A DNA stretch of 64,000 nucleotides from Terrimicrobium sacchariphilum (GCF_001613545.1 NZ_BDCO01000002.1:496001-560000); one strand, 5' to 3'. Shown: positions 1 through 64,000, counted from the first letter of the stretch. Program-made: numbers and translations. The notes: generated from the letters alone by a model not told the origin.

Positions 1-668
1 AGGACGAGAAGCGTCTCGCCGGGGCGACGGAGAACCTCACGTGGACGGTCAGCCCGGTCACCCGGGAACTGCGTGCCGAGAATTTCGGCCATCGCGGAGC
101 CGTTCTCTGGCTCACCGGCCTGTCGGGTTCCGGCAAGTCGACGCTCGCCACCGGCCTGGAGTATCATCTCCATCGCCGCGGGATTTTCAGCTACATCCTC
201 GATGGTGACAACCTCCGCCACGGCCTCTGCGCGAATCTCGGCTTCTCCGCCGAGGACCGCTCGGAGAACATCCGCCGCGCCGGGGAAACCGCCCGTCTCA
301 TGGCCGAGGCTGGTCTGGTGGTCATCTGCTCGCTGATTTCGCCCTTCCGGGCCGACCGCGACAATGTCCGCAAGATCTGCCAGCGCGACGGCATCCCATT
401 TGCCGAGGTGTTCATCAACGCCCCGCTCGATGTGTGCGAGTCCCGCGATCCGCGCGGTCTGTATAAGAAGGCGCGTTCCGGCGAGATCAAGGAATTCACC
501 GGCATCACGTCTCCGTACGAGGCCCCGCTCGCTCCCGAGCTGGAGCTCCGCACCGCCGAGCACACGCTGGACAACACCTTGCTCGACCTGACGCACTTTG
601 CCGTCGATCTGTCCCGCATCCCCGAGCCTCAGATCGACGAGGAACTCGCACGCGGCGGGGGCATCTAG
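1..668 (+). CDS. cysC: Adenylylsulfate (APS) kinase, 5' end cut by window
   Basis: The enzyme phosphorylates adenosine 5'-phosphosulfate to PAPS in cytoplasmic sulfate activation. The frame is open from the window edge (first full codon at 3) to a TAG at 666-668. About 221 residues are visible, which already covers a whole APS kinase domain (usually about 200 aa). The P-loop GLSGSGKS lies at visible residues 39-46, followed by the family motifs DGDNLRHGL and GFSAEDRSENIRR and the FINAPLDVCESRDPRGLYKKA segment. No initiator Met is visible. The gene could be a stand-alone cysC beginning just upstream or the C-terminal half of a cysNC fusion, and the window cannot decide. An imperfect hairpin follows the stop, suggesting that its transcript may end there. 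Confidence 0.93.
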   Translation, partial: DEKRLAGATENLTWTVSPVTRELRAENFGHRGAVLWLTGLSGSGKSTLATGLEYHLHRRGIFSYILDGDNLRHGLCANLGFSAEDRSENIRRAGETARLMAEAGLVVICSLISPFRADRDNVRKICQRDGIPFAEVFINAPLDVCESRDPRGLYKKARSGEIKEFTGITSPYEAPLAPELELRTAEHTLDNTLLDLTHFAVDLSRIPEPQIDEELARGGGI

Positions 669-686
669 TTCATCGACTTGCCGAAA

Positions 687-738
687 GGACGAAATCGAAG
701 ATCGGGAAAATCCGTTCCCGTTCTTTGATTTTCCGTCC
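687..738 (+). terminator. Imperfect hairpin between cysC and the U32 gene
   Basis: A perfect 6-bp stem, CGGGAA at 703-708 and TTCCCG at 715-720, is flanked by outward-extending imperfect pairing between GGACGAAATCGAAGA (687-701) and the TTTGATTTTCCGTCC segment ending at 738. The right side is T-rich but has no clean T run. It could be a terminator for cysC or an attenuator in the leader of the next gene. Confidence 0.4.
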
Positions 739-750
739 GTTTGGTGTTCT

Positions 751-3192
751 GTGCGGGTGGTGGTATCTCGACCTGAACTTCTCGCCCCGGCTGGAGACTG
801 GGAATGCGTGCGCGCGGCCGTCGCCAATGGGGCGGACGCCGTCTACTTTGGCATGCCCCGGTTCAATGCCCGCATGCGGGCGGAGAATTTCGGCGCGGAC
901 GATCTGCCGAAAGTCGTCGCCTTCCTGCATGCCCATGGCGTGAAGGCCTACGTGGCGCTCAATGTCCTGATCTTCACCAGTGAGCTTCCGGATGCGGTCG
1001 AGGAACTACGCCAGCTCAACGACGCCGGAGTGGATGCGGTCATCATCCAGGATGTCGGGCTGGCCGAGATCGCGCGCCGGATGTTCCCGGGCCTGCGCGT
1101 TCATGCCTCTACCCAGATGACCGTCACCTCGCCCGAGGGCGTGCGTTTTGCCGAGGAACTCGGGGCGAAACAGGTGGTGCTCTCACGAGAGCTGTCGCTG
1201 CGGGAACTCGCCAAGTTTGAATCCGACGTGCCCTTGGAGGTTTTCGTCCACGGTGCGCTTTGCGTGGCCTACTCCGGCCAGTGTCTCACCAGCGAATCGC
1301 TCGGCCAGCGCAGCGCCAATCGCGGTGAATGCGCCCAGGCCTGCCGCATGCCGTACCAGGTGGTGGTCGACGGCATCGTGCGAGACCTCGGCGACAAACG
1401 GTACCTCCTATCGCCGCAGGACCTCGCGGCGGTACGGGAGATTCCCGAGCTGATCCGGCTCGGGGTGAAGAGCTTCAAGATCGAGGGTCGGCTCAAGACT
1501 CCCGAGTATGTGGCCGCCGTCACCTCGGTGTATCGCAAGGCCATCGATGCCGTGCTGGAGGGCGAGAATGCAGAGCCCTCGGCCGATGATTGGTACCGCA
1601 TGGAGATGACCTTTTCGCGCGGGCTTTTCAGCGGCTGGATGCATGGCGTGAACCACCAGCAGCTCGTGCGCGCGGATTATGGAAAAAAGCGCGGTCCCTA
1701 CGCGGGCCGGGTTTCGCGGGTGGGGCGGAATTTTGTCGAAATCGACAGCGAGCTCGCGCTCAAGCCGGGCGACGGCATTGTCTTCGAGCACGCCGCCGAC
1801 ACGAACGACGAACAGGGCGGGCGCATCTACGAGGTGAGGAACGGGCAATACTACTTCCGCCACGGCGCGCTGAACTTCTCGCGCCTTTCGCCCGGCACGC
1901 GGGTCTGGAAAACGGACGACCCGTCGCTGGAGGCGGAGCTTCGCGCCACCTTCAAGTCCCGCATCGAACCCCGCTCCACGGGGAAGACGCCGCTCAACCT
2001 GCGCATCACTGGAGCGCCGGGCCAATCTCTTGAAGTGACGGCCACGGAGGGAAACTCGGCGATCGTTTTGCGTTCCGGGATGCCCTTGCAGGAAAGCCGC
2101 AAGGTGGCCCTGGGCGAGGAGCAACTGCGCGACATCTTTGGCCGGTTGAATGATACGCCCTATGCACTCGGCGAGGTCGTCGTGGATTTTTCTGCTCCGG
2201 TTTTTCTGCCCAGCAGCGAACTCAACCGGCTCAAGGCGGCCATCGTCCAGCAGTTGGAGGCCGCAGATCGCGCGAACCGCGAACCATCGGGCGTTACACT
2301 GGAGCAGGTGCTCTCCGACATTCCGCCTGCGAGCAAGATCGAGGCGGTGCCTTCGCTGGCCGTGCTGTGCCGTGACATGGCGCAGATCGAGGCGGCGCTG
2401 GAGGACGGGGTGCGCACCATCTACGTCGATTTTGAAGACATCCGGCGATACAAGGACGCTGTGGCCGCCGCGCCCGGAGCGGAGATTTTTCTCGCCACGC
2501 CGCGCATTCAAAAAGCGGGCGAGGAGGGATTCTTCAAGCTGATCGAAAAGGCCGGGCCGACCGGTGTGCTGATCCGCAATGTCGGCGCCATCGCGCACTT
2601 CCGCGACAGCTCGCTGCGCAAGGTGGGGGATTTCTCGCTCAATGTCGCCAACCCGCTAAGCGCTGCGGTTTTCAAACGCCACGGACTGGAGCGCGTCACG
2701 ATCTCCTACGATCTCGCCATCTCGCAGGTCTTGGCTCTTCTTCGCTCCGCGCCGCCGGAGTGGTTCGAGCTGACGCTGCATCAGCACATGCCGATGTTTC
2801 ACATGGAGCACTGCGTGTTTGCCGCGTTTCTGTCCAAGGGCAGTTCCTTCCTGGATTGCGGGCGGCCCTGCGAAAAGCACCGGGTCCACCTGCGCGACCG
2901 CGTTGGCATCGAGCATCCGCTGCGCGCCGATGTGGGGTGCCGCAATACGCTTTTTAATGCCACGCCGCAGACCGGAGCGGCGCATTATGCCGAGCTTCGC
3001 GCCGCCGGGTTGGCGCGGTTTCGCATCGAATTGCTGGAGGAATCTCCCGCCGAAACCCGCCGTGTTCTCGCTGCGTATCGCGAGCTGTTGGAAGGCCGCG
3101 CCACCGGGGCGGAACTCTGGCGCGAACTCAAGGCCCAGTCCCAGCTCGGCGTCACCTCAGGAACTTTGTCGAATGCCCGCAGTCATCTTTGA
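751..3192 (+). CDS. U32 family peptidase / RlhA-like protein with DUF3656
   Basis: The family consists of collagenase-like U32 proteins, several of which act in tRNA or rRNA hydroxylation (TrhP, RlhA) rather than as true proteases. The N-terminus RPELLAPAGDWE and the segment GADAVYFG are the classic start of the family. The signature ANRGECAQACRMPY near residue 190 carries the conserved cysteines that probably bind iron-sulfur. A DUF3656-like middle region and more cysteines near the C-terminus (FLDCGRPCEKH, ADVGCRNTLF) match the long RlhA-type architecture. The length is 813 aa from the GTG at 751. GTG codons at 757 and 760 are equally possible, since no clear ribosome binding site is seen. 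The frame is open further upstream, but that would overlap cysC. The gene overlaps the transporter downstream by 20 bp. Confidence 0.88.
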   Translation: MRVVVSRPELLAPAGDWECVRAAVANGADAVYFGMPRFNARMRAENFGADDLPKVVAFLHAHGVKAYVALNVLIFTSELPDAVEELRQLNDAGVDAVIIQDVGLAEIARRMFPGLRVHASTQMTVTSPEGVRFAEELGAKQVVLSRELSLRELAKFESDVPLEVFVHGALCVAYSGQCLTSESLGQRSANRGECAQACRMPYQVVVDGIVRDLGDKRYLLSPQDLAAVREIPELIRLGVKSFKIEGRLKTPEYVAAVTSVYRKAIDAVLEGENAEPSADDWYRMEMTFSRGLFSGWMHGVNHQQLVRADYGKKRGPYAGRVSRVGRNFVEIDSELALKPGDGIVFEHAADTNDEQGGRIYEVRNGQYYFRHGALNFSRLSPGTRVWKTDDPSLEAELRATFKSRIEPRSTGKTPLNLRITGAPGQSLEVTATEGNSAIVLRSGMPLQESRKVALGEEQLRDIFGRLNDTPYALGEVVVDFSAPVFLPSSELNRLKAAIVQQLEAADRANREPSGVTLEQVLSDIPPASKIEAVPSLAVLCRDMAQIEAALEDGVRTIYVDFEDIRRYKDAVAAAPGAEIFLATPRIQKAGEEGFFKLIEKAGPTGVLIRNVGAIAHFRDSSLRKVGDFSLNVANPLSAAVFKRHGLERVTISYDLAISQVLALLRSAPPEWFELTLHQHMPMFHMEHCVFAAFLSKGSSFLDCGRPCEKHRVHLRDRVGIEHPLRADVGCRNTLFNATPQTGAAHYAELRAAGLARFRIELLEESPAETRRVLAAYRELLEGRATGAELWRELKAQSQLGVTSGTLSNARSHL

Positions 3193-4114
3193 AACCCTCG
3201 CGCCTCTGGTGCTGATCATCGCGCTGGGCACTGTGCTCGCGAAGATCCGGTTTCTCGGCCATGACTTCATGAACGACCTGAACAAGCTGGCGTTCTGGGT
3301 CGCGCTTCCCGCGCTGCTTTTTACCTCGGCCTCGCACGCGATCGAGCCGGGCGGCCAGTTGATCCGGCTCATGGGCGTGCTATGGGCGGCGACGATCCTT
3401 ATCATCGTCATTGCGTGGCTGCTGGCGATTCCGCTCGGCATCCCGCACATTTATCGCGGGACGTTTTCGCAATCCGCCTTCCGGGGAAACTCGGCCTACA
3501 TTGCGCTGCCGGTGCTGGCCTACAGCGTGGCGACGCAACCCTTTCCCGGCTCGAAGGCCATGATGGCGACGGCAGTGATCGCGATGATCCTGCTCATGGC
3601 GTCGTACAATATCTTTGCCGTGATCGTGCTCCAGGTCAGCCGCCATGAGGGCAGGGTGCACTGGATGCAACTGGCGAAACCCATCCTGCGCAATCCGCTC
3701 CTGCTCGCAGGCATCCTGGGCATTCTGGTTCCGATTCTCGACGTGCCGATTCCCGGCGTGGTCGACCGGGCGTTCAAGGCGCTCGGTGATGCGGCTGTGC
3801 CGCTCGCGCTGCTGTGCATCGGCGGCTCCCTGGCGCATGCGTCCTTTCAGGGCAAACGCTCCGCCATCGTGGCGGCGGCTCTGCTCAAGGTCGTCGTGCT
3901 CCCGATCATCGTTTACGTGCTGTGCCGGATGCTCGGATTGGGCCTGCCTGAGCAGCGCATCGCCATGGTGCTCGCGGCCGCGCCGACTGCGGCGGCTGCC
4001 TTTGTCATGGCCAAGGAGATGGGCGGTGATCCGACCCTGGCGTCGGGTTCCATCGCCCTAAGCACGATTCTCTCCGCCGCAAGCCTCGCGGTGGCGCTTT
4101 ACGTCACGAGCTAA
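3173..4114 (+). CDS. AEC (auxin efflux carrier) family transporter
   Basis: A 313-residue inner-membrane carrier, almost entirely hydrophobic with about ten predicted helices in two halves, as is usual for the AEC/BASS-like fold. Members export or take up small organic anions such as malate or malonate; the substrate cannot be told here. The N-terminus MPAVIFETLAPLVLIIALG, the segment SAFRGNSAYIALPVL, and the C-terminal APTAAAAFVMAKEMGGD are typical family signatures. The ATG at 3173 lies inside the end of the U32 gene, so the two are probably translationally coupled. A long inverted repeat begins two bases after the stop. Confidence 0.85.
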   Translation: MPAVIFETLAPLVLIIALGTVLAKIRFLGHDFMNDLNKLAFWVALPALLFTSASHAIEPGGQLIRLMGVLWAATILIIVIAWLLAIPLGIPHIYRGTFSQSAFRGNSAYIALPVLAYSVATQPFPGSKAMMATAVIAMILLMASYNIFAVIVLQVSRHEGRVHWMQLAKPILRNPLLLAGILGILVPILDVPIPGVVDRAFKALGDAAVPLALLCIGGSLAHASFQGKRSAIVAAALLKVVVLPIIVYVLCRMLGLGLPEQRIAMVLAAAPTAAAAFVMAKEMGGDPTLASGSIALSTILSAASLAVALYVTS

Positions 4115-4116
4115 GT

Positions 4117-4213
4117 CGTAGGGGTGGCGTCCCGCCGCCCCAAAGATCAAGGGGATGAAACCGCATCGGCCCTGCTTACTGAAGACATGGGGCGGCGGGA
4201 CGCCACCCCTACG
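4117..4213. repeat. Perfect 26-bp inverted repeat, REP/MITE-like
   Basis: The left arm at 4117-4142 and the right arm at 4188-4213 are exact reverse complements (left arm begins CGTAGGGGTGGCGTCCCGCC), separated by 45 bp. It fills the gap between two convergent genes. There is no T run, so it is not a classic terminator, although it could stop or protect transcripts from both sides. Its form (GC-rich terminal inverted repeats, short unique centre, no coding capacity) fits a palindromic intergenic element or a small MITE. No second copy was noticed in this window. Confidence 0.75.
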
Positions 4214-4222
4214 GAAACTGGT

Positions 4223-5152
4223 TCAGTACTCGCGGTTCAGCAAGTAGTCGGCGAGCTCGTGGAGCCGGTCGGCTTTGCGGATCGGGTCGAGCGCCTTGTG
4301 CGCGGCGCTGGTCAGGCGTTTGGCTTCCGCGCGGGCGGCTTTCAATCCGATGAGCGAGGGATAGGTGGTCTTTTGTGCCGCGACGTCCTTGCCCGCGCTC
4401 TTGCCCAGCTTTTCGCTGGTCTGCGTGATGTCGAGGATGTCGTCGATGACCTGAAAGGCGAGGCCGAGGTTCTTGCCAAATTCCGTCAGCGCGAGCACGG
4501 CCTTGGGAGTCGCGTTGGCGCTCATTCCGCCGAGGCGCAGGCTCACGACGATCATGGCCGCCGTCTTGCCCTCATGGATGAAGCGCAGTTCCGAGCGGGT
4601 GGATTTCTTGCCCTCGGCCTCCAGGTCGGCGACCTGGCCGGCGATGAGGTAGAGGCTTCCGGCCGCGCCGGAGAGTTCGAGAATGTAATCGCGGATTTTG
4701 TAACGCGGGGTTTCCTTCGCCTGGGCGAGAATGTCGAACGCCTGGGTCACGAGAGCGTCGCCCGTGAGGACGGCGATGCCTTCGCCAAAGACCTTGTGCG
4801 AGGTCGGGCGGCCGCGGCGAAAATCATCGTCGTCCATGCAGGGCAGGTCGTCGTGAATGAGAGAGTAGGTGTGCACGCACTCGACCGCGCACGCGGCATA
4901 AAGAGCGTCCTCGATTTCCCCTCCGCAGGCTTCCGCCGCAGCGAGGGTGAGAATGGGCCGCATGCGCTTGCCCCCGGCGAAGATGCTGTAGCGCATCGCC
5001 TTGTGCAGGGTCGCCGGTTTGGTCGTCGCGCGCGGGAGGAAGCGGTTCAATGCGGCATCGACCGTCTTGGAGCGATCGAGCAGATACGTGTCCAGGCTCA
5101 TTGGCGGCAGATGATGCACCGGATCGAATTTCTTGGGAAGCATCGCTTGCAT
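4223..5152 (-). CDS. ispA: Farnesyl diphosphate synthase (polyprenyl synthetase)
   Basis: Condenses IPP with DMAPP and GPP to give FPP for undecaprenyl phosphate and quinone synthesis. The first aspartate-rich motif, DDLPCMDDDDFRRGRP, lies at residues 101-116 and the second, DDILD, at about residue 238. The residues just before the first motif (YSLIH) match E. coli IspA, which supports a C15 product rather than a longer chain. GGKRMRP at residues 60-66 is the IPP-binding element. The length is 309 aa from the ATG at 5152; an internal ATG at 5101 (MSLDTYLLD) gives a more typical N-terminus and may be the true start. It is divergent from purN. Confidence 0.93.
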   Translation of the reverse strand: MQAMLPKKFDPVHHLPPMSLDTYLLDRSKTVDAALNRFLPRATTKPATLHKAMRYSIFAGGKRMRPILTLAAAEACGGEIEDALYAACAVECVHTYSLIHDDLPCMDDDDFRRGRPTSHKVFGEGIAVLTGDALVTQAFDILAQAKETPRYKIRDYILELSGAAGSLYLIAGQVADLEAEGKKSTRSELRFIHEGKTAAMIVVSLRLGGMSANATPKAVLALTEFGKNLGLAFQVIDDILDITQTSEKLGKSAGKDVAAQKTTYPSLIGLKAARAEAKRLTSAAHKALDPIRKADRLHELADYLLNREY

Positions 5153-5185
5153 GTCGGGGGCGGGCAGGCATCATCTCCTCCCGCA

Positions 5186-5773
5186 ATGTCTAAAATTCGT
5201 CTCGGCATTCTCGGCTCCGGAAAGGGTTCCAACTTCCGCGCCATCCTTGAAGCCATCCAGGCCGGTCAGATCGACGCCGAGGTGGCGATCGTGCTCTCCG
5301 ATGTCCCGGGGGCGGGCATTTTGCAATATGCCGCCGACGCCGGATTGCGCGCGGAGGAAATCGTGGAGCCGAAGTTCCGCACCCGCCTTTCCCCCGAGGT
5401 GGAGGAGGGGCTTGTCCGCACGCTGAAGGATGCCGGGGTCGACCTCGTGGTCCTCGCGGGCTACATGCGGATGGTCAAGTCGACCACCCTCGACGCCTTC
5501 CCGCGCCGCGTCATCAATATCCACCCATCGCTTTTGCCGAAATTCCCCGGGCTCGAGGCCTGGAAGCAGGCGCTGGAGGCGGGGGAATCCGTCACCGGCT
5601 GCACGGTGCATTACGTCGACTCGGGGATGGATACCGGCGAGATCATCGCTCAGGAAAGCGTTCCCGTGCTGCCCGATGACACGGCGGCGTCGCTCCATGC
5701 CCGCATCCAGGTGGCCGAGCATCACCTTTACCCGGCGATCGTCAAACGCTTCGCCGATGGAGAACTGCCATGA
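5186..5773 (+). CDS. purN: Phosphoribosylglycinamide formyltransferase
   Basis: Transfers the formyl group of 10-formyl-tetrahydrofolate to GAR in the third step of purine synthesis. The 195-residue protein has the GAR-binding loop GSGKGSNFRAI near residue 11, the catalytic segment INIHPSLLPKFPG with the conserved Asn and His, and the second catalytic region GCTVHYVDSGMDTGEII with its Asp. The ATG at 5186 gives the normal N-terminus SKIRLGILGSGKGSN. Its TGA overlaps the ATG of the helicase gene by 4 bp. Confidence 0.96.
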   Translation: MSKIRLGILGSGKGSNFRAILEAIQAGQIDAEVAIVLSDVPGAGILQYAADAGLRAEEIVEPKFRTRLSPEVEEGLVRTLKDAGVDLVVLAGYMRMVKSTTLDAFPRRVINIHPSLLPKFPGLEAWKQALEAGESVTGCTVHYVDSGMDTGEIIAQESVPVLPDDTAASLHARIQVAEHHLYPAIVKRFADGELP

Positions 5774-7773
5774 GCAAGTTCCGCTTTTTCGATCTCAATC
5801 CCGAGCAGCAGGACGCGGCGAGCCACGAGCATGGCCCGCTCCTGATCCTGGCCGGGGCCGGAACCGGGAAAACGCGCACCATTACCGCGCGCATCGCGTG
5901 GCTGATTTCGCAGGGCGTCGATCCCGCGAAGATCATGGCCGTGACCTTTACGAACAAGGCCGCGCGCGAAATGAAGGATCGTATCGCGGGCATGGTCGAT
6001 CCCGACCAGGCCAAGGCCGTGACGGCCTCCACCTTTCACGCACTCTGCGTGCGCATCCTGCGCGGCGACGCCAACCGGCTGGGGTACAAGAACAACTTCA
6101 GCATCTTCGACGAGGGCGACCAGACAGGCCTGATCAAGAAGGTCATCACCCGCGTCTGTGCGAAGGACGAGAAGATCGACCACAACCTCGCCAAGAGCCT
6201 CATCAGCAAGGCGAAGAACTCCGGCCTGAACGCCTCGACCGACGAGAACAGCCTCGCCGGAGCGGTTTATCGCCGTTACCAGGAGGAACTCCACTCGCTC
6301 AATGCGATGGATTTCGACGATCTGCTCGTGCAGGCGGTGAAGCTCATGGAGGAGCATCCCGAGGTGCGAGACAAATGGCGTGCCCGCATCGAGCAGCTCA
6401 TGGTCGACGAGTTTCAGGATACGAATGGCCTCCAGCTCCGCATGGTCGGCCTGCTGGCCAGCGGCGATCCGCCGAATGTCTGCGTGGTGGGCGACGACGA
6501 CCAGAGCATCTACGGATGGCGCGGCGCGGATGTGTCGAACATCCTCGAGTTTGAGCGGCATTTCCCAAACCCCAAGGTCATCCGCCTGGAGCAAAATTAC
6601 CGCAGTACCAACGCCATCCTCGGCGCAGCCAACCGGCTCATTCGCAACAACCCGCGACGCCGTGGCAAAAACCTCTGGAGTCCGCAGCAGGGCGGCGAGC
6701 CGGTGCGTATTATTGCGGTGCCGGATGATCGCAAGGAGGCGGAGTTTATCGTCGAGGAAATCGCCGCGCACCGCCGCAGCCAGAATCTCCCGTGGGAGCA
6801 CTTTGCGATCATCTATCGCATGAACGCCCAGTCGCGCCTGCTGGAGGAAAACCTCCGCAAGCACAAGATTCCCTACCGTCTCGTGGGCGGGAAGAGCTTC
6901 TTCGAGCGGCGCGAGATCAAGGACATCATGGCGTACATGACGGCGCTGCTGAATCCCTCCGACGATCAGTCGCTGTTACGCATCATCAACACGCCGCCGC
7001 GTGGTATCGGCGCGACGACGGTGGAGCTCGCGCTGTCGCACAGCGTGGAGCATCGGCAGAGTCTCTACGAGGCGCTGCGCCACGACTTGTTTTTGGAAAC
7101 CTGCACGCGCAAGGCGGCGGATGCGATCAAGCGTTTCACCGACGAACTCGAGGAAACGCGAATTCGTGTCTCCACGCCGGGCGCGCCAATTGCCGAGATC
7201 ATCTCCACTCTGATCGAGAACTGCGACTACATGGAGGACATGAAGCGCACCTGCAAAACTCCCGACGAGGCGATGAACCGCGAGGAGAATGTGCGCGAGA
7301 TGATTCGCGCCCTCGACGAGTACCAGAAGCGCTCGAAGGACGGCCTGCAAGGCTACCTCGACGAGGTGAGCCTCGACCGCGAGCGCGAGGAGGACAAGGC
7401 GGAGACCGCGCTCGGCGTCACGCTCATCACCATGCACGCGGCGAAGGGGCTGGAGTTTCCCCACGTCCACCTCATCGGCGTGGAGGACGGATTCCTCCCT
7501 CACGACCGATCGAAGGCCGAGGGCACCGTCGACGAAGAGCGGCGGTTGTTTTACGTCGGCATCACGCGGGCGATGAAATCGCTCATCATCACGTGGTGCC
7601 GGGCGCGCGTGAAATTCGGCAGCCCGATGCACTGCCTGCCGAGTCCGTTCCTGCAGGAAATCAAGGGCGAGCACGTTGAGGAGGAGACTTATGAGGAAAT
7701 CATGAGCCGCCCGATGGGAGAGGAAGACATCATGGCGCAGTTTGCCAAGCTGCGCGCGCAGCTTTCCGGATAG
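5770..7773 (+). CDS. UvrD/PcrA/Rep-type superfamily 1A DNA helicase
   Basis: A 3'-to-5' DNA helicase for repair and replication restart. The Walker A motif GAGTGKTRT is at residues 29-37. Further SF1A motifs are present in order: FTNKAAREMK, TFHALCVRILR, VDEFQDTN (Walker B), GDDDQSIYGWRGA, LEQNYRS, TMHAAKGLEF and YVGITRAM. At 667 aa it is shorter than UvrD or PcrA (about 720-750), missing part of the variable C-terminal tail, closer to Rep in size. It starts inside the purN stop (ATGA), so coupled translation is likely. Confidence 0.93.
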   Translation: MSKFRFFDLNPEQQDAASHEHGPLLILAGAGTGKTRTITARIAWLISQGVDPAKIMAVTFTNKAAREMKDRIAGMVDPDQAKAVTASTFHALCVRILRGDANRLGYKNNFSIFDEGDQTGLIKKVITRVCAKDEKIDHNLAKSLISKAKNSGLNASTDENSLAGAVYRRYQEELHSLNAMDFDDLLVQAVKLMEEHPEVRDKWRARIEQLMVDEFQDTNGLQLRMVGLLASGDPPNVCVVGDDDQSIYGWRGADVSNILEFERHFPNPKVIRLEQNYRSTNAILGAANRLIRNNPRRRGKNLWSPQQGGEPVRIIAVPDDRKEAEFIVEEIAAHRRSQNLPWEHFAIIYRMNAQSRLLEENLRKHKIPYRLVGGKSFFERREIKDIMAYMTALLNPSDDQSLLRIINTPPRGIGATTVELALSHSVEHRQSLYEALRHDLFLETCTRKAADAIKRFTDELEETRIRVSTPGAPIAEIISTLIENCDYMEDMKRTCKTPDEAMNREENVREMIRALDEYQKRSKDGLQGYLDEVSLDREREEDKAETALGVTLITMHAAKGLEFPHVHLIGVEDGFLPHDRSKAEGTVDEERRLFYVGITRAMKSLIITWCRARVKFGSPMHCLPSPFLQEIKGEHVEEETYEEIMSRPMGEEDIMAQFAKLRAQLSG

Positions 7774-7798
7774 GGCGTTTTCTGACAGAAATGCTCTC

Positions 7799-8566
7799 AT
7801 GAAATTCGGAATTCTTGGAGCCATGCCGGAGGAGGTCGCGCTGATGGCGCGATCCATGACCGTGCATCACACGGTCGAGGCGGGCATGCGGACCTTTTAC
7901 GTCGGCGAGTGGGTCGGCCAGGAGGTCGTGCTCGTGCTTTCCCGCGTGGGCAAGGTTTCCGCCGCCGTGACGACGATGCTTCTGCTGGAGCGATTCGGCG
8001 TGGATCATGTGATTTTCACCGGAGTGGCCGGCGGCATTCATCCGAGCCTGCGCGTGGGCGATGTGGTGATCGGCGACCGGCTGGTGCAGCACGACATGGA
8101 CGCGAGTCCGCTGCCGGCTTTTGAGCGCTTCGAGATTCCGCTGCTGGGCAAGGTGTTCTTCGAGTCCGACCGGGAGATTTTATCCCGCGCGGTGGCGGCG
8201 GCGAAACGATACACGACCGAGTTTTTCCCGCAGGATGTCTCGGCGGAAAGCCGCGCAGCCTTTGGCATCGACACGCCCGCTGTGTACGACGGTCTTATCG
8301 CCAGCGGCGACCAGTTTCTCGCCGATCCCGAGGTGACGGCGGAACTCCGTGCCTCGCTCCCCGGCTTGCTCTGCGGCGAAATGGAAGGCGCTGCCGTCGC
8401 GCAGGTCTGTTATGAAATGGGAAACGTGCCCGCCACGGTGATCCGCGTCATTTCCGATCAGGCCGACCATTCGGCGGCGGTGGATTTCCTCCGCTTCGTC
8501 AACGAAGTCGCCGAGTATCTCACCGGCGGCATCGTGCGGGAATTGCTGGCGGGATATTCGAAATAA
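7799..8566 (+). CDS. mtnN: 5'-methylthioadenosine/S-adenosylhomocysteine nucleosidase
   Basis: Cleaves MTA and SAH to adenine plus a thioribosyl product, recycling SAM by-products; adenine may then be salvaged by Apt (encoded near 57.5 kb). The 255-residue protein begins MKFGILGAMPEEVALM, a near-invariant start in the family. It has GVAGGI in the nucleoside-binding strand, GEMEGAAVAQV with the ribose-binding Glu residues, and the catalytic Asp in SDQADHSA. The ATG at 7799 gives this start. It has a slightly longer central region than the E. coli enzyme (232 aa). Confidence 0.92.
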   Translation: MKFGILGAMPEEVALMARSMTVHHTVEAGMRTFYVGEWVGQEVVLVLSRVGKVSAAVTTMLLLERFGVDHVIFTGVAGGIHPSLRVGDVVIGDRLVQHDMDASPLPAFERFEIPLLGKVFFESDREILSRAVAAAKRYTTEFFPQDVSAESRAAFGIDTPAVYDGLIASGDQFLADPEVTAELRASLPGLLCGEMEGAAVAQVCYEMGNVPATVIRVISDQADHSAAVDFLRFVNEVAEYLTGGIVRELLAGYSK

Positions 8567-8572
8567 GCTGAG

Positions 8573-9079
8573 CTAAGTCCCGATGCTCAGCACGCCGATA
8601 TGGCAACTATCCTTTTTCAGGAAAAGGATGGTGGTTCGATCTATATCCGATGAATAGAATCTCGTGTCAGCACCTTTGGTGATTTGATCTTCCAGCGGTG
8701 ATGGTGTTTGAGAAGTGTACTCATGATTCACTTTGGATTGTCGGGTGAGTTCCTGGCACTTCTCGTAAACCTCCTTAAAGGTTCCTTCATCGAGCGCGAT
8801 CAAACCGAGATAGGACGGGCCGTCTATCCACCCGCTATAGTCAGCGTATTCGTCCAGGACTTGAGCTTTTGACGCAATATTCACTCCCGTAGTCTGTTCG
8901 ACGAGCGCGACCAACTGGGATTCGCCATCCGGTTTTTGCCAGTGAAAGGAGGTGTCTTCGCTCTGGCGGTGCCACTGTCGAAAGGTTTCGATGCATGGCC
9001 AAAGATAAAACGCGGCAATGGATGCGGCTGCTACTATGAGGAAGCCAAATCCGAGGGCAATTTTACGGATTTTCTTCAC
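8573..9079 (-). CDS. Hypothetical membrane-anchored protein, low GC
   Basis: I do not recognise this family. The 168-residue product has a basic N-terminus (KKIRKIALG) and one strong hydrophobic stretch at about residues 7-28, then a soluble domain rich in polar residues, so it is probably anchored in the inner membrane with the domain in the periplasm. The start is a GTG at 9079; no good ribosome binding site is visible. Base composition is clearly poorer in GC (about half) than the surrounding genes, which suggests a recently acquired or orphan gene. It ends 7 bp from the convergent mtnN stop. Confidence 0.6.
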   Translation of the reverse strand: MKKIRKIALGFGFLIVAAASIAAFYLWPCIETFRQWHRQSEDTSFHWQKPDGESQLVALVEQTTGVNIASKAQVLDEYADYSGWIDGPSYLGLIALDEGTFKEVYEKCQELTRQSKVNHEYTSQTPSPLEDQITKGADTRFYSSDIDRTTILFLKKDSCHIGVLSIGT

Positions 9080-9134
9080 ATTTGGATCGGCGGAAAAAGT
9101 TTCCTAAGTGGCTTCGGGTGAATATACTGGCGGC

Positions 9135-9341
9135 ATGAGCACAGGACAAGGTTCCGCTGGAAACGTGATCGCAGCCCTCGCGAGTTTTTTCATTCCCGGG
9201 CTCGGGCAGCTCATTCAAGGGCGTCCCCTCCGCGCGCTGATCTTCTTTCTCGCGGCGGCGGCGCTGTGGGTCATCATGCTCGGCTGGATCATTCACATCT
9301 GGGCGATCATCGACGCGGCGTTGTGGAAGCCCAAATCCTAG
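9135..9341 (+). CDS. Small membrane protein, TM2-like
   Basis: A 68-residue protein with two hydrophobic helices separated by the short basic turn QGRPLRAL. The segment ASFFIPGLGQLIQGR resembles the first helix of TM2-type and related small membrane proteins. Nothing points to a specific role. The ATG at 9135 is chosen because upstream in-frame codons add only unlikely sequence. It is followed after 17 bp by the aldehyde dehydrogenase gene and may be cotranscribed with it. Confidence 0.65.
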   Translation: MSTGQGSAGNVIAALASFFIPGLGQLIQGRPLRALIFFLAAAALWVIMLGWIIHIWAIIDAALWKPKS

Positions 9342-9358
9342 CGTAAGCTGAGGGTGCC

Positions 9359-10834
9359 ATGAGCACCCTGGAGAATTACATCAACGGGCGCTTTGTTCCC
9401 GCCCGGGCCGGTCGCACGCGCGAATACCTCAATCCCGCCACCAACGAAGTCCTCGGGGTGGCGACGGAATCCGACGCCTCCGACGTCGAGGCAGCCATTG
9501 CGGCTGCGCGACGGGCATTTGACGATGGACCGTGGCCGACGACTCCGGCGGCGGAACGCGCGGCGCGGTTGTTCAAGCTGGCCGATCTGATTGAAAGCCA
9601 TGCCGAGGAACTGGCGAAACTCGACACGCTGAACAACGGCAAGCCGCTGCGCGAGGCACGTTACGACGCGGCGGATGCGGCGGGGTGTTTCCGGTATTAT
9701 GCCGGGCTGGCCACGAAACCCCAGGGTCAGACCTATGAGGTGGGCGATCCGAATATCGTCTCCGAGACCGTGCGCGAACCGATCGGCGTGTGTGGGCAGA
9801 TCATTCCGTGGAATTACCCGCTCCTCATGGCGGCGTGGAAACTCGCGCCCGGCCTCGCGGCAGGGAATTGCTGCATTCTGAAACCCTCGGAGCTAACCCC
9901 GGTCTCGGCGGTGCGGCTCTTTGAGCTGATCGCCGAGGTGGGTTTCCCTCCTGGCGCGGCGCAGCTGGTGCTCGGCGCGGGTGATCCGGTGGGCGCGGCT
10001 TTGGCGGAAAGTCACGCGGTCGACAAGATCGCCTTTACCGGCGGAACCGCGACGGGGCGCAAGATCATGGCCGCCGCGACGGGCAACCTGAAAAAGATCT
10101 CCCTCGAGCTGGGTGGCAAAAGTCCGAACATCCTCTTTGCCGACGCCGATCCCGAGGCTGCGCTGGAGTATGCCATGTTTGGCATCTTCGCCGGGCAGGG
10201 GGAGGTGTGCAGCGCGGGGTCGCGGTTGATTCTGGAGCGAAGCATGGCCGAGGACTTTCTGCCCCGGCTGGCGGAAGCCTGCGGGCGCATCGTGGTGGGC
10301 GACGGTCTCGACGAGGAGACGGAAATGGGTCCGCTCATCAGCCGGGCGCACCAGCGCAAGGTGCTCGATTACATCGCGGCAGGTCGGGCCGAGGGAGCGG
10401 AGCTGCTTTGTGGCGGCGGGATATACGAGGACGAGCGGGCGAGGGGGAACTACGTGCAGCCGACAGTATTCACCCAGACAACGCCCGGCATGAAAATCGT
10501 GCGCGAGGAAATCTTTGGCCCGGTGCTGGCGGTCCAGCTCTTCGATACCGAGGACGAGGCGGTCAAACTCGCCAATGACACAGTCTATGGACTGGCAGGC
10601 GCGGTCTTCACCTCCGACGGAGCGAAAGCCCGGCGGGTGATTCGCCGCCTGCGGGCCGGGATCACGTGGATCAATACGTATCATCCCACCTTCAACGAGG
10701 CTCCCTGGGGCGGGTACAAGCAAAGCGGCATCGGGCGCGAACTCGGCACCTACGGGTACGAAGCCTACACGGAGGTGAAGCAGATCAATACAAACCTTGC
10801 GCCCGGGCGGCTGGGGTGGTTCAAAGGCATCTAG
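9359..10834 (+). CDS. NAD(P)-dependent aldehyde dehydrogenase (betaine-aldehyde type)
   Basis: Oxidises an aldehyde to its acid. The 491-residue protein shows all ALDH hallmarks: [20 protein letters not shown] in the Rossmann region, GGTATGRKI, the general base Glu in LELGGKSPN, the catalytic Cys in [11 protein letters not shown], and EEIFGPVL. Overall it resembles betaine-aldehyde or gamma-aminobutyraldehyde dehydrogenases, but no choline or betaine genes are nearby, so the substrate is open. The start is the ATG at 9359; ppgK follows after 14 bp. Confidence 0.92.
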
Positions 10835-10848
10835 CAATCCCTCCCTGC

Positions 10849-11628
10849 ATGACCATACTCGGCATCGACATCGGTGGGACCGGCATCAAAGGTGCGCCGG
10901 TCGACGTGGAAACTGGCGCATTACTCGAGGAGCGTTTCCGGCTTCCGACTCCGCAACCTGCTCTGCCCAACGCAGTGGCGGACGTGGTCGGCGAAGTCGC
11001 GAAGCATTTCAACTACTCCGGTCCCGCGGGTATTACCTTTCCTGCCGTGGTCAAGAATGGCGTCACCTATACGGCGGCCAATGTGCATGAGTCGTGGATC
11101 GGTACGGATGCCGGCAAGCTTTTCTCCGAGCACATCGGCGGCCAGGCGACGGTGGTGAACGATGCGGATGCCGCAGGCATCGCGGAGATGCGGTTTGGTG
11201 CGGGTCGCGATCGCAATGGCGTCGTCATCATGCTCACGCTGGGAACGGGTATCGGCAGCGCGGTGTTTCTCGATGGCAAACTGCTTCCCAATACGGAGTT
11301 CGGCCATCTCAAGATTCGCGGCAAGGATGCCGAGAAGCGGGCTTCCGAAAAGGTACGTGAGGACAAAAAGCTCTCCTGGAAGGAGTGGGCCGACCGGATC
11401 AGTGAATATCTCCAGGAGCTGGAGAAGCTGTTTTCCCCCGACCTCTTCATCATTGGCGGCGGCGTAAGCAAGAAGGCGGACAAGTTCCTCCCCCACATCA
11501 CCACCCGCACGGAGGTGATCATCGTTCCCGCCCAGATGCGGAACGATGCGGGCATCATCGGAGCGGCTTATCTGGCTCGCGGTCAGGTGGTGGATGCCCT
11601 GCCGACCCCGTTGCAGGCAAATTCCTGA
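10849..11628 (+). CDS. ppgK: Polyphosphate glucokinase (ROK family)
   Basis: Phosphorylates glucose using polyphosphate (and often ATP). The 259-residue protein starts [12 protein letters not shown], the phosphate-binding loop of the ROK/ASKHA fold, and continues with [17 protein letters not shown] (catalytic Asp), [14 protein letters not shown] and [18 protein letters not shown]. The last segment, together with [19 protein letters not shown], is characteristic of PPGK rather than ordinary glucokinase. The zinc-binding cysteine motif of other ROK kinases is absent, as expected. Start at ATG 10849. Confidence 0.88.
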
Positions 11629-11673
11629 CTTTCCTGCTGTTCTCCGGGCAAAAAACGGCTTTGTTAAAGCGCG

Positions 11674-14322
11674 ATGCCTGAAGCTCCACAGGGTACGATT
11701 TCTTTCTTCTTCACCGACATCGTCGGGAGCACGCGGCTTTGGGAGAAACACCCAAACCACATGGGCACGGCGCTGGCCCGGCACAACGACATCATCCGCG
11801 GGATCGCGGAGGGTGGCGGAGGGTATGTTTTCAAGACGGTGGGGGATTCCTTTTGTGTCGCGTTTCCCACTCCCAGGATGGCCCTGGAGGCGGCGGTGGC
11901 CGCCCAGGTGGCGCTCCTCGAAGAGGACTGGTCCTCGGTCGGGACGCTGCTGGTTCGCATGGCCGTTCACACTGGTACGGCGGAGTGGCGGGATGGCGAT
12001 TATTTTGGCGGAACGCTGAACCGCACTTCGCGCATCGAGGCGGCCGCGCATGGCGGGCAGATTCTTGTCTCGCAGGTGACGGTTGATCTGTTGGAGGACG
12101 AGAATCTGGATGTTTCCTTCCGTCCGCTCGGCAGCCATCGCCTGCGCAATCTCGACCGGCCGGAGCATCTTTATCAGGTCATCGGCAACAATCTGCCCGA
12201 CTCCTTCCCTCCGCCGAAAAGCATGGAGGTGCTGCCGAACAACCTGCCCGTGCAGACGACCAGCTTCATCGGGCGCGAGAAGGAGATGGAGGAGATTCAT
12301 GCGCTGCTCGAGCGCACGTCACTCCTGACGCTCACCGGCACCGGCGGCACGGGAAAGACCCGCCTTTCCATCGAGGTCGGCGCGAGCCTGATTCATGACT
12401 TCCGCGATGGTGTGTGGCTGGCGGAGTTTGCCCAGATCTCCGATCCGGCGCGCATTGTGGAGGTCGTGGCGACCAGCCTCGGAGTGCGCGAAGATCCCGA
12501 GCGCACCCAGCGCGAAGCCCTCGTCCAATTTCTGCGCGGCAAGACGCTCCTGCTCATTCTGGACAACTGCGAGCATGTGCTGGCCGAGGCGGCGAAGCTG
12601 GCAGCGGAGCTGCTGAGTTCCGCGCCGAATCTCAAGATCATCGCCACGAGCCGTCATTCACTCGGCATTCGCGGCGAGCAGACCTTTGCGGTGCCGCCGC
12701 TCGGGATGTTTGACGTGCGGCTGCATGAACTTAGCGGCCCGGACGTGGTGGAGCGCCTGTCGCAATACGACGCGGTGAAGCTCTTCATCGAGCGCGCCAT
12801 GGCGGTGAAGCCAGATTTCCGCGTGACGAACGAAAACGCCCCGGCTCTGGCCGAGGTATGCAGCCGCCTGGACGGCATCCCGCTTGCGATTGAGCTCGCC
12901 GCCGCCCGCGTGCGGGTGCTCGACCTGGCCCAGATTGCGTCGCGTTTGAATGACCGCTTCCGCCTTCTGCGCGGGGGCAGCCGCACCGGTTTGCCGCATC
13001 AGCAGACCCTGCAGGCGCTGATCGATTGGAGTCACGACCTGCTCTCCGAGGAGGAACGCATCGTTTTTCGCCGGATGGGAGCTTTTCTTCTGGGCCGCAG
13101 CCTCCGGGCCCTGGAGCAGGTCTGCTCCGGAGACGGCGTGGAGGAGTACGACATCCTCGACCTCCTTCAGCAGCTTGTCGACAAGTCGCTCGTTATGGTC
13201 GAGCGCGATGTGGCGGGAGAACTGCGGTACACCATGATCGAGTCGGTCTGGCAGTACGCCAAGGAGAAGCTCAAGGACTCCGGCGAGGAAACCACCGTGC
13301 GCAATCGGCATCTGAAGTTCTTTCTCGAGTATGCCGAGGAGTTGCATCCCAAGTTTGAAGGCCCCGAGCAAAAGCACTGGCTCGATGCCGGGCAGGCCGA
13401 TGCCTGGAATTTTCGTGCGGCTTTGCGCTGGGCGGTTGAATCCAGACAGGCCGAGCTTGGCTTGCGCATGATGTCATCGCTTTACCGGCTGGTCGAGGTG
13501 CGGGGGGATGTGCGGGAGGTCTACGAACTCCTTCTCAAGCTCCTGGCAGTCGACGAGGACGGTGATGGGAAGAAATATCGGGCCGATGCCGAAGTGGCGG
13601 CCGGCCGTCTGGCCTGGGCGCTCGACCGGTATGGCGAATCCCGCAAGCACTACGCCGCCGCCCGGAAGATTTACGAAGCCCTCGGAGATGAAAACGGCAT
13701 CGGTATCGTGGAAATGCTCTCAGGTTTCATCAATCGCGGCGACCAGCGTGTCGACGAATCAGAGGCCAATTTCCGCCTCGCTCTGGAGCTGGGGCGCAAG
13801 ACTGGCAATCTTTACGTGATCGCTGCATCGCAGAGCGGGCTTGGCAGCATCGCGCTGGATCGCGGTCAGCTTGAGGAGGCCAGGAAGCTCAAGGAGGAAA
13901 GTCTCGCGAACTACGAGGAGCTCGGTGACCAGTGGATCGTGGGGTTGATTCTGTGGGGAGTGGCGTGGGTCGCACTCGCCCAGGGAGACTATGCCCGCGC
14001 CAAGCAGGTCCTCGATCGCTGGGTGGCCAATGTGCGGGAACTCGGCAATCAGTGGACGCTGCCGTACATCCTCGAGGAATACGCGCAGCTGGCTTCTCGC
14101 ACAGGCAAACCTCTGCTCGCCGCCCGGATCATCGGCGCGGCTGATGCACAGAGAGAGCATTTCAGCTCCTCTTTTTCCGCCAGCGAAGCAGAGGGCCATG
14201 CCGACCTTGTTTCCCGGGTGAGGGCGGAGATTTCCGAGGAGGAGTGGGTCACGGCGCGCGAGGAAGGCCGCATCGCGACTCCCTGGGAGGTATTCCGGGA
14301 GATCGACGAGCAGCTTTCATGA
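11674..14322 (+). CDS. Class III nucleotide cyclase - STAND ATPase - TPR signalling protein
   Basis: A large multidomain signalling protein of 882 aa. Residues 1 to about 165 form a class III cyclase homology domain: FFFTDIVGSTRLWE holds the first metal Asp, KTVGDSFCVAF the second Asp and a base-contacting Lys, and LNRTSRIEAA keeps the Asn and Arg (N-x3-R) of the transition-state pair, so it is likely active. An NB-ARC/STAND-type ATPase follows, with P-loop GTGGTGKTRLS near residue 222, LLLILDNCEHV as Walker B, and IIATSRHSLG. The C-terminal 350 residues look like TPR repeats. Such proteins usually couple ligand or partner sensing to cAMP production or oligomerisation. The ferredoxin gene starts in its stop codon. 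Confidence 0.9.
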   Translation: MPEAPQGTISFFFTDIVGSTRLWEKHPNHMGTALARHNDIIRGIAEGGGGYVFKTVGDSFCVAFPTPRMALEAAVAAQVALLEEDWSSVGTLLVRMAVHTGTAEWRDGDYFGGTLNRTSRIEAAAHGGQILVSQVTVDLLEDENLDVSFRPLGSHRLRNLDRPEHLYQVIGNNLPDSFPPPKSMEVLPNNLPVQTTSFIGREKEMEEIHALLERTSLLTLTGTGGTGKTRLSIEVGASLIHDFRDGVWLAEFAQISDPARIVEVVATSLGVREDPERTQREALVQFLRGKTLLLILDNCEHVLAEAAKLAAELLSSAPNLKIIATSRHSLGIRGEQTFAVPPLGMFDVRLHELSGPDVVERLSQYDAVKLFIERAMAVKPDFRVTNENAPALAEVCSRLDGIPLAIELAAARVRVLDLAQIASRLNDRFRLLRGGSRTGLPHQQTLQALIDWSHDLLSEEERIVFRRMGAFLLGRSLRALEQVCSGDGVEEYDILDLLQQLVDKSLVMVERDVAGELRYTMIESVWQYAKEKLKDSGEETTVRNRHLKFFLEYAEELHPKFEGPEQKHWLDAGQADAWNFRAALRWAVESRQAELGLRMMSSLYRLVEVRGDVREVYELLLKLLAVDEDGDGKKYRADAEVAAGRLAWALDRYGESRKHYAAARKIYEALGDENGIGIVEMLSGFINRGDQRVDESEANFRLALELGRKTGNLYVIAASQSGLGSIALDRGQLEEARKLKEESLANYEELGDQWIVGLILWGVAWVALAQGDYARAKQVLDRWVANVRELGNQWTLPYILEEYAQLASRTGKPLLAARIIGAADAQREHFSSSFSASEAEGHADLVSRVRAEISEEEWVTAREEGRIATPWEVFREIDEQLS

Positions 14323-14669
14323 GCGGGGACTATCCGGCTCGCGCCAAGATCCCTCGCTGTGAGATCGAGCGCGCGCAACGACATCTTTTCATCTGCCTCG
14401 GGCCGGATTGCTGCGACGCTTCGGCTTCTGCACCGCTCTGGGATTTTCTCAAGGCTCGCTGTCGTACCCTGAGAGTCCCCGTGCTGAGAACCAAGGCGGC
14501 GTGCCTGCGGGTTTGCTCCGGTGGACCGTGGCTGGTGGTTTACCCGGAGGGAATCTGGTACGGAGGGCTGACCGAGGAGCGCCTGGAGCGCATCCTGGTC
14601 GAACATGTCGAGCAGGGCAGGCCGGTGGACGAGTGGGTGGTGGCCCGAACGTCTGTGGAGTGCTGCTAG
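14319..14669 (+). CDS. Thioredoxin-like [2Fe-2S] ferredoxin
   Basis: A 116-residue protein of the shethna/thioredoxin-fold 2Fe-2S ferredoxin family, similar to NuoE-like small ferredoxins. The probable cluster cysteines are in FICLGPDCCDAS and ACLRVCSGGPWLVVYPEG; the spacing and the trailing GP-x-x-x-VYPEG are typical. It carries electrons in the cytoplasm for an unknown partner. The ATG overlaps the stop of the cyclase-STAND gene by 4 bp, so the two are translationally coupled. The C-terminal VECC adds two further cysteines. Confidence 0.82.
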   Translation: MSGDYPARAKIPRCEIERAQRHLFICLGPDCCDASASAPLWDFLKARCRTLRVPVLRTKAACLRVCSGGPWLVVYPEGIWYGGLTEERLERILVEHVEQGRPVDEWVVARTSVECC

Positions 14670-14757
14670 GATCGGCCGACCTCTTCTGGTCGAGCCTGGG
14701 GACGGCAAGGAAACATTCCCTGCGAAAAATGATTTCGACGCGGCGGCCCGAGGTTGT

Positions 14758-15846
14758 ATGGTGCGGGCCGTGGCTGCGATGGTGGAACTCCGCTCGATAA
14801 GTAAGGTCTTCGGGAATTTCACGGCATTGCAGGAGGTGAGCTTTGAGATCAAGGAAGGCGAGTTCATGACCTTCCTTGGGCCATCCGGATGTGGAAAGAC
14901 CACATGTCTGCGCCTGATCAGCGGTTTTGACACGCCGACGAAGGGACAGGTTTTTATCGGCGGGAAGGATGTGACCTTCGATCCACCGTATCGCCGCGAC
15001 GTGAATCAGGTTTTCCAAAGTTACGCCCTGTTTCCGCATCTCACCATCGCCGACAACATCGCCTTTGGCCTGCGGATGAAAAAAGTGCCCTCCGCCGAGA
15101 TCAAGCGGCGCGTGGACAATGTGATCGGAATGACCGCGCTCGAGCAGTTCGTCCATCGCAAGCCCGCCCAGCTTTCCGGCGGCCAGCGCCAGCGCGTGGC
15201 CCTGGCACGGGCGATCGTCTGTGAACCCAAGGTCTTGCTGCTGGACGAACCGTTGAGCGCCCTGGATGCAAAGTTGCGCACGCAGATGCGGGTCGAGCTC
15301 AAGCAACTCCAGAAGAAGCTCGGCATCACCTTTATCTTTGTGACCCACGATCAGGAGGAGGCTCTCACCATGAGTGACCGCGTCGCTGTGCTCAACAACG
15401 GGCGGGTCGAGCAGATCGGCACAGTGAACGAGATTTATTACAAGCCGGCCACCCGGTTTGTGGCGACGTTCATCGGGGAGACCAACATCATCGAGGCGAC
15501 GGTGCTCAGTCGTGGCTCTCGCACCGTCCGGTGCCGCCTGGAAGGCGGGCTGGAGCTCGAGGTGGCAAGCGTCGATCCGACCCACGAGGGAAAAATTCTC
15601 CTCTCGCTGCGTCCGGAGAAGGTCCGCCTCTCCCGGAACAAGCCCGAGGGCAGGAATGTTTTTCCCGGTCGGATATCCGCTGAGATTTTCAAGGGAGCTG
15701 TCGATGATATCACCCTCGTCGTCGAGGGTGGGCTGGAATTGGGAGCCTTGCTGACCAATGATGGCCAGGAGGAATACGATTTTCACGAAGGCGAAAGCGT
15801 CTTCTGCCGTATTCAGCCCGAGGATATCAATATTGTCGCCAGCTGA
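14758..15846 (+). CDS. PotA-like ABC transporter ATP-binding protein
   Basis: An ATPase of the polyamine/iron/putrescine importer class (362 aa). It has Walker A GPSGCGKTT, Q-loop NQVFQSYALFPH, signature LSGGQRQRVALARA, Walker B VLLLDEPLSALDAK, H-loop FVTHDQEEALT, and a C-terminal TOBE-type regulatory domain. Closest in look is PotA of spermidine/putrescine import. No permease or binding-protein genes are next to it, so its partners must be elsewhere. The start at ATG 14758 follows a GAGG element; an internal ATG at 14779 (MVELRSISKVFG) is an alternative and fits the usual family start better. Confidence 0.9.
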   Translation: MVRAVAAMVELRSISKVFGNFTALQEVSFEIKEGEFMTFLGPSGCGKTTCLRLISGFDTPTKGQVFIGGKDVTFDPPYRRDVNQVFQSYALFPHLTIADNIAFGLRMKKVPSAEIKRRVDNVIGMTALEQFVHRKPAQLSGGQRQRVALARAIVCEPKVLLLDEPLSALDAKLRTQMRVELKQLQKKLGITFIFVTHDQEEALTMSDRVAVLNNGRVEQIGTVNEIYYKPATRFVATFIGETNIIEATVLSRGSRTVRCRLEGGLELEVASVDPTHEGKILLSLRPEKVRLSRNKPEGRNVFPGRISAEIFKGAVDDITLVVEGGLELGALLTNDGQEEYDFHEGESVFCRIQPEDINIVAS

Positions 15847-16117
15847 GTGTCGCTTTTTGCGACCTTTGTTCCCCGATTTCCCCTCTCAATTCCCTTCCGC
15901 GTCGAGGGAAGGTGTATTCCCTCCTGCGAGGATGTCCAAAGAGTGACAATCGGTGTTCGGATTTGTTCAAAAAGAATGTGAAAAAAGCTTTGACGGGGGG
16001 GCTGTGCCTTACTAAGACCTTGGCACATAACGTGCTGAAAGGCGTTACCATGCTTTTTTGCATGAGTAGTCAGGGGTGAGCCGCAAGGTGCATTCGATGG
16101 CTGCAAAACCAAAAACA

Positions 16118-16123
16118 AAGGAG
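16118..16123 (+). promoter_or_regulatory. Strong ribosome binding site for the porin-like gene
   Basis: AAGGAG lies 9 nt before the ATG at 16133 and is the best Shine-Dalgarno sequence in the window, where most genes have weak ones. The 286-bp leader (15847-16132) is AT-richer than its surroundings and contains the small palindrome CATGC-T6-GCATG near 16050. A TTGACG hexamer at 15990-15995 could be a -35 element, but no well-spaced -10 box was found. The arrangement suggests high expression. Confidence 0.7.
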
Positions 16124-16132
16124 AACTACAAA

Positions 16133-17005
16133 ATGAAACTAGCTACCAAGATTGTTGCCGCAGTCGGAATGGCAGCGATGCTGGCCAACCAGCCGCTCCT
16201 CGCCGGTGATGGCAAGACCTTCAAAGAGAAAGTGGTCGTCGAAGAGGAAAAGAAGTGGTGGGGCGCGTCCCTCAGCACCGGTTGGGACAGCCTTTACATG
16301 TTCCGCGGTGTGAACATTCTTCGCTTCGACAGCGATGGCACCAAGCAGTCCTACGGCTCGAGCCTCTACTGGACTGACCTCAACGCCACGTGGAACATCA
16401 CTGATAACGATTTCCTCACCGTTGGCACCTGGATGGCCTTCGGTCTCACCAAGAGCGTCTACAAGGAACTCGATGTGTACACCTCGTATACCCACAACTT
16501 CGGCAACCTCGCGGTTAGCCTCGGGTACACGTTCTACTACTACATCAGCTCCCAGCTCTATCAGAACGAGTTGAACGCCAAGGTTGCGTACACCTTCGAG
16601 TTGCCCGCTGGCATCACGATCACGCCGTCCTTGACCTACTACTTCAACGTTGGTCCTGACTTCCGTAACTTCGACTCCTGGACGGGCGCTGTGAACTCGG
16701 CTTCCAGCTACCTCCTGGCTCGCATCGACGGTGCAGTACCGCTCTACAAGGACGTTCTGTCCCTGACCCCGTGGTTCGCCTTCGGCACCTCGTTCGACTA
16801 CAACCCGCAGACGTCCGACAACGCCAACGGCTTCAACTTCTACACTGGTGCTAACAACATCGAGTTCGGTCTCGGTCTCCCGATCAAGATCAACGACATG
16901 ATCACCCTGTACGGCTACGGCGCCTACAGCTATCAGTGGGAAGGCCTCCTCGGCACCGAACCCAGCACCTTCTGGGGCGGCGCGAAGGTCACCTTCTCGT
17001 TCTAA
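16133..17005 (+). CDS. Outer-membrane beta-barrel protein, TorF/porin-like
   Basis: A 290-residue secreted protein with a signal peptide (MKLATKIVAAVGMAAMLANQ, cleavage probably after LLAG or nearby). The mature part is made of alternating hydrophobic and polar residues with many Tyr, Trp and Phe, as in beta-barrel strands, and it ends in Phe (GAKVTFSF), the outer-membrane insertion signal. The opening GASLSTGWDSLYMFRG resembles TorF-type putative porins. The strong ribosome binding site, pronounced use of C-ending codons and its own terminator suggest an abundant protein. Substrate unknown. Confidence 0.82.
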   Translation: MKLATKIVAAVGMAAMLANQPLLAGDGKTFKEKVVVEEEKKWWGASLSTGWDSLYMFRGVNILRFDSDGTKQSYGSSLYWTDLNATWNITDNDFLTVGTWMAFGLTKSVYKELDVYTSYTHNFGNLAVSLGYTFYYYISSQLYQNELNAKVAYTFELPAGITITPSLTYYFNVGPDFRNFDSWTGAVNSASSYLLARIDGAVPLYKDVLSLTPWFAFGTSFDYNPQTSDNANGFNFYTGANNIEFGLGLPIKINDMITLYGYGAYSYQWEGLLGTEPSTFWGGAKVTFSF

Positions 17006-17030
17006 GCTGATCAGTTAGCTGAACTTACCA

Positions 17031-17066
17031 AAAACCCTCTCCATCTCGGTGGAGAGGGTTTTTTTT
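17031..17066 (+). terminator. Rho-independent terminator
   Basis: A 12-bp stem (AAAACCCTCTCC / GGAGAGGGTTTT), 8-nt loop and a T run ending at 17066, 25 bp after the porin-like gene. It is the clearest terminator in the window. Confidence 0.95.
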
Positions 17067-17116
17067 GCCCTGAAATCGCGTGACTTGATGCGTCGAATGC
17101 CGATAGTCACCTGCAT

Positions 17117-18127
17117 ATGGAGGACGTCTTGCAGACCCTGGGAGTCGCCTTGGGGCTGGCCGCTCTGGCAGGGCTGAATCTTTATCTCACGGTTTTCGCG
17201 GCCGGATTGGCGATTCACTTTAGCTGGGTGGCCCTGCCAGCTTCCCTGCAAAGCCTCCATGTGTTGGGCGATCCCTGGGTGATCGTCGTGGCAGGGATAC
17301 TTTATTTTCTGGAGTTCTGGGCTGACAAGGTGCCCTGGATCGATTCGGCGAACGATTCCGTTCATACCATCATCCGGCCCATTGGCGGAGCCTTGCTGGC
17401 CGTCCTTGCTCTTGGGGATGCGCATCCCACGGTGAAGGTGGTGGCGGCGCTGCTGGCCGGCGGGGTCACCCTCTCGGCTCACGCGGCCAAGGCGGGAGCC
17501 CGTCTCGTGGCCAATACATCGCCGGAGCCGATTTCCAATATCGGGCTCAGCCTGGGAGAGGATGCGGTCGTGCTGGGAGGCCTCACGCTGGTGGCATGGT
17601 ATCCCATCGTTGCCCTCATCGTGACGGTGGCGGCGATCGTGGTGATATGGGTGGTCCTGCCGAAGCTCATGCGCTCGGTGCGCGCCACGAGCTGGCTGGC
17701 CTGGCGCAAGCTCAACGAGCCGGCCGAGGGCGGCGATGACGATAATATTTTCCGCAAGATCCCCGGTCCTTGCGAGTTGCTCCTGAGGCGGGCGCATGCC
17801 ACGACGGAGGGGTTTACCGTGGCCGTTCCGTGCATCAGTGGAGGAGGACCTCGACTGCCGCGCAATGTGTTCGGCTGGCTCATTCGTTTCGAGGGCGGGC
17901 GGCTCTTTTTTGTTGGGCCGCGGCGGTTTGGCCCCATCGTGGTGGAGATCGGTCTTGAGGGGCGCGATATCCTGCGGGAGTCTCGTTTTCTTTCGGAGCG
18001 TCTGCTCATCTCCGGGCCCTCGACGACGAATGTCTTTCTTTTCGAGCGTGGTCACCGGGTGCTCTGCGATCGACTGGCCGATGCATTGAAGCCCCTCCCT
18101 GCGGTGGAGCCGGAGTTGATCCCATAG
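17117..18127 (+). CDS. DUF4126 domain membrane protein
   Basis: A 336-residue protein. The first 200 residues are hydrophobic with about six helices and match the DUF4126 pattern (GLNLYLTVFAAGLA, LYFLEFWADKVPWIDSANDSVHT, GGALLAVLAL, ANTSPEPISNI). The role of that domain is unknown. The last 130 residues are a soluble extension containing IRFEGGRLFFVGPRRFGP, which I do not recognise and which is absent in short family members. The start is ATG 17117. The next gene starts 9 bp after its stop, so both probably belong to one transcript. Confidence 0.82.
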   Translation: MEDVLQTLGVALGLAALAGLNLYLTVFAAGLAIHFSWVALPASLQSLHVLGDPWVIVVAGILYFLEFWADKVPWIDSANDSVHTIIRPIGGALLAVLALGDAHPTVKVVAALLAGGVTLSAHAAKAGARLVANTSPEPISNIGLSLGEDAVVLGGLTLVAWYPIVALIVTVAAIVVIWVVLPKLMRSVRATSWLAWRKLNEPAEGGDDDNIFRKIPGPCELLLRRAHATTEGFTVAVPCISGGGPRLPRNVFGWLIRFEGGRLFFVGPRRFGPIVVEIGLEGRDILRESRFLSERLLISGPSTTNVFLFERGHRVLCDRLADALKPLPAVEPELIP

Positions 18128-18136
18128 CCAGTCGTC

Positions 18137-20725
18137 GTGACGGTGGATTTCGAGCGCCCTTATCTTCTTTGGCTGATCCCTCTCGCCCTGGGGCTGGTCT
18201 GGCTCCTGCAACGCGGCACGCTTGCCTCCTGGACGTCGAGTCAACGGGTGCTCGCCCTCGCGGTTCGCTGCGCGGTCGTGATCCTCATCATCCTGGCGCT
18301 GGCTGGTCCGGCCTTTCGCGGCGTGACGCGCGATGCCGCCGTGGTCTTGCTGCGCGATGTCTCCGCCAGTGTCGATGACGCGGGGCAGAAGACTGCGTCG
18401 GACTTCATTGCCCAGGCCTCCCGGGAGCACCAGGCCGACTCCGGTCAGGTGGATTTCGCCGCCGGGGCGGCGGTGGCCCGGGCGTACGGGAGCAGGGAAG
18501 ACAGCGCGGCGGTGACGGTTCCGAGGGACGCGACGGATCTCGCGTCGGCCCTGGAGTTTGCCCAGGCGTCGCTCCCGGCTGATCGTCCGGGACGAATCAT
18601 TTTGCTCTCCGATGGGGCGGTCAATACAGGACGGCCGGCGGAGGGAGTGCTGGCCCGTCTGAAGGAGCGGGGAGTGGAGCTCGATGTCGTGCCGCTACCT
18701 CCGGAAAACCGCCCGGATGCGGCTGTGCTGGCGGTCAAGGTGCCGGCTGCTGCGCGCGAGGGTGAGACGTTCGACGCCCGCGTGACCGTGAACTCCGCGG
18801 AATCCAATGCCCGCGCGACAGTGCGTTTCTTTCAGAACCGGGTGCTGGTGGCGGAGGTGGAGAAGGAACTCGCCCGCGGAGAGAACGAATTGGTGATTCC
18901 CAACCTGCGGGCGGAAGCCGGGCTCGGCCTGTACGAGGCGACGGTGTCTCTGCCGGGGGATGCGCGTCCGGAAAATAACAGGGGCCACGTGGTGACCGTG
19001 CATGGAGGCGCGGCGCGTACACTGCTGGTGGATCGTGATCCCGCTCAGCTCGACGGGCTGGCGGGGGTGCTGAGAGCGAGCGGATTTCAGGTCGAGGTGC
19101 GGCCGGCATCGGGATTCCCCGCCACCCTGGAGGAGCTGGAGAGCTTTGATCTCGTGATGCTGAGCGACGTGCCGGCGTCGGAATTGAGCGACCAGCAGAT
19201 GCGCTCGCTGGCCTCGTGGGTGAAGGATTTTGGCGGGGGATTTCTCATGGCGGGCGGAGAGTCGAGCTTTGGGGCGGGCGGGTATTTCCGCACCCCGGTG
19301 GCGGCGATGCTGCCCGTGCGCATCGAGCGTCAGGAGCGGGAGGAAACGCCTGTGGCCGCACTGTTGGTGATCCTCGATCGATCGGGCTCGATGTCTGCGA
19401 TGGCGGGGGGCCAAACCAAGATGTCGCTGGCGAATGATGGCGCCAGCCTCGCTCTCGAGGTGCTGCAGGCGCGTGATTTGTTCGGTGTCTTTGCCGTGGA
19501 TACCCGGGTCCAGCAGGTCGTTCCGCTCGCCAGCGCATCGGACAAGACAGGCGCGGCGCGCCGCATTGCGGGCATTACCTCGGGAGGCGGCGGCATCTAT
19601 GTCTATACGTCGCTGGCGGAGGCCTTTCCCGTGCTGCGCGATGCGCAGGCGAAGATCAAGCACATCATCCTTTTTGCCGACGCTGCCGACGCGGAGGAAA
19701 AGTCCGCCGGGTCCGAGGGCAATCCCTCGATGGGCGGCGGATCGTCGCTCGACCTCGCCGCCGCCATGCTGGCCAATCGTATTACCCTCTCCGTGGTCGC
19801 CCTCGGCCGCGAGGAGGACAAGGACACGGCCTTCCTGCGCGATCTGGCCGCCAAGGGCGGCGGGCGCTTTTACCTCACGGCGGACGCCACGACACTGCCG
19901 CGTTTGTTCAGCCAGGAGACGATGCGTGCCACGCAGTCGAGCCTGCGCGAGGACGCGTTTCTGGTCACGCCGACGGGGGCGTCCGACGTGTTGCAGGGCA
20001 TCCCATGGTCCGAGGCGCCGCCGCTGCTCGGGTTGAACCTCTCCAGTGTGAAGCCCGGAGCCGATCTCCTGCTCGCCGCGGAATCCGGCGAACCCATTCT
20101 CGCTCTCTGGCGGTATGGACTGGGACAAGCGGCGGCTTTCCTCAGTGATGCAAAACCCCGCTGGGCGGCTGAGTGGATGACGTGGCCGGGATATGGCAAA
20201 TTCTGGACCCAGCTCGCCCGTCAGCTCGTGAGACCGGATCGTCGCGACGACCTGAGCGCCGAGGTGATGGAATCCGGCGACCGTCTCGTGGTGGATGTCT
20301 CGGCTGTGACCGGTGCGGGAACCTTTCGCAATGGACTGCCTGTTGCTGTCACCGTGGCCGAGCAGGGTGGGGTGAGCCGATCGCTTATTGCGCCTCAGGT
20401 CGCGCCGGGACGTTACCGGGTGGAGTTTCCCAAGCCCGAGGCCGAAACGGCCGTCATCGCCGTGAGCGATGGGGCCGGTCGCCCGGTCTCGCTGGCCTGG
20501 ATGCGCGATGCCGGGCGGGAATTTCTCCCCGTGGCCGACACCCGGCCCTTTCTGGAAAAGCTCGCCCGGGACTGCGGCGGTATCTTCCAGCCCACGCCTG
20601 AGCAGGTTTTCCGTCCGGCCACGCAGGCCGCCTCGACACGGCGCGACCTCTCTCCCTGGCTGCTGGTGGCGGCGCTGGTTCTCTGGCCGGTCGATATCTG
20701 GCTGAGGCGACGGGACTGGACCTAA
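18137..20725 (+). CDS. Membrane-anchored VWA-domain protein with GATase1-like domain
   Basis: An 862-residue protein of the BatA-like / large VWA family. Two hydrophobic helices lie at the N-terminus (YLLWLIPLALGLVWLLQRG, then about residues 38-55) and one at the C-terminus (PWLLVAALVLWPVDIWLRRR). A first VWA-like region begins with a MIDAS-type DVSAS near residue 76. A class I glutamine-amidotransferase-like domain (VDRDPAQLDGLAGVLRASGF, MAGGESSFGAGGYF) follows, with a second VWA with a full MIDAS motif DRSGSM near residue 414. It probably acts in the periplasm in metal-dependent protein contacts. The start is a GTG at 18137. Function not known. Confidence 0.8.
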   Translation: MTVDFERPYLLWLIPLALGLVWLLQRGTLASWTSSQRVLALAVRCAVVILIILALAGPAFRGVTRDAAVVLLRDVSASVDDAGQKTASDFIAQASREHQADSGQVDFAAGAAVARAYGSREDSAAVTVPRDATDLASALEFAQASLPADRPGRIILLSDGAVNTGRPAEGVLARLKERGVELDVVPLPPENRPDAAVLAVKVPAAAREGETFDARVTVNSAESNARATVRFFQNRVLVAEVEKELARGENELVIPNLRAEAGLGLYEATVSLPGDARPENNRGHVVTVHGGAARTLLVDRDPAQLDGLAGVLRASGFQVEVRPASGFPATLEELESFDLVMLSDVPASELSDQQMRSLASWVKDFGGGFLMAGGESSFGAGGYFRTPVAAMLPVRIERQEREETPVAALLVILDRSGSMSAMAGGQTKMSLANDGASLALEVLQARDLFGVFAVDTRVQQVVPLASASDKTGAARRIAGITSGGGGIYVYTSLAEAFPVLRDAQAKIKHIILFADAADAEEKSAGSEGNPSMGGGSSLDLAAAMLANRITLSVVALGREEDKDTAFLRDLAAKGGGRFYLTADATTLPRLFSQETMRATQSSLREDAFLVTPTGASDVLQGIPWSEAPPLLGLNLSSVKPGADLLLAAESGEPILALWRYGLGQAAAFLSDAKPRWAAEWMTWPGYGKFWTQLARQLVRPDRRDDLSAEVMESGDRLVVDVSAVTGAGTFRNGLPVAVTVAEQGGVSRSLIAPQVAPGRYRVEFPKPEAETAVIAVSDGAGRPVSLAWMRDAGREFLPVADTRPFLEKLARDCGGIFQPTPEQVFRPATQAASTRRDLSPWLLVAALVLWPVDIWLRRRDWT

Positions 20726-20781
20726 GCGCCCGGTGGAGAAACAGCTTGCGGCGATTTTCCCCTGCCCGCTAGGTTGCTTCG

Positions 20782-21732
20782 ATGAAAGTACTGGTTACCG
20801 GCGGCGCCGGTTTTATTGGCTCCCATTTGGTCCGCAGGCTCCTGCGTGCCGGCCATGCCGCTGTGATCGTCGACAACTTCAACGACTACTACAACCCCGC
20901 CATCAAGCGGTCGAATATCGCCGGGTTGGATGGTCACGTGGAGTTGATCGAGGCAAATATCGAGGATGCCGGCCGCATGAAGCAGGTCGTGGTCGATGGG
21001 AAGTTTGACGCCATCGTGCATATCGCCGCCCGCGCGGGAGTGCGTCCGTCGGTGGAAAATCCGCTCTCCTACCTCCAGACCAACGTCAACGGCACCTACA
21101 ACATGCTCGATGCCGCCAAGGCAGGCGGGGTGAGCAAGTTTCTATTCGCCTCCAGTTCATCGGTTTATGGGCTGGCGAAGACGGTTCCTTTTTCCGAGGA
21201 CCTGCCGCTTCCTCAGACTCTCAGCCCCTACGCGGCGACGAAGCTGGCGGGCGAGCACCTGTGCGGCAATTTCTCCCATCTTTACGATCTCGGCGTGGTC
21301 TGCCTGCGCTTTTTCACGGTCTACGGCCCCGGCCAGCGTCCCGACCTCGCGATCCACAAGTTCACGGACCTCATTTACAACGATAAGCCGATCCCGAAGT
21401 ACGGCGATGGCGGCACGCGTCGCGATTACACCTACATCGACGACATCATCCAGGGCGTGATGGGGGCGCTCGCCTACGACAAGACGAAGTTTGAGATCGT
21501 CAACCTCGGCGAAAGCGAGACGACCACCCTCACCGAGCTGATCGAGGCGTTGGAGAAGTCCATCGGCAAGAAGGCTATCATCCAGCAGCTCCCCGAGCAG
21601 CAGGGTGACATGCCGCTGACCTGTGCGGACATTCGCAAGGCTCGCGCCCTGCTCGGGTACGATCCGAAGGTGAAGATTTCCGAGGGCATCCCCCGCTTCG
21701 TCGAGTGGTATGCCAGCCAGCACGGAAAATGA
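20782..21732 (+). CDS. NAD-dependent nucleotide-sugar epimerase (UDP-glucuronate 4-epimerase-like)
   Basis: An extended short-chain dehydrogenase of 316 aa. The NAD-binding GGAGFIGS is at residues 7-14, followed by DNFNDYYNP, which is typical of UDP-glucuronate/UDP-galactose 4-epimerases, HIAARAGVRPS, the catalytic Ser region SSSSVYG and YAATK with the catalytic Tyr and Lys, and RRDYTYIDDI. It likely makes a sugar nucleotide for capsule or LPS. Its stop overlaps the ATG of the M20 gene by 4 bp, although that gene is not obviously related in function. Confidence 0.88.
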   Translation: MKVLVTGGAGFIGSHLVRRLLRAGHAAVIVDNFNDYYNPAIKRSNIAGLDGHVELIEANIEDAGRMKQVVVDGKFDAIVHIAARAGVRPSVENPLSYLQTNVNGTYNMLDAAKAGGVSKFLFASSSSVYGLAKTVPFSEDLPLPQTLSPYAATKLAGEHLCGNFSHLYDLGVVCLRFFTVYGPGQRPDLAIHKFTDLIYNDKPIPKYGDGGTRRDYTYIDDIIQGVMGALAYDKTKFEIVNLGESETTTLTELIEALEKSIGKKAIIQQLPEQQGDMPLTCADIRKARALLGYDPKVKISEGIPRFVEWYASQHGK

Positions 21733-22829
21733 GCGCCGTCGCCGACCTTCTCACCCAGCTCGTCCGTATCCCGAGCGTGAATCCCGAGGGCGACCCCGGG
21801 ACGGATCGCACGGGTGAGGCGGAGTGTGCGAAGTTCATCGCCGATTTTCTGACGAATCTCGGCGCTGAGGTACAGCTGCCTGAGATTCTGCCAGGCAGGC
21901 CGAATGTCATCGGGCGGTTTCCATCCGATCGGCCGGGCAAGCCGCGTCTCCTTCTCGCGCCGCATACGGATACCGTGAGCGTGCTCGGCATGACGATCGA
22001 GCCCTTCAGCGGGGAGCAGCGCGACGGACGCATCTGGGGCCGGGGATCGAGCGATACCAAGGGGCCGATGGCCGCCATGCTCCAGGCCCTGAGTGACCTG
22101 AAAGACGTGATTCCCACGCTGAGCCATGAAATCTGGTTCGCCGGGTTGATGAGCGAGGAGGCGGGCCAGCATGGGTCCATCTCGCTGGCCTCCTCGGAGA
22201 CTTTCGATTTCGTCCTCGTCGGCGAACCAACCAGCCTCGAGATCGTGCATACGCACAAAGGGTCGCGACGCATTTTCCTCCATGCCGCGGGAGTGGCCGT
22301 GCACAGCTCCACGCCGGATAAAGGCAAAAACGCCATCGAGCCGGTGCTCGACGCATTGGTCTTTCTCAAGGCGGAGTTTCACCGCCGTTTCGGCGACCTG
22401 ACCCATCCGATCCTCGGTCGCACGACCATGAGCATCGGAACGATTCGCGGCGGCAGCAAGGTCAACATCGTGCCGGAGGGCTGTGATGCCGCGGTCGACA
22501 TACGCACGCTGCCGGGGCAGGACATCGACGGGTTCGTCGCCGATCTGAAGGCGCGCTTTCCCGAGGTGACATTCACCACGGCTGGAGCCGCGCCCTTGTG
22601 GACCGATCCGGAGAACGCTATCATCCAAAAACTTCGTGGTTGCGGAGCCGGGCTCACGGGAGCCCCATGGTTCTGCGACGCTGCGCCCTTCTCGGAACGC
22701 GGCGTGCCTGCCGTGGCACTCGGGCCGGGGTCCATCGCCCAGGCTCACACCGCCGACGAATGGATCGCCATCTCCGACCTCGAAGCCGGGCTCACCTTTT
22801 ACAAAAACTTTCTCAACCAACTCGCATGA
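21729..22829 (+). CDS. M20 family metallopeptidase (ArgE/DapE-like deacylase)
   Basis: A 366-residue zinc hydrolase of the acetylornithine deacetylase / succinyl-DAP desuccinylase family. The motif APHTDTV has a zinc-binding His and the following Asp. GRGSSDTKGPMAAML contains the bridging Asp, MSEEAG the catalytic Glu and ligand Glu, and VGEPTSLEIVHTHKG is the usual link to the dimerisation domain. GTIRGGSKVNIVPEGC and the closing AHTADEWI with the last His complete the set. The substrate cannot be decided. It starts at ATG 21729 and overlaps both neighbours by 4 bp. Confidence 0.9.
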   Translation: MSAVADLLTQLVRIPSVNPEGDPGTDRTGEAECAKFIADFLTNLGAEVQLPEILPGRPNVIGRFPSDRPGKPRLLLAPHTDTVSVLGMTIEPFSGEQRDGRIWGRGSSDTKGPMAAMLQALSDLKDVIPTLSHEIWFAGLMSEEAGQHGSISLASSETFDFVLVGEPTSLEIVHTHKGSRRIFLHAAGVAVHSSTPDKGKNAIEPVLDALVFLKAEFHRRFGDLTHPILGRTTMSIGTIRGGSKVNIVPEGCDAAVDIRTLPGQDIDGFVADLKARFPEVTFTTAGAAPLWTDPENAIIQKLRGCGAGLTGAPWFCDAAPFSERGVPAVALGPGSIAQAHTADEWIAISDLEAGLTFYKNFLNQLA

Positions 22830-24340
22830 GCGAAAAAACCGCCGTCTCTCCCACCCGCCAGGAGGATTTTCCCGAATGGTACCAGCAGGTCATCCGCGCC
22901 GCCGACCTCGCTGAAAACTCCGAAGTGCGCGGATGCATGGTCATCAAGCCCTGGGGCTACGCCCTTTGGGAGCGCATGCAGGCCGTGCTCGATGGCATGT
23001 TCAAGGCCACGGGCCACCGCAACGCCTATTTCCCGCTCTTCATCCCGCTGAGCTATCTGGAGAAGGAAGCCGCTCACGTCGAGGGCTTCGCCAAGGAGTG
23101 CGCCGTGGTCACGCATCACCGCCTCGAGGCCAAGGACGGCAAGCTCGTCCCCTCCGGCCAGCTCAGCGAACCGCTCATCGTGCGCCCGACCTCCGAGACG
23201 ATCATCGGCGCGGCCTACGCCCGCTGGGTGAAATCCTGGCGCGACCTCCCGATTTTGCTCAACCAATGGGCCAATGTGGTCCGCTGGGAAATGCGCCCGC
23301 GTCTTTTCCTTCGCACCGCCGAGTTTCTCTGGCAGGAGGGACATACCGCCCACGAGACCAGCGAGGAAGCGGTCACGGAGACGATGAAGATGCTGCGTGT
23401 CTACGAGACCTTTGCACGCGATTACCTCGCCATCCCGGTCATCACGGGTGAGAAGAGCGAGAGCGAGCGCTTCCCCGGCGCGGTGCAGACGTATTGCATC
23501 GAGGCCATGGTGCAGGATCGCAAGGCCATCCAGGCCGGCACTTCGCACTTCCTCGGGCAGAATTTCTCGAAAGCCTCCGGCATTCAATTCCAGTCGCGCA
23601 GCGGCGCGGTGGAGCATGCCTGGACGACGAGCTGGGGCGTGAGCACCCGCCTCATCGGCACGCTCATCATGGCCCATGGCGACGACGACGGGCTCATCCT
23701 GCCGCCGCGCGTGGCCCCGGCCCATGTCGTGATCATTCCCATCACGCCCAAGGAAGACACCCGCGCCGCCGTGCTCGAGGCTGCGGACAACCTTGCCGCG
23801 CAGCTCCGCGAGATCAGTTACCATGGCGTGCCCGTGCAGGTGGAGATCGATTCGCGCGACCTCGGTGGTGGCGTGAAGAACTGGGAGTGGATCAAGAAAG
23901 GCATCCCGATCCGCATCGAGATCGGCCCGCGCGATCTTGCGCAGGGTACGGTGGCCCTTTCCCGCCGCGACCGTCCGCACAAGGAAAAGGCGTTCCTGCC
24001 CAATGGCGACGTGCTTTCCGGCGTGACTGGCATCCTCGACGAAATCCAGGCCGAGTTGCTCGCCCGCGCCACCGCCTTCCGCGACGAAAACCTCAAGGTT
24101 ATCGAGAGCAAGGAGGACTTCTACAAGTTCTTCACCCCGGCGAACTCCGACAAACCGGAGATCCACGGCGGCTTCGCTCTTGCGCACTGGAATGGCAGCG
24201 CGGCGGTCGAGGAACAGATCAAGAACGACCTCAAGGTGACGATCCGGTGCATTCCGTTCACGGATTCACCCGAGGCAGGCACCTGTATCTTCACCGGCGA
24301 ACCCAGCAAACAACGGGTCGTCTGGGCCAAGTCTTACTAA
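22826..24340 (+). CDS. proS: Prolyl-tRNA synthetase, archaeal/eukaryotic-like type
   Basis: Charges tRNA-Pro. The 504-residue length and lack of the internal editing insertion mark the archaeal/eukaryotic-like ProS (type 3), used by several bacterial phyla. Class II motifs are visible: motif 2 RWEMRPRLFLRTAEFLWQEG and motif 3 GLILPPRVAP with the Arg. RPTSETIIG and TSWGVSTRLIGTLIMAHGDD belong to the active site. The protein ends in Tyr (VVWAKSY), as in the Thermus enzyme, whose terminal carboxylate reaches the active site. Only two Cys of the C-terminal zinc region remain (RCIPF, GTCIF). Starts at ATG 22826 within the M20 stop. Confidence 0.96.
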   Translation: MSEKTAVSPTRQEDFPEWYQQVIRAADLAENSEVRGCMVIKPWGYALWERMQAVLDGMFKATGHRNAYFPLFIPLSYLEKEAAHVEGFAKECAVVTHHRLEAKDGKLVPSGQLSEPLIVRPTSETIIGAAYARWVKSWRDLPILLNQWANVVRWEMRPRLFLRTAEFLWQEGHTAHETSEEAVTETMKMLRVYETFARDYLAIPVITGEKSESERFPGAVQTYCIEAMVQDRKAIQAGTSHFLGQNFSKASGIQFQSRSGAVEHAWTTSWGVSTRLIGTLIMAHGDDDGLILPPRVAPAHVVIIPITPKEDTRAAVLEAADNLAAQLREISYHGVPVQVEIDSRDLGGGVKNWEWIKKGIPIRIEIGPRDLAQGTVALSRRDRPHKEKAFLPNGDVLSGVTGILDEIQAELLARATAFRDENLKVIESKEDFYKFFTPANSDKPEIHGGFALAHWNGSAAVEEQIKNDLKVTIRCIPFTDSPEAGTCIFTGEPSKQRVVWAKSY

Positions 24341-24349
24341 GCCTTCTTG

Positions 24350-24388
24350 AAAGGGGCCGTCTCGAAGATCTCGGGGCGGCCCCTTTTC
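24350..24388 (+). terminator. Rho-independent terminator after proS
   Basis: A perfect 10-bp stem, AAAGGGGCCG at 24350-24359 and CGGCCCCTTT at 24377-24386, with a 17-nt loop followed by a T-rich tail (TTTTCTTTTC). It ends the epimerase-M20-proS transcript. Confidence 0.88.
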
Positions 24389-24452
24389 TTTTCCCGGGAG
24401 GCGCTAAGTTTTGTCTTAAGAAAACTCTGCGTTTCGCGTTAACTCGGTTGAC

Positions 24453-25970
24453 GTGAAAACGCCCCTCCTCTCCCTCCTCGGGCTGTTCGCGCCGCTGGCC
24501 ATCGCCGCGGCAGCGCAACCGGCGCTTACGATTTACAACCAAAACTTTGCCGTCGTGCGCGACAGTATTTCGCTCGATCTGAAGCAGGGCGAAAACTCGG
24601 TGGTCTACGATGGCGCGACGATGCAAGTCGAGCCGGATTCCGTAATCCTGCGCGACCCGGCGGGAAATCCGCTTCAGATTCTCGAGCAGAGCTACCGCAA
24701 CGATCCACTCAGCCAGGCGCTGCTACTGTCGCTATTCGAAGGCCAGGAGATTGATTTTTACATCGGGGAAATCTCCAAGCCCGACCGCATCGTGCGCGGC
24801 AAGATCATTCGTTCCGGCTACGTCGCGCACAACAGCCTCGCCATGCGGCGCTACGGCAACCAGTACGCCATGACCCAGATGGCCATGTCCAGCGCGAGCG
24901 GAGCGGGGGAGCCTATCATCCAGGTCGACGGCAAGATCCAGTTTGGCCTGCCGGGCAGGCCGGTCTTTCCCTCGCTCGGGGACGACACCATCCTCAAGCC
25001 GCGCCTGTCGTGGGTGATCAACGCGCCCAAGCCGCTGAAGACGGAGGCCGAGCTGGGCTACATCACGCGCGGCATGACTTGGGAGGCGAGCTACAATGTC
25101 GTTGCCCCGGAGAAGGGGAACGACCTCGACATCGTGGGCTGGGTGACGATGGATAACCAGACCGGGCGCGACTTCGCCGATGCGAGAATCAAGCTCATGG
25201 CCGGCGACGTGAACAAGCTCGATCCGAATCAGATGCAGGTCGGTGACAGATTGCGGGCTGCGGGTTACGCCATGGCATTTGAAACGCCTGCACCGCAAGT
25301 CACCGAAAAAGCCTTCGACGAATATCATCTCTACTCGCTGGAGCGTCCGGTGACCCTGCACGACCGGGAGACGAAGCAGGTCGAGTTCATCCGTGCCTCC
25401 GGAGTGAAAAGCGAGGTCATCTATGTTTACGACGGCGCGGTGATCGACTGGAATCGCTGGCGGAGTTACAACCGAGTCTCTCTGCGGCAAAACGAGGAGT
25501 TTGGTTCCGACAGCAACAGCAAGGTGTCGGTGATGCGGGAGTTCAAGAACACGAAGGAAAACGGCCTCGGTATTCCCTTACCCAAGGGCAATGTGCGCTT
25601 CTACCGCGCGGACGGAAAGCAACTGGAGTTCACGGGCGAAAACCAGATCGATCACACGCCGAAGGACGAGACGGTGCGGATCTACACCGGCGACGCCTTT
25701 GACCTCGTGGGCGAGCGCAAGCGGACGAACTTCAAGGTCGACACCTCCAACAAGTGGGCGGACGAGAGCTTTGAAATCACCGTGCGTAATCGCAAAACCG
25801 AGCCGGTGACGATCCGTGTCGTCGAGCATCTCCTGCGCTGGAACAACTGGGAGATCACGGACAAGAACACGACCTACAAGAAGCTGAACTCCGACGAGAT
25901 CGAGTTCCTTGTCGAACTGAAGCCCGACGAAGAGCGCAAGATCACCTATACCGTCCACTACTCGTGGTAA
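24453..25970 (+). CDS. Secreted DUF4139 protein, first of a tandem pair
   Basis: A 505-residue protein with a signal peptide (about 22 residues, cleaved near AAAAQPA). The mature part starts LTIYNQNFAVVRDSISLDL and ends with a DUF4139-type domain: GYITRGMTWEASYNVV, GWVTMDNQTGRDFADARIKL, VLREFKNTKENGLGIPLPKG-like, and KPDEERKITYTVHYSW. The family's function is unknown; mucoidy-inhibitor-like proteins share the domain. The start is a GTG at 24453, required for the signal peptide. It is followed after 5 bp by a close paralogue. Confidence 0.85.
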   Translation: MKTPLLSLLGLFAPLAIAAAAQPALTIYNQNFAVVRDSISLDLKQGENSVVYDGATMQVEPDSVILRDPAGNPLQILEQSYRNDPLSQALLLSLFEGQEIDFYIGEISKPDRIVRGKIIRSGYVAHNSLAMRRYGNQYAMTQMAMSSASGAGEPIIQVDGKIQFGLPGRPVFPSLGDDTILKPRLSWVINAPKPLKTEAELGYITRGMTWEASYNVVAPEKGNDLDIVGWVTMDNQTGRDFADARIKLMAGDVNKLDPNQMQVGDRLRAAGYAMAFETPAPQVTEKAFDEYHLYSLERPVTLHDRETKQVEFIRASGVKSEVIYVYDGAVIDWNRWRSYNRVSLRQNEEFGSDSNSKVSVMREFKNTKENGLGIPLPKGNVRFYRADGKQLEFTGENQIDHTPKDETVRIYTGDAFDLVGERKRTNFKVDTSNKWADESFEITVRNRKTEPVTIRVVEHLLRWNNWEITDKNTTYKKLNSDEIEFLVELKPDEERKITYTVHYSW

Positions 25971-25975
25971 CTCCC

Positions 25976-27448
25976 ATGAAACCCCCTTTGCTTGTGATCG
26001 CCGGCTGGTGCGTGTCAATGGCGGCAGCCGTTGCCGCCCAACCCGGCCTGACCATCTACAACCAGAACTTTGCCGTGGTGCGAGATCAGATCGCGCTCGA
26101 CCTGAAACAGGGAGAGAACTCGGTGATCTTTGATGGCGCTACGATGCAGGTGGAGCCGGATTCCGTAATCCTGCGCGACCCGGCGGGGAATCCGCTCCAG
26201 ATCCTCGAGCAGAGCTACCGCAACGATCCGCTAAGCCAGGGGCTGTTGCTTTCCCTGTTTGAGGGGAAGGAAATTGACTTTTCCATGCCTCAGCCGATGA
26301 AGCCGGATCGTATCGTGCGGGGAAAGGTGATTCGCTCCGGGTATCAATCGCCAGCCCAAGCCGCACGCAATGCCGTGGCAGTCGCGAGCGAACCGATCAT
26401 CGAGATCGAGGGGAAAATCCAGTTCGGCCTGCCCGGCCAGCCGATCTTTCCCTCGCTCGGGGACGATACGATCCTCAAGCCGCGTCTGTCGTGGATCATC
26501 AACGCGCCCAAGCCGCTGAAGACGGAGGCGGAACTCGGCTACATCACGCGCGGCATGACGTGGGAGGCCAGCTACAATGTCGTCGCCCCGGAGAAGGGGA
26601 ACGATCTCGACATCGTGGGCTGGGTGACGATGGACAACCAGACGGGTCGGGACTTCGTCGATGCGAGGATCAAGCTCATGGCAGGCGATGTGAACAAGCT
26701 CGAGCCTCAGGAAGCAATGGCGAACTTCAGGGCATTCACTGGCGGTTGGGCAAAAGATGAACAAAGGGCGAGTCAGGTCACCGAAAAGACCTTCGACGAA
26801 TACCACCTTTACACGCTGGAACGTGCGGTGACCCTGCATGACCGCGAGACGAAGCAGGTCGAGTTTATCCGGGCCTCGGGGGTGAAGAGCGAGGTCATCT
26901 ACGTCTATGACGGGGCGGTGATCGATTGGAACCGCTGGCGCGGCTACGACCGCAGTTCTCTGAGACAGAATGAGGAGTTTGGTTCCGACAGCAACAGCAA
27001 GGTGTCGGTCATGCGGGAGTTCAAGAACACGAAGGAAAACGGCCTCGGTATTCCCTTGCCCAAGGGCAATGTGCGGTTCTACCGCGCGGATGGGAAGCAA
27101 CTGGAGTTCACAGGCGAAAACCAGATCGATCACACGCCGAAGGACGAGACGGTGCGCATCTACACCGGTGACGCCTTCGATCTCGTGGGCGAGCGGAAGC
27201 GGACGAACTTCAAGGTGGATAACTCCAACGACTGGGCGGACGAGAGTTTTGAAATCACATTGCGCAATCGCAAGACCGAGCCGGTGACGATCCGCGTCGT
27301 CGAGCACCTGCTGCGCTGGAAGAACTGGGAGATCACGGACAAAAACACGACCTACAAGAAGCTGAGCTCCGACGAGATCGAGTTCCTGGTCGAACTGAAG
27401 CCCGACGAAGAGCGCAAGATCACCTACACCGTCCACTATTCATGGTGA
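25976..27448 (+). CDS. Secreted DUF4139 protein, second of a tandem pair
   Basis: A 490-residue paralogue of the preceding protein. The signal peptide (MKPPLLVIAGWCVSMAAAVA) and two internal stretches (about residues 105-135 and 250-270) differ, while most of the rest, including the DUF4139 core and the last 200 residues, is nearly identical at both protein and DNA level. This points to a tandem duplication kept similar by recent origin or gene conversion. The ATG at 25976 is preferred over the GTG at 25964, which lies inside the upstream gene. The last 7 bp overlap the next gene. Confidence 0.87.
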   Translation: MKPPLLVIAGWCVSMAAAVAAQPGLTIYNQNFAVVRDQIALDLKQGENSVIFDGATMQVEPDSVILRDPAGNPLQILEQSYRNDPLSQGLLLSLFEGKEIDFSMPQPMKPDRIVRGKVIRSGYQSPAQAARNAVAVASEPIIEIEGKIQFGLPGQPIFPSLGDDTILKPRLSWIINAPKPLKTEAELGYITRGMTWEASYNVVAPEKGNDLDIVGWVTMDNQTGRDFVDARIKLMAGDVNKLEPQEAMANFRAFTGGWAKDEQRASQVTEKTFDEYHLYTLERAVTLHDRETKQVEFIRASGVKSEVIYVYDGAVIDWNRWRGYDRSSLRQNEEFGSDSNSKVSVMREFKNTKENGLGIPLPKGNVRFYRADGKQLEFTGENQIDHTPKDETVRIYTGDAFDLVGERKRTNFKVDNSNDWADESFEITLRNRKTEPVTIRVVEHLLRWKNWEITDKNTTYKKLSSDEIEFLVELKPDEERKITYTVHYSW

Positions 27449-29928
27449 GGCGGGCGACGCTGACTGCCCTTCTGTTTTTGGTCAGTCTTCATTGGGCGGG
27501 GGCAGCGGTTGGGCCTGCGCCGTTCCGGGTTTTTGGAATGGCTCCAGACAGTACTGGGCGGCTCTACGTTTACGGAGGGCCGAAGTGTAACCAACTGGCG
27601 ATACTCGACGGAAAGCGATGGACACCCCTGTCCCCGGCTGGTCCCGGCGGAGAGGCGGTCGTTCAGGGAATCCTGGGGCTGAAGGGTGGACGGGTCGTCG
27701 TGCTGTGGGAGCTGAAGAAAGGAAAGTGGGCGGCCATGATCCTGAAGGATATGGTGGTCGAGAAGACGATCCCCTTCGACTGGTCCGACGGATCGCGCAC
27801 CACGGTCAACGCCGTTGAGGATTCCCGTGGGCGCATCTGGCTGTCCGGGAGCAGTCAATGGATAGTCCGGTTGGAGCCGGAATCCGGACGGGCGATTTCC
27901 TATGACGCCAAGCCGTTTTGCTGGACGCGAGATACGAACTGGTACCCGTTTCATTTTTTCGAGGACACGCGGGGCGGCTGCTGGATCTGGAGCAATAACG
28001 GAAAGGACGGACGATTTGTCCCGTTACGGGTGGACGGCGAGACGCTTTCGGGGATCTCCATGGTCGACGAGCCGAAGGACGACATTCTGGACGTTTTGAG
28101 AAAAGACGGGGACTTCATGTGGCTGGTGGGAAGGAATCATCTGTATGTCATGAATCTCGACTCCTTCCGTGTGGAGAAAGTTCACGGGCCTGCTCGACAG
28201 AGCTTTGCCGATCCTGTGTCGCTCGTTCCCTATGGGGAAGGCTGGCTGCTCATCGAGCGGAGGAATGGTGACAAAAAGGCGTGGGAGTTGACCGCGGATC
28301 GGGTGTGGGTGCAGAGAGACCTCCCTTCCGCGATCTCGGCGTGCGAAGCGCATTCCAATGACCGGACGTATTGCCAGACCACGGATGGCGCGTTCCTGCT
28401 GGCTCAGGAAGGTGCGATCTTTTTTCCTTTTGGAAAGACGACTTCCGAGGTGATCGACTGGCGTCGCGGCTGGACGATGGGGGCTGCCCGGGAGATCGTG
28501 TCGCTACCCAATGACCGTGTCGTTGTTTTTACCCGGGATGTACGGTCGCCAGAGTTTGCCGTGGTGAACTCGCGGGAGTTTTTGGAAGAAAAGCCGGCGG
28601 CTGATGTGATGGACGTTCCGGCGCGTGAAGCATGGGTGGTTGACTCGCAGGATCGCGTCTTCACTTTTTTTGAGGAGAAAGATCAACTTCGCGTCTGGAA
28701 TGGGACCGAATGGATGAGAATCCAACTCCCGCACGAACTGGGAACGTCTTCCACTCGCGATGTGGTGATCGACGCTCAAGAGCGCATCTGGGTGGTTCCG
28801 GCATATAACGACTCAGACGAGGTGGGTGTCTTGAGTTCCAATCTGCAGGATTGGGATGTGTTGCCGGAGATCAAGGCAGCTTTGGTCAAGTACCGCGACG
28901 AGTTAGGCGCTGCCTTTCAAAACTCTTCGTTCATCAAGCCCATCGTGGGAGGCAATGGGTATATCGCCTTTCAGACGTCCGCATCCCGGCTTTATCTTTG
29001 GGATGGCAAGGAGTGGAGGGAGTGGCCTTCCGAGGAGATAACAGGTCGGAGGAACCGTATAGATATCAGTCAGCCCTTTTACTCACCCGAGGGGGATCTG
29101 TGCGTCATGACGAATCGTCCGAAAATGACCTATCGCCTGGTGGATGGCAAATCATGGCAGTTCGATCCCAGAAGTCTGGCCGGGGATGAGGTCTGGCAGG
29201 ATCGTACCGGCTCGCGGGTGGAGCGGAAAGTGCCCGAGGGGTTTGAACCGCGGAACATCAAGGAACCCTATGTCTCGGAGGATAATCTCGGGCGCACCTG
29301 GGTGGCGGGAGCACAACAGCTCTATATCTTTCGGAATGGAAAGACGGTGCCCGTCTTCCGTGATGGGCGGGTGCATCCGTTTCTCGATCGTTGTGAGATT
29401 GGCGAAGTCAGGGTGGACAAAGCAGGTAATACGTGGATTCAGCAGCACTACCCCCTTCCTGCCCGGGTGATGATTCCGAACCGAAACCCATTGCCCGACA
29501 AGGTGGCGCTCAAGCTTGATGAGTGGGGGCGTCTTCAACTGGAGACGGATTCAAGAAATGAGATCGAGTTCCGTCTCGATGAGGGGAAGTGGACCTCGCT
29601 GAAGTCGTCCGAATGCGCGCTGGGGTACGTGTTTCAGGGAAAACATGCCGTGGAGGTGCGGTTTATCACTCCGGATCTGGACGTGGCGGGGCCGGTGCGG
29701 TTGGAGTGCGAATTTCCGATGCCCGTTGAAAAACAGTTCGCTCATTTTGCGGCGCGGTTTGCGACTGGCACCGACCAGGAACGGGAGGAAGCGGTGGCCC
29801 TTTTGAAACAGAAGCCAGCCGAGGCGCTGGAGGTTCTCAGGGAATGGAAGCCGGAGTCGGAAATCGAGAAATGGTGGGTCGAGGCGGCGGTGCAGGAGTG
29901 TGAACGGGAGGCGGCGAAACGGCGGTGA
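27442..29928 (+). CDS. Secreted propeller-like protein of unknown function
   Basis: An 828-residue protein that I cannot assign to a named family. It has a signal peptide (MVRRATLTALLFLVSLHWAG). It then carries repeated short segments such as NAVEDSRGRIWLSG, DVVIDAQERIWVVP, VSEDNLGRTWVAG and VRVDKAGNTWIQQ, the D-x-x-G-x-x-W pattern of two-component-regulator propeller (Reg_prop) blades. A beta-propeller in the periplasm or on the surface is therefore likely. The C-terminal 130 residues look like a Y_Y_Y-type beta-sandwich followed by a helical end. No histidine kinase domain is present. The ATG overlaps the DUF4139 gene, so cotranslation is likely. Confidence 0.72.
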   Translation: MVRRATLTALLFLVSLHWAGAAVGPAPFRVFGMAPDSTGRLYVYGGPKCNQLAILDGKRWTPLSPAGPGGEAVVQGILGLKGGRVVVLWELKKGKWAAMILKDMVVEKTIPFDWSDGSRTTVNAVEDSRGRIWLSGSSQWIVRLEPESGRAISYDAKPFCWTRDTNWYPFHFFEDTRGGCWIWSNNGKDGRFVPLRVDGETLSGISMVDEPKDDILDVLRKDGDFMWLVGRNHLYVMNLDSFRVEKVHGPARQSFADPVSLVPYGEGWLLIERRNGDKKAWELTADRVWVQRDLPSAISACEAHSNDRTYCQTTDGAFLLAQEGAIFFPFGKTTSEVIDWRRGWTMGAAREIVSLPNDRVVVFTRDVRSPEFAVVNSREFLEEKPAADVMDVPAREAWVVDSQDRVFTFFEEKDQLRVWNGTEWMRIQLPHELGTSSTRDVVIDAQERIWVVPAYNDSDEVGVLSSNLQDWDVLPEIKAALVKYRDELGAAFQNSSFIKPIVGGNGYIAFQTSASRLYLWDGKEWREWPSEEITGRRNRIDISQPFYSPEGDLCVMTNRPKMTYRLVDGKSWQFDPRSLAGDEVWQDRTGSRVERKVPEGFEPRNIKEPYVSEDNLGRTWVAGAQQLYIFRNGKTVPVFRDGRVHPFLDRCEIGEVRVDKAGNTWIQQHYPLPARVMIPNRNPLPDKVALKLDEWGRLQLETDSRNEIEFRLDEGKWTSLKSSECALGYVFQGKHAVEVRFITPDLDVAGPVRLECEFPMPVEKQFAHFAARFATGTDQEREEAVALLKQKPAEALEVLREWKPESEIEKWWVEAAVQECEREAAKRR

Positions 29929-29977
29929 TGAGCCTTTGCGCTTGAGTGCCAAAATCTTTCAAGGCATTTTGAGGCAC

Positions 29978-30220
29978 GTGCCTTACGCCGACCCCGAGAA
30001 ACAAGCCGAGTACCATCGCAACTATTACCGCGAATACATGCGGAATCGTTACGCGACCGACGAGGAATTTCGCGAAGCCGAGAAGGCCCGCAAACGCGAG
30101 GCCTACCAGGCCAATCGCGAAAAGGTGATCGCCCGCGTGATCGCCGCCCGCGCGCGCCGCAAAGCCGCCCAGGCTGCCGCCGCCGCAGCAGCGGTGAAGT
30201 CGCCGCGCAAGGCGGAGTAG
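29978..30220 (+). CDS. Small basic, helix-rich protein with PYADPEKQ motif
   Basis: An 80-residue protein beginning PYADPEKQAEYHRNYYREYM, a pattern seen in many small bacterial and phage proteins of unknown role. The remainder is a highly charged helix ending in an Ala/Lys/Arg-rich tail, consistent with nucleic-acid binding, but this is only inference. The GTG at 29978 is chosen because the conserved motif starts there and GAGG lies just upstream, though with a short spacer. Longer in-frame versions would overlap the previous gene. Confidence 0.6.
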   Translation: MPYADPEKQAEYHRNYYREYMRNRYATDEEFREAEKARKREAYQANREKVIARVIAARARRKAAQAAAAAAAVKSPRKAE

Positions 30221-30267
30221 TTTTTCGCTGACGGTTCTTTTTCCGCCGTAGTCCAGCAGGGAATTCC

Positions 30268-30585
30268 ATGAAACCCGGGGCGGAGCTCGCAATCTTTCGA
30301 TTGGGCGGGTTGATTGTTTCCGCCACGGCGCTGGTGCTATCCCTGCCTGCCCTGATCGTGATGCTTCTGCTCGTGGCCCTGGCCCACTTCACGCCGCACG
30401 ATGCGATGGATTACCTTTGGATGCCGGTGACGGGAGGAGCGACACTGTGGGCTTTGGTGGCGGGAATGGTCTTCCAGATTCGCCCCCGGCGTTGGAGCTA
30501 CATGCTGGTATTTTCGTCGCTCGTTTTCGTGCCGGGCGTGTGGGTTTATTGGGTGCTGGCCTTTCCACTCCGGCTGCTTCACTAA
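30268..30585 (+). CDS. Hypothetical small integral membrane protein
   Basis: A 105-residue protein with three hydrophobic segments at about residues 13-40, 52-68 and 76-98. The basic loop QIRPRRWSY between the second and third suggests that it faces the cytoplasm. No family is recognised. It has its own terminator downstream, shared with the convergent suf operon. Confidence 0.6.
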   Translation: MKPGAELAIFRLGGLIVSATALVLSLPALIVMLLLVALAHFTPHDAMDYLWMPVTGGATLWALVAGMVFQIRPRRWSYMLVFSSLVFVPGVWVYWVLAFPLRLLH

Positions 30586-30590
30586 ACAAA

Positions 30591-30618
30591 AAAAGGCCGG
30601 TGTTTCCACCGGCCTTTT
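30591..30618. terminator. Bidirectional terminator between convergent units
   Basis: A perfect 12-bp stem, AAAAGGCCGGTG at 30591-30602 and CACCGGCCTTTT at 30607-30618, with a 4-nt loop. The A run on one side and T run on the other let it serve both the plus-strand membrane protein and the minus-strand suf operon. Confidence 0.9.
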
Positions 30619-30635
30619 AGCGAGAAAGGGTTCTC

Positions 30636-31913
30636 TTACTGAACGGGCAGACCGAGGCGCTCGGTGACCTTGCGGCCGAGGTACTCGCGCAGCGGGGAGG
30701 ACTCGAGGCGCTCGAGGAGTGACTGGAAGAAGCCGTTCACGATGAGGCGGCGGCCGTCCTCTTTGCGGATGCCGCGAGCCTGCATGTAGAACAGCTCGTC
30801 CTCATTGATCTCGCCCGAGGTCGCGCCGTGGGTGCAGCGCACATCATCGGCGAGGATCTCCAGGCCGGGCATGGAGTTGGCCTCGGAATCGTTGCTGAGG
30901 ATGAGGTTGCGGACCTTCTGGTAGGCATCCGTGCGATGCGCTCCCTCCTCGACCTTGATGAGTCCCGCAAAGATCGAGCGGGAGGCATTGTCGAGGGCGT
31001 TGAGGTACAGCAGGTCGCTCGACGCGCCGGGCGCGGCGTGATCCTGCAGGGTGCGCTGGTCGACGATACGGGTGCCGTCGAGCGGGTTGATTGAGAGCAT
31101 CTCGCTGCGGGAACCCTCGCCATCGAGCCGGCTGAGCGATTCTCCGCGCACGAAGCCGCCGCCGAAGTTCAGGCTGAGGGCCGAACTCGTGGCGTCGCGG
31201 GCGACGATGGTCGAGTTGATGTGAAAGGCGAGCGAGGTGGGCGACCAGTTCTGGACCGCGACGTAATTAAGCTTCGCTCCGCGCTCCAGGTGCAGGTCGT
31301 TGACGCCGCAGGCGAAGGCGCGCTGGTTGTCGGAACTCTGGAAGTAATCCAACACGGTCACCTTGCTGTTTTCACCGCAGATGATGAGGGTGTGAGGGAA
31401 TACCGAGGCATTCTCGCCCTCGACCCAGTGGAAAACCTCGATGGGCAGGGCCACCTCGACATTGGCCGGCACGTAGACGAACGTGCCCCCGGTGACGCGC
31501 GCCTTGTGCAGGGCGGCGTACTTGTGGGACCCGAGCTCCACGGGTTGAGCCATGAAGTAACGGCGGAAGATCTCCGCATGATCGCGGGCGGCGACATCGA
31601 GCGGAGCGACGATCACTCCGGCGGGAAGGCTGGCGGTGTCACAATGCAGCAGGGCGTTGTTGCCAAAGACCAGCTTAGCGGCGGTCTGTTCCACTCCGCG
31701 CGAGGAGTTGATCAGGCGGCCTTCGCTTTCCACGGGCCTGGCCTCGACAAAGGCGTCGAGGTTGAGCGCGGAGAGGTCGGAGTAGCGCCAGGCCTCGTCG
31801 CGGCGGGTGGGCGCGGGCGTGTTCTCGTAGTCCTTCAGCGCCGCAGCCTGAAGCTCGGCCAGCCACGCTGGCGTGGTTGTTTCGATCGTATTGTCGTCCA
31901 AGGTCGTGCTCAT
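30636..31913 (-). CDS. sufD: Fe-S cluster assembly protein SufD
   Basis: Scaffold partner of SufB and SufC in Fe-S cluster assembly. The 425-residue protein has the typical SufD N-terminal helical part ([14 protein letters not shown]) and the right-handed beta-helix core. The C-terminal region [30 protein letters not shown] contains the conserved Cys and His positions shared with SufB. It is the last gene of the fur-sufC-sufB-sufD operon, and its ATG overlaps the sufB stop by 4 bp. No sufS or sufE follows before the terminator. Confidence 0.95.
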
Positions 31914-33322
31914 CCTACCGATCCCTCCATCTCCAGGTCGATCAAACGCTTCAACTCGACCGAGTATTCCATCGGGAACTGCTGGACGAGGTCGTTGACG
32001 AATCCATTCACCGCGAGGCTCATGGCCGCGCCCTCCGAGATGCCACGCTGCTGCATGTAGAAAATCTGCTCTTCACTGATCTGGCTCACGCTGGCCTCGT
32101 GCTGACAGGAGTTGCCCTGGCCGCGCACGGTGATCGACGGATAGGTGTCCGTGCGGCTGTGCGAGTTGATCAGGAGCGCGTCGCACTCGGTGTTGTTCTT
32201 GCAGCCCTTGAGGTGCTTCGGCACGTGAACGAGGCCGCGATAGGTGGCGCGGCCGGTGCCGACGCTGATCGACTTGGACACGATGTTGCTCGTGGTCTCG
32301 TCGGCGGCGTGGATCATCTTGGCGCCGGTATCCTGGTGCTGGCCGTCGCTGGCGAGCGCGATCGAGATGACCTCGCCGCGCGCCTTGCGGCCCTTCATCA
32401 CCACGCCGGGATATTTCATCGTGAGGCGGGAGCCGATGTTGCAATCGATCCACTTGATCTCGGCCTCTTCGTGGGCGAGACCGCGCTTGGTCACGAGGTT
32501 AAAGACGTTCGGGCTCCAGTTCTGCACGGTGACGTACTGGATCTTGGCACCCTTCATGGCGACGAGCTCGACGACCGCGCTGTGCAGCGTGGAGGTTTCA
32601 AACTTCGGCGCGGTGCAGCCTTCCATGTACATCACCTCGCTGCCCTCGTCGGCGATGATGAGCGTGCGCTCAAACTGGCCGAAGCTCTCCGCGTTGATGC
32701 GGAAGTAAGCCTGTAGCGGGTGCTTCACCTTCACGCCTGGCGGGACGTAGATGAACGAGCCACCCGAGAAGACCGCGCTGTTGAGCGCGCTGAATTTATT
32801 GTCGCCGGTTGGGATGACCTTGCCGAACCACTTCCGGAAAATCTCCGGGTGCTTGTGCAGGCCCTCGGTCGAGCCGACGAAGATCACGCCCTGCTCGCCC
32901 ACGGCGGCCTTGATGTTTGAGTAAGCCGCCTCGCTGTCGAACTGCGCCTCGACGCCCGCGAGGAACTTCCGCTCCTGCTCCGGGATGCCGAGCCGTTCAA
33001 AGGTCTGCTTCATCTCATCCGGCACATCGTCCCACGAGCGCTTCGGCTGGGTGCCCTGCGAGAGGTAGTAGCGGATGTTGTTGAAGATGATGTTGTCGAG
33101 ATCCTTGCTCGCCCAGTTGGTCGGCATCGGCTTCTCGAGGAACTTGCGGTAGGCCTCGTGCCGGAACTCGCGAATCCAGTCCGGGTCGTTTTTGACGTCG
33201 GCGATGTAGTCGATCGTCTTGTCGGAAAGACCGGTGCCCGCATCGAACTCGTAATTGACATCGTAACTGAAGTCACCGACCGAGCGGTCGATGGCGATGT
33301 CAGGTTTGGTATCAGTGCTCAT
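31910..33322 (-). CDS. sufB: Fe-S cluster assembly protein SufB
   Basis: Core scaffold of the SufBC2D complex. The 470-residue protein is full length and begins with a short charged region before the family block [21 protein letters not shown]. The beta-helix core includes [11 protein letters not shown] and [19 protein letters not shown]. The functional Cys and Glu region, [14 protein letters not shown], and the late [24 protein letters not shown] segment with its conserved Cys and His are present. It lies 25 bp after sufC and overlaps sufD. Confidence 0.97.
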
Positions 33323-33347
33323 GGTATGAGGCCTTGGCGGTTGGGGA

Positions 33348-34103
33348 TTAGGCGGTGGCGAGGAGTTCCTTTTCGATCCAGTCGTAGCCCTCGGCTTCCA
33401 GCTTGAGGGCGAGATCCTTGCCGCCGCTGCGGACGATGCGTCCGTCGACCATCACGTGCACCACGTCGGGCACGATGTAGTTGAGCAGGCGCTGGTAGTG
33501 GGTGATGACGAGGAAGCCGGTGTCGGGGCTGCGGAGCGTGTTCACGCCCTCGGCCACGATCTTGAGCGCGTCGATGTCGAGGCCGCTATCCGTCTCGTCG
33601 AGCACGGCGTAGGCGGGCTTGAGCATGGCGAGCTGGAGCACCTCGCAGCGCTTCTTTTCGCCGCCGGAGAAGCCGTCATTGACCGAGCGGGAGGTGAAGG
33701 TGCGCGGCATCTTGAGCGCGTCCATCTGCGCGTAGAGATTCTTGTAATACTCGACAGCCTCGAGTTCCTCGCCCTCGGGCAGGCGGGCCTGCAGGGCGGC
33801 GCGGATGAAGTTGGCGATGGTCACGCCGGGAATTTCCATCGGGTACTGGAAAGCAAGAAACAGACCGGCGCGGGCGCGCTGGTCGGGCTCGAGACCGAAG
33901 AGGCTGCTGCCATCGAGGAGCACGTCGCCGCCCGTCACTTCATAGGAGGGGTGGCCAGCCATCACCTTGGCGAGGGTGCTTTTGCCCGATCCGTTCTTTC
34001 CCATGATGGCGTGGACTTCGCCCTTCGGAATGGTGAGGTTCAGTCCCTTGAGGATTTCACGGTCGCCGATGTTGGCGTGCAGGTCTTTGATTTCGAGGCT
34101 CAT
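33348..34103 (-). CDS. sufC: Fe-S assembly ATPase SufC
   Basis: ABC-type ATPase that drives conformational change in SufBCD. The 251-residue protein begins [20 protein letters not shown]. It has Walker [14 protein letters not shown], a Q-loop in [12 protein letters not shown], signature [15 protein letters not shown], Walker [17 protein letters not shown] (Asp-Glu replaced by the SufC-typical DETDSGLD) and H-loop VITHYQRLL. It starts 9 bp after the fur-type gene and is therefore cotranscribed. Confidence 0.97.
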
Positions 34104-34112
34104 AGTTGAAAT

Positions 34113-34538
34113 TCAGGTGTTGCAGTTCGTACAGATTCCCCGGAGCGTGATGTCGCAGCGCTCCACGGTGAAGCCCGGTGGCAGGTCCCACATCTGCTCG
34201 CGTTTCTCTCCCAGCGCGAACGGCACGTCGAAGACCTTCTTGCAGCGGTCGCAGACGAAATGCGCGTGTTCCTGCACGTTCGGGCAGTAGCGGGTAGCCT
34301 CCCGCTCGACATTTACCTGCTTGGCCAGGCCGCAATCAACCAGTGTCTCCAGGCAGTTGTACACTGTTGCGAGGGAAATGCTTGGCATTCTGGCCTTTGC
34401 GCGCAGAAAAACCTCCGTCGCCGTGGGATGGTCGCGCTCGGAAAGGAGCACATCATAGACCTCCCGGCGTTGGGGCGTCAGACGATGGCCATTATGGCTG
34501 ATCGTCTCGTAGCGCTCGTTGCCAGCGGGTTTCATCAT
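34113..34538 (-). CDS. Fur/PerR-family metalloregulator heading the suf operon
   Basis: A 141-residue DNA-binding repressor of the Fur superfamily. The winged helix includes LTPQRREVYDVLLSERDHPTATEVF and the recognition-helix region SLATVYNCLETLVDCGLAKQV. The dimerisation domain has metal-binding HAHFVCDRCKKVFD and a CTNC pair at the end, both C-x2-C for structural zinc. The start is placed at the ATG at 34538 (MMKPAGNERYE) because the frame above it lacks Fur-like sequence and an AGG element precedes it. Its place directly upstream of sufC suggests control of the operon by iron or peroxide. Which metal or signal it senses is not clear. Confidence 0.9.
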   Translation of the reverse strand: MMKPAGNERYETISHNGHRLTPQRREVYDVLLSERDHPTATEVFLRAKARMPSISLATVYNCLETLVDCGLAKQVNVEREATRYCPNVQEHAHFVCDRCKKVFDVPFALGEKREQMWDLPPGFTVERCDITLRGICTNCNT

Positions 34539-34570
34539 CGAAAAACCTACGACGGCCACATATTCAATCA

Positions 34571-34617
34571 AGAATTATTCTAAATTGAGTCTCCATCTCA
34601 TGGGGGTCATTCTCAAT
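34571..34617 (-). promoter_or_regulatory. Candidate operator of the fur-suf operon
   Basis: Upstream of the Fur-type gene lies the palindrome AGAATTATTCT (34571-34581). The 9-bp element ATTCTAAAT (34577-34585) is repeated as ATTCTCAAT at 34609-34617, exactly 32 bp further, about three helical turns. An ATTGAG/CTCAAT inverted pair (34584-34589 and 34612-34617) frames the interval. Fur-family boxes are short AT-rich inverted repeats, so these are good candidate binding sites. They sit in the divergent promoter region shared with the PEP-CTERM gene. Confidence 0.45.
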
Positions 34618-34656
34618 AGTTGCAATCCGGCCGTTCGATGTCTTATTGACTGCCCT

Positions 34657-35289
34657 ATGGTCAAAGGGCTGTTTGCTGCCGCTGTATTATTTGTCGCTGC
34701 CCTCTCCGCTCGCGCGGATACGCTGGTGGGGTATTGGGATTTGAATGAAAATCTGAACCGAAACGCCGGGACTTCCGGCAGCCTTGCCGTCGAGGTGATC
34801 GGTTTGGGTATTCAGTATGTGGGCTGGGGGACTGGTAGTGACAAGAATCTGGTGGAAGGTTACCCCGTCGGCCAATCGCTTCAGTTTACGAACCTTGCCA
34901 CAGTCGCTGAGGTCGGCCACATCACGCTTTCCAACCTGAACTTCACCAACCTCGTGAATCCGGTGATCACCTTCGCGGCAAAGAGCAATCCGGGTTTTGA
35001 GCTGAGTGATACTTTCACCATCGACTACTGGAACGGCTCGCAGTGGGTGTCGTCCAAGCTGGATAAGCCAACGACCTCCTACGAGGTGATCACTCATCCA
35101 TTCAGAGCTGGCGAACTCGACGGCGTTGCGAATGCGTCCATCCGCATCAGCTTTTCCACTGTGGCCGCGGTGGTGGATACGATGAATATCGACAACATCC
35201 AGGTGAATGCCGTGCCCGAACCCGGAACGCTCGCCTTGGCCGGAATCGGAATGGTTGGAGCGTTCGTTCTGTGGCGTCGCCGTCGGTAG
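34657..35289 (+). CDS. PEP-CTERM sorting-domain protein
   Basis: A 210-residue exported protein. The signal peptide is about 18 residues (MVKGLFAAAVLFVAALSARA). The middle is a beta-rich adhesin-like domain without a recognised family. The C-terminus VPEPGTLALAGIGMVGAFVLWRRRR is a textbook PEP-CTERM tag: the PEP motif, a hydrophobic helix and a basic tail, which exosortase (EpsH/XrtA) cleaves at the inner membrane before export to the surface. No exosortase gene is in the window. The ATG at 34657 is chosen because it opens the signal peptide. Divergent from the fur-suf operon. Confidence 0.88.
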   Translation: MVKGLFAAAVLFVAALSARADTLVGYWDLNENLNRNAGTSGSLAVEVIGLGIQYVGWGTGSDKNLVEGYPVGQSLQFTNLATVAEVGHITLSNLNFTNLVNPVITFAAKSNPGFELSDTFTIDYWNGSQWVSSKLDKPTTSYEVITHPFRAGELDGVANASIRISFSTVAAVVDTMNIDNIQVNAVPEPGTLALAGIGMVGAFVLWRRRR

Positions 35290-35343
35290 AAATCGTTACA
35301 GATTTCCGTTTGGCACCGAGGGGAACTGGTGAGAGGTTCCGGC

Positions 35344-36138
35344 ATGGATTTGCTACTTCAAGACAAGCTGGTGCTGGTGACGGGGTCGACGGCAGGTATC
35401 GGGTTTGCCATTGCCGAAGTGTTTGCCGCCGAGGGCGCGCGGGTAATCATAAATGGCCGCTCGGAAGAGCGAGTCGCGGCGGCCAGTGCCTCGATCTTGA
35501 AGAAATACCCTCAGGCGCACTTGGAATCCCTCGTCGCTGATCTGGCCACGGCCGGGGCGGTGGAGGAGACGATCAAGCGATTCCCGACGGTCGATGTGCT
35601 CGTGAACAACCTGGGCGTCTACGGGCCGAAGAATTTCGAAGACCTGTCGGACGAGGAATGGCTGTCGATCATCGAGACAAATTTCCTCAGCGGCGTGCGC
35701 CTCTGCCGCCACTATCTTCCTGCCATGAAGAAGCCCAACTGGGGCCGCATCCTCTTTCTCTCCAGCGAGTCCGGGGTGAACATTCCCGTCGAGATGATCC
35801 ACTATGGCGTGACCAAGACCATGCAGATCGCCCTGGCGCGAGGCCTGGCCGAGACGACGATCGGCACCGGCGTGACGGTGAACTCCGTCCTGCCCGGCCC
35901 CACGCGCTCTGAGGGCGTGGAGAAATTCATCGCCGATATGGCGGAAAAGGACGGCAAGACCACGGCCGAGGTGGAAAAGGATTTCTTCGCCACCGTTCGG
36001 CCGAGTTCGCTCATCCAGCGTTTTGCCACCGTACACGAGGTGGCGACTACGGTCGCCTATCTCGCCAGCCCCCTGGCAGCGGCGACGAATGGCGCGGCTG
36101 TGCGGGCGGAAGGTGGTTTGCTTCGCTCGATTTTATAG
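35344..36138 (+). CDS. Short-chain dehydrogenase/reductase (SDR)
   Basis: A 264-residue classical SDR that oxidises or reduces an alcohol or ketone with NAD(P). GSTAGIGFAIAEVFA is the cofactor-binding glycine motif (T-G-x3-G-I-G), NNLGVYG follows, and the catalytic Ser and Y-x3-K are in SSESGVNIPVEMIHYGVTK. The remark that NNLG takes the place of the usual NNAG is minor. The start is ATG 35344, preceded by GAGAGG at a good distance; the GTG at 35329 would add five residues. Substrate unknown. Confidence 0.87.
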   Translation: MDLLLQDKLVLVTGSTAGIGFAIAEVFAAEGARVIINGRSEERVAAASASILKKYPQAHLESLVADLATAGAVEETIKRFPTVDVLVNNLGVYGPKNFEDLSDEEWLSIIETNFLSGVRLCRHYLPAMKKPNWGRILFLSSESGVNIPVEMIHYGVTKTMQIALARGLAETTIGTGVTVNSVLPGPTRSEGVEKFIADMAEKDGKTTAEVEKDFFATVRPSSLIQRFATVHEVATTVAYLASPLAAATNGAAVRAEGGLLRSIL

Positions 36139-36193
36139 GTGGCGTTTGTTGCGGTGAAAGTTGGGGCTTGGCCCCGGGGTGTCGGCGGGTTAT

Positions 36194-36661
36194 ATGGGGA
36201 AACTCATGTTGCCCGTCGAAGAAGCCGCCGCCATCCTCAAGCTGGCAGACAACGATACCCGGATGGCTTTTGATATCATTCAAAAGCAATTCGACGTCAT
36301 GTATGGACGCGCCCAGTCGGTCGTCGGCATGGCGAGCATCATCGTGACCGTGACGGGATTTTCCGGTCGTTTGATCGCCGGTACGAATGTGGCGGCGCAG
36401 ATTTTTGTCATCGCGGGTCTGGCGGTGGCGTTGCTCGGAGCGGGCTGGGTCGTGTGGCGCGTGATGCTGATCGACTGGCTGACGGCGCATCTTTCCGACG
36501 ACGCAGTGGCCTCGCTCGGGCGCATGGTGATGACGCGCAATGCCAAGACCCGTGCCGTGGCCGTGGGCGGATGGCTCCTGCTGGCAGGGCTTACTCTTTA
36601 CTTTGTGGCCATATCGATCATGCTGGCCAATCCCACCCCTCTCCAGGTTCCTGTGCGATAA
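36194..36661 (+). CDS. Hypothetical membrane protein
   Basis: A 155-residue protein with an N-terminal helical region (EEAAAILKLADNDTRMAFDI), then two or three membrane helices at about residues 45-85 and 125-148. The pattern resembles small integral proteins linked to Pycsar or CBASS effectors (Pycsar-type TM effectors), but no cyclase is adjacent, and the likeness is too weak to assign. The start at ATG 36194 or 36206 is undecided; the latter follows GGGGA with good spacing. Confidence 0.5.
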   Translation: MGKLMLPVEEAAAILKLADNDTRMAFDIIQKQFDVMYGRAQSVVGMASIIVTVTGFSGRLIAGTNVAAQIFVIAGLAVALLGAGWVVWRVMLIDWLTAHLSDDAVASLGRMVMTRNAKTRAVAVGGWLLLAGLTLYFVAISIMLANPTPLQVPVR

Positions 36662-36802
36662 AGCTGGAAGAGTCATTGTGGACGCTGTAAGTACTTCTCC
36701 CATAAGCTTTGAGATGATTTTTCCGCCGAGGCATCCCGTTTTGGGTCCTATGGAAAAAGATTTACAAAGAGCCTGATCCTGTAACTTTATCTAATCCTTT
36801 TC

Positions 36803-38122
36803 ATGCGTACGTTGGCGCGAGATTTATTTCAGAAATGCCGGGACTACAGGGATAGCGCCGACGCGAAAGCACAGGGCTTCTATCCGTATTTCCGCCAGAT
36901 CGACGAAACGCATGGCAATTACGTGATGTGCGACGGCGAGCGCAAGATCATGATCGGGTCGAACAACTATCTCGGCCTCGCTCAGGACGAGCGCGTGATC
37001 GAGGCGGCCTGTGAAGCCACTCGCGCCTATGGCGCCGGCTGTACCGGCTCCCGACTCCTGAACGGTACGATCCGCCTGCACTCCCAACTGGAAGAGGCGC
37101 TTGCCGATTTCCTCCAGCGCGAGGCTGTCCTTCTTTTTTCGACCGGATTTTTTGCGAACCAGGGAGCCCTGGCCTCACTGACCGAGGATGGAGACGTGAT
37201 CCTGTGCGACCGCGAGAATCACGCCAGCATCATCGATGGATGTCAGTTTGCGCCGGCCAAGCTGGTGCCTTATCGCCACAATTCCGCATCGTCCCTGGGC
37301 AATCGCCTGAAGCGTCAGGCTCCCGAGGCGGGCAAGCTCGTCGTGATGGACGGTGTCTTCAGCATGTCGGGCGACATTGCCGACCTGCCGCCTCAGCTCG
37401 AGGTGGCCAAGAGCTACGGCGCCCGCGTCTATGTCGACGAGGCCCACTCGCTCGGCGTGCTCGGCCCGAAGGGCCGCGGCGTGGTGCATCATTTTGGCCT
37501 CAATGACGATGTCGATATCGTCATGGGTACGTTCTCGAAATCGCTCGGTTCCATGGGCGGCTTCATCGCGGGTGACCGCCAGATGATCGAATTTCTCAAG
37601 CATCGTGCCCGGTGCCTGATCTTTACAGCCTCGCTCGCTCCCGCTGTCGCGGGCGGCGTGCTCAAGGCACTCGAGATCATGCAGCAGGAGCCCGAGCGCA
37701 TGGAGCAGCTCTGGCGCAACACGCACAAGATGCACGAGGGCTTCAAGCGCATCGGCTTCAAAATCGGCACCACCCAGACGCCCATCGTGCCGATCCTCAT
37801 CGGCAGCGAAGCCAAGGCGTTCATGTTTACGCAGCGCCTGTTTGAGGAAGGCGTCTTTGCCACTCCGGCGATTTACCCGGCGGTTCGCTACGGCGAGGCC
37901 ATCGTGCGCACGAGCTACATGGCGACCCATACGGACGACGACCTGGATCACGTCCTCGAGATCTTCGAGAAGCTGGCCAGGGAACTCGGTACCTTCGACG
38001 ATCCCGCCTACGTGGAACCCGGTCGCCGTCGCAATGTTTTCGACTTCCGTCTCGATGCCTCGGAAAACGGCTCGGAAGGAGCTGCCGAGGGGCAGAATGG
38101 ATACCATCAGGCCACCAAGTAG
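36803..38122 (+). CDS. spt: Serine palmitoyltransferase-like alpha-oxoamine synthase
   Basis: PLP enzyme of the alpha-oxoamine synthase family (SPT, AONS, KBL, ALAS), 439 aa. The PLP lysine is K246 in GTFSKSLGSMGGF. H140 in DRENHASIIDG stacks on the cofactor and D212 and H215 in VDEAHSLGVLG hold it. Bacterial serine palmitoyltransferase makes 3-ketosphinganine from serine and a long acyl thioester, the first sphingolipid step. The sequence alone does not separate SPT from AONS, but no biotin genes are near, and the next two genes match the bacterial ceramide pathway. The C-terminal 40 residues are an unusual Asn/Glu/Gly-rich tail. Starts at ATG 36803. Confidence 0.8.
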   Translation: MRTLARDLFQKCRDYRDSADAKAQGFYPYFRQIDETHGNYVMCDGERKIMIGSNNYLGLAQDERVIEAACEATRAYGAGCTGSRLLNGTIRLHSQLEEALADFLQREAVLLFSTGFFANQGALASLTEDGDVILCDRENHASIIDGCQFAPAKLVPYRHNSASSLGNRLKRQAPEAGKLVVMDGVFSMSGDIADLPPQLEVAKSYGARVYVDEAHSLGVLGPKGRGVVHHFGLNDDVDIVMGTFSKSLGSMGGFIAGDRQMIEFLKHRARCLIFTASLAPAVAGGVLKALEIMQQEPERMEQLWRNTHKMHEGFKRIGFKIGTTQTPIVPILIGSEAKAFMFTQRLFEEGVFATPAIYPAVRYGEAIVRTSYMATHTDDDLDHVLEIFEKLARELGTFDDPAYVEPGRRRNVFDFRLDASENGSEGAAEGQNGYHQATK

Positions 38123-38140
38123 ACTCTTTTCGTCAGGTAC

Positions 38141-39274
38141 ATGTCGGGGAGCATAGAGATCGTTCCATGTCATACGGGCAGGGAGCGGCAGGCTTTTGAA
38201 GATGTCGCGGAACTGCTCCAGGGGGAGAACCCGGCTTTCGTTCCGCCTTTTCCCGGCAGCATCGCCAAGTACCTTTCGGAAAAATCCGCCTTCTGCAAAC
38301 GCCACGGCGAGATCATTCCTTTCATCGCGCGACGCGACGGCAAGCCGGTCGGGCGCATTGCGGCGATCATCAATCGTTCGCACAACGCGTATTACAAAGA
38401 CCGCACGGGGTTCTTTGGGTTCTTCGAGTGCGAGAATAATCTCTCCACCGCGACGGAGCTCTTTAGAAAAGTCGATTCTGTCCTGCGCGAGCGGGGCTGC
38501 GACTCCGTGCGCGGCCCGTACAACCCGAGCATCAATGATGAGTGCGGGTTGCTGGTCGAGGGCTTCGACGTGCCACCCTTCATCGGCCTGACGTGGAATC
38601 CCGCCTACTACGAGGCTCTCGTGAGAGATGCCGGCTACGATTCCGTGCGCGCATCGCTCGGGTTTCACCTTCCGCTGGCCAAGCTCGAGGTGCCCGCGCG
38701 ACTCAGCAAGATTGTCGACCGCCTCACCCGGCGCTCGCGCCTCAAGCTCCGCCCCATCCGGCTCAAGGAGCTCGAGGAGGAGCTCAAGATCGTGCTGGAG
38801 GTTTACAACTCCACGCTAGAGCGCAACTGGGGCTTTGTCCCCATCTCGATGGATGACCTGCTTTTTGCCGCCGACGATCTCCGGGCCATCGCTGATCCGG
38901 AGATGATCCTCATCGCCGAGCATGATGGGGAGAATGCCGGAGTCGGCCTTTCGTTGCCAAACATCAACGAGGTCCTCATCCAGCTCAAGAAGACCCCACG
39001 CTGGCTGCGCCCGCTCCATTTCCTCTGGCTTCTGAAGACCCGGCCGATTCGCACGGGTCGCCAGGTGGTCTACGGCATCTCACCGCGCTTCCGCGACAAG
39101 ACCGGCCTGCATGGGTGGCTGCTGCGTGAGCAGTTTGCCTGCGCCAAGGCCCGCTACACGCATGCCGAGCTCGGCTGGATCGAGGAAAACAATACCGAGA
39201 TCATCGAAAACTCCCTCATGCTCGGGGGGATTCCGCATCGCAAGTGGCGGATTTTTGAAAAGTCCCTCGGATGA
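38141..39274 (+). CDS. Putative bacterial ceramide synthase (GNAT-fold protein)
   Basis: A 377-residue cytoplasmic protein often annotated as YghO-like or GNAT. Motifs FVPPFPGSIAKYL, RRDGKPVGRIAAIIN, YYKDRTGFFGFFE and NPSINDECGLLVEGFD match this family. GYDSVRASLGFHLPL and ELGWIEENNTEIIENSLMLGG belong to an acyltransferase-type core. In Caulobacter, bCerS, which acylates the free amine of the long-chain base, belongs to this kind of protein. The identification rests on neighbourhood: it is 18 bp after the SPT-like gene and overlaps the reductase gene by 4 bp. The true acyl donor and exact function are not shown. Confidence 0.65.
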   Translation: MSGSIEIVPCHTGRERQAFEDVAELLQGENPAFVPPFPGSIAKYLSEKSAFCKRHGEIIPFIARRDGKPVGRIAAIINRSHNAYYKDRTGFFGFFECENNLSTATELFRKVDSVLRERGCDSVRGPYNPSINDECGLLVEGFDVPPFIGLTWNPAYYEALVRDAGYDSVRASLGFHLPLAKLEVPARLSKIVDRLTRRSRLKLRPIRLKELEEELKIVLEVYNSTLERNWGFVPISMDDLLFAADDLRAIADPEMILIAEHDGENAGVGLSLPNINEVLIQLKKTPRWLRPLHFLWLLKTRPIRTGRQVVYGISPRFRDKTGLHGWLLREQFACAKARYTHAELGWIEENNTEIIENSLMLGGIPHRKWRIFEKSLG

Positions 39275-40242
39275 ACCTCCTGCTGACAGGAGCGACGGGC
39301 TTTGTCGGTCGCAACGCCCTGTTGCGCGCGCTCCCGGGTTACGGGACGGTTTTCGCCCCCGTTCGCTCCGAGGCCAAGCTGCGGAGCCAGTTGAGCGGCG
39401 AGGGAGTCGCGGGGGAAAATGTCGTCGCTCTCGGGGCAGATCCTGCGACGTGGGGAGGGGCCATGCCCGACCATGCGATTCTCGGGGCGGGAGTGCTCTT
39501 TGCCCGCGACCGGCAGGAATATTTTGAGACCAATGTCGACTGGAAGCTGCGCGTCATCGAGGCGTTGCCAGAAACGTGTCGGATCGTCGTTCTGTCCTCG
39601 CAATCCGCGGGGGGACCGACGCCGGCAGGCCGCGCTGCACGCGGCGAGGACGATGCCGATTCTCCGATCACGTGGTATGGCGAGTCCAAGCTCGCGATGG
39701 AGCGGGCGATCCGGGAGAGATTCCCGCATCGTCCGATCATCATCCTGCGTCCGCCGATGATTCTCGGCCCGCGCGACCAGGCGACGCTCCCGCTTTTCAA
39801 GATGGGCGAGGGGCTGGTGCGCCTGAAACCCGCGTGGCACACGAAGAGCTACAGCTTCATCGCCGTGCAGGATCTGGTGGAGGCCATCTTTCTCGCGCTG
39901 GCGGCGGGTTCGCTGCCGGATCGCAGCCTGTATGTGGCTGCTCCCGAGCCGATCACGGACTGGCAGTTGATCGCCTCCGCCGTGCTGCCGGGCAAGGTCG
40001 GGCTGACATTGCCTGTTCCGCAGCCCGCAGTCCGCCTGCTCTCCGCCGTGGTCGACGCGGTGCCTGCCTTGCGAGCACAGACTCCGAGCCTCACGCGGGA
40101 TCGCGCGCGGGAGATCTGGCCGCCCCGCTGGGTGGTCGATGGCGGTCGCTTTGCCCGATGGTCGGGCTGGTCGGCGAAGCGCGGACTGGTCGAGACGATG
40201 CGGGAGACGGCGGATTTTTACCGGCGTACCGGCCAACTGTGA
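39271..40242 (+). CDS. NAD(P)-dependent reductase, CerR-like
   Basis: An extended SDR of 323 aa with TGATGFVG at residues 6-13, SSQSAGG, the catalytic Tyr136 and Lys140 in YGESKLAME, and LRPPMILGPRD, which together resemble sterol/ceramide-type NAD(P)H-dependent epimerases. In the Caulobacter ceramide pathway CerR reduces the keto group after acylation. Given the position behind the SPT and bCerS candidates, this is the natural role. A generic sugar-nucleotide or steroid-dehydrogenase role is an alternative. Overlaps upstream by ATGA and downstream by GTGA. Confidence 0.68.
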   Translation: MNLLLTGATGFVGRNALLRALPGYGTVFAPVRSEAKLRSQLSGEGVAGENVVALGADPATWGGAMPDHAILGAGVLFARDRQEYFETNVDWKLRVIEALPETCRIVVLSSQSAGGPTPAGRAARGEDDADSPITWYGESKLAMERAIRERFPHRPIIILRPPMILGPRDQATLPLFKMGEGLVRLKPAWHTKSYSFIAVQDLVEAIFLALAAGSLPDRSLYVAAPEPITDWQLIASAVLPGKVGLTLPVPQPAVRLLSAVVDAVPALRAQTPSLTRDRAREIWPPRWVVDGGRFARWSGWSAKRGLVETMRETADFYRRTGQL

Positions 40243-40940
40243 AAAGGCTGCTGGTTGTCGCTGCGTTCCTTGGGGCTCTCGCGTTTGGAACGTGGTGGCT
40301 CCTGCGCCAGCAACGATCCGCCGCCGTCCTCCCGCCCAAGCCGCGTACCCTGGCTGACGCCCTCCAGGCCATCGAGCCGACGGCGGGGCCTCGCGTGCGG
40401 GCCTTTTGCAAAAGGGCTGGCGTGGCCTATCCGCCCGAGCGGCTGATTTTCATCGCGAATAAAAAGGAACGGCGCATCGACCTCCTTGTGGCTCAGGAGG
40501 GAAGGTATCGCCTCGTCCACTCATGGCCCGTCCTCGCCGCCAGCGGCGGACCGGGTCCAAAGCTCCGCGAGGGCGACCGGCAGGTGCCGGAGGGGTTTTA
40601 TCGCTTTGAGCTTCTCAACCCCAACAGCAGCTTCCATCTCTCCCTCCGCGTCAATTACCCCAATCCCGAGGACATCCGGCGCGGCGCGGGAGAAGGGATT
40701 ACTCCCGCCGAACTCGGCAGCGACATCATGATTCATGGCGGTGCGGTCTCCATCGGCTGCCTCGCCGTCGGCGATCCGGCCGTTGAGGAAATCTTCCTCC
40801 TCGTCGCAAGGACGGGCCTCGACCATGCGGAACTCCTCATCCTCCCCGACGAAAGACTCACTGTCATGGACGACCGCCCGTGGGTGAACGACCTTTACGC
40901 CCGCCTCCGGGAACGCATGGGCGAGCTTGATCGGCGTTGA
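40239..40940 (+). CDS. L,D-transpeptidase (YkuD/YafK-type)
   Basis: A 233-residue periplasmic enzyme that cross-links peptidoglycan or attaches proteins to it. An N-terminal hydrophobic anchor lies at residues 3-22. The catalytic domain has IHGGAVSIGCLAV with catalytic His166 and Cys174 (H-x7-C), the YkuD signature; the segment LREGDRQVPEGFYRFELLNPNS is typical of the YafK/ErfK-like subfamily. The GTG at 40239 lies in the stop codon of the reductase gene, so it is cotranslated with the sphingolipid-type genes. Confidence 0.85.
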   Translation: MKRLLVVAAFLGALAFGTWWLLRQQRSAAVLPPKPRTLADALQAIEPTAGPRVRAFCKRAGVAYPPERLIFIANKKERRIDLLVAQEGRYRLVHSWPVLAASGGPGPKLREGDRQVPEGFYRFELLNPNSSFHLSLRVNYPNPEDIRRGAGEGITPAELGSDIMIHGGAVSIGCLAVGDPAVEEIFLLVARTGLDHAELLILPDERLTVMDDRPWVNDLYARLRERMGELDRR

Positions 40941-40984
40941 GCGTTTTTCCCGGCGGGATTGCCGGGGTGGGTCATCGGAAAAGT

Positions 40985-41251
40985 CTACTTCAGCGTGAGC
41001 TCGCTCACGTGAGAGAGGGGTGCGACGCGGGTGATCCCGTCGTCCGTGCGAATGACGACGACCTGATCGTAGACCTCGACATCGGCTCCCACGGGAATGC
41101 CAAAGCCGTTATTGCTTTGTCCGCTCGCCAGGCTGAAGTGCCACACGGTTCCGCTGGTGGCTTTGCCTTTGACGATCGGGCGGGGTGGGACGGAGCAGGA
41201 GGTCAGTGAAACGGCGGCGAGGACGGCGGCGAGCGTCGGGAGGAGTTTCAT
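40985..41251 (-). CDS. Small lipoprotein
   Basis: An 88-residue protein with a lipoprotein signal peptide: MKLLPTLAAVLAAVSLTSC, a lipobox LTSC (cleavage before Cys19). The mature part, about 70 residues, has a short beta-rich domain (GTVWHFSLAS, VEVYDQVVVIRTDDG). No family recognised. The ATG at 41251 is preferred, since longer in-frame versions have no signal sequence. Confidence 0.68.
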   Translation of the reverse strand: MKLLPTLAAVLAAVSLTSCSVPPRPIVKGKATSGTVWHFSLASGQSNNGFGIPVGADVEVYDQVVVIRTDDGITRVAPLSHVSELTLK

Positions 41252-41356
41252 GCCTTGAGGTGAGGTGAAATGTCGCCCGGCCTCAAGCCGGAACCGCGGC
41301 GCTGGGGATTTCTCCTCGGAGAGGGAATGCACCGCGTCCCGGGAACCCCTTCGATT

Positions 41357-42427
41357 TTATATTTTCACCGAGAACGTCTCTCCCGCCTGCACATCGGCGC
41401 AGAAGCTCGCGACGAGCTGGGCCATGGCCTCCAGATCCTCCAGGTCGATGACCTCCACGGGGGAGTGCATGTAGCGGTTGGGCAGGCCGAGTGAGATCGA
41501 CGGGATGCCGCCCCGCTGGAGGAAGAAGGCATCGGCATCCGTGCCGGTATAGCGAGGGTTTGCCTCGTACTGCACGGGGATGCTTTCCTTCCTGGCGACG
41601 GCGATCATGCGCTCCACGAGGACAGGGTGGTTGGAGCTGCCGATGCTGATGACGGGACCCTTGCCGAGCCTGATGTCGCCGTGCTTCGCCTTGGAGCAGA
41701 TCGGGATGTCGGTGGCGTGAGTCACGTCGATGACGATGGCCAGGTCGGGTCGGATGCGGTAGCCGGCCATTGTCGCGCCGTAGAGGCCATTTTCCTCCTG
41801 GATGGTCGAGAGGGCGATGACGTTGGCGTTGAGTTTGCCCTCGTCCTCGGCTAGCAGGCGCAGGGCCTCGGCGGCGGTCCAGGTGCCGATGCGGTTGTCG
41901 CAGCCCCGGGCGGCGATGCGCTCGCCGAAGAGCTGGACGACGCCATGGTCCATGGTGATCGGGTTGCCCACGCGGACGAGTTCCTCGGCCTCGGCCTTGC
42001 TGCTGGCCCCGATGTCGATGAAGACCTCGTGAAACTCCGGCACCTTCTTGCGATCCTCCGGCTCCTGCATGTGGATCGCGAGATGACCCGTCACCCCAGG
42101 TATGGACCCATTGGGGCCGTGAATGAGGACCGGGCGCCCGCGCAGCATGGCCCGATCGACTCCGCCGATACCCTTGAAGTAAATGAACCCCTCCTCGCCG
42201 ATGTACGAAACCATGAGACCGAGTTCGTCGGAATGCCCTGCGAGCACGATTTTCGGGTTCCCCGAGTCATTGAGGCCTGCGTAGACGTTGCCGTAAGGGT
42301 CGCTGTGCACCTTTTTGGCAAACTTGCCTACGTAGTCAGCCCACACTCGCTGGCCTTTGGTTTCGAAACCTGAAGGGGAGGGGGTGGTCAGCAGCTCTTT
42401 TAAAAAGGCGAGAGATTCGTGGCGCAT
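41357..42427 (-). CDS. M42 family glutamyl/cellulase-type aminopeptidase
   Basis: A 356-residue dinuclear zinc aminopeptidase (tetrahedral-aminopeptidase family; often annotated endoglucanase M or FrvX). The metal-binding residues are in order: H65 in VLAGHSDELG, D177 in ARGCDNRIG, the catalytic Glu211 and the ligand Glu212 in STIQEENGLYG, D234 in VIDVTHATD and H321 in NRYMHSPVE. It probably trims peptides in the cytoplasm. It is divergent from the nrdB gene, sharing the large upstream region. Confidence 0.92.
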   Translation of the reverse strand: MRHESLAFLKELLTTPSPSGFETKGQRVWADYVGKFAKKVHSDPYGNVYAGLNDSGNPKIVLAGHSDELGLMVSYIGEEGFIYFKGIGGVDRAMLRGRPVLIHGPNGSIPGVTGHLAIHMQEPEDRKKVPEFHEVFIDIGASSKAEAEELVRVGNPITMDHGVVQLFGERIAARGCDNRIGTWTAAEALRLLAEDEGKLNANVIALSTIQEENGLYGATMAGYRIRPDLAIVIDVTHATDIPICSKAKHGDIRLGKGPVISIGSSNHPVLVERMIAVARKESIPVQYEANPRYTGTDADAFFLQRGGIPSISLGLPNRYMHSPVEVIDLEDLEAMAQLVASFCADVQAGETFSVKI

Positions 42428-42753
42428 GGCAATGAATTTTTCACATTTGAGTGTTCCACGGAAGCCCGAAGAAGAGCCGAAAATGGCGTAAATAGCCTTT
42501 TCTCAAAGCCTTAAAATCCTCCGTGAAAATGTGAATTTCTTGTGAAGAGAAGGGGGTTGGGAAAATTTCGCCAAACCACAACATATTGTGGTGTCTTTAT
42601 TTTGCCTCCCCCATATAGGGGATTTTTTATTGACGCGCAAAAAGGCAAAAGGCATGGTGCGCGTTACCGCTGGATGTCAGGGTCTATCGCTGGGAAATGA
42701 CGTATCCGGCGCTTCCCCGACCCCGGACCACAATCACCTTACTGCACCACCGA
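42428..42753. other. 326-bp intergenic region between M42 and nrdB
   Basis: This is the longest non-coding stretch in the window. It is AT-richer than the surroundings and holds the paired palindromes described next at 42576-42622. A TTGACG hexamer near 42630 has no convincing -10 box. No tRNA or other RNA is visible. The nrdB coding region is set at ATG 42754; a longer frame upstream lacks family sequence. Confidence 0.6.
42576..42622 (+). promoter_or_regulatory. Two NrdR-box-like palindromes upstream of nrdB
   Basis: Box 1, CCACAACATATTGTGG (42576-42591), and box 2, TCCCCCATATAGGGGA (42607-42622), are 16-bp palindromes, each with an AT-rich ATA-type centre. Their centres are 31 bp apart (three helical turns), the spacing known for tandem NrdR boxes. 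NrdR is the ATP/dATP-sensing repressor of ribonucleotide reductase genes. No nrdR gene is in the window, and box sequences differ from the consensus ACACtATATATaGTGT at the edges. Confidence 0.7.
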
Positions 42754-43842
<1,089 letters not shown>

Positions 43843-43898
43843 GCCGCCGTCTCCCCACAACACCACCACCGAACGAAACCGCTCGCTCATCACGCGCC

Positions 43899-46800
43899 AT
43901 GATCCGCCACATCTCGCTCGAAGAAGACCTCATTCTTAAACGTCTCGCCTCCACACCCACCGACCAAAAGCCCGGCTACGCCTGGCGTACCGTGCTCGGC
44001 GACTCGCTCTTTAGCGACGCCCTGCCGGAGATCACGGTGACCCGTCACTCGGGAGAGGAAAAGCTCTTCAACCTCGCCGACGTCGCCGACGAGATCGGCT
44101 CCGCTCTCACGGACCTGCTTATTTCCCGCGAGGAGAAGGATATTTTCAACGAGCAGAACCGCGCGTTCGTGGCCAATGTGGCGCATTCGGTCTCGACTCG
44201 TCTGCTCGATCACATCCGCGAGGGGCACGCCCTTCGCCTTTCCGAGTACGATCTTTCCCTTCTCATCGAGAAGGCGCTCATCGAGAACGATGCTCACGAT
44301 GTGGCCAAGAGTCTCGTCTTCAAGCGCTCGGCCTCCCGGCCCTCCGATCGGCAGAGCGATGAGGATGCAGAGCCGATTTCGGTGCGTCTGATCCGCCGCA
44401 ATGGCGCGGTCGTTCCGTGGAATGAGGCCAAGATCGAGATCGCCTGCCGCAAGGCGTTCCTCTCCGCCAAGGAAGATGCCGAGGCTGCGTCCAAGGTGGC
44501 CCGTGGCATCACCAATCGCATCCGCCGCGGTGATCAGGCATTCATCCATATCGAGGATGTACAGGATATGGTCCAGGAGGAGCTGATGCGCCAGGGCTAC
44601 TACAAGGTGGCCGAGAGCTACATCCTTTACCGTGCCCATCGCAGCAAGCTGCGCGAGGACGAGGTCCAGGCCCCGAATGACGAGGCCCAGCAGGAGTCCC
44701 TCATCGTCGTCAAAAAGAAGGACGGCCAGAATGTGTTCTGGGACGGCAGCGAACTCAAGCGCCGCATCCAGTTTGCCATGATCGGGCTCACCCTCGACTA
44801 CGACGAGGCTCGCATCGAGCGCGAACTCCGCCGCTCCATTGGCACCGAGATCACGGAGGAGGGTCTGCGCAGCACGATCATCCTCAACGCCAAGTCGCTC
44901 ATCGAGAAAGACGCCGACTTTACGAAATTCGCCGGGCGCATCCTGCTCTCCTACATCTACGAGGAAGTGCTCGACTGGAGCATCACCCGCGATGGCATGG
45001 AGGGGCTGAAGGAAGCTCATCGCAAGGCCTTCAAGAGCTACCTGCGCCATGGCGTGACCATTGAGCGCCTGAGCCCGAAGCTTCTTCAGTACAACCTCGA
45101 CAAGCTGGCCGACGCGCTCGACCCGTCCGCCGACCTCGACTTTGAGTATCTCGGCATCCAGACCCTGTACGACCGTTATCTGATCGTCGACAAAACGCGC
45201 AAGCCGGCCCGTCGTCTTGAGACGCCGCAGTTCTTCTGGATGCGCGTGGCGATGGGGCTCTTCATCCAGGAGGAGAAGGACCGCGAGGATTGGGTGGTGC
45301 GTTTGTACAACCTGTACAAGTCCCGTCGTTTCTGCTCGAGCACGCCGACGCTTTTCAACTCCGGCACGCCGCATAGCCAGCTCTCCAGCTGCTACCTGTA
45401 CAAGGTCGATGACAACATCGAGAGCATCATGATCCGCGGCATCGCCGAGAATGCCTTCCTCTCCAAGTGGGCGGGCGGCCTGGGTGGTTCCTGGACGTCG
45501 GTGCGTGGCACGGGCGGCTACATCAAGGGCACGAACGGCGAGAGCCAGGGTGTGATCCCGTTCCTCAAGCTGCACAACGACCAGCTCGTGGCGGTGAACC
45601 AAGGCGGCAAGCGCCGTGGCTCCGGCTGCGCGTACCTGGAATCCTGGCACAACGACATCCATGACTTCCTCCAGCTCCGCATCAACACGGGTGACGAGCG
45701 CCGCCGTACGCATGACCTGAATACGGCCAACTGGGTGCCCGACCTGTTCATGAAGCGCATGGAGTCCCGTGAGAACTGGACGCTCTTCCGCGCGAACGAG
45801 GCGCCGGATCTCCACGAGTGCTACGGCCAGAAGTTCGAGGAGCGTTACGCCCACTACGAACAGCTGGCGAAGGAAGGCAAAATCTTCGGACGCGAAGTCC
45901 CGGCGATCGATCTCTGGAAGGAAATGCTCAAGGCGCTCTTTGAGACCGGGCACCCCTGGATCACCTTCAAGGACCCGTGCAACGTGCGCTCGCCGCAGGA
46001 TCATGTCGGCGTCATCCACTCGTCGAATCTCTGCACCGAGATCACGCTCAATACGAGCGAAGAGGAGACAGCTGTCTGCAACCTCGGCTCCGTCATTCTC
46101 GACACGCACATCAAGGACAATGGCGACCTCGACCTCGAGATGCTTCGCGAGACCATCACGGTCGCCGTGCGTGCCCTCGACAACGTGATCGACATCAACT
46201 TTTACCCGACCGAGGCCGCGAAGCGCTCCAACATGCGCCACCGCCCGATCGGCCTGGGTGTGATGGGTTTGCAGAACGCGCTCTTCAAGCGCAACGTCAG
46301 CTTTGCCAGCAATGAAGCCGTCGAGTTCAACGACGAGTTCATGGAGGCCATCGCCTACTACGCCTACAGCGCGTCGAGCGATCTCGCCGCCGAGCGTGGC
46401 ACGTACTCCAGCTATCGCGGATCGAAGTGGGATCGCGGCCTGTTGCCGCAGGATACCATCGAACTCCTCGAGCAGGAGCGCGGGGTGAAGATCGACGTGC
46501 CGCGCGGCGGTCGCCTCGACTGGAAGCCCGTCCGCGAGAAAATCGCCAAGCAGGGCATGCGCAACTCGAATGTCATCGCCATCGCCCCGACGGCGACGAT
46601 CTCGAACATCACCGGCACCACGCCGTGCATCGAGCCGAACTATAAGAACCTATACGCAAAATCGAATCTCTCGGGCGACTTCTCGGTGCTGAACCGCGAG
46701 CTCGTTCTTGACCTCAAGCGCGAAGGGTTGTGGAGTGACGACATGGTCGATCAGCTCAAGTACTTCGACGGTGAGCTGAAGGACATTGCCGGTATCCCCG

Positions 46801-47150
46801 AGCATCTCAAGCAGAAGCACCTCACGGTCTTTTCGGTGGGCTTCAACTACATCATCGACGCGGCGGCTCGTCGCCAGAAGTGGATCGACCAGTCCCAGTC
46901 GGTGAACCTGTTCCTGGCCGCGCCGGACATGAAGACCCTGAGCCACATGTACCGCCGGGCGTGGCATGTGGGATTGAAAACCACGTATTACTTGCGTACA
47001 CTCCAGGCATCCAATATCGAGAAAGCGACGTTGCAGGTGAAGAAGGACGTGACCGGAGTGGCAGGCCGCAAGGAATACACCGCCGAGGAAAAAATGGTCT
47101 GCTCGATCGAAGCCATGCGAAATGGCGAGATCTGCGAGGCCTGCCAGTAA
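43899..47150 (+). CDS. nrdA: Ribonucleotide reductase class I alpha subunit with three ATP-cones
   Basis: Catalytic subunit, 1083 aa, much longer than E. coli NrdA (761). The active-site cysteines are C498 (SSCYLY), C712 (NLCTE, with the Asn and Glu) and C727 (AVCNLG), and the C-terminal pair C1079/C1082 (CEACQ) is the disulfide-shuttling tail. Before the catalytic part come three ATP-cone-like regions: a degenerate first one at about residues 42-140, a canonical second ([18 protein letters not shown]... [12 protein letters not shown]) at about 160-250, and a third beginning [13 protein letters not shown] at about 268. This suggests extended dATP/ATP allosteric control. The catalytic domain itself is standard. 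Confidence 0.95.
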
Positions 47151-47182
47151 CGGAAAATATAAACAATTTGGTTAGGCAGCCA

Positions 47183-47217
47183 GCGGGGCGAAGGGATCAC
47201 TCGATCCTTCGCCCCGC
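47183..47217 (+). terminator. Stable hairpin after nrdA
   Basis: GCGGGGCGAAGG and its complement CCTTCGCCCCGC flank a short loop with a further ATC/GAT pairing, one bulged G. No T run follows beyond four Ts, so it may be a factor-dependent terminator or an mRNA-stabilising structure between nrdA and ribBA. Confidence 0.5.
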
Positions 47218-47279
47218 ATGCCTTTTGGATATTCGAGCTTTCGAGTTTCGCCATTAGGGTACAGAATAGAGAGTCTTCC

Positions 47280-48482
47280 ATGAGCAAAGTGACTTTTGAC
47301 TCCATCCCCGACGCCATCGCCGAAATCCAGAAGGGCGGAATGGTCATCGTGACCGACGATGCCGATCGGGAAAACGAGGGCGACCTCGTCATCGCCGCGT
47401 CGCATGCGACGCCGGAAGCGATCAATTTCATGGTGCGCTTCGCCCGGGGGCTGGTCTGCGCCCCGATCACCGAGGAGCGGGCCAAGAAGCTCGGCCTCCA
47501 GCGCATGGTCGCTCACAATCGCGAGCTGTATAAGACGGATTTCACCGTCTCGGTCGATGCCGCCAAGGGCGTGACGACCGGCATCAGTGCCCAGGATCGC
47601 GCCCGCACCGCCCGCCTGCTGGCGAGTGACGAAAGCGTGCCTAATGATCTGGTGCAGCCCGGCCATATCTTCCCGCTGCAAGCTCGCCCGGGTGGGGTGC
47701 TTCAACGTGCCGGCCACACGGAGGCGGCGGTCGACCTCGCCCGCCTGGCGGGACTCGATCCCTCTGGGGTCATTTGCGAGATCATGAACGAAGACGGCAG
47801 CATGGCGCGGTTGCCGGACCTGCTGAAGTTCAAGGAAGAGCACAAACTGCTGATCTGCTCCATCGAGGATCTGATCGCCTACCGCCGCAAGCAGGAGAAG
47901 CTGGTCGAGCGGGAGCAGACGATTTTCATGCCGACGGACTTCGGCGATTTTGATCTCTATCTCTATCGGTCCAAGGTGGACAACGGTCATCACCTCGCCC
48001 TGGTCAAGGGGCAGATTGCCGCCGACGAGCCGACGCTCGTGCGGGTGCACAGTGAGTGCCTGACGGGGGATGTTTTTGGCTCCCGGCGGTGCGACTGCGG
48101 GACGCAACTGCATACGGCCTTGCAGCAGATCGAGGACGCGGGGTCCGGCGTGCTCGTTTACATGCGCCAGGAAGGCCGTGGCATTGGCCTCGGGCCGAAG
48201 ATCCACGCCTACAAGCTCCAGGAGCAGGGACTCGACACGGTCGAGGCCAATGAGAAGCTCGGCTTCCCGGCCGATTTACGCGATTACGGCCTCGGCGCCC
48301 AGATCCTCGTCGACCTCGGGGTGAAAAAAATCCGCCTCCTCACCAACAACCCCCGCAAGGTCGTGGGGTTGGATGGGTACGGCCTCGAGATCGTCCAGCA
48401 GGTGCCGATTCGATCCGTGGCCAACCCGCACAATGAAAAGTACCTGGCGACGAAGAAGATCAAGCTGGGCCATCTCCTGTAA
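47280..48482 (+). CDS. ribBA: Bifunctional DHBP synthase / GTP cyclohydrolase II
   Basis: Makes two riboflavin precursors: 3,4-dihydroxy-2-butanone 4-phosphate (N-terminal half) and the pyrimidine from GTP (C-terminal half). The N-terminal half has [17 protein letters not shown], the DHBP active-site loop, and [21 protein letters not shown]. The GTP cyclohydrolase half, from about residue 210, has [20 protein letters not shown] with the zinc-binding cysteines and [11 protein letters not shown]. The 400-residue length is full. No FMN riboswitch is seen upstream. It leads the ribBA-ribH-nusB-ftsY group. Confidence 0.96.
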
Positions 48483-48536
48483 CCGGAGATAATCCGCTTG
48501 AGGCCGCCGCACATTTCACAAACCATTTAGCTACAC

Positions 48537-49019
48537 ATGTCATCCGCCCAACCGATTCGCCCCCGCATGGTGGGAAAAGCCACGTTTTCCTTTGCCCTGG
48601 TCGCCAGCCAGTACAACCAGGAGTACGTGCAGGGGCTGGTGACCCACGCGCATCAGGAGCTCAACGAGCTCGAGCCCGGCTGCACCGCCACACTGGTGTG
48701 GGCGCCAGGGGCCTTTGAGATTCCCCTGCTGGCAAAGCTGGTGGCGGAAAAGAAGAAGTACAACGCCATCCTCGCCCTGGGGGTGGTGCTTCAGGGCGCC
48801 ACGGCTCATGCCGACCTGATCGGTCGAGCGGTGACGGACTCCCTCCAGAGAATTTCCCTCGAATATTCGGTGCCCGTGATCAACGAGGTGCTCCTCCTCC
48901 AGAACGAAGACCAGGCGCGCCAGCGTTGCCTGGAACTCGAACTCAATCGCGGCATCGAAGCCGCGCGCGCCGCCGTCTCCTCGGCCCGCACGGTTCGCGA
49001 AATCGTCTCCAAACTTTAA
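48537..49019 (+). CDS. ribH: 6,7-dimethyl-8-ribityllumazine synthase
   Basis: Condenses the butanone phosphate with the pyrimidine to form lumazine, the last-but-one step to riboflavin. The 160-residue protein has LVASQYNQEYVQGL, WAPGAFEIPLLAKLV and LGVVLQGATAHADLI, which carries the catalytic His of the G-x-T-x-H-x-D motif (here GATAHAD). It assembles as a capsid-like or pentameric complex. It starts 54 bp after ribBA and 12 bp before nusB. Confidence 0.95.
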   Translation: MSSAQPIRPRMVGKATFSFALVASQYNQEYVQGLVTHAHQELNELEPGCTATLVWAPGAFEIPLLAKLVAEKKKYNAILALGVVLQGATAHADLIGRAVTDSLQRISLEYSVPVINEVLLLQNEDQARQRCLELELNRGIEAARAAVSSARTVREIVSKL

Positions 49020-49031
49020 TTTTTCATTCCC

Positions 49032-49451
49032 ATGGGTGTCCGACGTGAAGGCCGCGAAGCGGCTGTGCAATATCTCTATCTCCGCGAAGTCAACGGGGAG
49101 TGCGACCTTGAGAGCTTTTACAAATTTCGCGGGCTGAGCCCGGCGGCGCGCCGATTCACCGGTGAGCTCGTGGCTGGCACGATGAAAGAGCAGGAGGGCA
49201 TCGACGAGACCATCCGCAAGAGCGCGCAGAACTACGAGCTCAACCGCATCTCCGCCGTCGATCGCAACATCCTCCGCGTGGCCATCTACGAGATGCTGCA
49301 CTGCCCGGATACGCCGCCCGTGGTCTCCATCAACGAAGGCATCGAGATCGCGAAAAAATACAGCACCGAGGAGTCGGGCCGCTTTGTGAATGGCGTGCTC
49401 GACCAGGTGCGCTCCAGCCTCGCTCGTCCCGCTCGTACAGCCGCGAACTGA
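49032..49451 (+). CDS. nusB: Transcription antitermination factor NusB
   Basis: A small all-helical RNA-binding protein (139 aa) that works with NusE/S10 in rRNA antitermination. Typical segments: RREGREAAVQYLYLREV at the start, and ILRVAIYEMLHCPDTPPVVSINEGIEIAKKYS near the end, including the conserved P-P-x-V-x-I-N-E. ribH-nusB linkage is common in bacteria. It overlaps the ftsY start by one base. Confidence 0.94.
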   Translation: MGVRREGREAAVQYLYLREVNGECDLESFYKFRGLSPAARRFTGELVAGTMKEQEGIDETIRKSAQNYELNRISAVDRNILRVAIYEMLHCPDTPPVVSINEGIEIAKKYSTEESGRFVNGVLDQVRSSLARPARTAAN

Positions 49452-50299
49452 TGCCGCTGAAGTTCCTTCAGAAGTTTGTCGCCCAGTATAGCGCCGGGCC
49501 GGCGGACTGGGATGCCCTGGAAGAAGCGCTCCTGCGCGCAGACCTCGGCGTATCCATGACGACGCACATCCTCGAGGCGGTGCGCAAGCGTGGTCTCGAC
49601 GTGAATGCCCAGACGGCAGCGGAGGTGTGCCGCGAGGAAATCCTCAAGGTGCTGCCTCCGGCCGGTCCTCCGCCGATGCCTCTCCCTGATCGCCCGAGCG
49701 TGGTGCTGGTGGTGGGGGTCAACGGCACGGGGAAAACCACGTCGTCGGCCAAGCTCGCGCGCTGGTTCACCTCTGGCGGTTTCGGTTGTCTCCTCGTCGC
49801 GGCGGATACCTTTCGAGCGGCGGCCATCGAGCAACTCGAGGCCTGGGGCAAGCGGCTCGACATCGAGGTGCTCAAGGGCCAGTACGGCGGCGACTCGGCC
49901 GCGCTCTGCTTCGACGCCTGGAATAGCGCCCATCGCCGCAAGATTCCCTATCTCATCTGCGATACCGCCGGTCGACTGCACACCAAGAGCAACCTCATGC
50001 AGGAGCTCTCCAAGGTGAAGCGCACCATCGGGAAACATGATCCCACCGCACCTCGCGAGTGCCTGCTCGTCGTCGATGCCACCACGGGATCAAACGCCAT
50101 CGTGCAGGCGAAGGAGTTTCATGAAGCCGTCGGCCTGACCGGCATCATCCTGACCAAGCTCGATGGTAGCGGAAAAGGTGGCGCGGCCGTCGCGATCCAG
50201 CACGAACTCGGCATCCCGACGCGATTTATTGGCACCGGGGAGAAGCCCGAGGATTTTGCGGCCTTTGACCGCGATACGTTCGTTAATACGATTCTTTAG
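49451..50299 (+). CDS. ftsY: Signal recognition particle receptor FtsY
   Basis: SRP receptor GTPase that targets ribosome-nascent chain complexes to the inner membrane. The 282-residue protein is the NG domain only, without the acidic A domain of E. coli FtsY. The N domain is [20 protein letters not shown]; the G domain has G1 [15 protein letters not shown], the [14 protein letters not shown] box, G3 [11 protein letters not shown], and G4 [10 protein letters not shown] followed by [11 protein letters not shown]. The overlap with nusB suggests cotranslation. Confidence 0.95.
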
Positions 50300-50307
50300 G
50301 CCTGCCG

Positions 50308-50838
50308 TCAGTAGCCCCGGTAGTGGAGGCTGAGGAGGCGGTAGCTGTTCGCGTCGCGCTCGGCCGTGTAGTAGTAGAGCGAGAGCGAGGTGGCGTTTTG
50401 CGTCCACTGGTAGCCGATGAGGGTCTGGAGCACGTCGGACTCGCGGGTCTTCTGGCGGGCGATGACGCGGCCGATGCCGTACTTGCCCTCGATGTTGCGA
50501 CGGGTCTGGTCGAAGAAGTTGCCGTATTGTGTCGAATCCCAGTTTGGGTCGCCATAGTGGAGCTCGATCTCGTTGAGCGAGTCGTTGTCGAAATAAAACA
50601 GCGCGCGCTGGAGGAGCTTTTGCGGGATGCCCTCGACGACGAGGCAGAGACGGTTCTGCACCTGCTTGCGCTCGACCACCGAGGCCTGGACGCGCTTCAT
50701 GCTGTCCTCCAGACGCTGGGAGGATTCGCCCCAGGTGAAGTTGAATGGCACCTTGATCTCCTCGACGGCGTGCGCCGATCCGCAGGCCAGAAAGGCGGCG
50801 GCGAGGCACAGGAAAAGGAATCGACGGAGGCTGGTCAT
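50308..50838 (-). CDS. Hypothetical secreted protein
   Basis: A 176-residue exported protein with a signal peptide (MTSLRRFLFLCLAAAFLACG, cleavage after SAHA). The mature part contains VPFNFTWGESSQRLEDSMKR, VVEGIPQKLLQRALFYFDND and a final aromatic-rich region TSLSLYYYTAERDANSYRLLSL, probably a beta-rich fold. I do not recognise the family. The ATG at 50838 is the only one that opens a signal peptide. It ends 9 bp from the convergent ftsY stop. Confidence 0.7.
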   Translation of the reverse strand: MTSLRRFLFLCLAAAFLACGSAHAVEEIKVPFNFTWGESSQRLEDSMKRVQASVVERKQVQNRLCLVVEGIPQKLLQRALFYFDNDSLNEIELHYGDPNWDSTQYGNFFDQTRRNIEGKYGIGRVIARQKTRESDVLQTLIGYQWTQNATSLSLYYYTAERDANSYRLLSLHYRGY

Positions 50839-50869
50839 GGTGTTAAGCGGCGCAAATCTGCATCTTCTT

Positions 50870-52399
50870 TCAGGGAAGATCAATTTCCCCGGCATCAAAA
50901 GGCTCAATTTGATCCGATCCGCTGACGAGAAACTCGGCGACCACCGAGCCATCCCCGGCGAAAAGCTGGACTTGGCTGGAGTCTGCGACCTTTCGCGCGA
51001 CGAGGCGTGGGTTGGGGGCGGAGAAATCGCCCACCCGGAGGGTGCGCAGGTTGTTGATCTCGAGCCAGACGGCGCCGTTGTAGCTGGAGGCTTTCACGTT
51101 GACCCGGCGACCCACGGGGGAAAGGCCCGCGGGTGAGACGCGCATCTCCACGGTATCCTGCTGCGGGGTGCTCCCGGCGTCGGGAACGAGGCGGCCATCG
51201 ACGATGCCAAACCTCGCGCAGGGCGTGATGGATTTCTCGAGGAGGATTTTCCACGCGACTTCGCTGTTTTCCGTTTTCTTCTCCTGTCGGAGTACGCGGA
51301 ACCGGGTGACGCCGGTGTCGTCGGCCTCGAGGATGGTGATCTCGTCGTTCTCGTCGGAGGCGTGGATACGCCGTACGGAGAAGCCATCGTAGTATTTTCT
51401 GAGGAACGTCCCGTCGGGGGCGAACTGACCGGCAGCCTCCCGGCCGGAGTCAATCTCCTGCCCGGTCAGCCAGATGGTGCTGTCCTTGCCGAACGACACG
51501 CTGGTGACGCGGAAGGGGACGTCGAGCTTCTGCCAGCGGTCGTTCTCCAGTTTCCACACGCCGAGCTGCTTCGACGTGCCGCCGAGGAGCTGGTGCTTCG
51601 GGCCGGAGGCGAGGGATTGGAACTCCTCGGGGGCCTCGCTGGTGGCGACGGGCTCGAGGGTGGGCAGGGAACGGCGAACGAGGGATTTGCCCTCGATGGA
51701 GAGCAGGGCGGTATCCTCGATGGCGAGGGCGGCTGGGGCGGCGGTAATGGTCTTTGACTCGCCTGGGAGCGGAAATGCGCTCAAGGCTCCCTCGCGGGCA
51801 ACGACGACGGTCGAGGCGCTGGCCGCGATGCGAGAGGGGGCAAAGATGCCCGACGGGCGCAGGATGCGCTCGGGCTGGAAGATGCTCTCCGGTCCCTCGG
51901 CCGAGGGATCGAGGAGGGTTTTCCACAGGAGGTCGCCCTCGCGGGCGTACCGGGCGGCGAAGGGCTGGCCGTCGGCCAGGTTGCCGAGGAGGGCGAAGGT
52001 ATCGGGAGTGACAGCAAAGTCGCTGATGCGGGCGATGCGCGGCGAGGCATCCTCTGTCACCCAGTCATTGAAATGGTAGGCGATGCCCTCCGATTTCACC
52101 TTTTCGGTGATGACGTAGCCCCGGATGAAGTATTTCCCGGCAGGCTGGGGCTTTCCGGCGTCGTCCCGGCCGTCCCAGGAGGTGATGAGGCCGTTGAGGC
52201 CGATGGTGAAGTCCTGCTCCTTTGCCTCGGAGGCGAGCTGGCGGACGAGATTCCCCTTTGCGTCAAAGACGCCAAGGCTGATCAACCCCTCATGCTCGGG
52301 CAGGGCGAAGGTGAATTTCTGATCGTCGGCTTGCGCGGCGGCGAGGCCGAGGGCGACGAGGGCCGGGAGAAGGAGATGCTTCAAGCGTAGTAGCGCCAA
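50870..52399 (-). CDS. Secreted propeller-like protein with FlgD-type Ig domain
   Basis: A 509-residue protein with a signal peptide (LLLPALVALGLAAAQA). Residues about 25-100 (VFDAKGNLVRQLASEA..., NGLITSWDGRDDAGKPQPAGKYFIRGY) resemble an FlgD-like Ig domain. The following 350 residues are beta-rich with repeated blades (VTSVSFGKDSTIWLTGQE) and look like a propeller. The overall role is unknown. It begins 19 bp inside the end of the GH57 gene (overlapping coding), so it is part of the same transcript. Confidence 0.72.
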   Translation of the reverse strand: MALLRLKHLLLPALVALGLAAAQADDQKFTFALPEHEGLISLGVFDAKGNLVRQLASEAKEQDFTIGLNGLITSWDGRDDAGKPQPAGKYFIRGYVITEKVKSEGIAYHFNDWVTEDASPRIARISDFAVTPDTFALLGNLADGQPFAARYAREGDLLWKTLLDPSAEGPESIFQPERILRPSGIFAPSRIAASASTVVVAREGALSAFPLPGESKTITAAPAALAIEDTALLSIEGKSLVRRSLPTLEPVATSEAPEEFQSLASGPKHQLLGGTSKQLGVWKLENDRWQKLDVPFRVTSVSFGKDSTIWLTGQEIDSGREAAGQFAPDGTFLRKYYDGFSVRRIHASDENDEITILEADDTGVTRFRVLRQEKKTENSEVAWKILLEKSITPCARFGIVDGRLVPDAGSTPQQDTVEMRVSPAGLSPVGRRVNVKASSYNGAVWLEINNLRTLRVGDFSAPNPRLVARKVADSSQVQLFAGDGSVVAEFLVSGSDQIEPFDAGEIDLP

Positions 52400-53961
52400 T
52401 TGATATTGGGGAAAATATTATCCCGGGATTCGCAGGCCGCCAGCAGGGATTGATCAGGAGTTTTTTGGCCGAGGGCCTCGTAAAGCCGGATGAATCGCAT
52501 GATGTGATCCTTGGTTCGTTTCTCGGCGTACTCCCGGGCGGTTCCGGTTTTCATCAGAAACGCCCAATCGCTGGATTGCGCGAGGAGGAGTTCCCGAGCC
52601 ATCTGGGCGAGGATGCGCTCGCGCACTGCGGACTTGGTCCTGGCGTACTTGCGGGCGCTCTCCGTCATGCGACGGGCGGCGGCGTGGAGGTGCGGGTAGA
52701 TCCAGGAGTTTACCTGATCGAGCCAGACCTCCCAGTACCCCTTGTTGCCCCAGCTGGAGGGCGAAGGGGCGACGATCTGGAGAGTCGGGTGATTGGCGAG
52801 ATACAGGCTCGGCGTGGTGAGGGTAAAAGCCTGCTGGTCGTAAACCGCCTTGCGCAGGACGAGGTCGAGGAACTCCGGCCCCTCGTACCACCAGTGGCCG
52901 AAGAGCTCGGCGTCGAAGGGGCTCAGGATGATGGGATCGACCGGGAGGACGGACCGGAGCTGGTTCATCTGGTCGACCCGGCTCTGGACGAAGTGCCCGG
53001 CATGGGAATCCGCCGCGCCCATGGCCCAGTCGCGCCGGTAGAGGTCCTTGTGTTCGCTGCCGGTGATGCGGTGGTACTTGATGCCGGTGAACCGCCGGTG
53101 GCCGACCTCGGGGTAGACCCGGTGCAGATACTCCTCGGAGAGTTCCTTGCCGATGTCGCGGTAAAAGTCCCGATAGGCAGGGTCGCCGGGGTAACCCTCC
53201 CGGGCGCTCCAGACCTGGCGGCTGGATTCCCGGTCGCGGGCAAACACGGCAGGTCCCGCCACGGTGTAGTAGGGCGAGAAAATGGCAAAGCGCGGGCGGG
53301 GTTCGCCATACATGAGGCCGTGGGCGTCGACGACGAACCACCGGATGTTGGCCTCCTTGAGGACGCGGTCGATGCCGGGGATATATCCGCACTCGGGCAG
53401 CCAGATGCCCACGGGGTCCACGCCGAAGCACTCCCGGTGGTAATCGCGCCCGATGAATATCTGCGCCCTCATGGCCTCCGGGTAGCTCTCCATGAGGGGG
53501 AGGAACCCATGGGTGGCCGCGCAGGTGATGATCTCGATCACCCCATCGCGTTGCAGCTCGGCAAAGGCGGCCACGATGTCGCGCCCGATGTCGTGCAGGT
53601 AAAAGCTCTGCACCTCGAGGAACCTCGCATGATAAAACCTCGCCAGCTCATTGAGCCGCCCCTCCGCCGAGGTGCGCTCGATCTCCATGCGCGACAGCTC
53701 CACGCCCCGGGCGATGTAGCGTTCCGTCCGGTCCTGGAGTAGTGGGTCCCGCAACATTGCGCACAATGTTGGCGTCATGGTCAGGGTGATCCGGAAAGGG
53801 ACCTTGTCGACCACGAGCTTCCTAAAAATCTTCAGGAGAGGGACATACGTCTCGACGACAGCCTCGAAAAGCCAGTCCTCTTCATGAAACTCCTCGTGTT
53901 CGGGATGTCTCACAAACGGCAGGTGCGCATGTAGGAGAAGCGCGAGGGATCCCGGATTCAT
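52381..53961 (-). CDS. GH57 glycoside hydrolase, 1,4-alpha-glucan branching enzyme-like
   Basis: A 526-residue cytoplasmic enzyme of GH57. Motifs in order: ALLLHAHLPFVRHPE with His11/13, VGIWLPECGYIPG with the nucleophile E190, and LSPFDAELFGHWWYEG with the acid/base D350; the same positions serve in the branching enzymes of Thermococcus and Thermus. The length matches this subgroup (about 520 aa) and a DUF1957 C-terminus (EVWLDQVNSWIYPHLHAAARRM) is present. It probably makes alpha-1,6 branches in glycogen. The start is ATG 53961; longer frames upstream have no family match. Confidence 0.9.
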   Translation of the reverse strand: MNPGSLALLLHAHLPFVRHPEHEEFHEEDWLFEAVVETYVPLLKIFRKLVVDKVPFRITLTMTPTLCAMLRDPLLQDRTERYIARGVELSRMEIERTSAEGRLNELARFYHARFLEVQSFYLHDIGRDIVAAFAELQRDGVIEIITCAATHGFLPLMESYPEAMRAQIFIGRDYHRECFGVDPVGIWLPECGYIPGIDRVLKEANIRWFVVDAHGLMYGEPRPRFAIFSPYYTVAGPAVFARDRESSRQVWSAREGYPGDPAYRDFYRDIGKELSEEYLHRVYPEVGHRRFTGIKYHRITGSEHKDLYRRDWAMGAADSHAGHFVQSRVDQMNQLRSVLPVDPIILSPFDAELFGHWWYEGPEFLDLVLRKAVYDQQAFTLTTPSLYLANHPTLQIVAPSPSSWGNKGYWEVWLDQVNSWIYPHLHAAARRMTESARKYARTKSAVRERILAQMARELLLAQSSDWAFLMKTGTAREYAEKRTKDHIMRFIRLYEALGQKTPDQSLLAACESRDNIFPNINWRYYA

Positions 53962-54053
53962 TCCAGCGCGGGAAGCTATCTGTGCGAGAAGCCGGGGACA
54001 AGAGTGATTTGCTGTTGCCGGGCGGCCTTCGTTGAGTTCAACTTTGCGCTGCC

Positions 54054-54695
54054 TTGAAAAATCTCCCACCCATCGCATGCATCGCGGCACTGGCCTGCGT
54101 CTTGGTCCTTGGCTCCGCGTTCGCCGAAGAGCCCTCGCCACAGCAACTTGTCGATACCGCCATCTCGGAGTTTCAGGCAGGGAAATACGACCAGGCGCTC
54201 GAAAAGCTCAAGCAGGTCGAGAAGACCCAGCCCGACTCGGCCTTCCTCCAGAATCTGCTCGGAGCGGTCTATACCAAGAAGAAGGACTACGCGAATGCGA
54301 AGGCGGCCTTCGACAAGGCGCTGGACATCGACTACACGTTCTTCCCCGCTCAGTTCAACGTGGGCGAGGTGCTTTTCCTGCAGAAGCAGTATCCGCAGGC
54401 GCTCGATCACTTTGAACGCATGCTGCGCGGCGCTCCGGACAACGAGTTGCTCCAGTTCAAGGTGGCGCTCTGCCTCCTGCAGACCGGCCAGAAGGCGGAG
54501 GCGGAAAAGCTGGCCAACCGCATGAAATACCCCGGACAGGAGCCGGCATGGTATTTCACCCAGGCGGCGATCGCCATCAACAACAAGAACTCCCGCAAAG
54601 CGTCGGAGAACCTCGCGGCAGCCAGGGAGCTCTTCCCCGACAAGACCAGTATTTACACCGAGACCTTCCAGGATCTCGGGTGGCAGACCAAATGA
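54054..54695 (+). CDS. Exported tetratricopeptide-repeat protein
   Basis: A 213-residue protein with a signal peptide (MKNLPPIACIAALACVLVLG, cleavage after AFA) followed by about four TPR units, for example AISEFQAGKYDQALEKLKQVE, NLLGAVYTKKKDYANAKAAF and QFNVGEVLFLQKQYPQALDHF. It is probably periplasmic and a scaffold for protein contacts. The start is a TTG at 54054, forced by the signal peptide; no ATG or GTG is suitable. Its TGA overlaps the ATG of hldD by 4 bp. Confidence 0.8.
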   Translation: MKNLPPIACIAALACVLVLGSAFAEEPSPQQLVDTAISEFQAGKYDQALEKLKQVEKTQPDSAFLQNLLGAVYTKKKDYANAKAAFDKALDIDYTFFPAQFNVGEVLFLQKQYPQALDHFERMLRGAPDNELLQFKVALCLLQTGQKAEAEKLANRMKYPGQEPAWYFTQAAIAINNKNSRKASENLAAARELFPDKTSIYTETFQDLGWQTK

Positions 54696-55747
54696 CCTCG
54701 ACCCTGAAGTCTCAGAAACAAAAGAAGAAGGAGCTTTCTCTCCTGCACCCCAAGGCGCGCGTGCTCGTGACCGGTGCCGGTGGGTTCATCGGCAGCGCGA
54801 TCGTTCATGCGCTCAATCAACGTGGCATCGAGCAGATCGTCGTGACGGATTTCCTCGGCGAAGACGAAAAATGGCGTAATCTCGCCCCGCTAGCCTTTGA
54901 GGACTATGTCCCGGCAGACCGCTTCCTCGAGGGCATTACGAAAGACCCCGATTCCTTCGGCAAATTCTCCGCCTGCTTCCACCTGGGCGCGTGCTCATCG
55001 ACGACGGTGACAGATTCCGCCTACGTGATGGACAACAACTTTGGCTACACCAAGGCGCTGTGCCGCTGGGCGCTGGCCTCGGGCACGCGGTTTGTCTACG
55101 CCTCGTCCGCCGCCACGTATGGCGACGGAGCCGCCGGGATGGATGATCGCACGGAGAATCTCCGGGCTTACCGCCCGCTCAATCTCTACGGCTACTCGAA
55201 GCATCTCTTTGACCTCTGGGCGCAGCGCGAGGAGCTCCTCTCGGAGATCGTCGGCATCAAGTACTTCAACGTCTTTGGTCCCAACGAATACCACAAGGGA
55301 GATATGCGCAGCCTCGTGTGCAAGGCCTACGAGCAGATCGTCGCGACGGGCAAGATCCGTCTCTTCAAGAGCTACAAGCCGGAGTTTGCCGATGGCTGCC
55401 AGATGCGTGATTTCGTTTACGTAAAGGATGCGGTGGCCATGACGCTGCACCTCGCGGAAAATGAGGAAGTCGGTGGGCTTTTCAACGTGGGAGCGGGAGT
55501 CGCCCGGACCTGGGTGGACCTCGCCAACTCGCTCTTTTCCGCGCTCGGCATCCCGCCGCAGATCGAGTTTATCGAGATGCCCGAGAGCATCCGTCACCAG
55601 TATCAATACTACACCTGCGCCGATATTTCGAAGGTGCGCGAGGCGGGGTTCTCCGCGCCGACGACGACACTGGAGGATGCGGTGCGGGATTACGCGGTGA
55701 ATTACCTGAAACCCGGCAAGCGTCTCGGCGACGAGGCGGCGGGCTGA
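54692..55747 (+). CDS. hldD: ADP-L-glycero-D-manno-heptose-6-epimerase
   Basis: Epimerises ADP-heptose in LPS inner-core synthesis, so the cell is expected to have heptose-containing LPS. The 351-residue extended SDR has VTGAGGFIGSAIVHALN, LGACSSTTVTDSAYVMDNN, FVYASSAATYGDG, YGYSKHLFDLW with the catalytic Tyr and Lys, and KYFNVFGPNEYHKGDMRSLV with substrate contacts. An extra 20-residue basic N-terminus (STLKSQKQKKKELSLLHPKA) is not typical. Located after the TPR gene with a 4-bp overlap. Confidence 0.93.
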   Translation: MTSTLKSQKQKKKELSLLHPKARVLVTGAGGFIGSAIVHALNQRGIEQIVVTDFLGEDEKWRNLAPLAFEDYVPADRFLEGITKDPDSFGKFSACFHLGACSSTTVTDSAYVMDNNFGYTKALCRWALASGTRFVYASSAATYGDGAAGMDDRTENLRAYRPLNLYGYSKHLFDLWAQREELLSEIVGIKYFNVFGPNEYHKGDMRSLVCKAYEQIVATGKIRLFKSYKPEFADGCQMRDFVYVKDAVAMTLHLAENEEVGGLFNVGAGVARTWVDLANSLFSALGIPPQIEFIEMPESIRHQYQYYTCADISKVREAGFSAPTTTLEDAVRDYAVNYLKPGKRLGDEAAG

Positions 55748-55810
55748 GGCGGGGCAGAGACGCGATCGTGATGATCCGGCGTAGAGCGAAACGGCGGTAG
55801 GAAGGAAAGC

Positions 55811-57349
55811 ATGTCTCCCGTCACTTCGCTGATCCTGGGGCTGGGGTTGTTTTTTCTCGGCCTGCGGCTGGTGGGGGACAATCTCCGGCTGCTGTGCAGC
55901 TCCAGCTTCCGGGATGTCATGAGGTCATCCGTCCACTCGCCCCTGGCACGGGTCGGGGTCGGGCTCTCGGCTGGTGCGCTCATGCAGAGCGCGACAGCGG
56001 TGACATTCATCCTGGTCAGCATGGTCGGGAGCGGGCTGATCCCGGCGAGCGCGGCCGGGCTGATCATTATCTGGTGCAATGTCGGCCTGACGGCTCTGGC
56101 CTTTGTCGCGACGCTGAATATCACGGCGGTCGTCGGATTCGTTGTCGGAGCCGCGGGCATCGCCATGGGCATGCTGCGGAAGAGGCTTCCCCAGACTGTG
56201 GCGGGGGCTTTGCTCGGGCTGGGTCTGATCCTGTACGGGCTGGAGCGAATGAGCGCGGGGGCTGCTCCGCTCAAGGAAGCGGAGGTCTTTCGAGGAGCCT
56301 TGGAACATGCGGTGTCCAATCCCGTCATGGCTTTTGTGGCGGGCATTATCGCCGCAGCCGTCCTGCAGTCAAACAGCGGCGCAGTGATGCTGGTCATCAC
56401 CTTTGCGGCCAGCGGGTTGATCGATCTGGAGCCCGCCATGCTGCTCATTTTCGGCACGAACCTCGGGGCCATTGGGCTGCGGCTCTTTTTGTCGGCAGGC
56501 TTGAACCGCCCCATGCTGCGCCTCGTGCGGCTGGAGGATTTATTTTGCGTGATTAGCGGGGTGCTGATGTTTGCACTTTTTCTGATCGAGCAGTGCGGGG
56601 TGCCTCTCGTGGGGGCTCTGGTGCGATCGCTCCATCGCTCGATCGATGTGCAGCTGGCGGTGGTCTTCCTGCTTTCCAACCTGATACCCGCCGCGGTGAT
56701 GACTCCCTTCATGGGCGTGTGGCGCCGGATGCTGGAGAAGATCTGGCCCGACAAATCGGCGGCCGATGATCCGTCGCGCCCGATGTACATCCTGCCCCAG
56801 GCGCTGAATGATCCGGCGACCGCGCTCGACCTGATGCGCAAGGAGCTCACCCGCCTGCTCAGCCATGTCCCGGTCAAGCCGATCACCGATGGCGATGGGG
56901 AAAACCCGGACCCTGCATTTCAGGCGCTTTCGCAGGCGATTGAAACCTTTGCCGTTCAGTTGAGCGCCCGGTCGGTGCTGAACGAGAAACAGGCGGGATT
57001 ACTGCACGGTCTGCGGGCCGAGTTGAGCCTTATCCGGCATACGGAGGAGGCGGTGCGCCATTTTTGCCGAGGTTTGAAGCCCGGAGCGGCGGGGAAGCTC
57101 GACGAGACGCTGGCCGAGTTGCTGAAGGATTCCGTGGAGGCATCCTCGGCGCACGATGCCGCGAAGCTGGAGCAGCTGGAGGAGCGCACGAAGTGGAAGG
57201 GCGAGTTTCTCAACCAGGTCTCCAACGGGCATGCCGAGGCGCTGGAGACGCTCGATGCGACGGCGGCGCATGAGGATTTCCGCATCGCGGTCTGGACGCT
57301 GCACCGGCTGGCGAAGCTTCTCGCCCGGCTGGATGCGAGCGGAGGCTAG
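55811..57349 (+). CDS. Na+/phosphate cotransporter family protein with PhoU-like C-terminus
   Basis: A 512-residue inner-membrane transporter of the NptA / PNaS family. Two inverted repeats each have the Q-S motif: GALMQSATAVTFILV and AAVLQSNSGAVMLVIT, both central to Na/Pi binding. About nine helices lie in residues 1-300. The final 170 residues are helical and resemble PhoU domains, with runs of Glu and Ala. It imports phosphate with sodium or acts in phosphate signalling. Its own terminator follows. Confidence 0.9.
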   Translation: MSPVTSLILGLGLFFLGLRLVGDNLRLLCSSSFRDVMRSSVHSPLARVGVGLSAGALMQSATAVTFILVSMVGSGLIPASAAGLIIIWCNVGLTALAFVATLNITAVVGFVVGAAGIAMGMLRKRLPQTVAGALLGLGLILYGLERMSAGAAPLKEAEVFRGALEHAVSNPVMAFVAGIIAAAVLQSNSGAVMLVITFAASGLIDLEPAMLLIFGTNLGAIGLRLFLSAGLNRPMLRLVRLEDLFCVISGVLMFALFLIEQCGVPLVGALVRSLHRSIDVQLAVVFLLSNLIPAAVMTPFMGVWRRMLEKIWPDKSAADDPSRPMYILPQALNDPATALDLMRKELTRLLSHVPVKPITDGDGENPDPAFQALSQAIETFAVQLSARSVLNEKQAGLLHGLRAELSLIRHTEEAVRHFCRGLKPGAAGKLDETLAELLKDSVEASSAHDAAKLEQLEERTKWKGEFLNQVSNGHAEALETLDATAAHEDFRIAVWTLHRLAKLLARLDASGG

Positions 57350-57370
57350 AGCCTCCTCCGATAAACAGAA

Positions 57371-57396
57371 AAGGCATCCACCGGAGTGGATGCCTT
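57371..57396. terminator. Bidirectional hairpin terminator
   Basis: An 11-bp perfect stem (AAGGCATCCAC / GTGGATGCCTT) with a tetraloop CGGA, lying between the convergent Na/Pi and apt genes. The plus side has a short T-rich tail (CCTTCCTG), while the minus side leads into TTTTCTGTTT, so it serves mainly the minus strand. Confidence 0.8.
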
Positions 57397-57429
57397 CCTG
57401 CTTTGTGTGATTGTGCGGGAGTGTGTGTA

Positions 57430-57951
57430 CTAGAAAACCACGAGGGACTTGACCGTGTGAGGGGCAAGGACTTCGCGGCCTTTCAGGAATCCCAGCTCGA
57501 TGAGGAACTGGGCTTGGACGACGTTGCCGCCGGCCTGCTCGACGAGTTTTGCCGCGGCTGCGGCGGTGCCTCCTGTGGCCAGGAGATCGTCGATGAGGGC
57601 GACGCGTTCGCCCGGGCGAAAGGCATCGAGATGAACTTCGATGGCGGCTTCCGCGTACTCGAGTTTGTAGGACAGACTGGCGGTCTTCCAAGGCAGCTTG
57701 CCCTTCTTGCGAATGGGGACGAAGCCGAGGCCGAGCCGGTCTGCGACGGTGGCGCCGAAGAGGAATCCCCGCGCATCGATGCCGGCGATCTTCTCGATTC
57801 CCTGTCCCTCGCAGTCGGCCACGAAGCGGTCGATGGCAAGGCGCAAGAGGCGGCCGTCGGCAAGGATCGGAGTGATGTCCTTGAAGACGATGCCCGGTTG
57901 CGGGAAATCCTGAATGTCGCGGACGGCCGCGCGAAGTTCGTCAACAGCCAT
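57430..57951 (-). CDS. apt: Adenine phosphoribosyltransferase
   Basis: Salvages adenine to AMP with PRPP. The 173-residue protein has the family N-terminus VRDIQDFPQPGIVFKDITP, GIDARGFLFGATVADRLG, and the PRPP-binding loop VALIDDLLATGGTA (type-1 PRTase signature). It could use the adenine released by the MTA/SAH nucleosidase encoded at 7.8 kb. The ATG at 57951 is preferred over the GTG at 57963. It lies 4 bp downstream of pfk. Confidence 0.95.
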   Translation of the reverse strand: MAVDELRAAVRDIQDFPQPGIVFKDITPILADGRLLRLAIDRFVADCEGQGIEKIAGIDARGFLFGATVADRLGLGFVPIRKKGKLPWKTASLSYKLEYAEAAIEVHLDAFRPGERVALIDDLLATGGTAAAAAKLVEQAGGNVVQAQFLIELGFLKGREVLAPHTVKSLVVF

Positions 57952-57955
57952 GGGA

Positions 57956-59032
57956 CTAGTCACCGAAGGAAATGCCCACGGCGCGAGCGGCCGAGACGAG
58001 CTGGCTGTCCTCGGTCACGCGGCGCAGCTTGTGCACGGCATGCGAGATCGGCACGTCGAGAGTGAGGTAATTCTGGTAGCTCACCATGGTGCCAAACTTC
58101 TTTTCCTCGATGAGCTGCACGGCCTTCACGCCGAAGCGGGTGCCGAGGATGCGGTCGAGGGTGGTGGGAGCGCCGCCGCGCTGGAGGTGGCCCAGGATGC
58201 AGGTGCGCACTTCCTTGTCGGTGCGGTCTGCGATTTCCTTGCCGACGATGTCGCCGACGCCGCCGAGGCGGTGTTCCCCGCTGGCCACGGCGTGACGGAG
58301 GGGCTTGCCATCCGGAGCCGCGCCTTCGGCCACGACGATCATCGTGCTCTTGGCGCCTTCCTTTTCGCGACGCAGGACTTCCTCCGCCACTTTCTCAACG
58401 GAGAAGGGGATCTCGGGGATGAGGATGACATCCGCACCACCGGCGAGGCCGCCGTGAAGGGCGATCCAGCCCGCGTTGCGGCCCATGACTTCCAGGACCA
58501 TGACGCGCTTGTGACTGGTGGCCGTGGTGTGCAGGCGGTCGAGCGCGTCGGCCACGCAGGCCACCGCGGAGTCGAAGCCAAAGGTCATGGCCGTGGCCTC
58601 CAGGTCGTTGTCGATCGTCTTGGGGACGCCGATGACCGGGATGCCATTCTCAAACAGCTGGAGAGCGGTCGAGAGCGAGCCGTCGCCGCCGATACACACG
58701 AGGGCGGTGAGGCCGAGGTTGTGAAAGGTCTGCTTGGCCTGGTCGATGATATCCTGCGGGATGGCGGCCTTGTCACCGGCGCCGACCTTGGCGACGAAGT
58801 GGCCGCGGTTGGTCGTTCCGAGGATCGTGCCACCGAGGTGCATGATTCCCGAGGTATTGCGACGGTCCAGCGTGAAATAGTCGCCGGGAGGGAGGAGCCC
58901 CTCGTATCCGTCACGGAATCCAATTACTTCCCAGTCCAATTTGTCCGCCGCCCGGCAGACTCCTCGGATCACTGCATTAAGACCGGGGCAATCCCCGCCA
59001 CTGGTCAGAACACCTATTCTTGTTTTCGGCAT
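57956..59032 (-). CDS. 6-phosphofructokinase, phosphoryl donor unclear
   Basis: Phosphofructokinase of the PfkA superfamily, 358 aa. RIGVLTSGGDCPGLNAVIRG is the nucleotide loop. The residues that decide between ATP and PPi give a mixed picture: GGDGS at 115-119 has Gly in the ATP-type position, whereas PKTIDND at 137-143 has Lys, as in PPi-dependent enzymes. MGRNAGW and PEIPFS are normal. It could therefore be ATP- or PPi-dependent. It sits between the peptidase and apt genes on the minus strand with very short gaps (5 and 4 bp), so the three are one operon. Starts at ATG 59032. Confidence 0.92.
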   Translation of the reverse strand: MPKTRIGVLTSGGDCPGLNAVIRGVCRAADKLDWEVIGFRDGYEGLLPPGDYFTLDRRNTSGIMHLGGTILGTTNRGHFVAKVGAGDKAAIPQDIIDQAKQTFHNLGLTALVCIGGDGSLSTALQLFENGIPVIGVPKTIDNDLEATAMTFGFDSAVACVADALDRLHTTATSHKRVMVLEVMGRNAGWIALHGGLAGGADVILIPEIPFSVEKVAEEVLRREKEGAKSTMIVVAEGAAPDGKPLRHAVASGEHRLGGVGDIVGKEIADRTDKEVRTCILGHLQRGGAPTTLDRILGTRFGVKAVQLIEEKKFGTMVSYQNYLTLDVPISHAVHKLRRVTEDSQLVSAARAVGISFGD

Positions 59033-59037
59033 ATTGT

Positions 59038-59958
59038 CTAAAGTGTCTGGGAGCTTTTGATCTTGCGGCCTTGCGCGGCCCACTGGTCGTAGGCGGCCCA
59101 GCCTTGCTTGATCAGGGCCAATCCTTCTCCGAAGCGATTGGTGGAGCCCAGAAGCACGACGATGATTCGGCGGGGGGTAACTTGAACGGTGTTTCCTTCG
59201 CGCTGCACCTCGGGGCGGCGTTCGGAGGAGAGGATGAGGCATTCGCCGGCCTTGGAGGTACGACCGGTTTTCACACCGTCGATATTCTCCTGGCCGAGGA
59301 GCTCGTTGGTGTTGCGGAGTTCAAAGGGATTATCGACACCGGCGCGGAAGACGTGGACGACCCGGCTCTCCTGCGAAACATAGAAGGGAAAGTCGGCCTC
59401 GCTGTAGGCATAGCGGGTGAGGCGGGCGATGTCGGCCGCGGTCGAGAAGGGGAGCGACTCGCTGTTGCTATCCAGCCCGCTCGGGTTGAGGAAGCGGGTG
59501 TGGTTCATCCCCAGCGTGCGGGCGAGGGCGTTCATGTGAGAGACAAAGTTGTCGATCGGCAGCAGGCCCTGGGTATTGGGGAGGCGGGAGCCGACATGCT
59601 CGGCCAGCACGGTGGCGGCGACGTTGTCGGAGGCCATGAGGGCGCAGTAAAGGAGGTCGCGCAGGCTAAGCTGGTCGCCCTCCTGGAGGCCCACCGGGTT
59701 GACTCCGCCGGAGGAAAGTGCACGGGCCGAGACGGTGGCCATCTGGGTGAGGTCGGCCTTGTTCAACTGCGCCCAGTCGAGCACGAGCATTCCGGTGGCC
59801 ACCTTGGTGAGGCTGGCGACCTGACGTTTTTCGTCACGGTTATCCCCAGCCAGGATGCGGCCGGTCTGGTTGTCGACAATGATATAGCTCTGCGCGGCGA
59901 ACAGCGAGCCGACGGAAAGCAGCAAGGCGCACAGCGGAGCGAGGCGCAGAATCTTCAT
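59038..59958 (-). CDS. D-alanyl-D-alanine carboxypeptidase (PBP5/PBP7-like)
   Basis: A 306-residue periplasmic serine peptidase that trims peptidoglycan stems. Signal peptide at residues 1-22 (LRLAPLCALLLSVGSLFAA). The three penicillin-binding motifs are all present: S49-L-T-K52, S110-D-N112 and K230-T-G232. It lacks the C-terminal beta domain and amphipathic anchor of PBP5, so it resembles PbpG/PBP7-like endopeptidases. ATG 59958 is chosen over a TTG at 59964. It is the first gene of the unit with pfk and apt. Confidence 0.9.
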   Translation of the reverse strand: MKILRLAPLCALLLSVGSLFAAQSYIIVDNQTGRILAGDNRDEKRQVASLTKVATGMLVLDWAQLNKADLTQMATVSARALSSGGVNPVGLQEGDQLSLRDLLYCALMASDNVAATVLAEHVGSRLPNTQGLLPIDNFVSHMNALARTLGMNHTRFLNPSGLDSNSESLPFSTAADIARLTRYAYSEADFPFYVSQESRVVHVFRAGVDNPFELRNTNELLGQENIDGVKTGRTSKAGECLILSSERRPEVQREGNTVQVTPRRIIVVLLGSTNRFGEGLALIKQGWAAYDQWAAQGRKIKSSQTL

Positions 59959-60100
59959 AAGCAAATATCCCGAGCAGCCTATCGTCCAACCTCAAGAGTT
60001 CAATGCCATTTCTCCTTGGACCGGGTGGGAAACAGCTTCCTGGCCCTCCGCCGTTGATAATCTCACGGAATTTCCTACCATTTGGTAAAAGTCACGGAAC

Positions 60101-60631
60101 ATGCCCATATATGAATTCTACTCTCCGGATACGAATCGCATATACAGCTTTCTGGCCCGCAGCCTGAGCCTGCGGGACGCCATCCCGCGCTGCCCGGATA
60201 ATCCCGGTGCGCGCATGGAGCGGATGGTCTCCCAGTTTGCCGTGACGGGAAGGGCGAAGGAACAGTCGACCGAACCCGGCCCCGAGATGATGGATGCCGG
60301 GATGGAGCAGGTGCTGGCCCGGATGGAGCGCGAGATGTCGACGCTCAATCCCGACAATCCCGATCCGCGCCAGCTCGGGCGCATGATGCGGCAAATGGCC
60401 GAGGCGACCGGGCAGAAAGTGCCCGAGGGCATGCGGGAAATGATCATGCGACTGGAGCGCGGTGAGGACCCCGAGAAGCTCGAGCAGGAGTATGGGGACA
60501 ACCTGGAGGATTTTGCCGAGGGCGAGGAGGGAGCGATGGGAGTGGAAAAAACGCTCGCCCGTATCCGCCGGGGGCTGCCCTCCCGCGATCCGCAGCTGTA
60601 CGAGATGCGGGATTACCTTCCCGAGGCCTGA
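60101..60631 (+). CDS. FmdB-like protein lacking the zinc cysteines
   Basis: A 176-residue protein beginning MPIYEFYSPDTNRIYSFLAR, the start of FmdB-type regulatory zinc-ribbon proteins (normally MPIYEY..C..CG). Here the two C-x2-C knuckles are absent: a single Cys (PRCPDNPG) is left. The rest is a charged, Met-rich helical segment (GRMMRQMAEATGQKVPEGMREM, EEGAMGVEKTL). The metal-binding role is therefore probably lost. Function unknown. It lies 7 bp from the convergent exonuclease-ligase gene. Confidence 0.7.
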   Translation: MPIYEFYSPDTNRIYSFLARSLSLRDAIPRCPDNPGARMERMVSQFAVTGRAKEQSTEPGPEMMDAGMEQVLARMEREMSTLNPDNPDPRQLGRMMRQMAEATGQKVPEGMREMIMRLERGEDPEKLEQEYGDNLEDFAEGEEGAMGVEKTLARIRRGLPSRDPQLYEMRDYLPEA

Positions 60632-60637
60632 GCGGCG

Positions 60638-63295
60638 TTACGCGGGCAACCCGGCCAGGCGTCGGGCGGCGGCGAGGGTGTCGATATCTGCCACGGTCTT
60701 GTCGGGGCGAAGGCGCTTGATGCGGGGAAACCGCAGGGCGAGGCCGCTGGCGTGGCGGTCGCTCGGCTGGATGGCATCGAAAGCGACCTCGATGACGATG
60801 CGGGGATCGACCTCCAGGCGGTTGCCGGTACGGGAAACCATCTGGGTGAGAAAGACCTCGGTGAGCTCCTCGATCTCGGTATCGGTAAGGCCGGAGTAGG
60901 CCTTGCCGATGGGCAGGAGACGGCCGGACGCCTCGTCACGCACGGCAAAGGTGTAGTCGCTCAGGACATTGCTGCGCCGCCCGTGGCCGTACTCGACGGC
61001 GACGACGATGACGTCGAGGGTGGCAAATTCCTTTTTGAGCTTCAGCCAGGAGAGGCCGCGCCGGCCGGGTGAGTAAATGCTCGTGGGGTCCTTGGCCATG
61101 AGGCCTTCATTGCCTCGGGCGCGGGCGGCGCGGAAGGTCTCCTCGATCTCGTCGGCGGAGCGTGCGGTATGCACCTCCGCGGCCAGGATGCCATCGGTGA
61201 GCGGGAGGCGCTGGAGCAGGCTGCGCCGCTCGGTGAGCGGTTTTTTCAAAAGCGACCGACCGTCGAGCTGAAGCAGGTCAAAGATCATGTAGGCGACGGG
61301 AATCTCGCCGCCGAGGAAGAGATCGGCCTCGCGGCGGCCGAGGCGCTTCTGGAGTTCGAAGAAACTGAGTGGCGTGCCGTTTTCCCAGGCGAGGATCTCA
61401 CCGTCGAAGACAGCCTCGCGGCGTAGTCGGGCGGCGGCTGTGGCGACCTCGGGAAAGGTGTCGGTGATGCGCTTGAGGTCGCGGGTGTAAATCTCGACAC
61501 GCTCGGGGGTGACGTGGATCTGCGCGCGGATGCCATCGAGCTTGTCCTCCAGCCAGACGCGTCCGCTGCCGCCGAGGCGGTCCCAGATGGCGACGGCATC
61601 CGGCTCGGGGCTGGCGAGCATGCATTTGATGGGCTGGAAGATCGTCAGCTCCGCCTGCTCGAGCCGTTTCTCGCTGGCGAGGGTGGCGGCGCGGCCGATG
61701 TCGCCGAGCAGCATGGCGGCCTCGCGCACATCGGTGGCATCGACCTCAAAGGCCGTGGCGACCGCTTCCTCAACCAGCCCTTCCTTGAGCCCGATGCGGA
61801 GGTCGCCGGTGAGGATGCGCACCAGATAGCCTCCCATGATGGGCGGCATGCGCCGAAAGGCCTCGGTGAGGATTTCTGTCTTGGCGATCGGTCCGCGGGC
61901 GGCGCGCAGGTCGACGAGCAGGCTGTGGATTTCGCCTATGGCGAGATTTCCCTCGCCGGGGTGATGGGCCAGGGCCTCGGTGGCGGTGAGCCCGGCATCA
62001 TTGTGGCGGCGCGAGATGGTGCGCAGCTCCGCCATGGAGAGCCGGCTGGCGGCGCCGAGAGCCCGGTGAATGATCGACCAGCCGACGTTGATCGCCTTTT
62101 CCTCATGCGGCGGGAAGGCTCGCCCGGTCAGCCACGTCGCGGCGTGGGGGAGTTCCTCCGCAGGCAGGGCGCGGAGGTAGGTGGCGAGGAAGCGTACCTT
62201 GCGGAGCTTGCCCGTGGACTGGCGGATTCTTTCGCAGACGGAGCAAAAGCGCTCGAAGCCATGCGCCGGGCGGTCGCGCAAGGGGACGGCCTCGGGAGTC
62301 TTGCTCCGCCGGGATTCCACGATGGAGAACTCCAGCTGGTTCGCCCCGGTGAGCGCCCAGGCATCGATGCCACGGGCGCGGAGGTCGCGGGCAAACTCCT
62401 GTGCAAAGCCATGCAGCGTGAGCACGCGGCGGGGCTGGACGGTTTCCACGAGCTGCACCAGGTCGTCGTACCCCGCGTGGTCGGAAAGCGGAAAGGCTGC
62501 ATCGACCTGGAGGCGGTAGCGTGCGGCGGGATCGAGAGCCCAGCCCGTGAGCACAGCCACGCGGCGTTTCTTGATGCGCGTGAGCAGGCGCGAGCCATTC
62601 GCGCTCGGCGGGCAGATCAGGACATGGCCGGAGAGTTTCTCCGGGTCATACTTTTCGTAGGCAGGAAAGGTGACGCCAAACTCCTCGTAAACCTGCGCGA
62701 CGGTATAGACTGAGCCGTGCAGCATGATGGGCAGCCCGGCGCTGTGCAGGACGGAGAGGATCTCCTGGGCCTTGCCGAGGGCGTAACCCAGCAGGACGGG
62801 CGTCTCGCCATCCTCGAGCGTTTCGGTGCAGAACTTCAGCACGTCGGCGATGACTGCCTCGGCGGGCGGAAAGACGTAATGCGGGAGGCCGTAGGTGGTC
62901 TCCATCACGAGGGTATCGGCCCGCGGGGCTTGGAAGACCTCCGAGGAAAGGCCCTTGCGGAGCTTGAAATCTCCCGTGTAGAGCAGGGAGCCCTGGCCAT
63001 CCTCGTAGAGAAGCTGGGCCGAGCCGAGTACGTGACCGGCGGGGAAGAGCGTTCCCGCCCAGGAGCCGAAGGCGCGACGTTCGCCGAAGGGCAGGATATC
63101 CAGTTGCCCGATGTCGCCGCCCATGCGGGCCTGCATCAGGCGGGCGGTGGGGGCGGTGCAGATGAGGTGACGGTGCCGGCCGGTATGGTCGCTGTGAGCG
63201 TGGGAAACAAAGGCGCGATCGCAGGGAATCCAGGGATCGAGCCACAGATCGGCATCAGGCAGATGCAGCCCTTTGCGATATTCGATGGCGACCAT
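60638..63295 (-). CDS. Fused MBL/beta-CASP exonuclease and ATP-dependent DNA ligase
   Basis: An 885-residue fusion. Residues 1 to about 335 form a metallo-beta-lactamase/beta-CASP nuclease (SNM1/Exo type) with HAHSDHTG at 32-39 (H-x-H-x-D-H), PAGHVLGSAQ, YTGDF and DHAGYDD. Residues about 345-885 form an ATP-dependent DNA ligase: an N-terminal DNA-binding domain, motif I EDKLDGIR with nucleophile Lys585, FDGEILAWE (motif III), EGLMAKDP (IV) and SWLKLKK (V), and an OB domain ending IKRLRPDKTV. Homologues in Pseudomonas are separate neighbouring genes (exo, lig) beside lhr and a phosphoesterase gene; none of those is adjacent here. It is probably a DNA repair enzyme. It lies 22 bp after lgt. Confidence 0.93.
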   Translation of the reverse strand: MVAIEYRKGLHLPDADLWLDPWIPCDRAFVSHAHSDHTGRHRHLICTAPTARLMQARMGGDIGQLDILPFGERRAFGSWAGTLFPAGHVLGSAQLLYEDGQGSLLYTGDFKLRKGLSSEVFQAPRADTLVMETTYGLPHYVFPPAEAVIADVLKFCTETLEDGETPVLLGYALGKAQEILSVLHSAGLPIMLHGSVYTVAQVYEEFGVTFPAYEKYDPEKLSGHVLICPPSANGSRLLTRIKKRRVAVLTGWALDPAARYRLQVDAAFPLSDHAGYDDLVQLVETVQPRRVLTLHGFAQEFARDLRARGIDAWALTGANQLEFSIVESRRSKTPEAVPLRDRPAHGFERFCSVCERIRQSTGKLRKVRFLATYLRALPAEELPHAATWLTGRAFPPHEEKAINVGWSIIHRALGAASRLSMAELRTISRRHNDAGLTATEALAHHPGEGNLAIGEIHSLLVDLRAARGPIAKTEILTEAFRRMPPIMGGYLVRILTGDLRIGLKEGLVEEAVATAFEVDATDVREAAMLLGDIGRAATLASEKRLEQAELTIFQPIKCMLASPEPDAVAIWDRLGGSGRVWLEDKLDGIRAQIHVTPERVEIYTRDLKRITDTFPEVATAAARLRREAVFDGEILAWENGTPLSFFELQKRLGRREADLFLGGEIPVAYMIFDLLQLDGRSLLKKPLTERRSLLQRLPLTDGILAAEVHTARSADEIEETFRAARARGNEGLMAKDPTSIYSPGRRGLSWLKLKKEFATLDVIVVAVEYGHGRRSNVLSDYTFAVRDEASGRLLPIGKAYSGLTDTEIEELTEVFLTQMVSRTGNRLEVDPRIVIEVAFDAIQPSDRHASGLALRFPRIKRLRPDKTVADIDTLAAARRLAGLPA

Positions 63296-63317
63296 GGATA
63301 AGAGAGCGGAGGTCTTT

Positions 63318-64000
63318 TTAACTCCGGCCCCGAGGATAGGACGGCTTGATCATCGCCGCCACCAGAAAGCCCACCCCTATAAGGATCAGGAAGATCGAGA
63401 GAAACTGCCCGCGAGTGAGGGAGCCGGTGAGCGGGGCGTCGGGCTCGCGGAAAAATTCCGCGACACTGCGCAGCAGCGCGTAACCGAAGAAAAAAATCGC
63501 CGTCAGCACGCCGTTGGGCATGCGGACTCTCGTGCGCAGCAGCCAGAGCACGGTGAAGAGCAGGGCGCCCTCGAGGAAAGCCTCGTAGAACTGGGATGGA
63601 TGCCGGGGCGACAGGATGCCAGCGAGGGCCGCGCGGAGCGGTTCGGAGTCGCGCGATGCCTCGATGATGGCGTCGACGGAGTTCCACGCCGGATTGATCG
63701 ATGTGCTCTCCTGCAGGGCGAGGGAGACGGTTTCCTGCGGAGCGGTATAGAGTTCCTTGGGGAACTGGACGGCCCAGGGAACATTGGTGACGCGGCCGTA
63801 GAGTTCGCCATTGATGAAGTTGGCCAGGCGCCCCAGGAGCAGCCCGAGCGGCGCGGCAACGACGACGTTGTCCCCGATATTGCGCCAGGAAATCCTGGCA
63901 TGCCGCGAGTACCACCAGGTGTACAGCGTGAGGCCGATGATGCCGCCATGGGCCGACATGCCGCCATCCCAGACCCGGACGATGGAGATGGGGTCGTGGA
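63318..64000 (-). CDS. lgt: Prolipoprotein diacylglyceryl transferase, C-terminal part
   Basis: Inner-membrane enzyme that lipidates the Cys of prolipoproteins. The gene runs off the window end, so its 5' part is missing; about 226 residues are visible. The open frame covers the active-site region VWDGGMSAHGGIIG (with the conserved His), and the signature GRLANFINGELYGR, with the essential Asn, Glu and Arg. PRHPSQFYEAFLEG and several helices follow to the C-terminus at PRGRS. A central insertion before PRHPSQFYEA seems longer than in E. coli Lgt. The exonuclease-ligase gene follows after 22 bp, so the two may be cotranscribed. Confidence 0.94.
   Translation of the reverse strand, partial: HDPISIVRVWDGGMSAHGGIIGLTLYTWWYSRHARISWRNIGDNVVVAAPLGLLLGRLANFINGELYGRVTNVPWAVQFPKELYTAPQETVSLALQESTSINPAWNSVDAIIEASRDSEPLRAALAGILSPRHPSQFYEAFLEGALLFTVLWLLRTRVRMPNGVLTAIFFFGYALLRSVAEFFREPDAPLTGSLTRGQFLSIFLILIGVGFLVAAMIKPSYPRGRS

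Follow-up and report, generated by a model that had tools for sequence, protein, structure and literature searches.

The window, a stretch of 64,000 nucleotides from the genome of Terrimicrobium sacchariphilum, contains three consecutive genes, spt, bcerS and cerR, which very probably constitute an operon dedicated to the synthesis of the ceramide backbone. In the pathway that we propose, serine palmitoyltransferase (SPT) would form a 3-keto-sphingoid base from a long-chain acyl-CoA and an L-amino acid, for which serine is the most likely candidate, the tandem-GNAT acyltransferase bCerS would N-acylate this base, and CerR would then reduce the 3-keto group, resulting in dihydroceramide. The gene order in the operon is identical to the reaction order proposed for Caulobacter, in which acylation takes place before reduction.

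The three open reading frames were found on the plus strand exactly at the coordinates given in the first-pass annotation, including the gap between the first two genes and the 4-bp overlap between the last two (Table 1). The spt gene ends with the stop codon TAG at 38122 and bcerS starts with ATG at 38141, whereas the sequence ATGA at 39271-39274 is common to the bcerS stop and the cerR start. The encoded proteins are 93-99% identical in two genomes of the same genus and are conserved throughout the family as well, and the frames therefore represent real genes and not chance ORFs. A possible fourth gene, encoding a YkuD-type L,D-transpeptidase-like protein, starts with GTG and shares the 4 bp GTGA with the cerR stop; its match to PF03734 (23.7 bits) is only marginally above the cut-off of 23.4 bits. 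This gene is retained 3' of cerR in the two genomes of the same genus and in G009, a genome of the same family. As already stated in the annotation, no dedicated ACP gene adjoins the cluster: the genome contains four PP-binding matches, all of them distant. Likewise, no acpR or aasR genes are adjacent to the cluster, and promoter and terminator scans yielded nothing useful.

Table 1. Features of the putative ceramide operon, positions counted from the first nucleotide of the window.
Feature	Position	Strand	Remarks
spt (alpha-oxoamine synthase, SPT side of the family)	36803..38122	+	439 aa, PLP lysine K246
bcerS (tandem-GNAT N-acyltransferase, YghO/bacterial ceramide synthase family)	38141..39274	+	377 aa
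cerR (extended short-chain dehydrogenase/reductase)	39271..40242	+	323 aa, Y136/K140
spt-bcerS gap	38123..38140		18 bp between spt stop and bcerS start
SPT C-terminal tail (FDFRL...GQNGYHQATK)	38039..38119	+	homologous stretch overlapped by bcerS in most relatives, not here
Possible fourth operon gene, YkuD-type L,D-transpeptidase-like	40239..40940	+	N-terminal hydrophobic segment; PF03734

The first protein is an alpha-oxoamine synthase (AOS) in which the SPT catalytic residues K246, H140, D212 and H215 are invariant with 9/9 close SPT homologues, in agreement with the first-pass annotation. The best NCBIfam model is that of the Bacteroidota SPT, NF047600, with 494 bits against a cut-off of 640 bits, and two other SPT models, NF047599 and NF047603, gave 403 (cut-off 500) and 337 bits (cut-off 670), respectively. 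As none of these three curated cut-offs is passed, the protein is filed as SPT-like. Among the solved structures the Sphingobacterium SPT (3a2b/8guh) is the best match with 403 bits, followed by a Thermus AOS (about 307 bits) and the Sphingomonas SPTs (near 290-299 bits). With Bacteroidota SPTs as the nearest relatives of solved structure, and with neither acpR nor aasR next to the cluster, acyl-CoA rather than a special ACP would serve as the acyl donor.

BioF and Kbl belong to the same enzyme superfamily, and the protein reaches 388 bits with the bioF model (cut-off 426) and 381 bits with the glycine C-acetyltransferase model, so that a BioF or Kbl enzyme located beside unrelated genes by chance is a conceivable alternative. 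In the phylogenetic tree, 48 SPT-type rows, including the crystallised Sphingobacterium and Sphingomonas SPTs and the window's protein, are split from BioF, Kbl and the Thermus AOS with a support of 100/99, where six rows are of the BioF/Kbl type and one of these is the BioF of the window's own genome. This BioF is the other AOS of the genome, is encoded elsewhere and, with 447 bits, clears the threshold of 426 bits of the bioF model. The grouping with BioF or Kbl named in the first-pass annotation as a refuting outcome thus did not occur, and in view of the tree, the separate BioF and the linkage to bCerS across many phyla this alternative was rejected as barely credible.

The amino acid substrate is less tightly defined. 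The clade of the window's SPT, which comprises Spartobacteria and other Verrucomicrobiota as well as bins labelled Bdellovibrionota, Myxococcota and Pseudomonadota, branches outside the characterised SPTs (support 83/90), as their sister and not nested among them; the phylogeny therefore leaves the amino acid specificity unfixed. Of 26 diagnostic columns that set the solved SPTs, which agree there, apart from BioF/Kbl, the protein has the SPT residue in 12, among them G52, L86-N87, T114, S247, F254, A276 and S371, and a BioF/Kbl residue in 7. The operon could follow the same pathway logic with alanine, glycine or cysteate and produce 1-deoxyceramides or sulfonolipids, which would be compatible with the position of the clade and with the Black Sea work (PMC11334938), according to which Spt can use alanine and the use of other amino acids is hypothesised. 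On the other hand, the SPT-type motif residues are retained, and a solved cysteate acyltransferase scores only 236 bits compared to 403 bits for the Sphingobacterium SPT. We therefore regard another amino acid as unlikely and serine as the most likely substrate.

For the second protein alone no Pfam match was obtained; however, GNAT (PF00583) is matched by 47 of 58 members of the BcerS family. The AlphaFold2 model has a pLDDT of 93.4 and its best folds in the PDB are tandem GNATs. The bCerS family profile finds E. coli YghO with 296 bits, together with homologues from Klebsiella, Roseomonas and Rubrobacter, and BcerS and YghO share 28.6% identity across 99% of the query. The protein is a tandem-GNAT member of the YghO/bCerS family and would N-acylate the sphingoid base. 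A second bCerS paralogue (52% identical) is present in the same genome on contig 3 (G000:C3:745507-746616; L035:8478-9635), where it is unlinked to spt and lies near genes resembling an arsenic-resistance set. In the bCerS tree this paralogue is placed together with the operon copy of G032, a genome of another family (support 100), which suggests that it originates from transfer or from an ancient duplication.

The third protein is an extended SDR with Y136, K140 and an N-terminal TGATGFVG motif, all of them conserved in the CerR alignments. Its model (pLDDT 95.5) matches the folds of extended SDRs, including the respiratory-complex chain 9f5x_P. With a test profile built solely from bCerS-linked SDRs of other phyla, CerR scored 186 bits, compared to 112 bits for another SDR in the window and 48 bits for E. 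coli rfaD; in a tree, the separation from generic SDRs was weak (support 52). The Rossmann strand and motif begin at residue 2 and therefore leave no room for a signal peptide, which differs from Caulobacter, where CerR is reported to be periplasmic with an unexplained source of electrons (PMC11087976). The assignment of proteins 2 and 3 as bCerS and CerR, respectively, is supported by their profiles and folds, by the neighbouring genes and by their joint occurrence.

The three genes are inherited together. Among 39 genomes of the order, strong matches to spt, bcerS and cerR occur jointly in families f1, f2 and f9 and are all missing from seven other families; most gaps in f1 fall in incomplete genomes, and a further family, f8, has divergent versions. 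A bCerS-type match (E <= 0.001) was detected in 37 of 289 Verrucomicrobiota genomes, and the trait is thus patchy in the phylum. For 10 of the 17 strongest bCerS genomes a CerR-type match reached E <= 1e-40, and the genomes of f8 and f16 are without one. In 80 loci taken from named genome records, spt lies directly 5' of bcerS in 52 and all three genes are collinear in 31, numbers which are no measure of prevalence as the sample was seeded by the window's family. The collinear records are labelled Verrucomicrobiota, Myxococcota, Bdellovibrionota, Pseudomonadota, Gemmatimonadota and Acidobacteriota, where the taxon labels are uncertain because the records are MAGs. In several genera of the window's own family cerR is located apart from spt-bcerS.

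Different arrangements were observed at other bCerS loci. In G031, a genome of the same order (family f8), L037:5465-14956 contains a different, eukaryote-like sphingolipid cluster with a Lipid_DES delta4-desaturase, a fatty acid hydroxylase, an oxoamine synthase, two CDP-alcohol phosphotransferases, bCerS, a nucleotidyltransferase and a classical SDR. In the f16 Verrucomicrobiota (L061, L063-L065) bCerS adjoins an oxoamine synthase outside the main SPT clade and no CerR-type gene was found; these loci possibly encode a distinct lipid pathway that is akin to ceramide synthesis.

Genes for head groups or transport do not adjoin the window's operon and protein 2 has a broad family tree, both of which would be in line with an operon for a different N-acylated amino-ketone or amino-alcohol lipid, e.g., a signal molecule, with no role in ceramide synthesis. 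We consider this quite improbable, since the same three classes form the genetically defined core ceramide set in Caulobacter (PMC11324152, PMC11087976) and our profiles recover SPT, CerR and YghO at the E. coli yghO locus, where the AOS passes the SPT cut-off. Dihydroceramide synthesis is the reading that we follow here.

In most relatives the first two genes are not separated by a gap. In 16 of the 19 loci of the window's family with both genes paired, and in most other close relatives as well, spt remains open into bcerS and stops only 31-127 bp past the first residue of bcerS that is conserved; in most relatives the overlap, which is read in a different frame, amounts to about 100-146 bp. 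Where the bcerS start is unambiguous (as in L096, L097, L100 and L101), the overlap is 146 bp, counted from the single start codon in frame to the stop codon of spt. At fourfold-degenerate sites of the bcerS codons, divergence is 0.272 in the overlapped part and 0.614 in the rest of the gene (15 loci, Mann-Whitney p ~1e-6), and in two other groups 0.341 vs 0.667 (p ~1e-4) and 0.144 vs 0.413 (p 0.007), all of these p-values being optimistic because the rows are related. In the two groups with the longest overlap the divergence rises at the spt stop, from 0.259 to 0.577 and from 0.364 (few sites) to 0.732, respectively; in the group with a 43-bp overlap the step is blunter. Overlaps with suppressed fourfold-site divergence are located in L083-L101, L103-L105 and L107-L118 (for example in L084 around 8000-8104).

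No depression of fourfold-site divergence was detected in four control sets, namely cerR starts, spt starts, non-overlapping bcerS genes and solo paralogues, and an effect of codon usage at the 5' end as its cause is ruled out by these controls. The low divergence within the overlap, its rise at the spt stop and its absence from the controls indicate that the DNA is probably dual-coding, and translation of both frames is the simplest reading of these sequence comparisons, although an RNA element may also account for the low divergence.

In the window's genus spt and bcerS do not overlap, and the 18-bp gap is probably a derived state of this genus. In G009 (G009:C379, L036:7688-9995) two tandem bcerS copies of separate lineages lie between spt and cerR. 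The window's copy is the partner of one of them (support 89), while the second clusters with the spt-overlapping copies of other genera of the family (98). Loss of the first of two such tandem copies would explain both the gap and the long C-terminal tail of the window's SPT. We are reasonably confident that most relatives have a conserved dual-coding overlap of ~100-146 bp, in which both frames are under selection and by which steps one and two of ceramide synthesis are coupled. This overlap would extend over the Spartobacteria and the bins labelled Bdellovibrionota, Myxococcota and Pseudomonadota, in a shorter form over a third clade, of Verrucomicrobiota, and would have been lost secondarily in the window's genus, possibly after a tandem duplication of bcerS, with the old overlap left behind as the SPT tail. 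A literature search for the spt/bcerS overlap found no report, and the long overlap looks new.

The ceramide genes of Caulobacter and the Rhodobacteria are spt, cerS/bCerS, cerR, acpR and aasR (CC_1164 and CC_1154 among them); the core enzyme classes are the same and are also recovered at the equivalent yghO locus of E. coli, which together with Klebsiella and Roseomonas plasmids served as Rhodobacterial reference. In difference to these systems, acpR and aasR do not adjoin the window's cluster and its SPT is closer to the Bacteroidota type by score, with the Sphingobacterium enzyme and NF047600 as top structural and family matches, while it differs from Bacteroidota SPTs by its score below the family cut-off, its extra C-terminal tail and its separate clade. 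For Bacteroidota it is reported in the Black Sea study (PMC11334938) that the three genes are not close together. The same study describes Spt-like genes from MAGs that represent 38 phyla, 22 of these MAGs being Verrucomicrobiota, and refers to Spt, bCerS and CerR as 'often found clustered'; a ceramide pathway in the phylum is therefore not new. Those sets share with the window the phylum, the gene combination and the mode of inference, but they are MAGs from the Black Sea, and the part of the study drawn on here gives no description of operon anatomy, overlap or paralogues.

On plasmid 1 of Rubrobacter radiotolerans, genes for an AOS, a bCerS-like protein and an SDR follow each other as in the window, all on the same strand, with an 8-bp overlap between the first two genes; in contrast to the window's set it is plasmid-borne and belongs to the Actinomycetota, and its AOS is 48.7% identical. 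This set (L172:5923-9290) lies near a type I-D CRISPR locus. The compactness that the first-pass annotation had emphasised thus stands as a difference to the layout in Caulobacter and the Rhodobacteria, but it is less special than assumed there, as the same order is found in other phyla and on the Rubrobacter plasmid. Outside the Rhodobacteria, the window's operon and the collinear loci contradict a published rule on ceramide gene arrangement; the paper stating this rule reports that Rhodobacterial SPTs prefer a dedicated acyl-AcpR made by AasR and that Bacteroidetes SPTs use acyl-CoA.

That bcerS (cerS) is locked in one operon with spt and cerR bears on the idea that cerS is transcribed separately for salvage. 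The cytoplasmic-looking CerR offers a route to study the site of ketone reduction and the electron donor involved, and with the operon a minimal set of three genes is available with which bacterial ceramide synthesis could be tested in a laboratory host. If it is dual-coding, the overlap of the relatives would rank among the rare long dual-coding regions of bacteria that are well conserved, and translational coupling within a lipid pathway could be tested on it.
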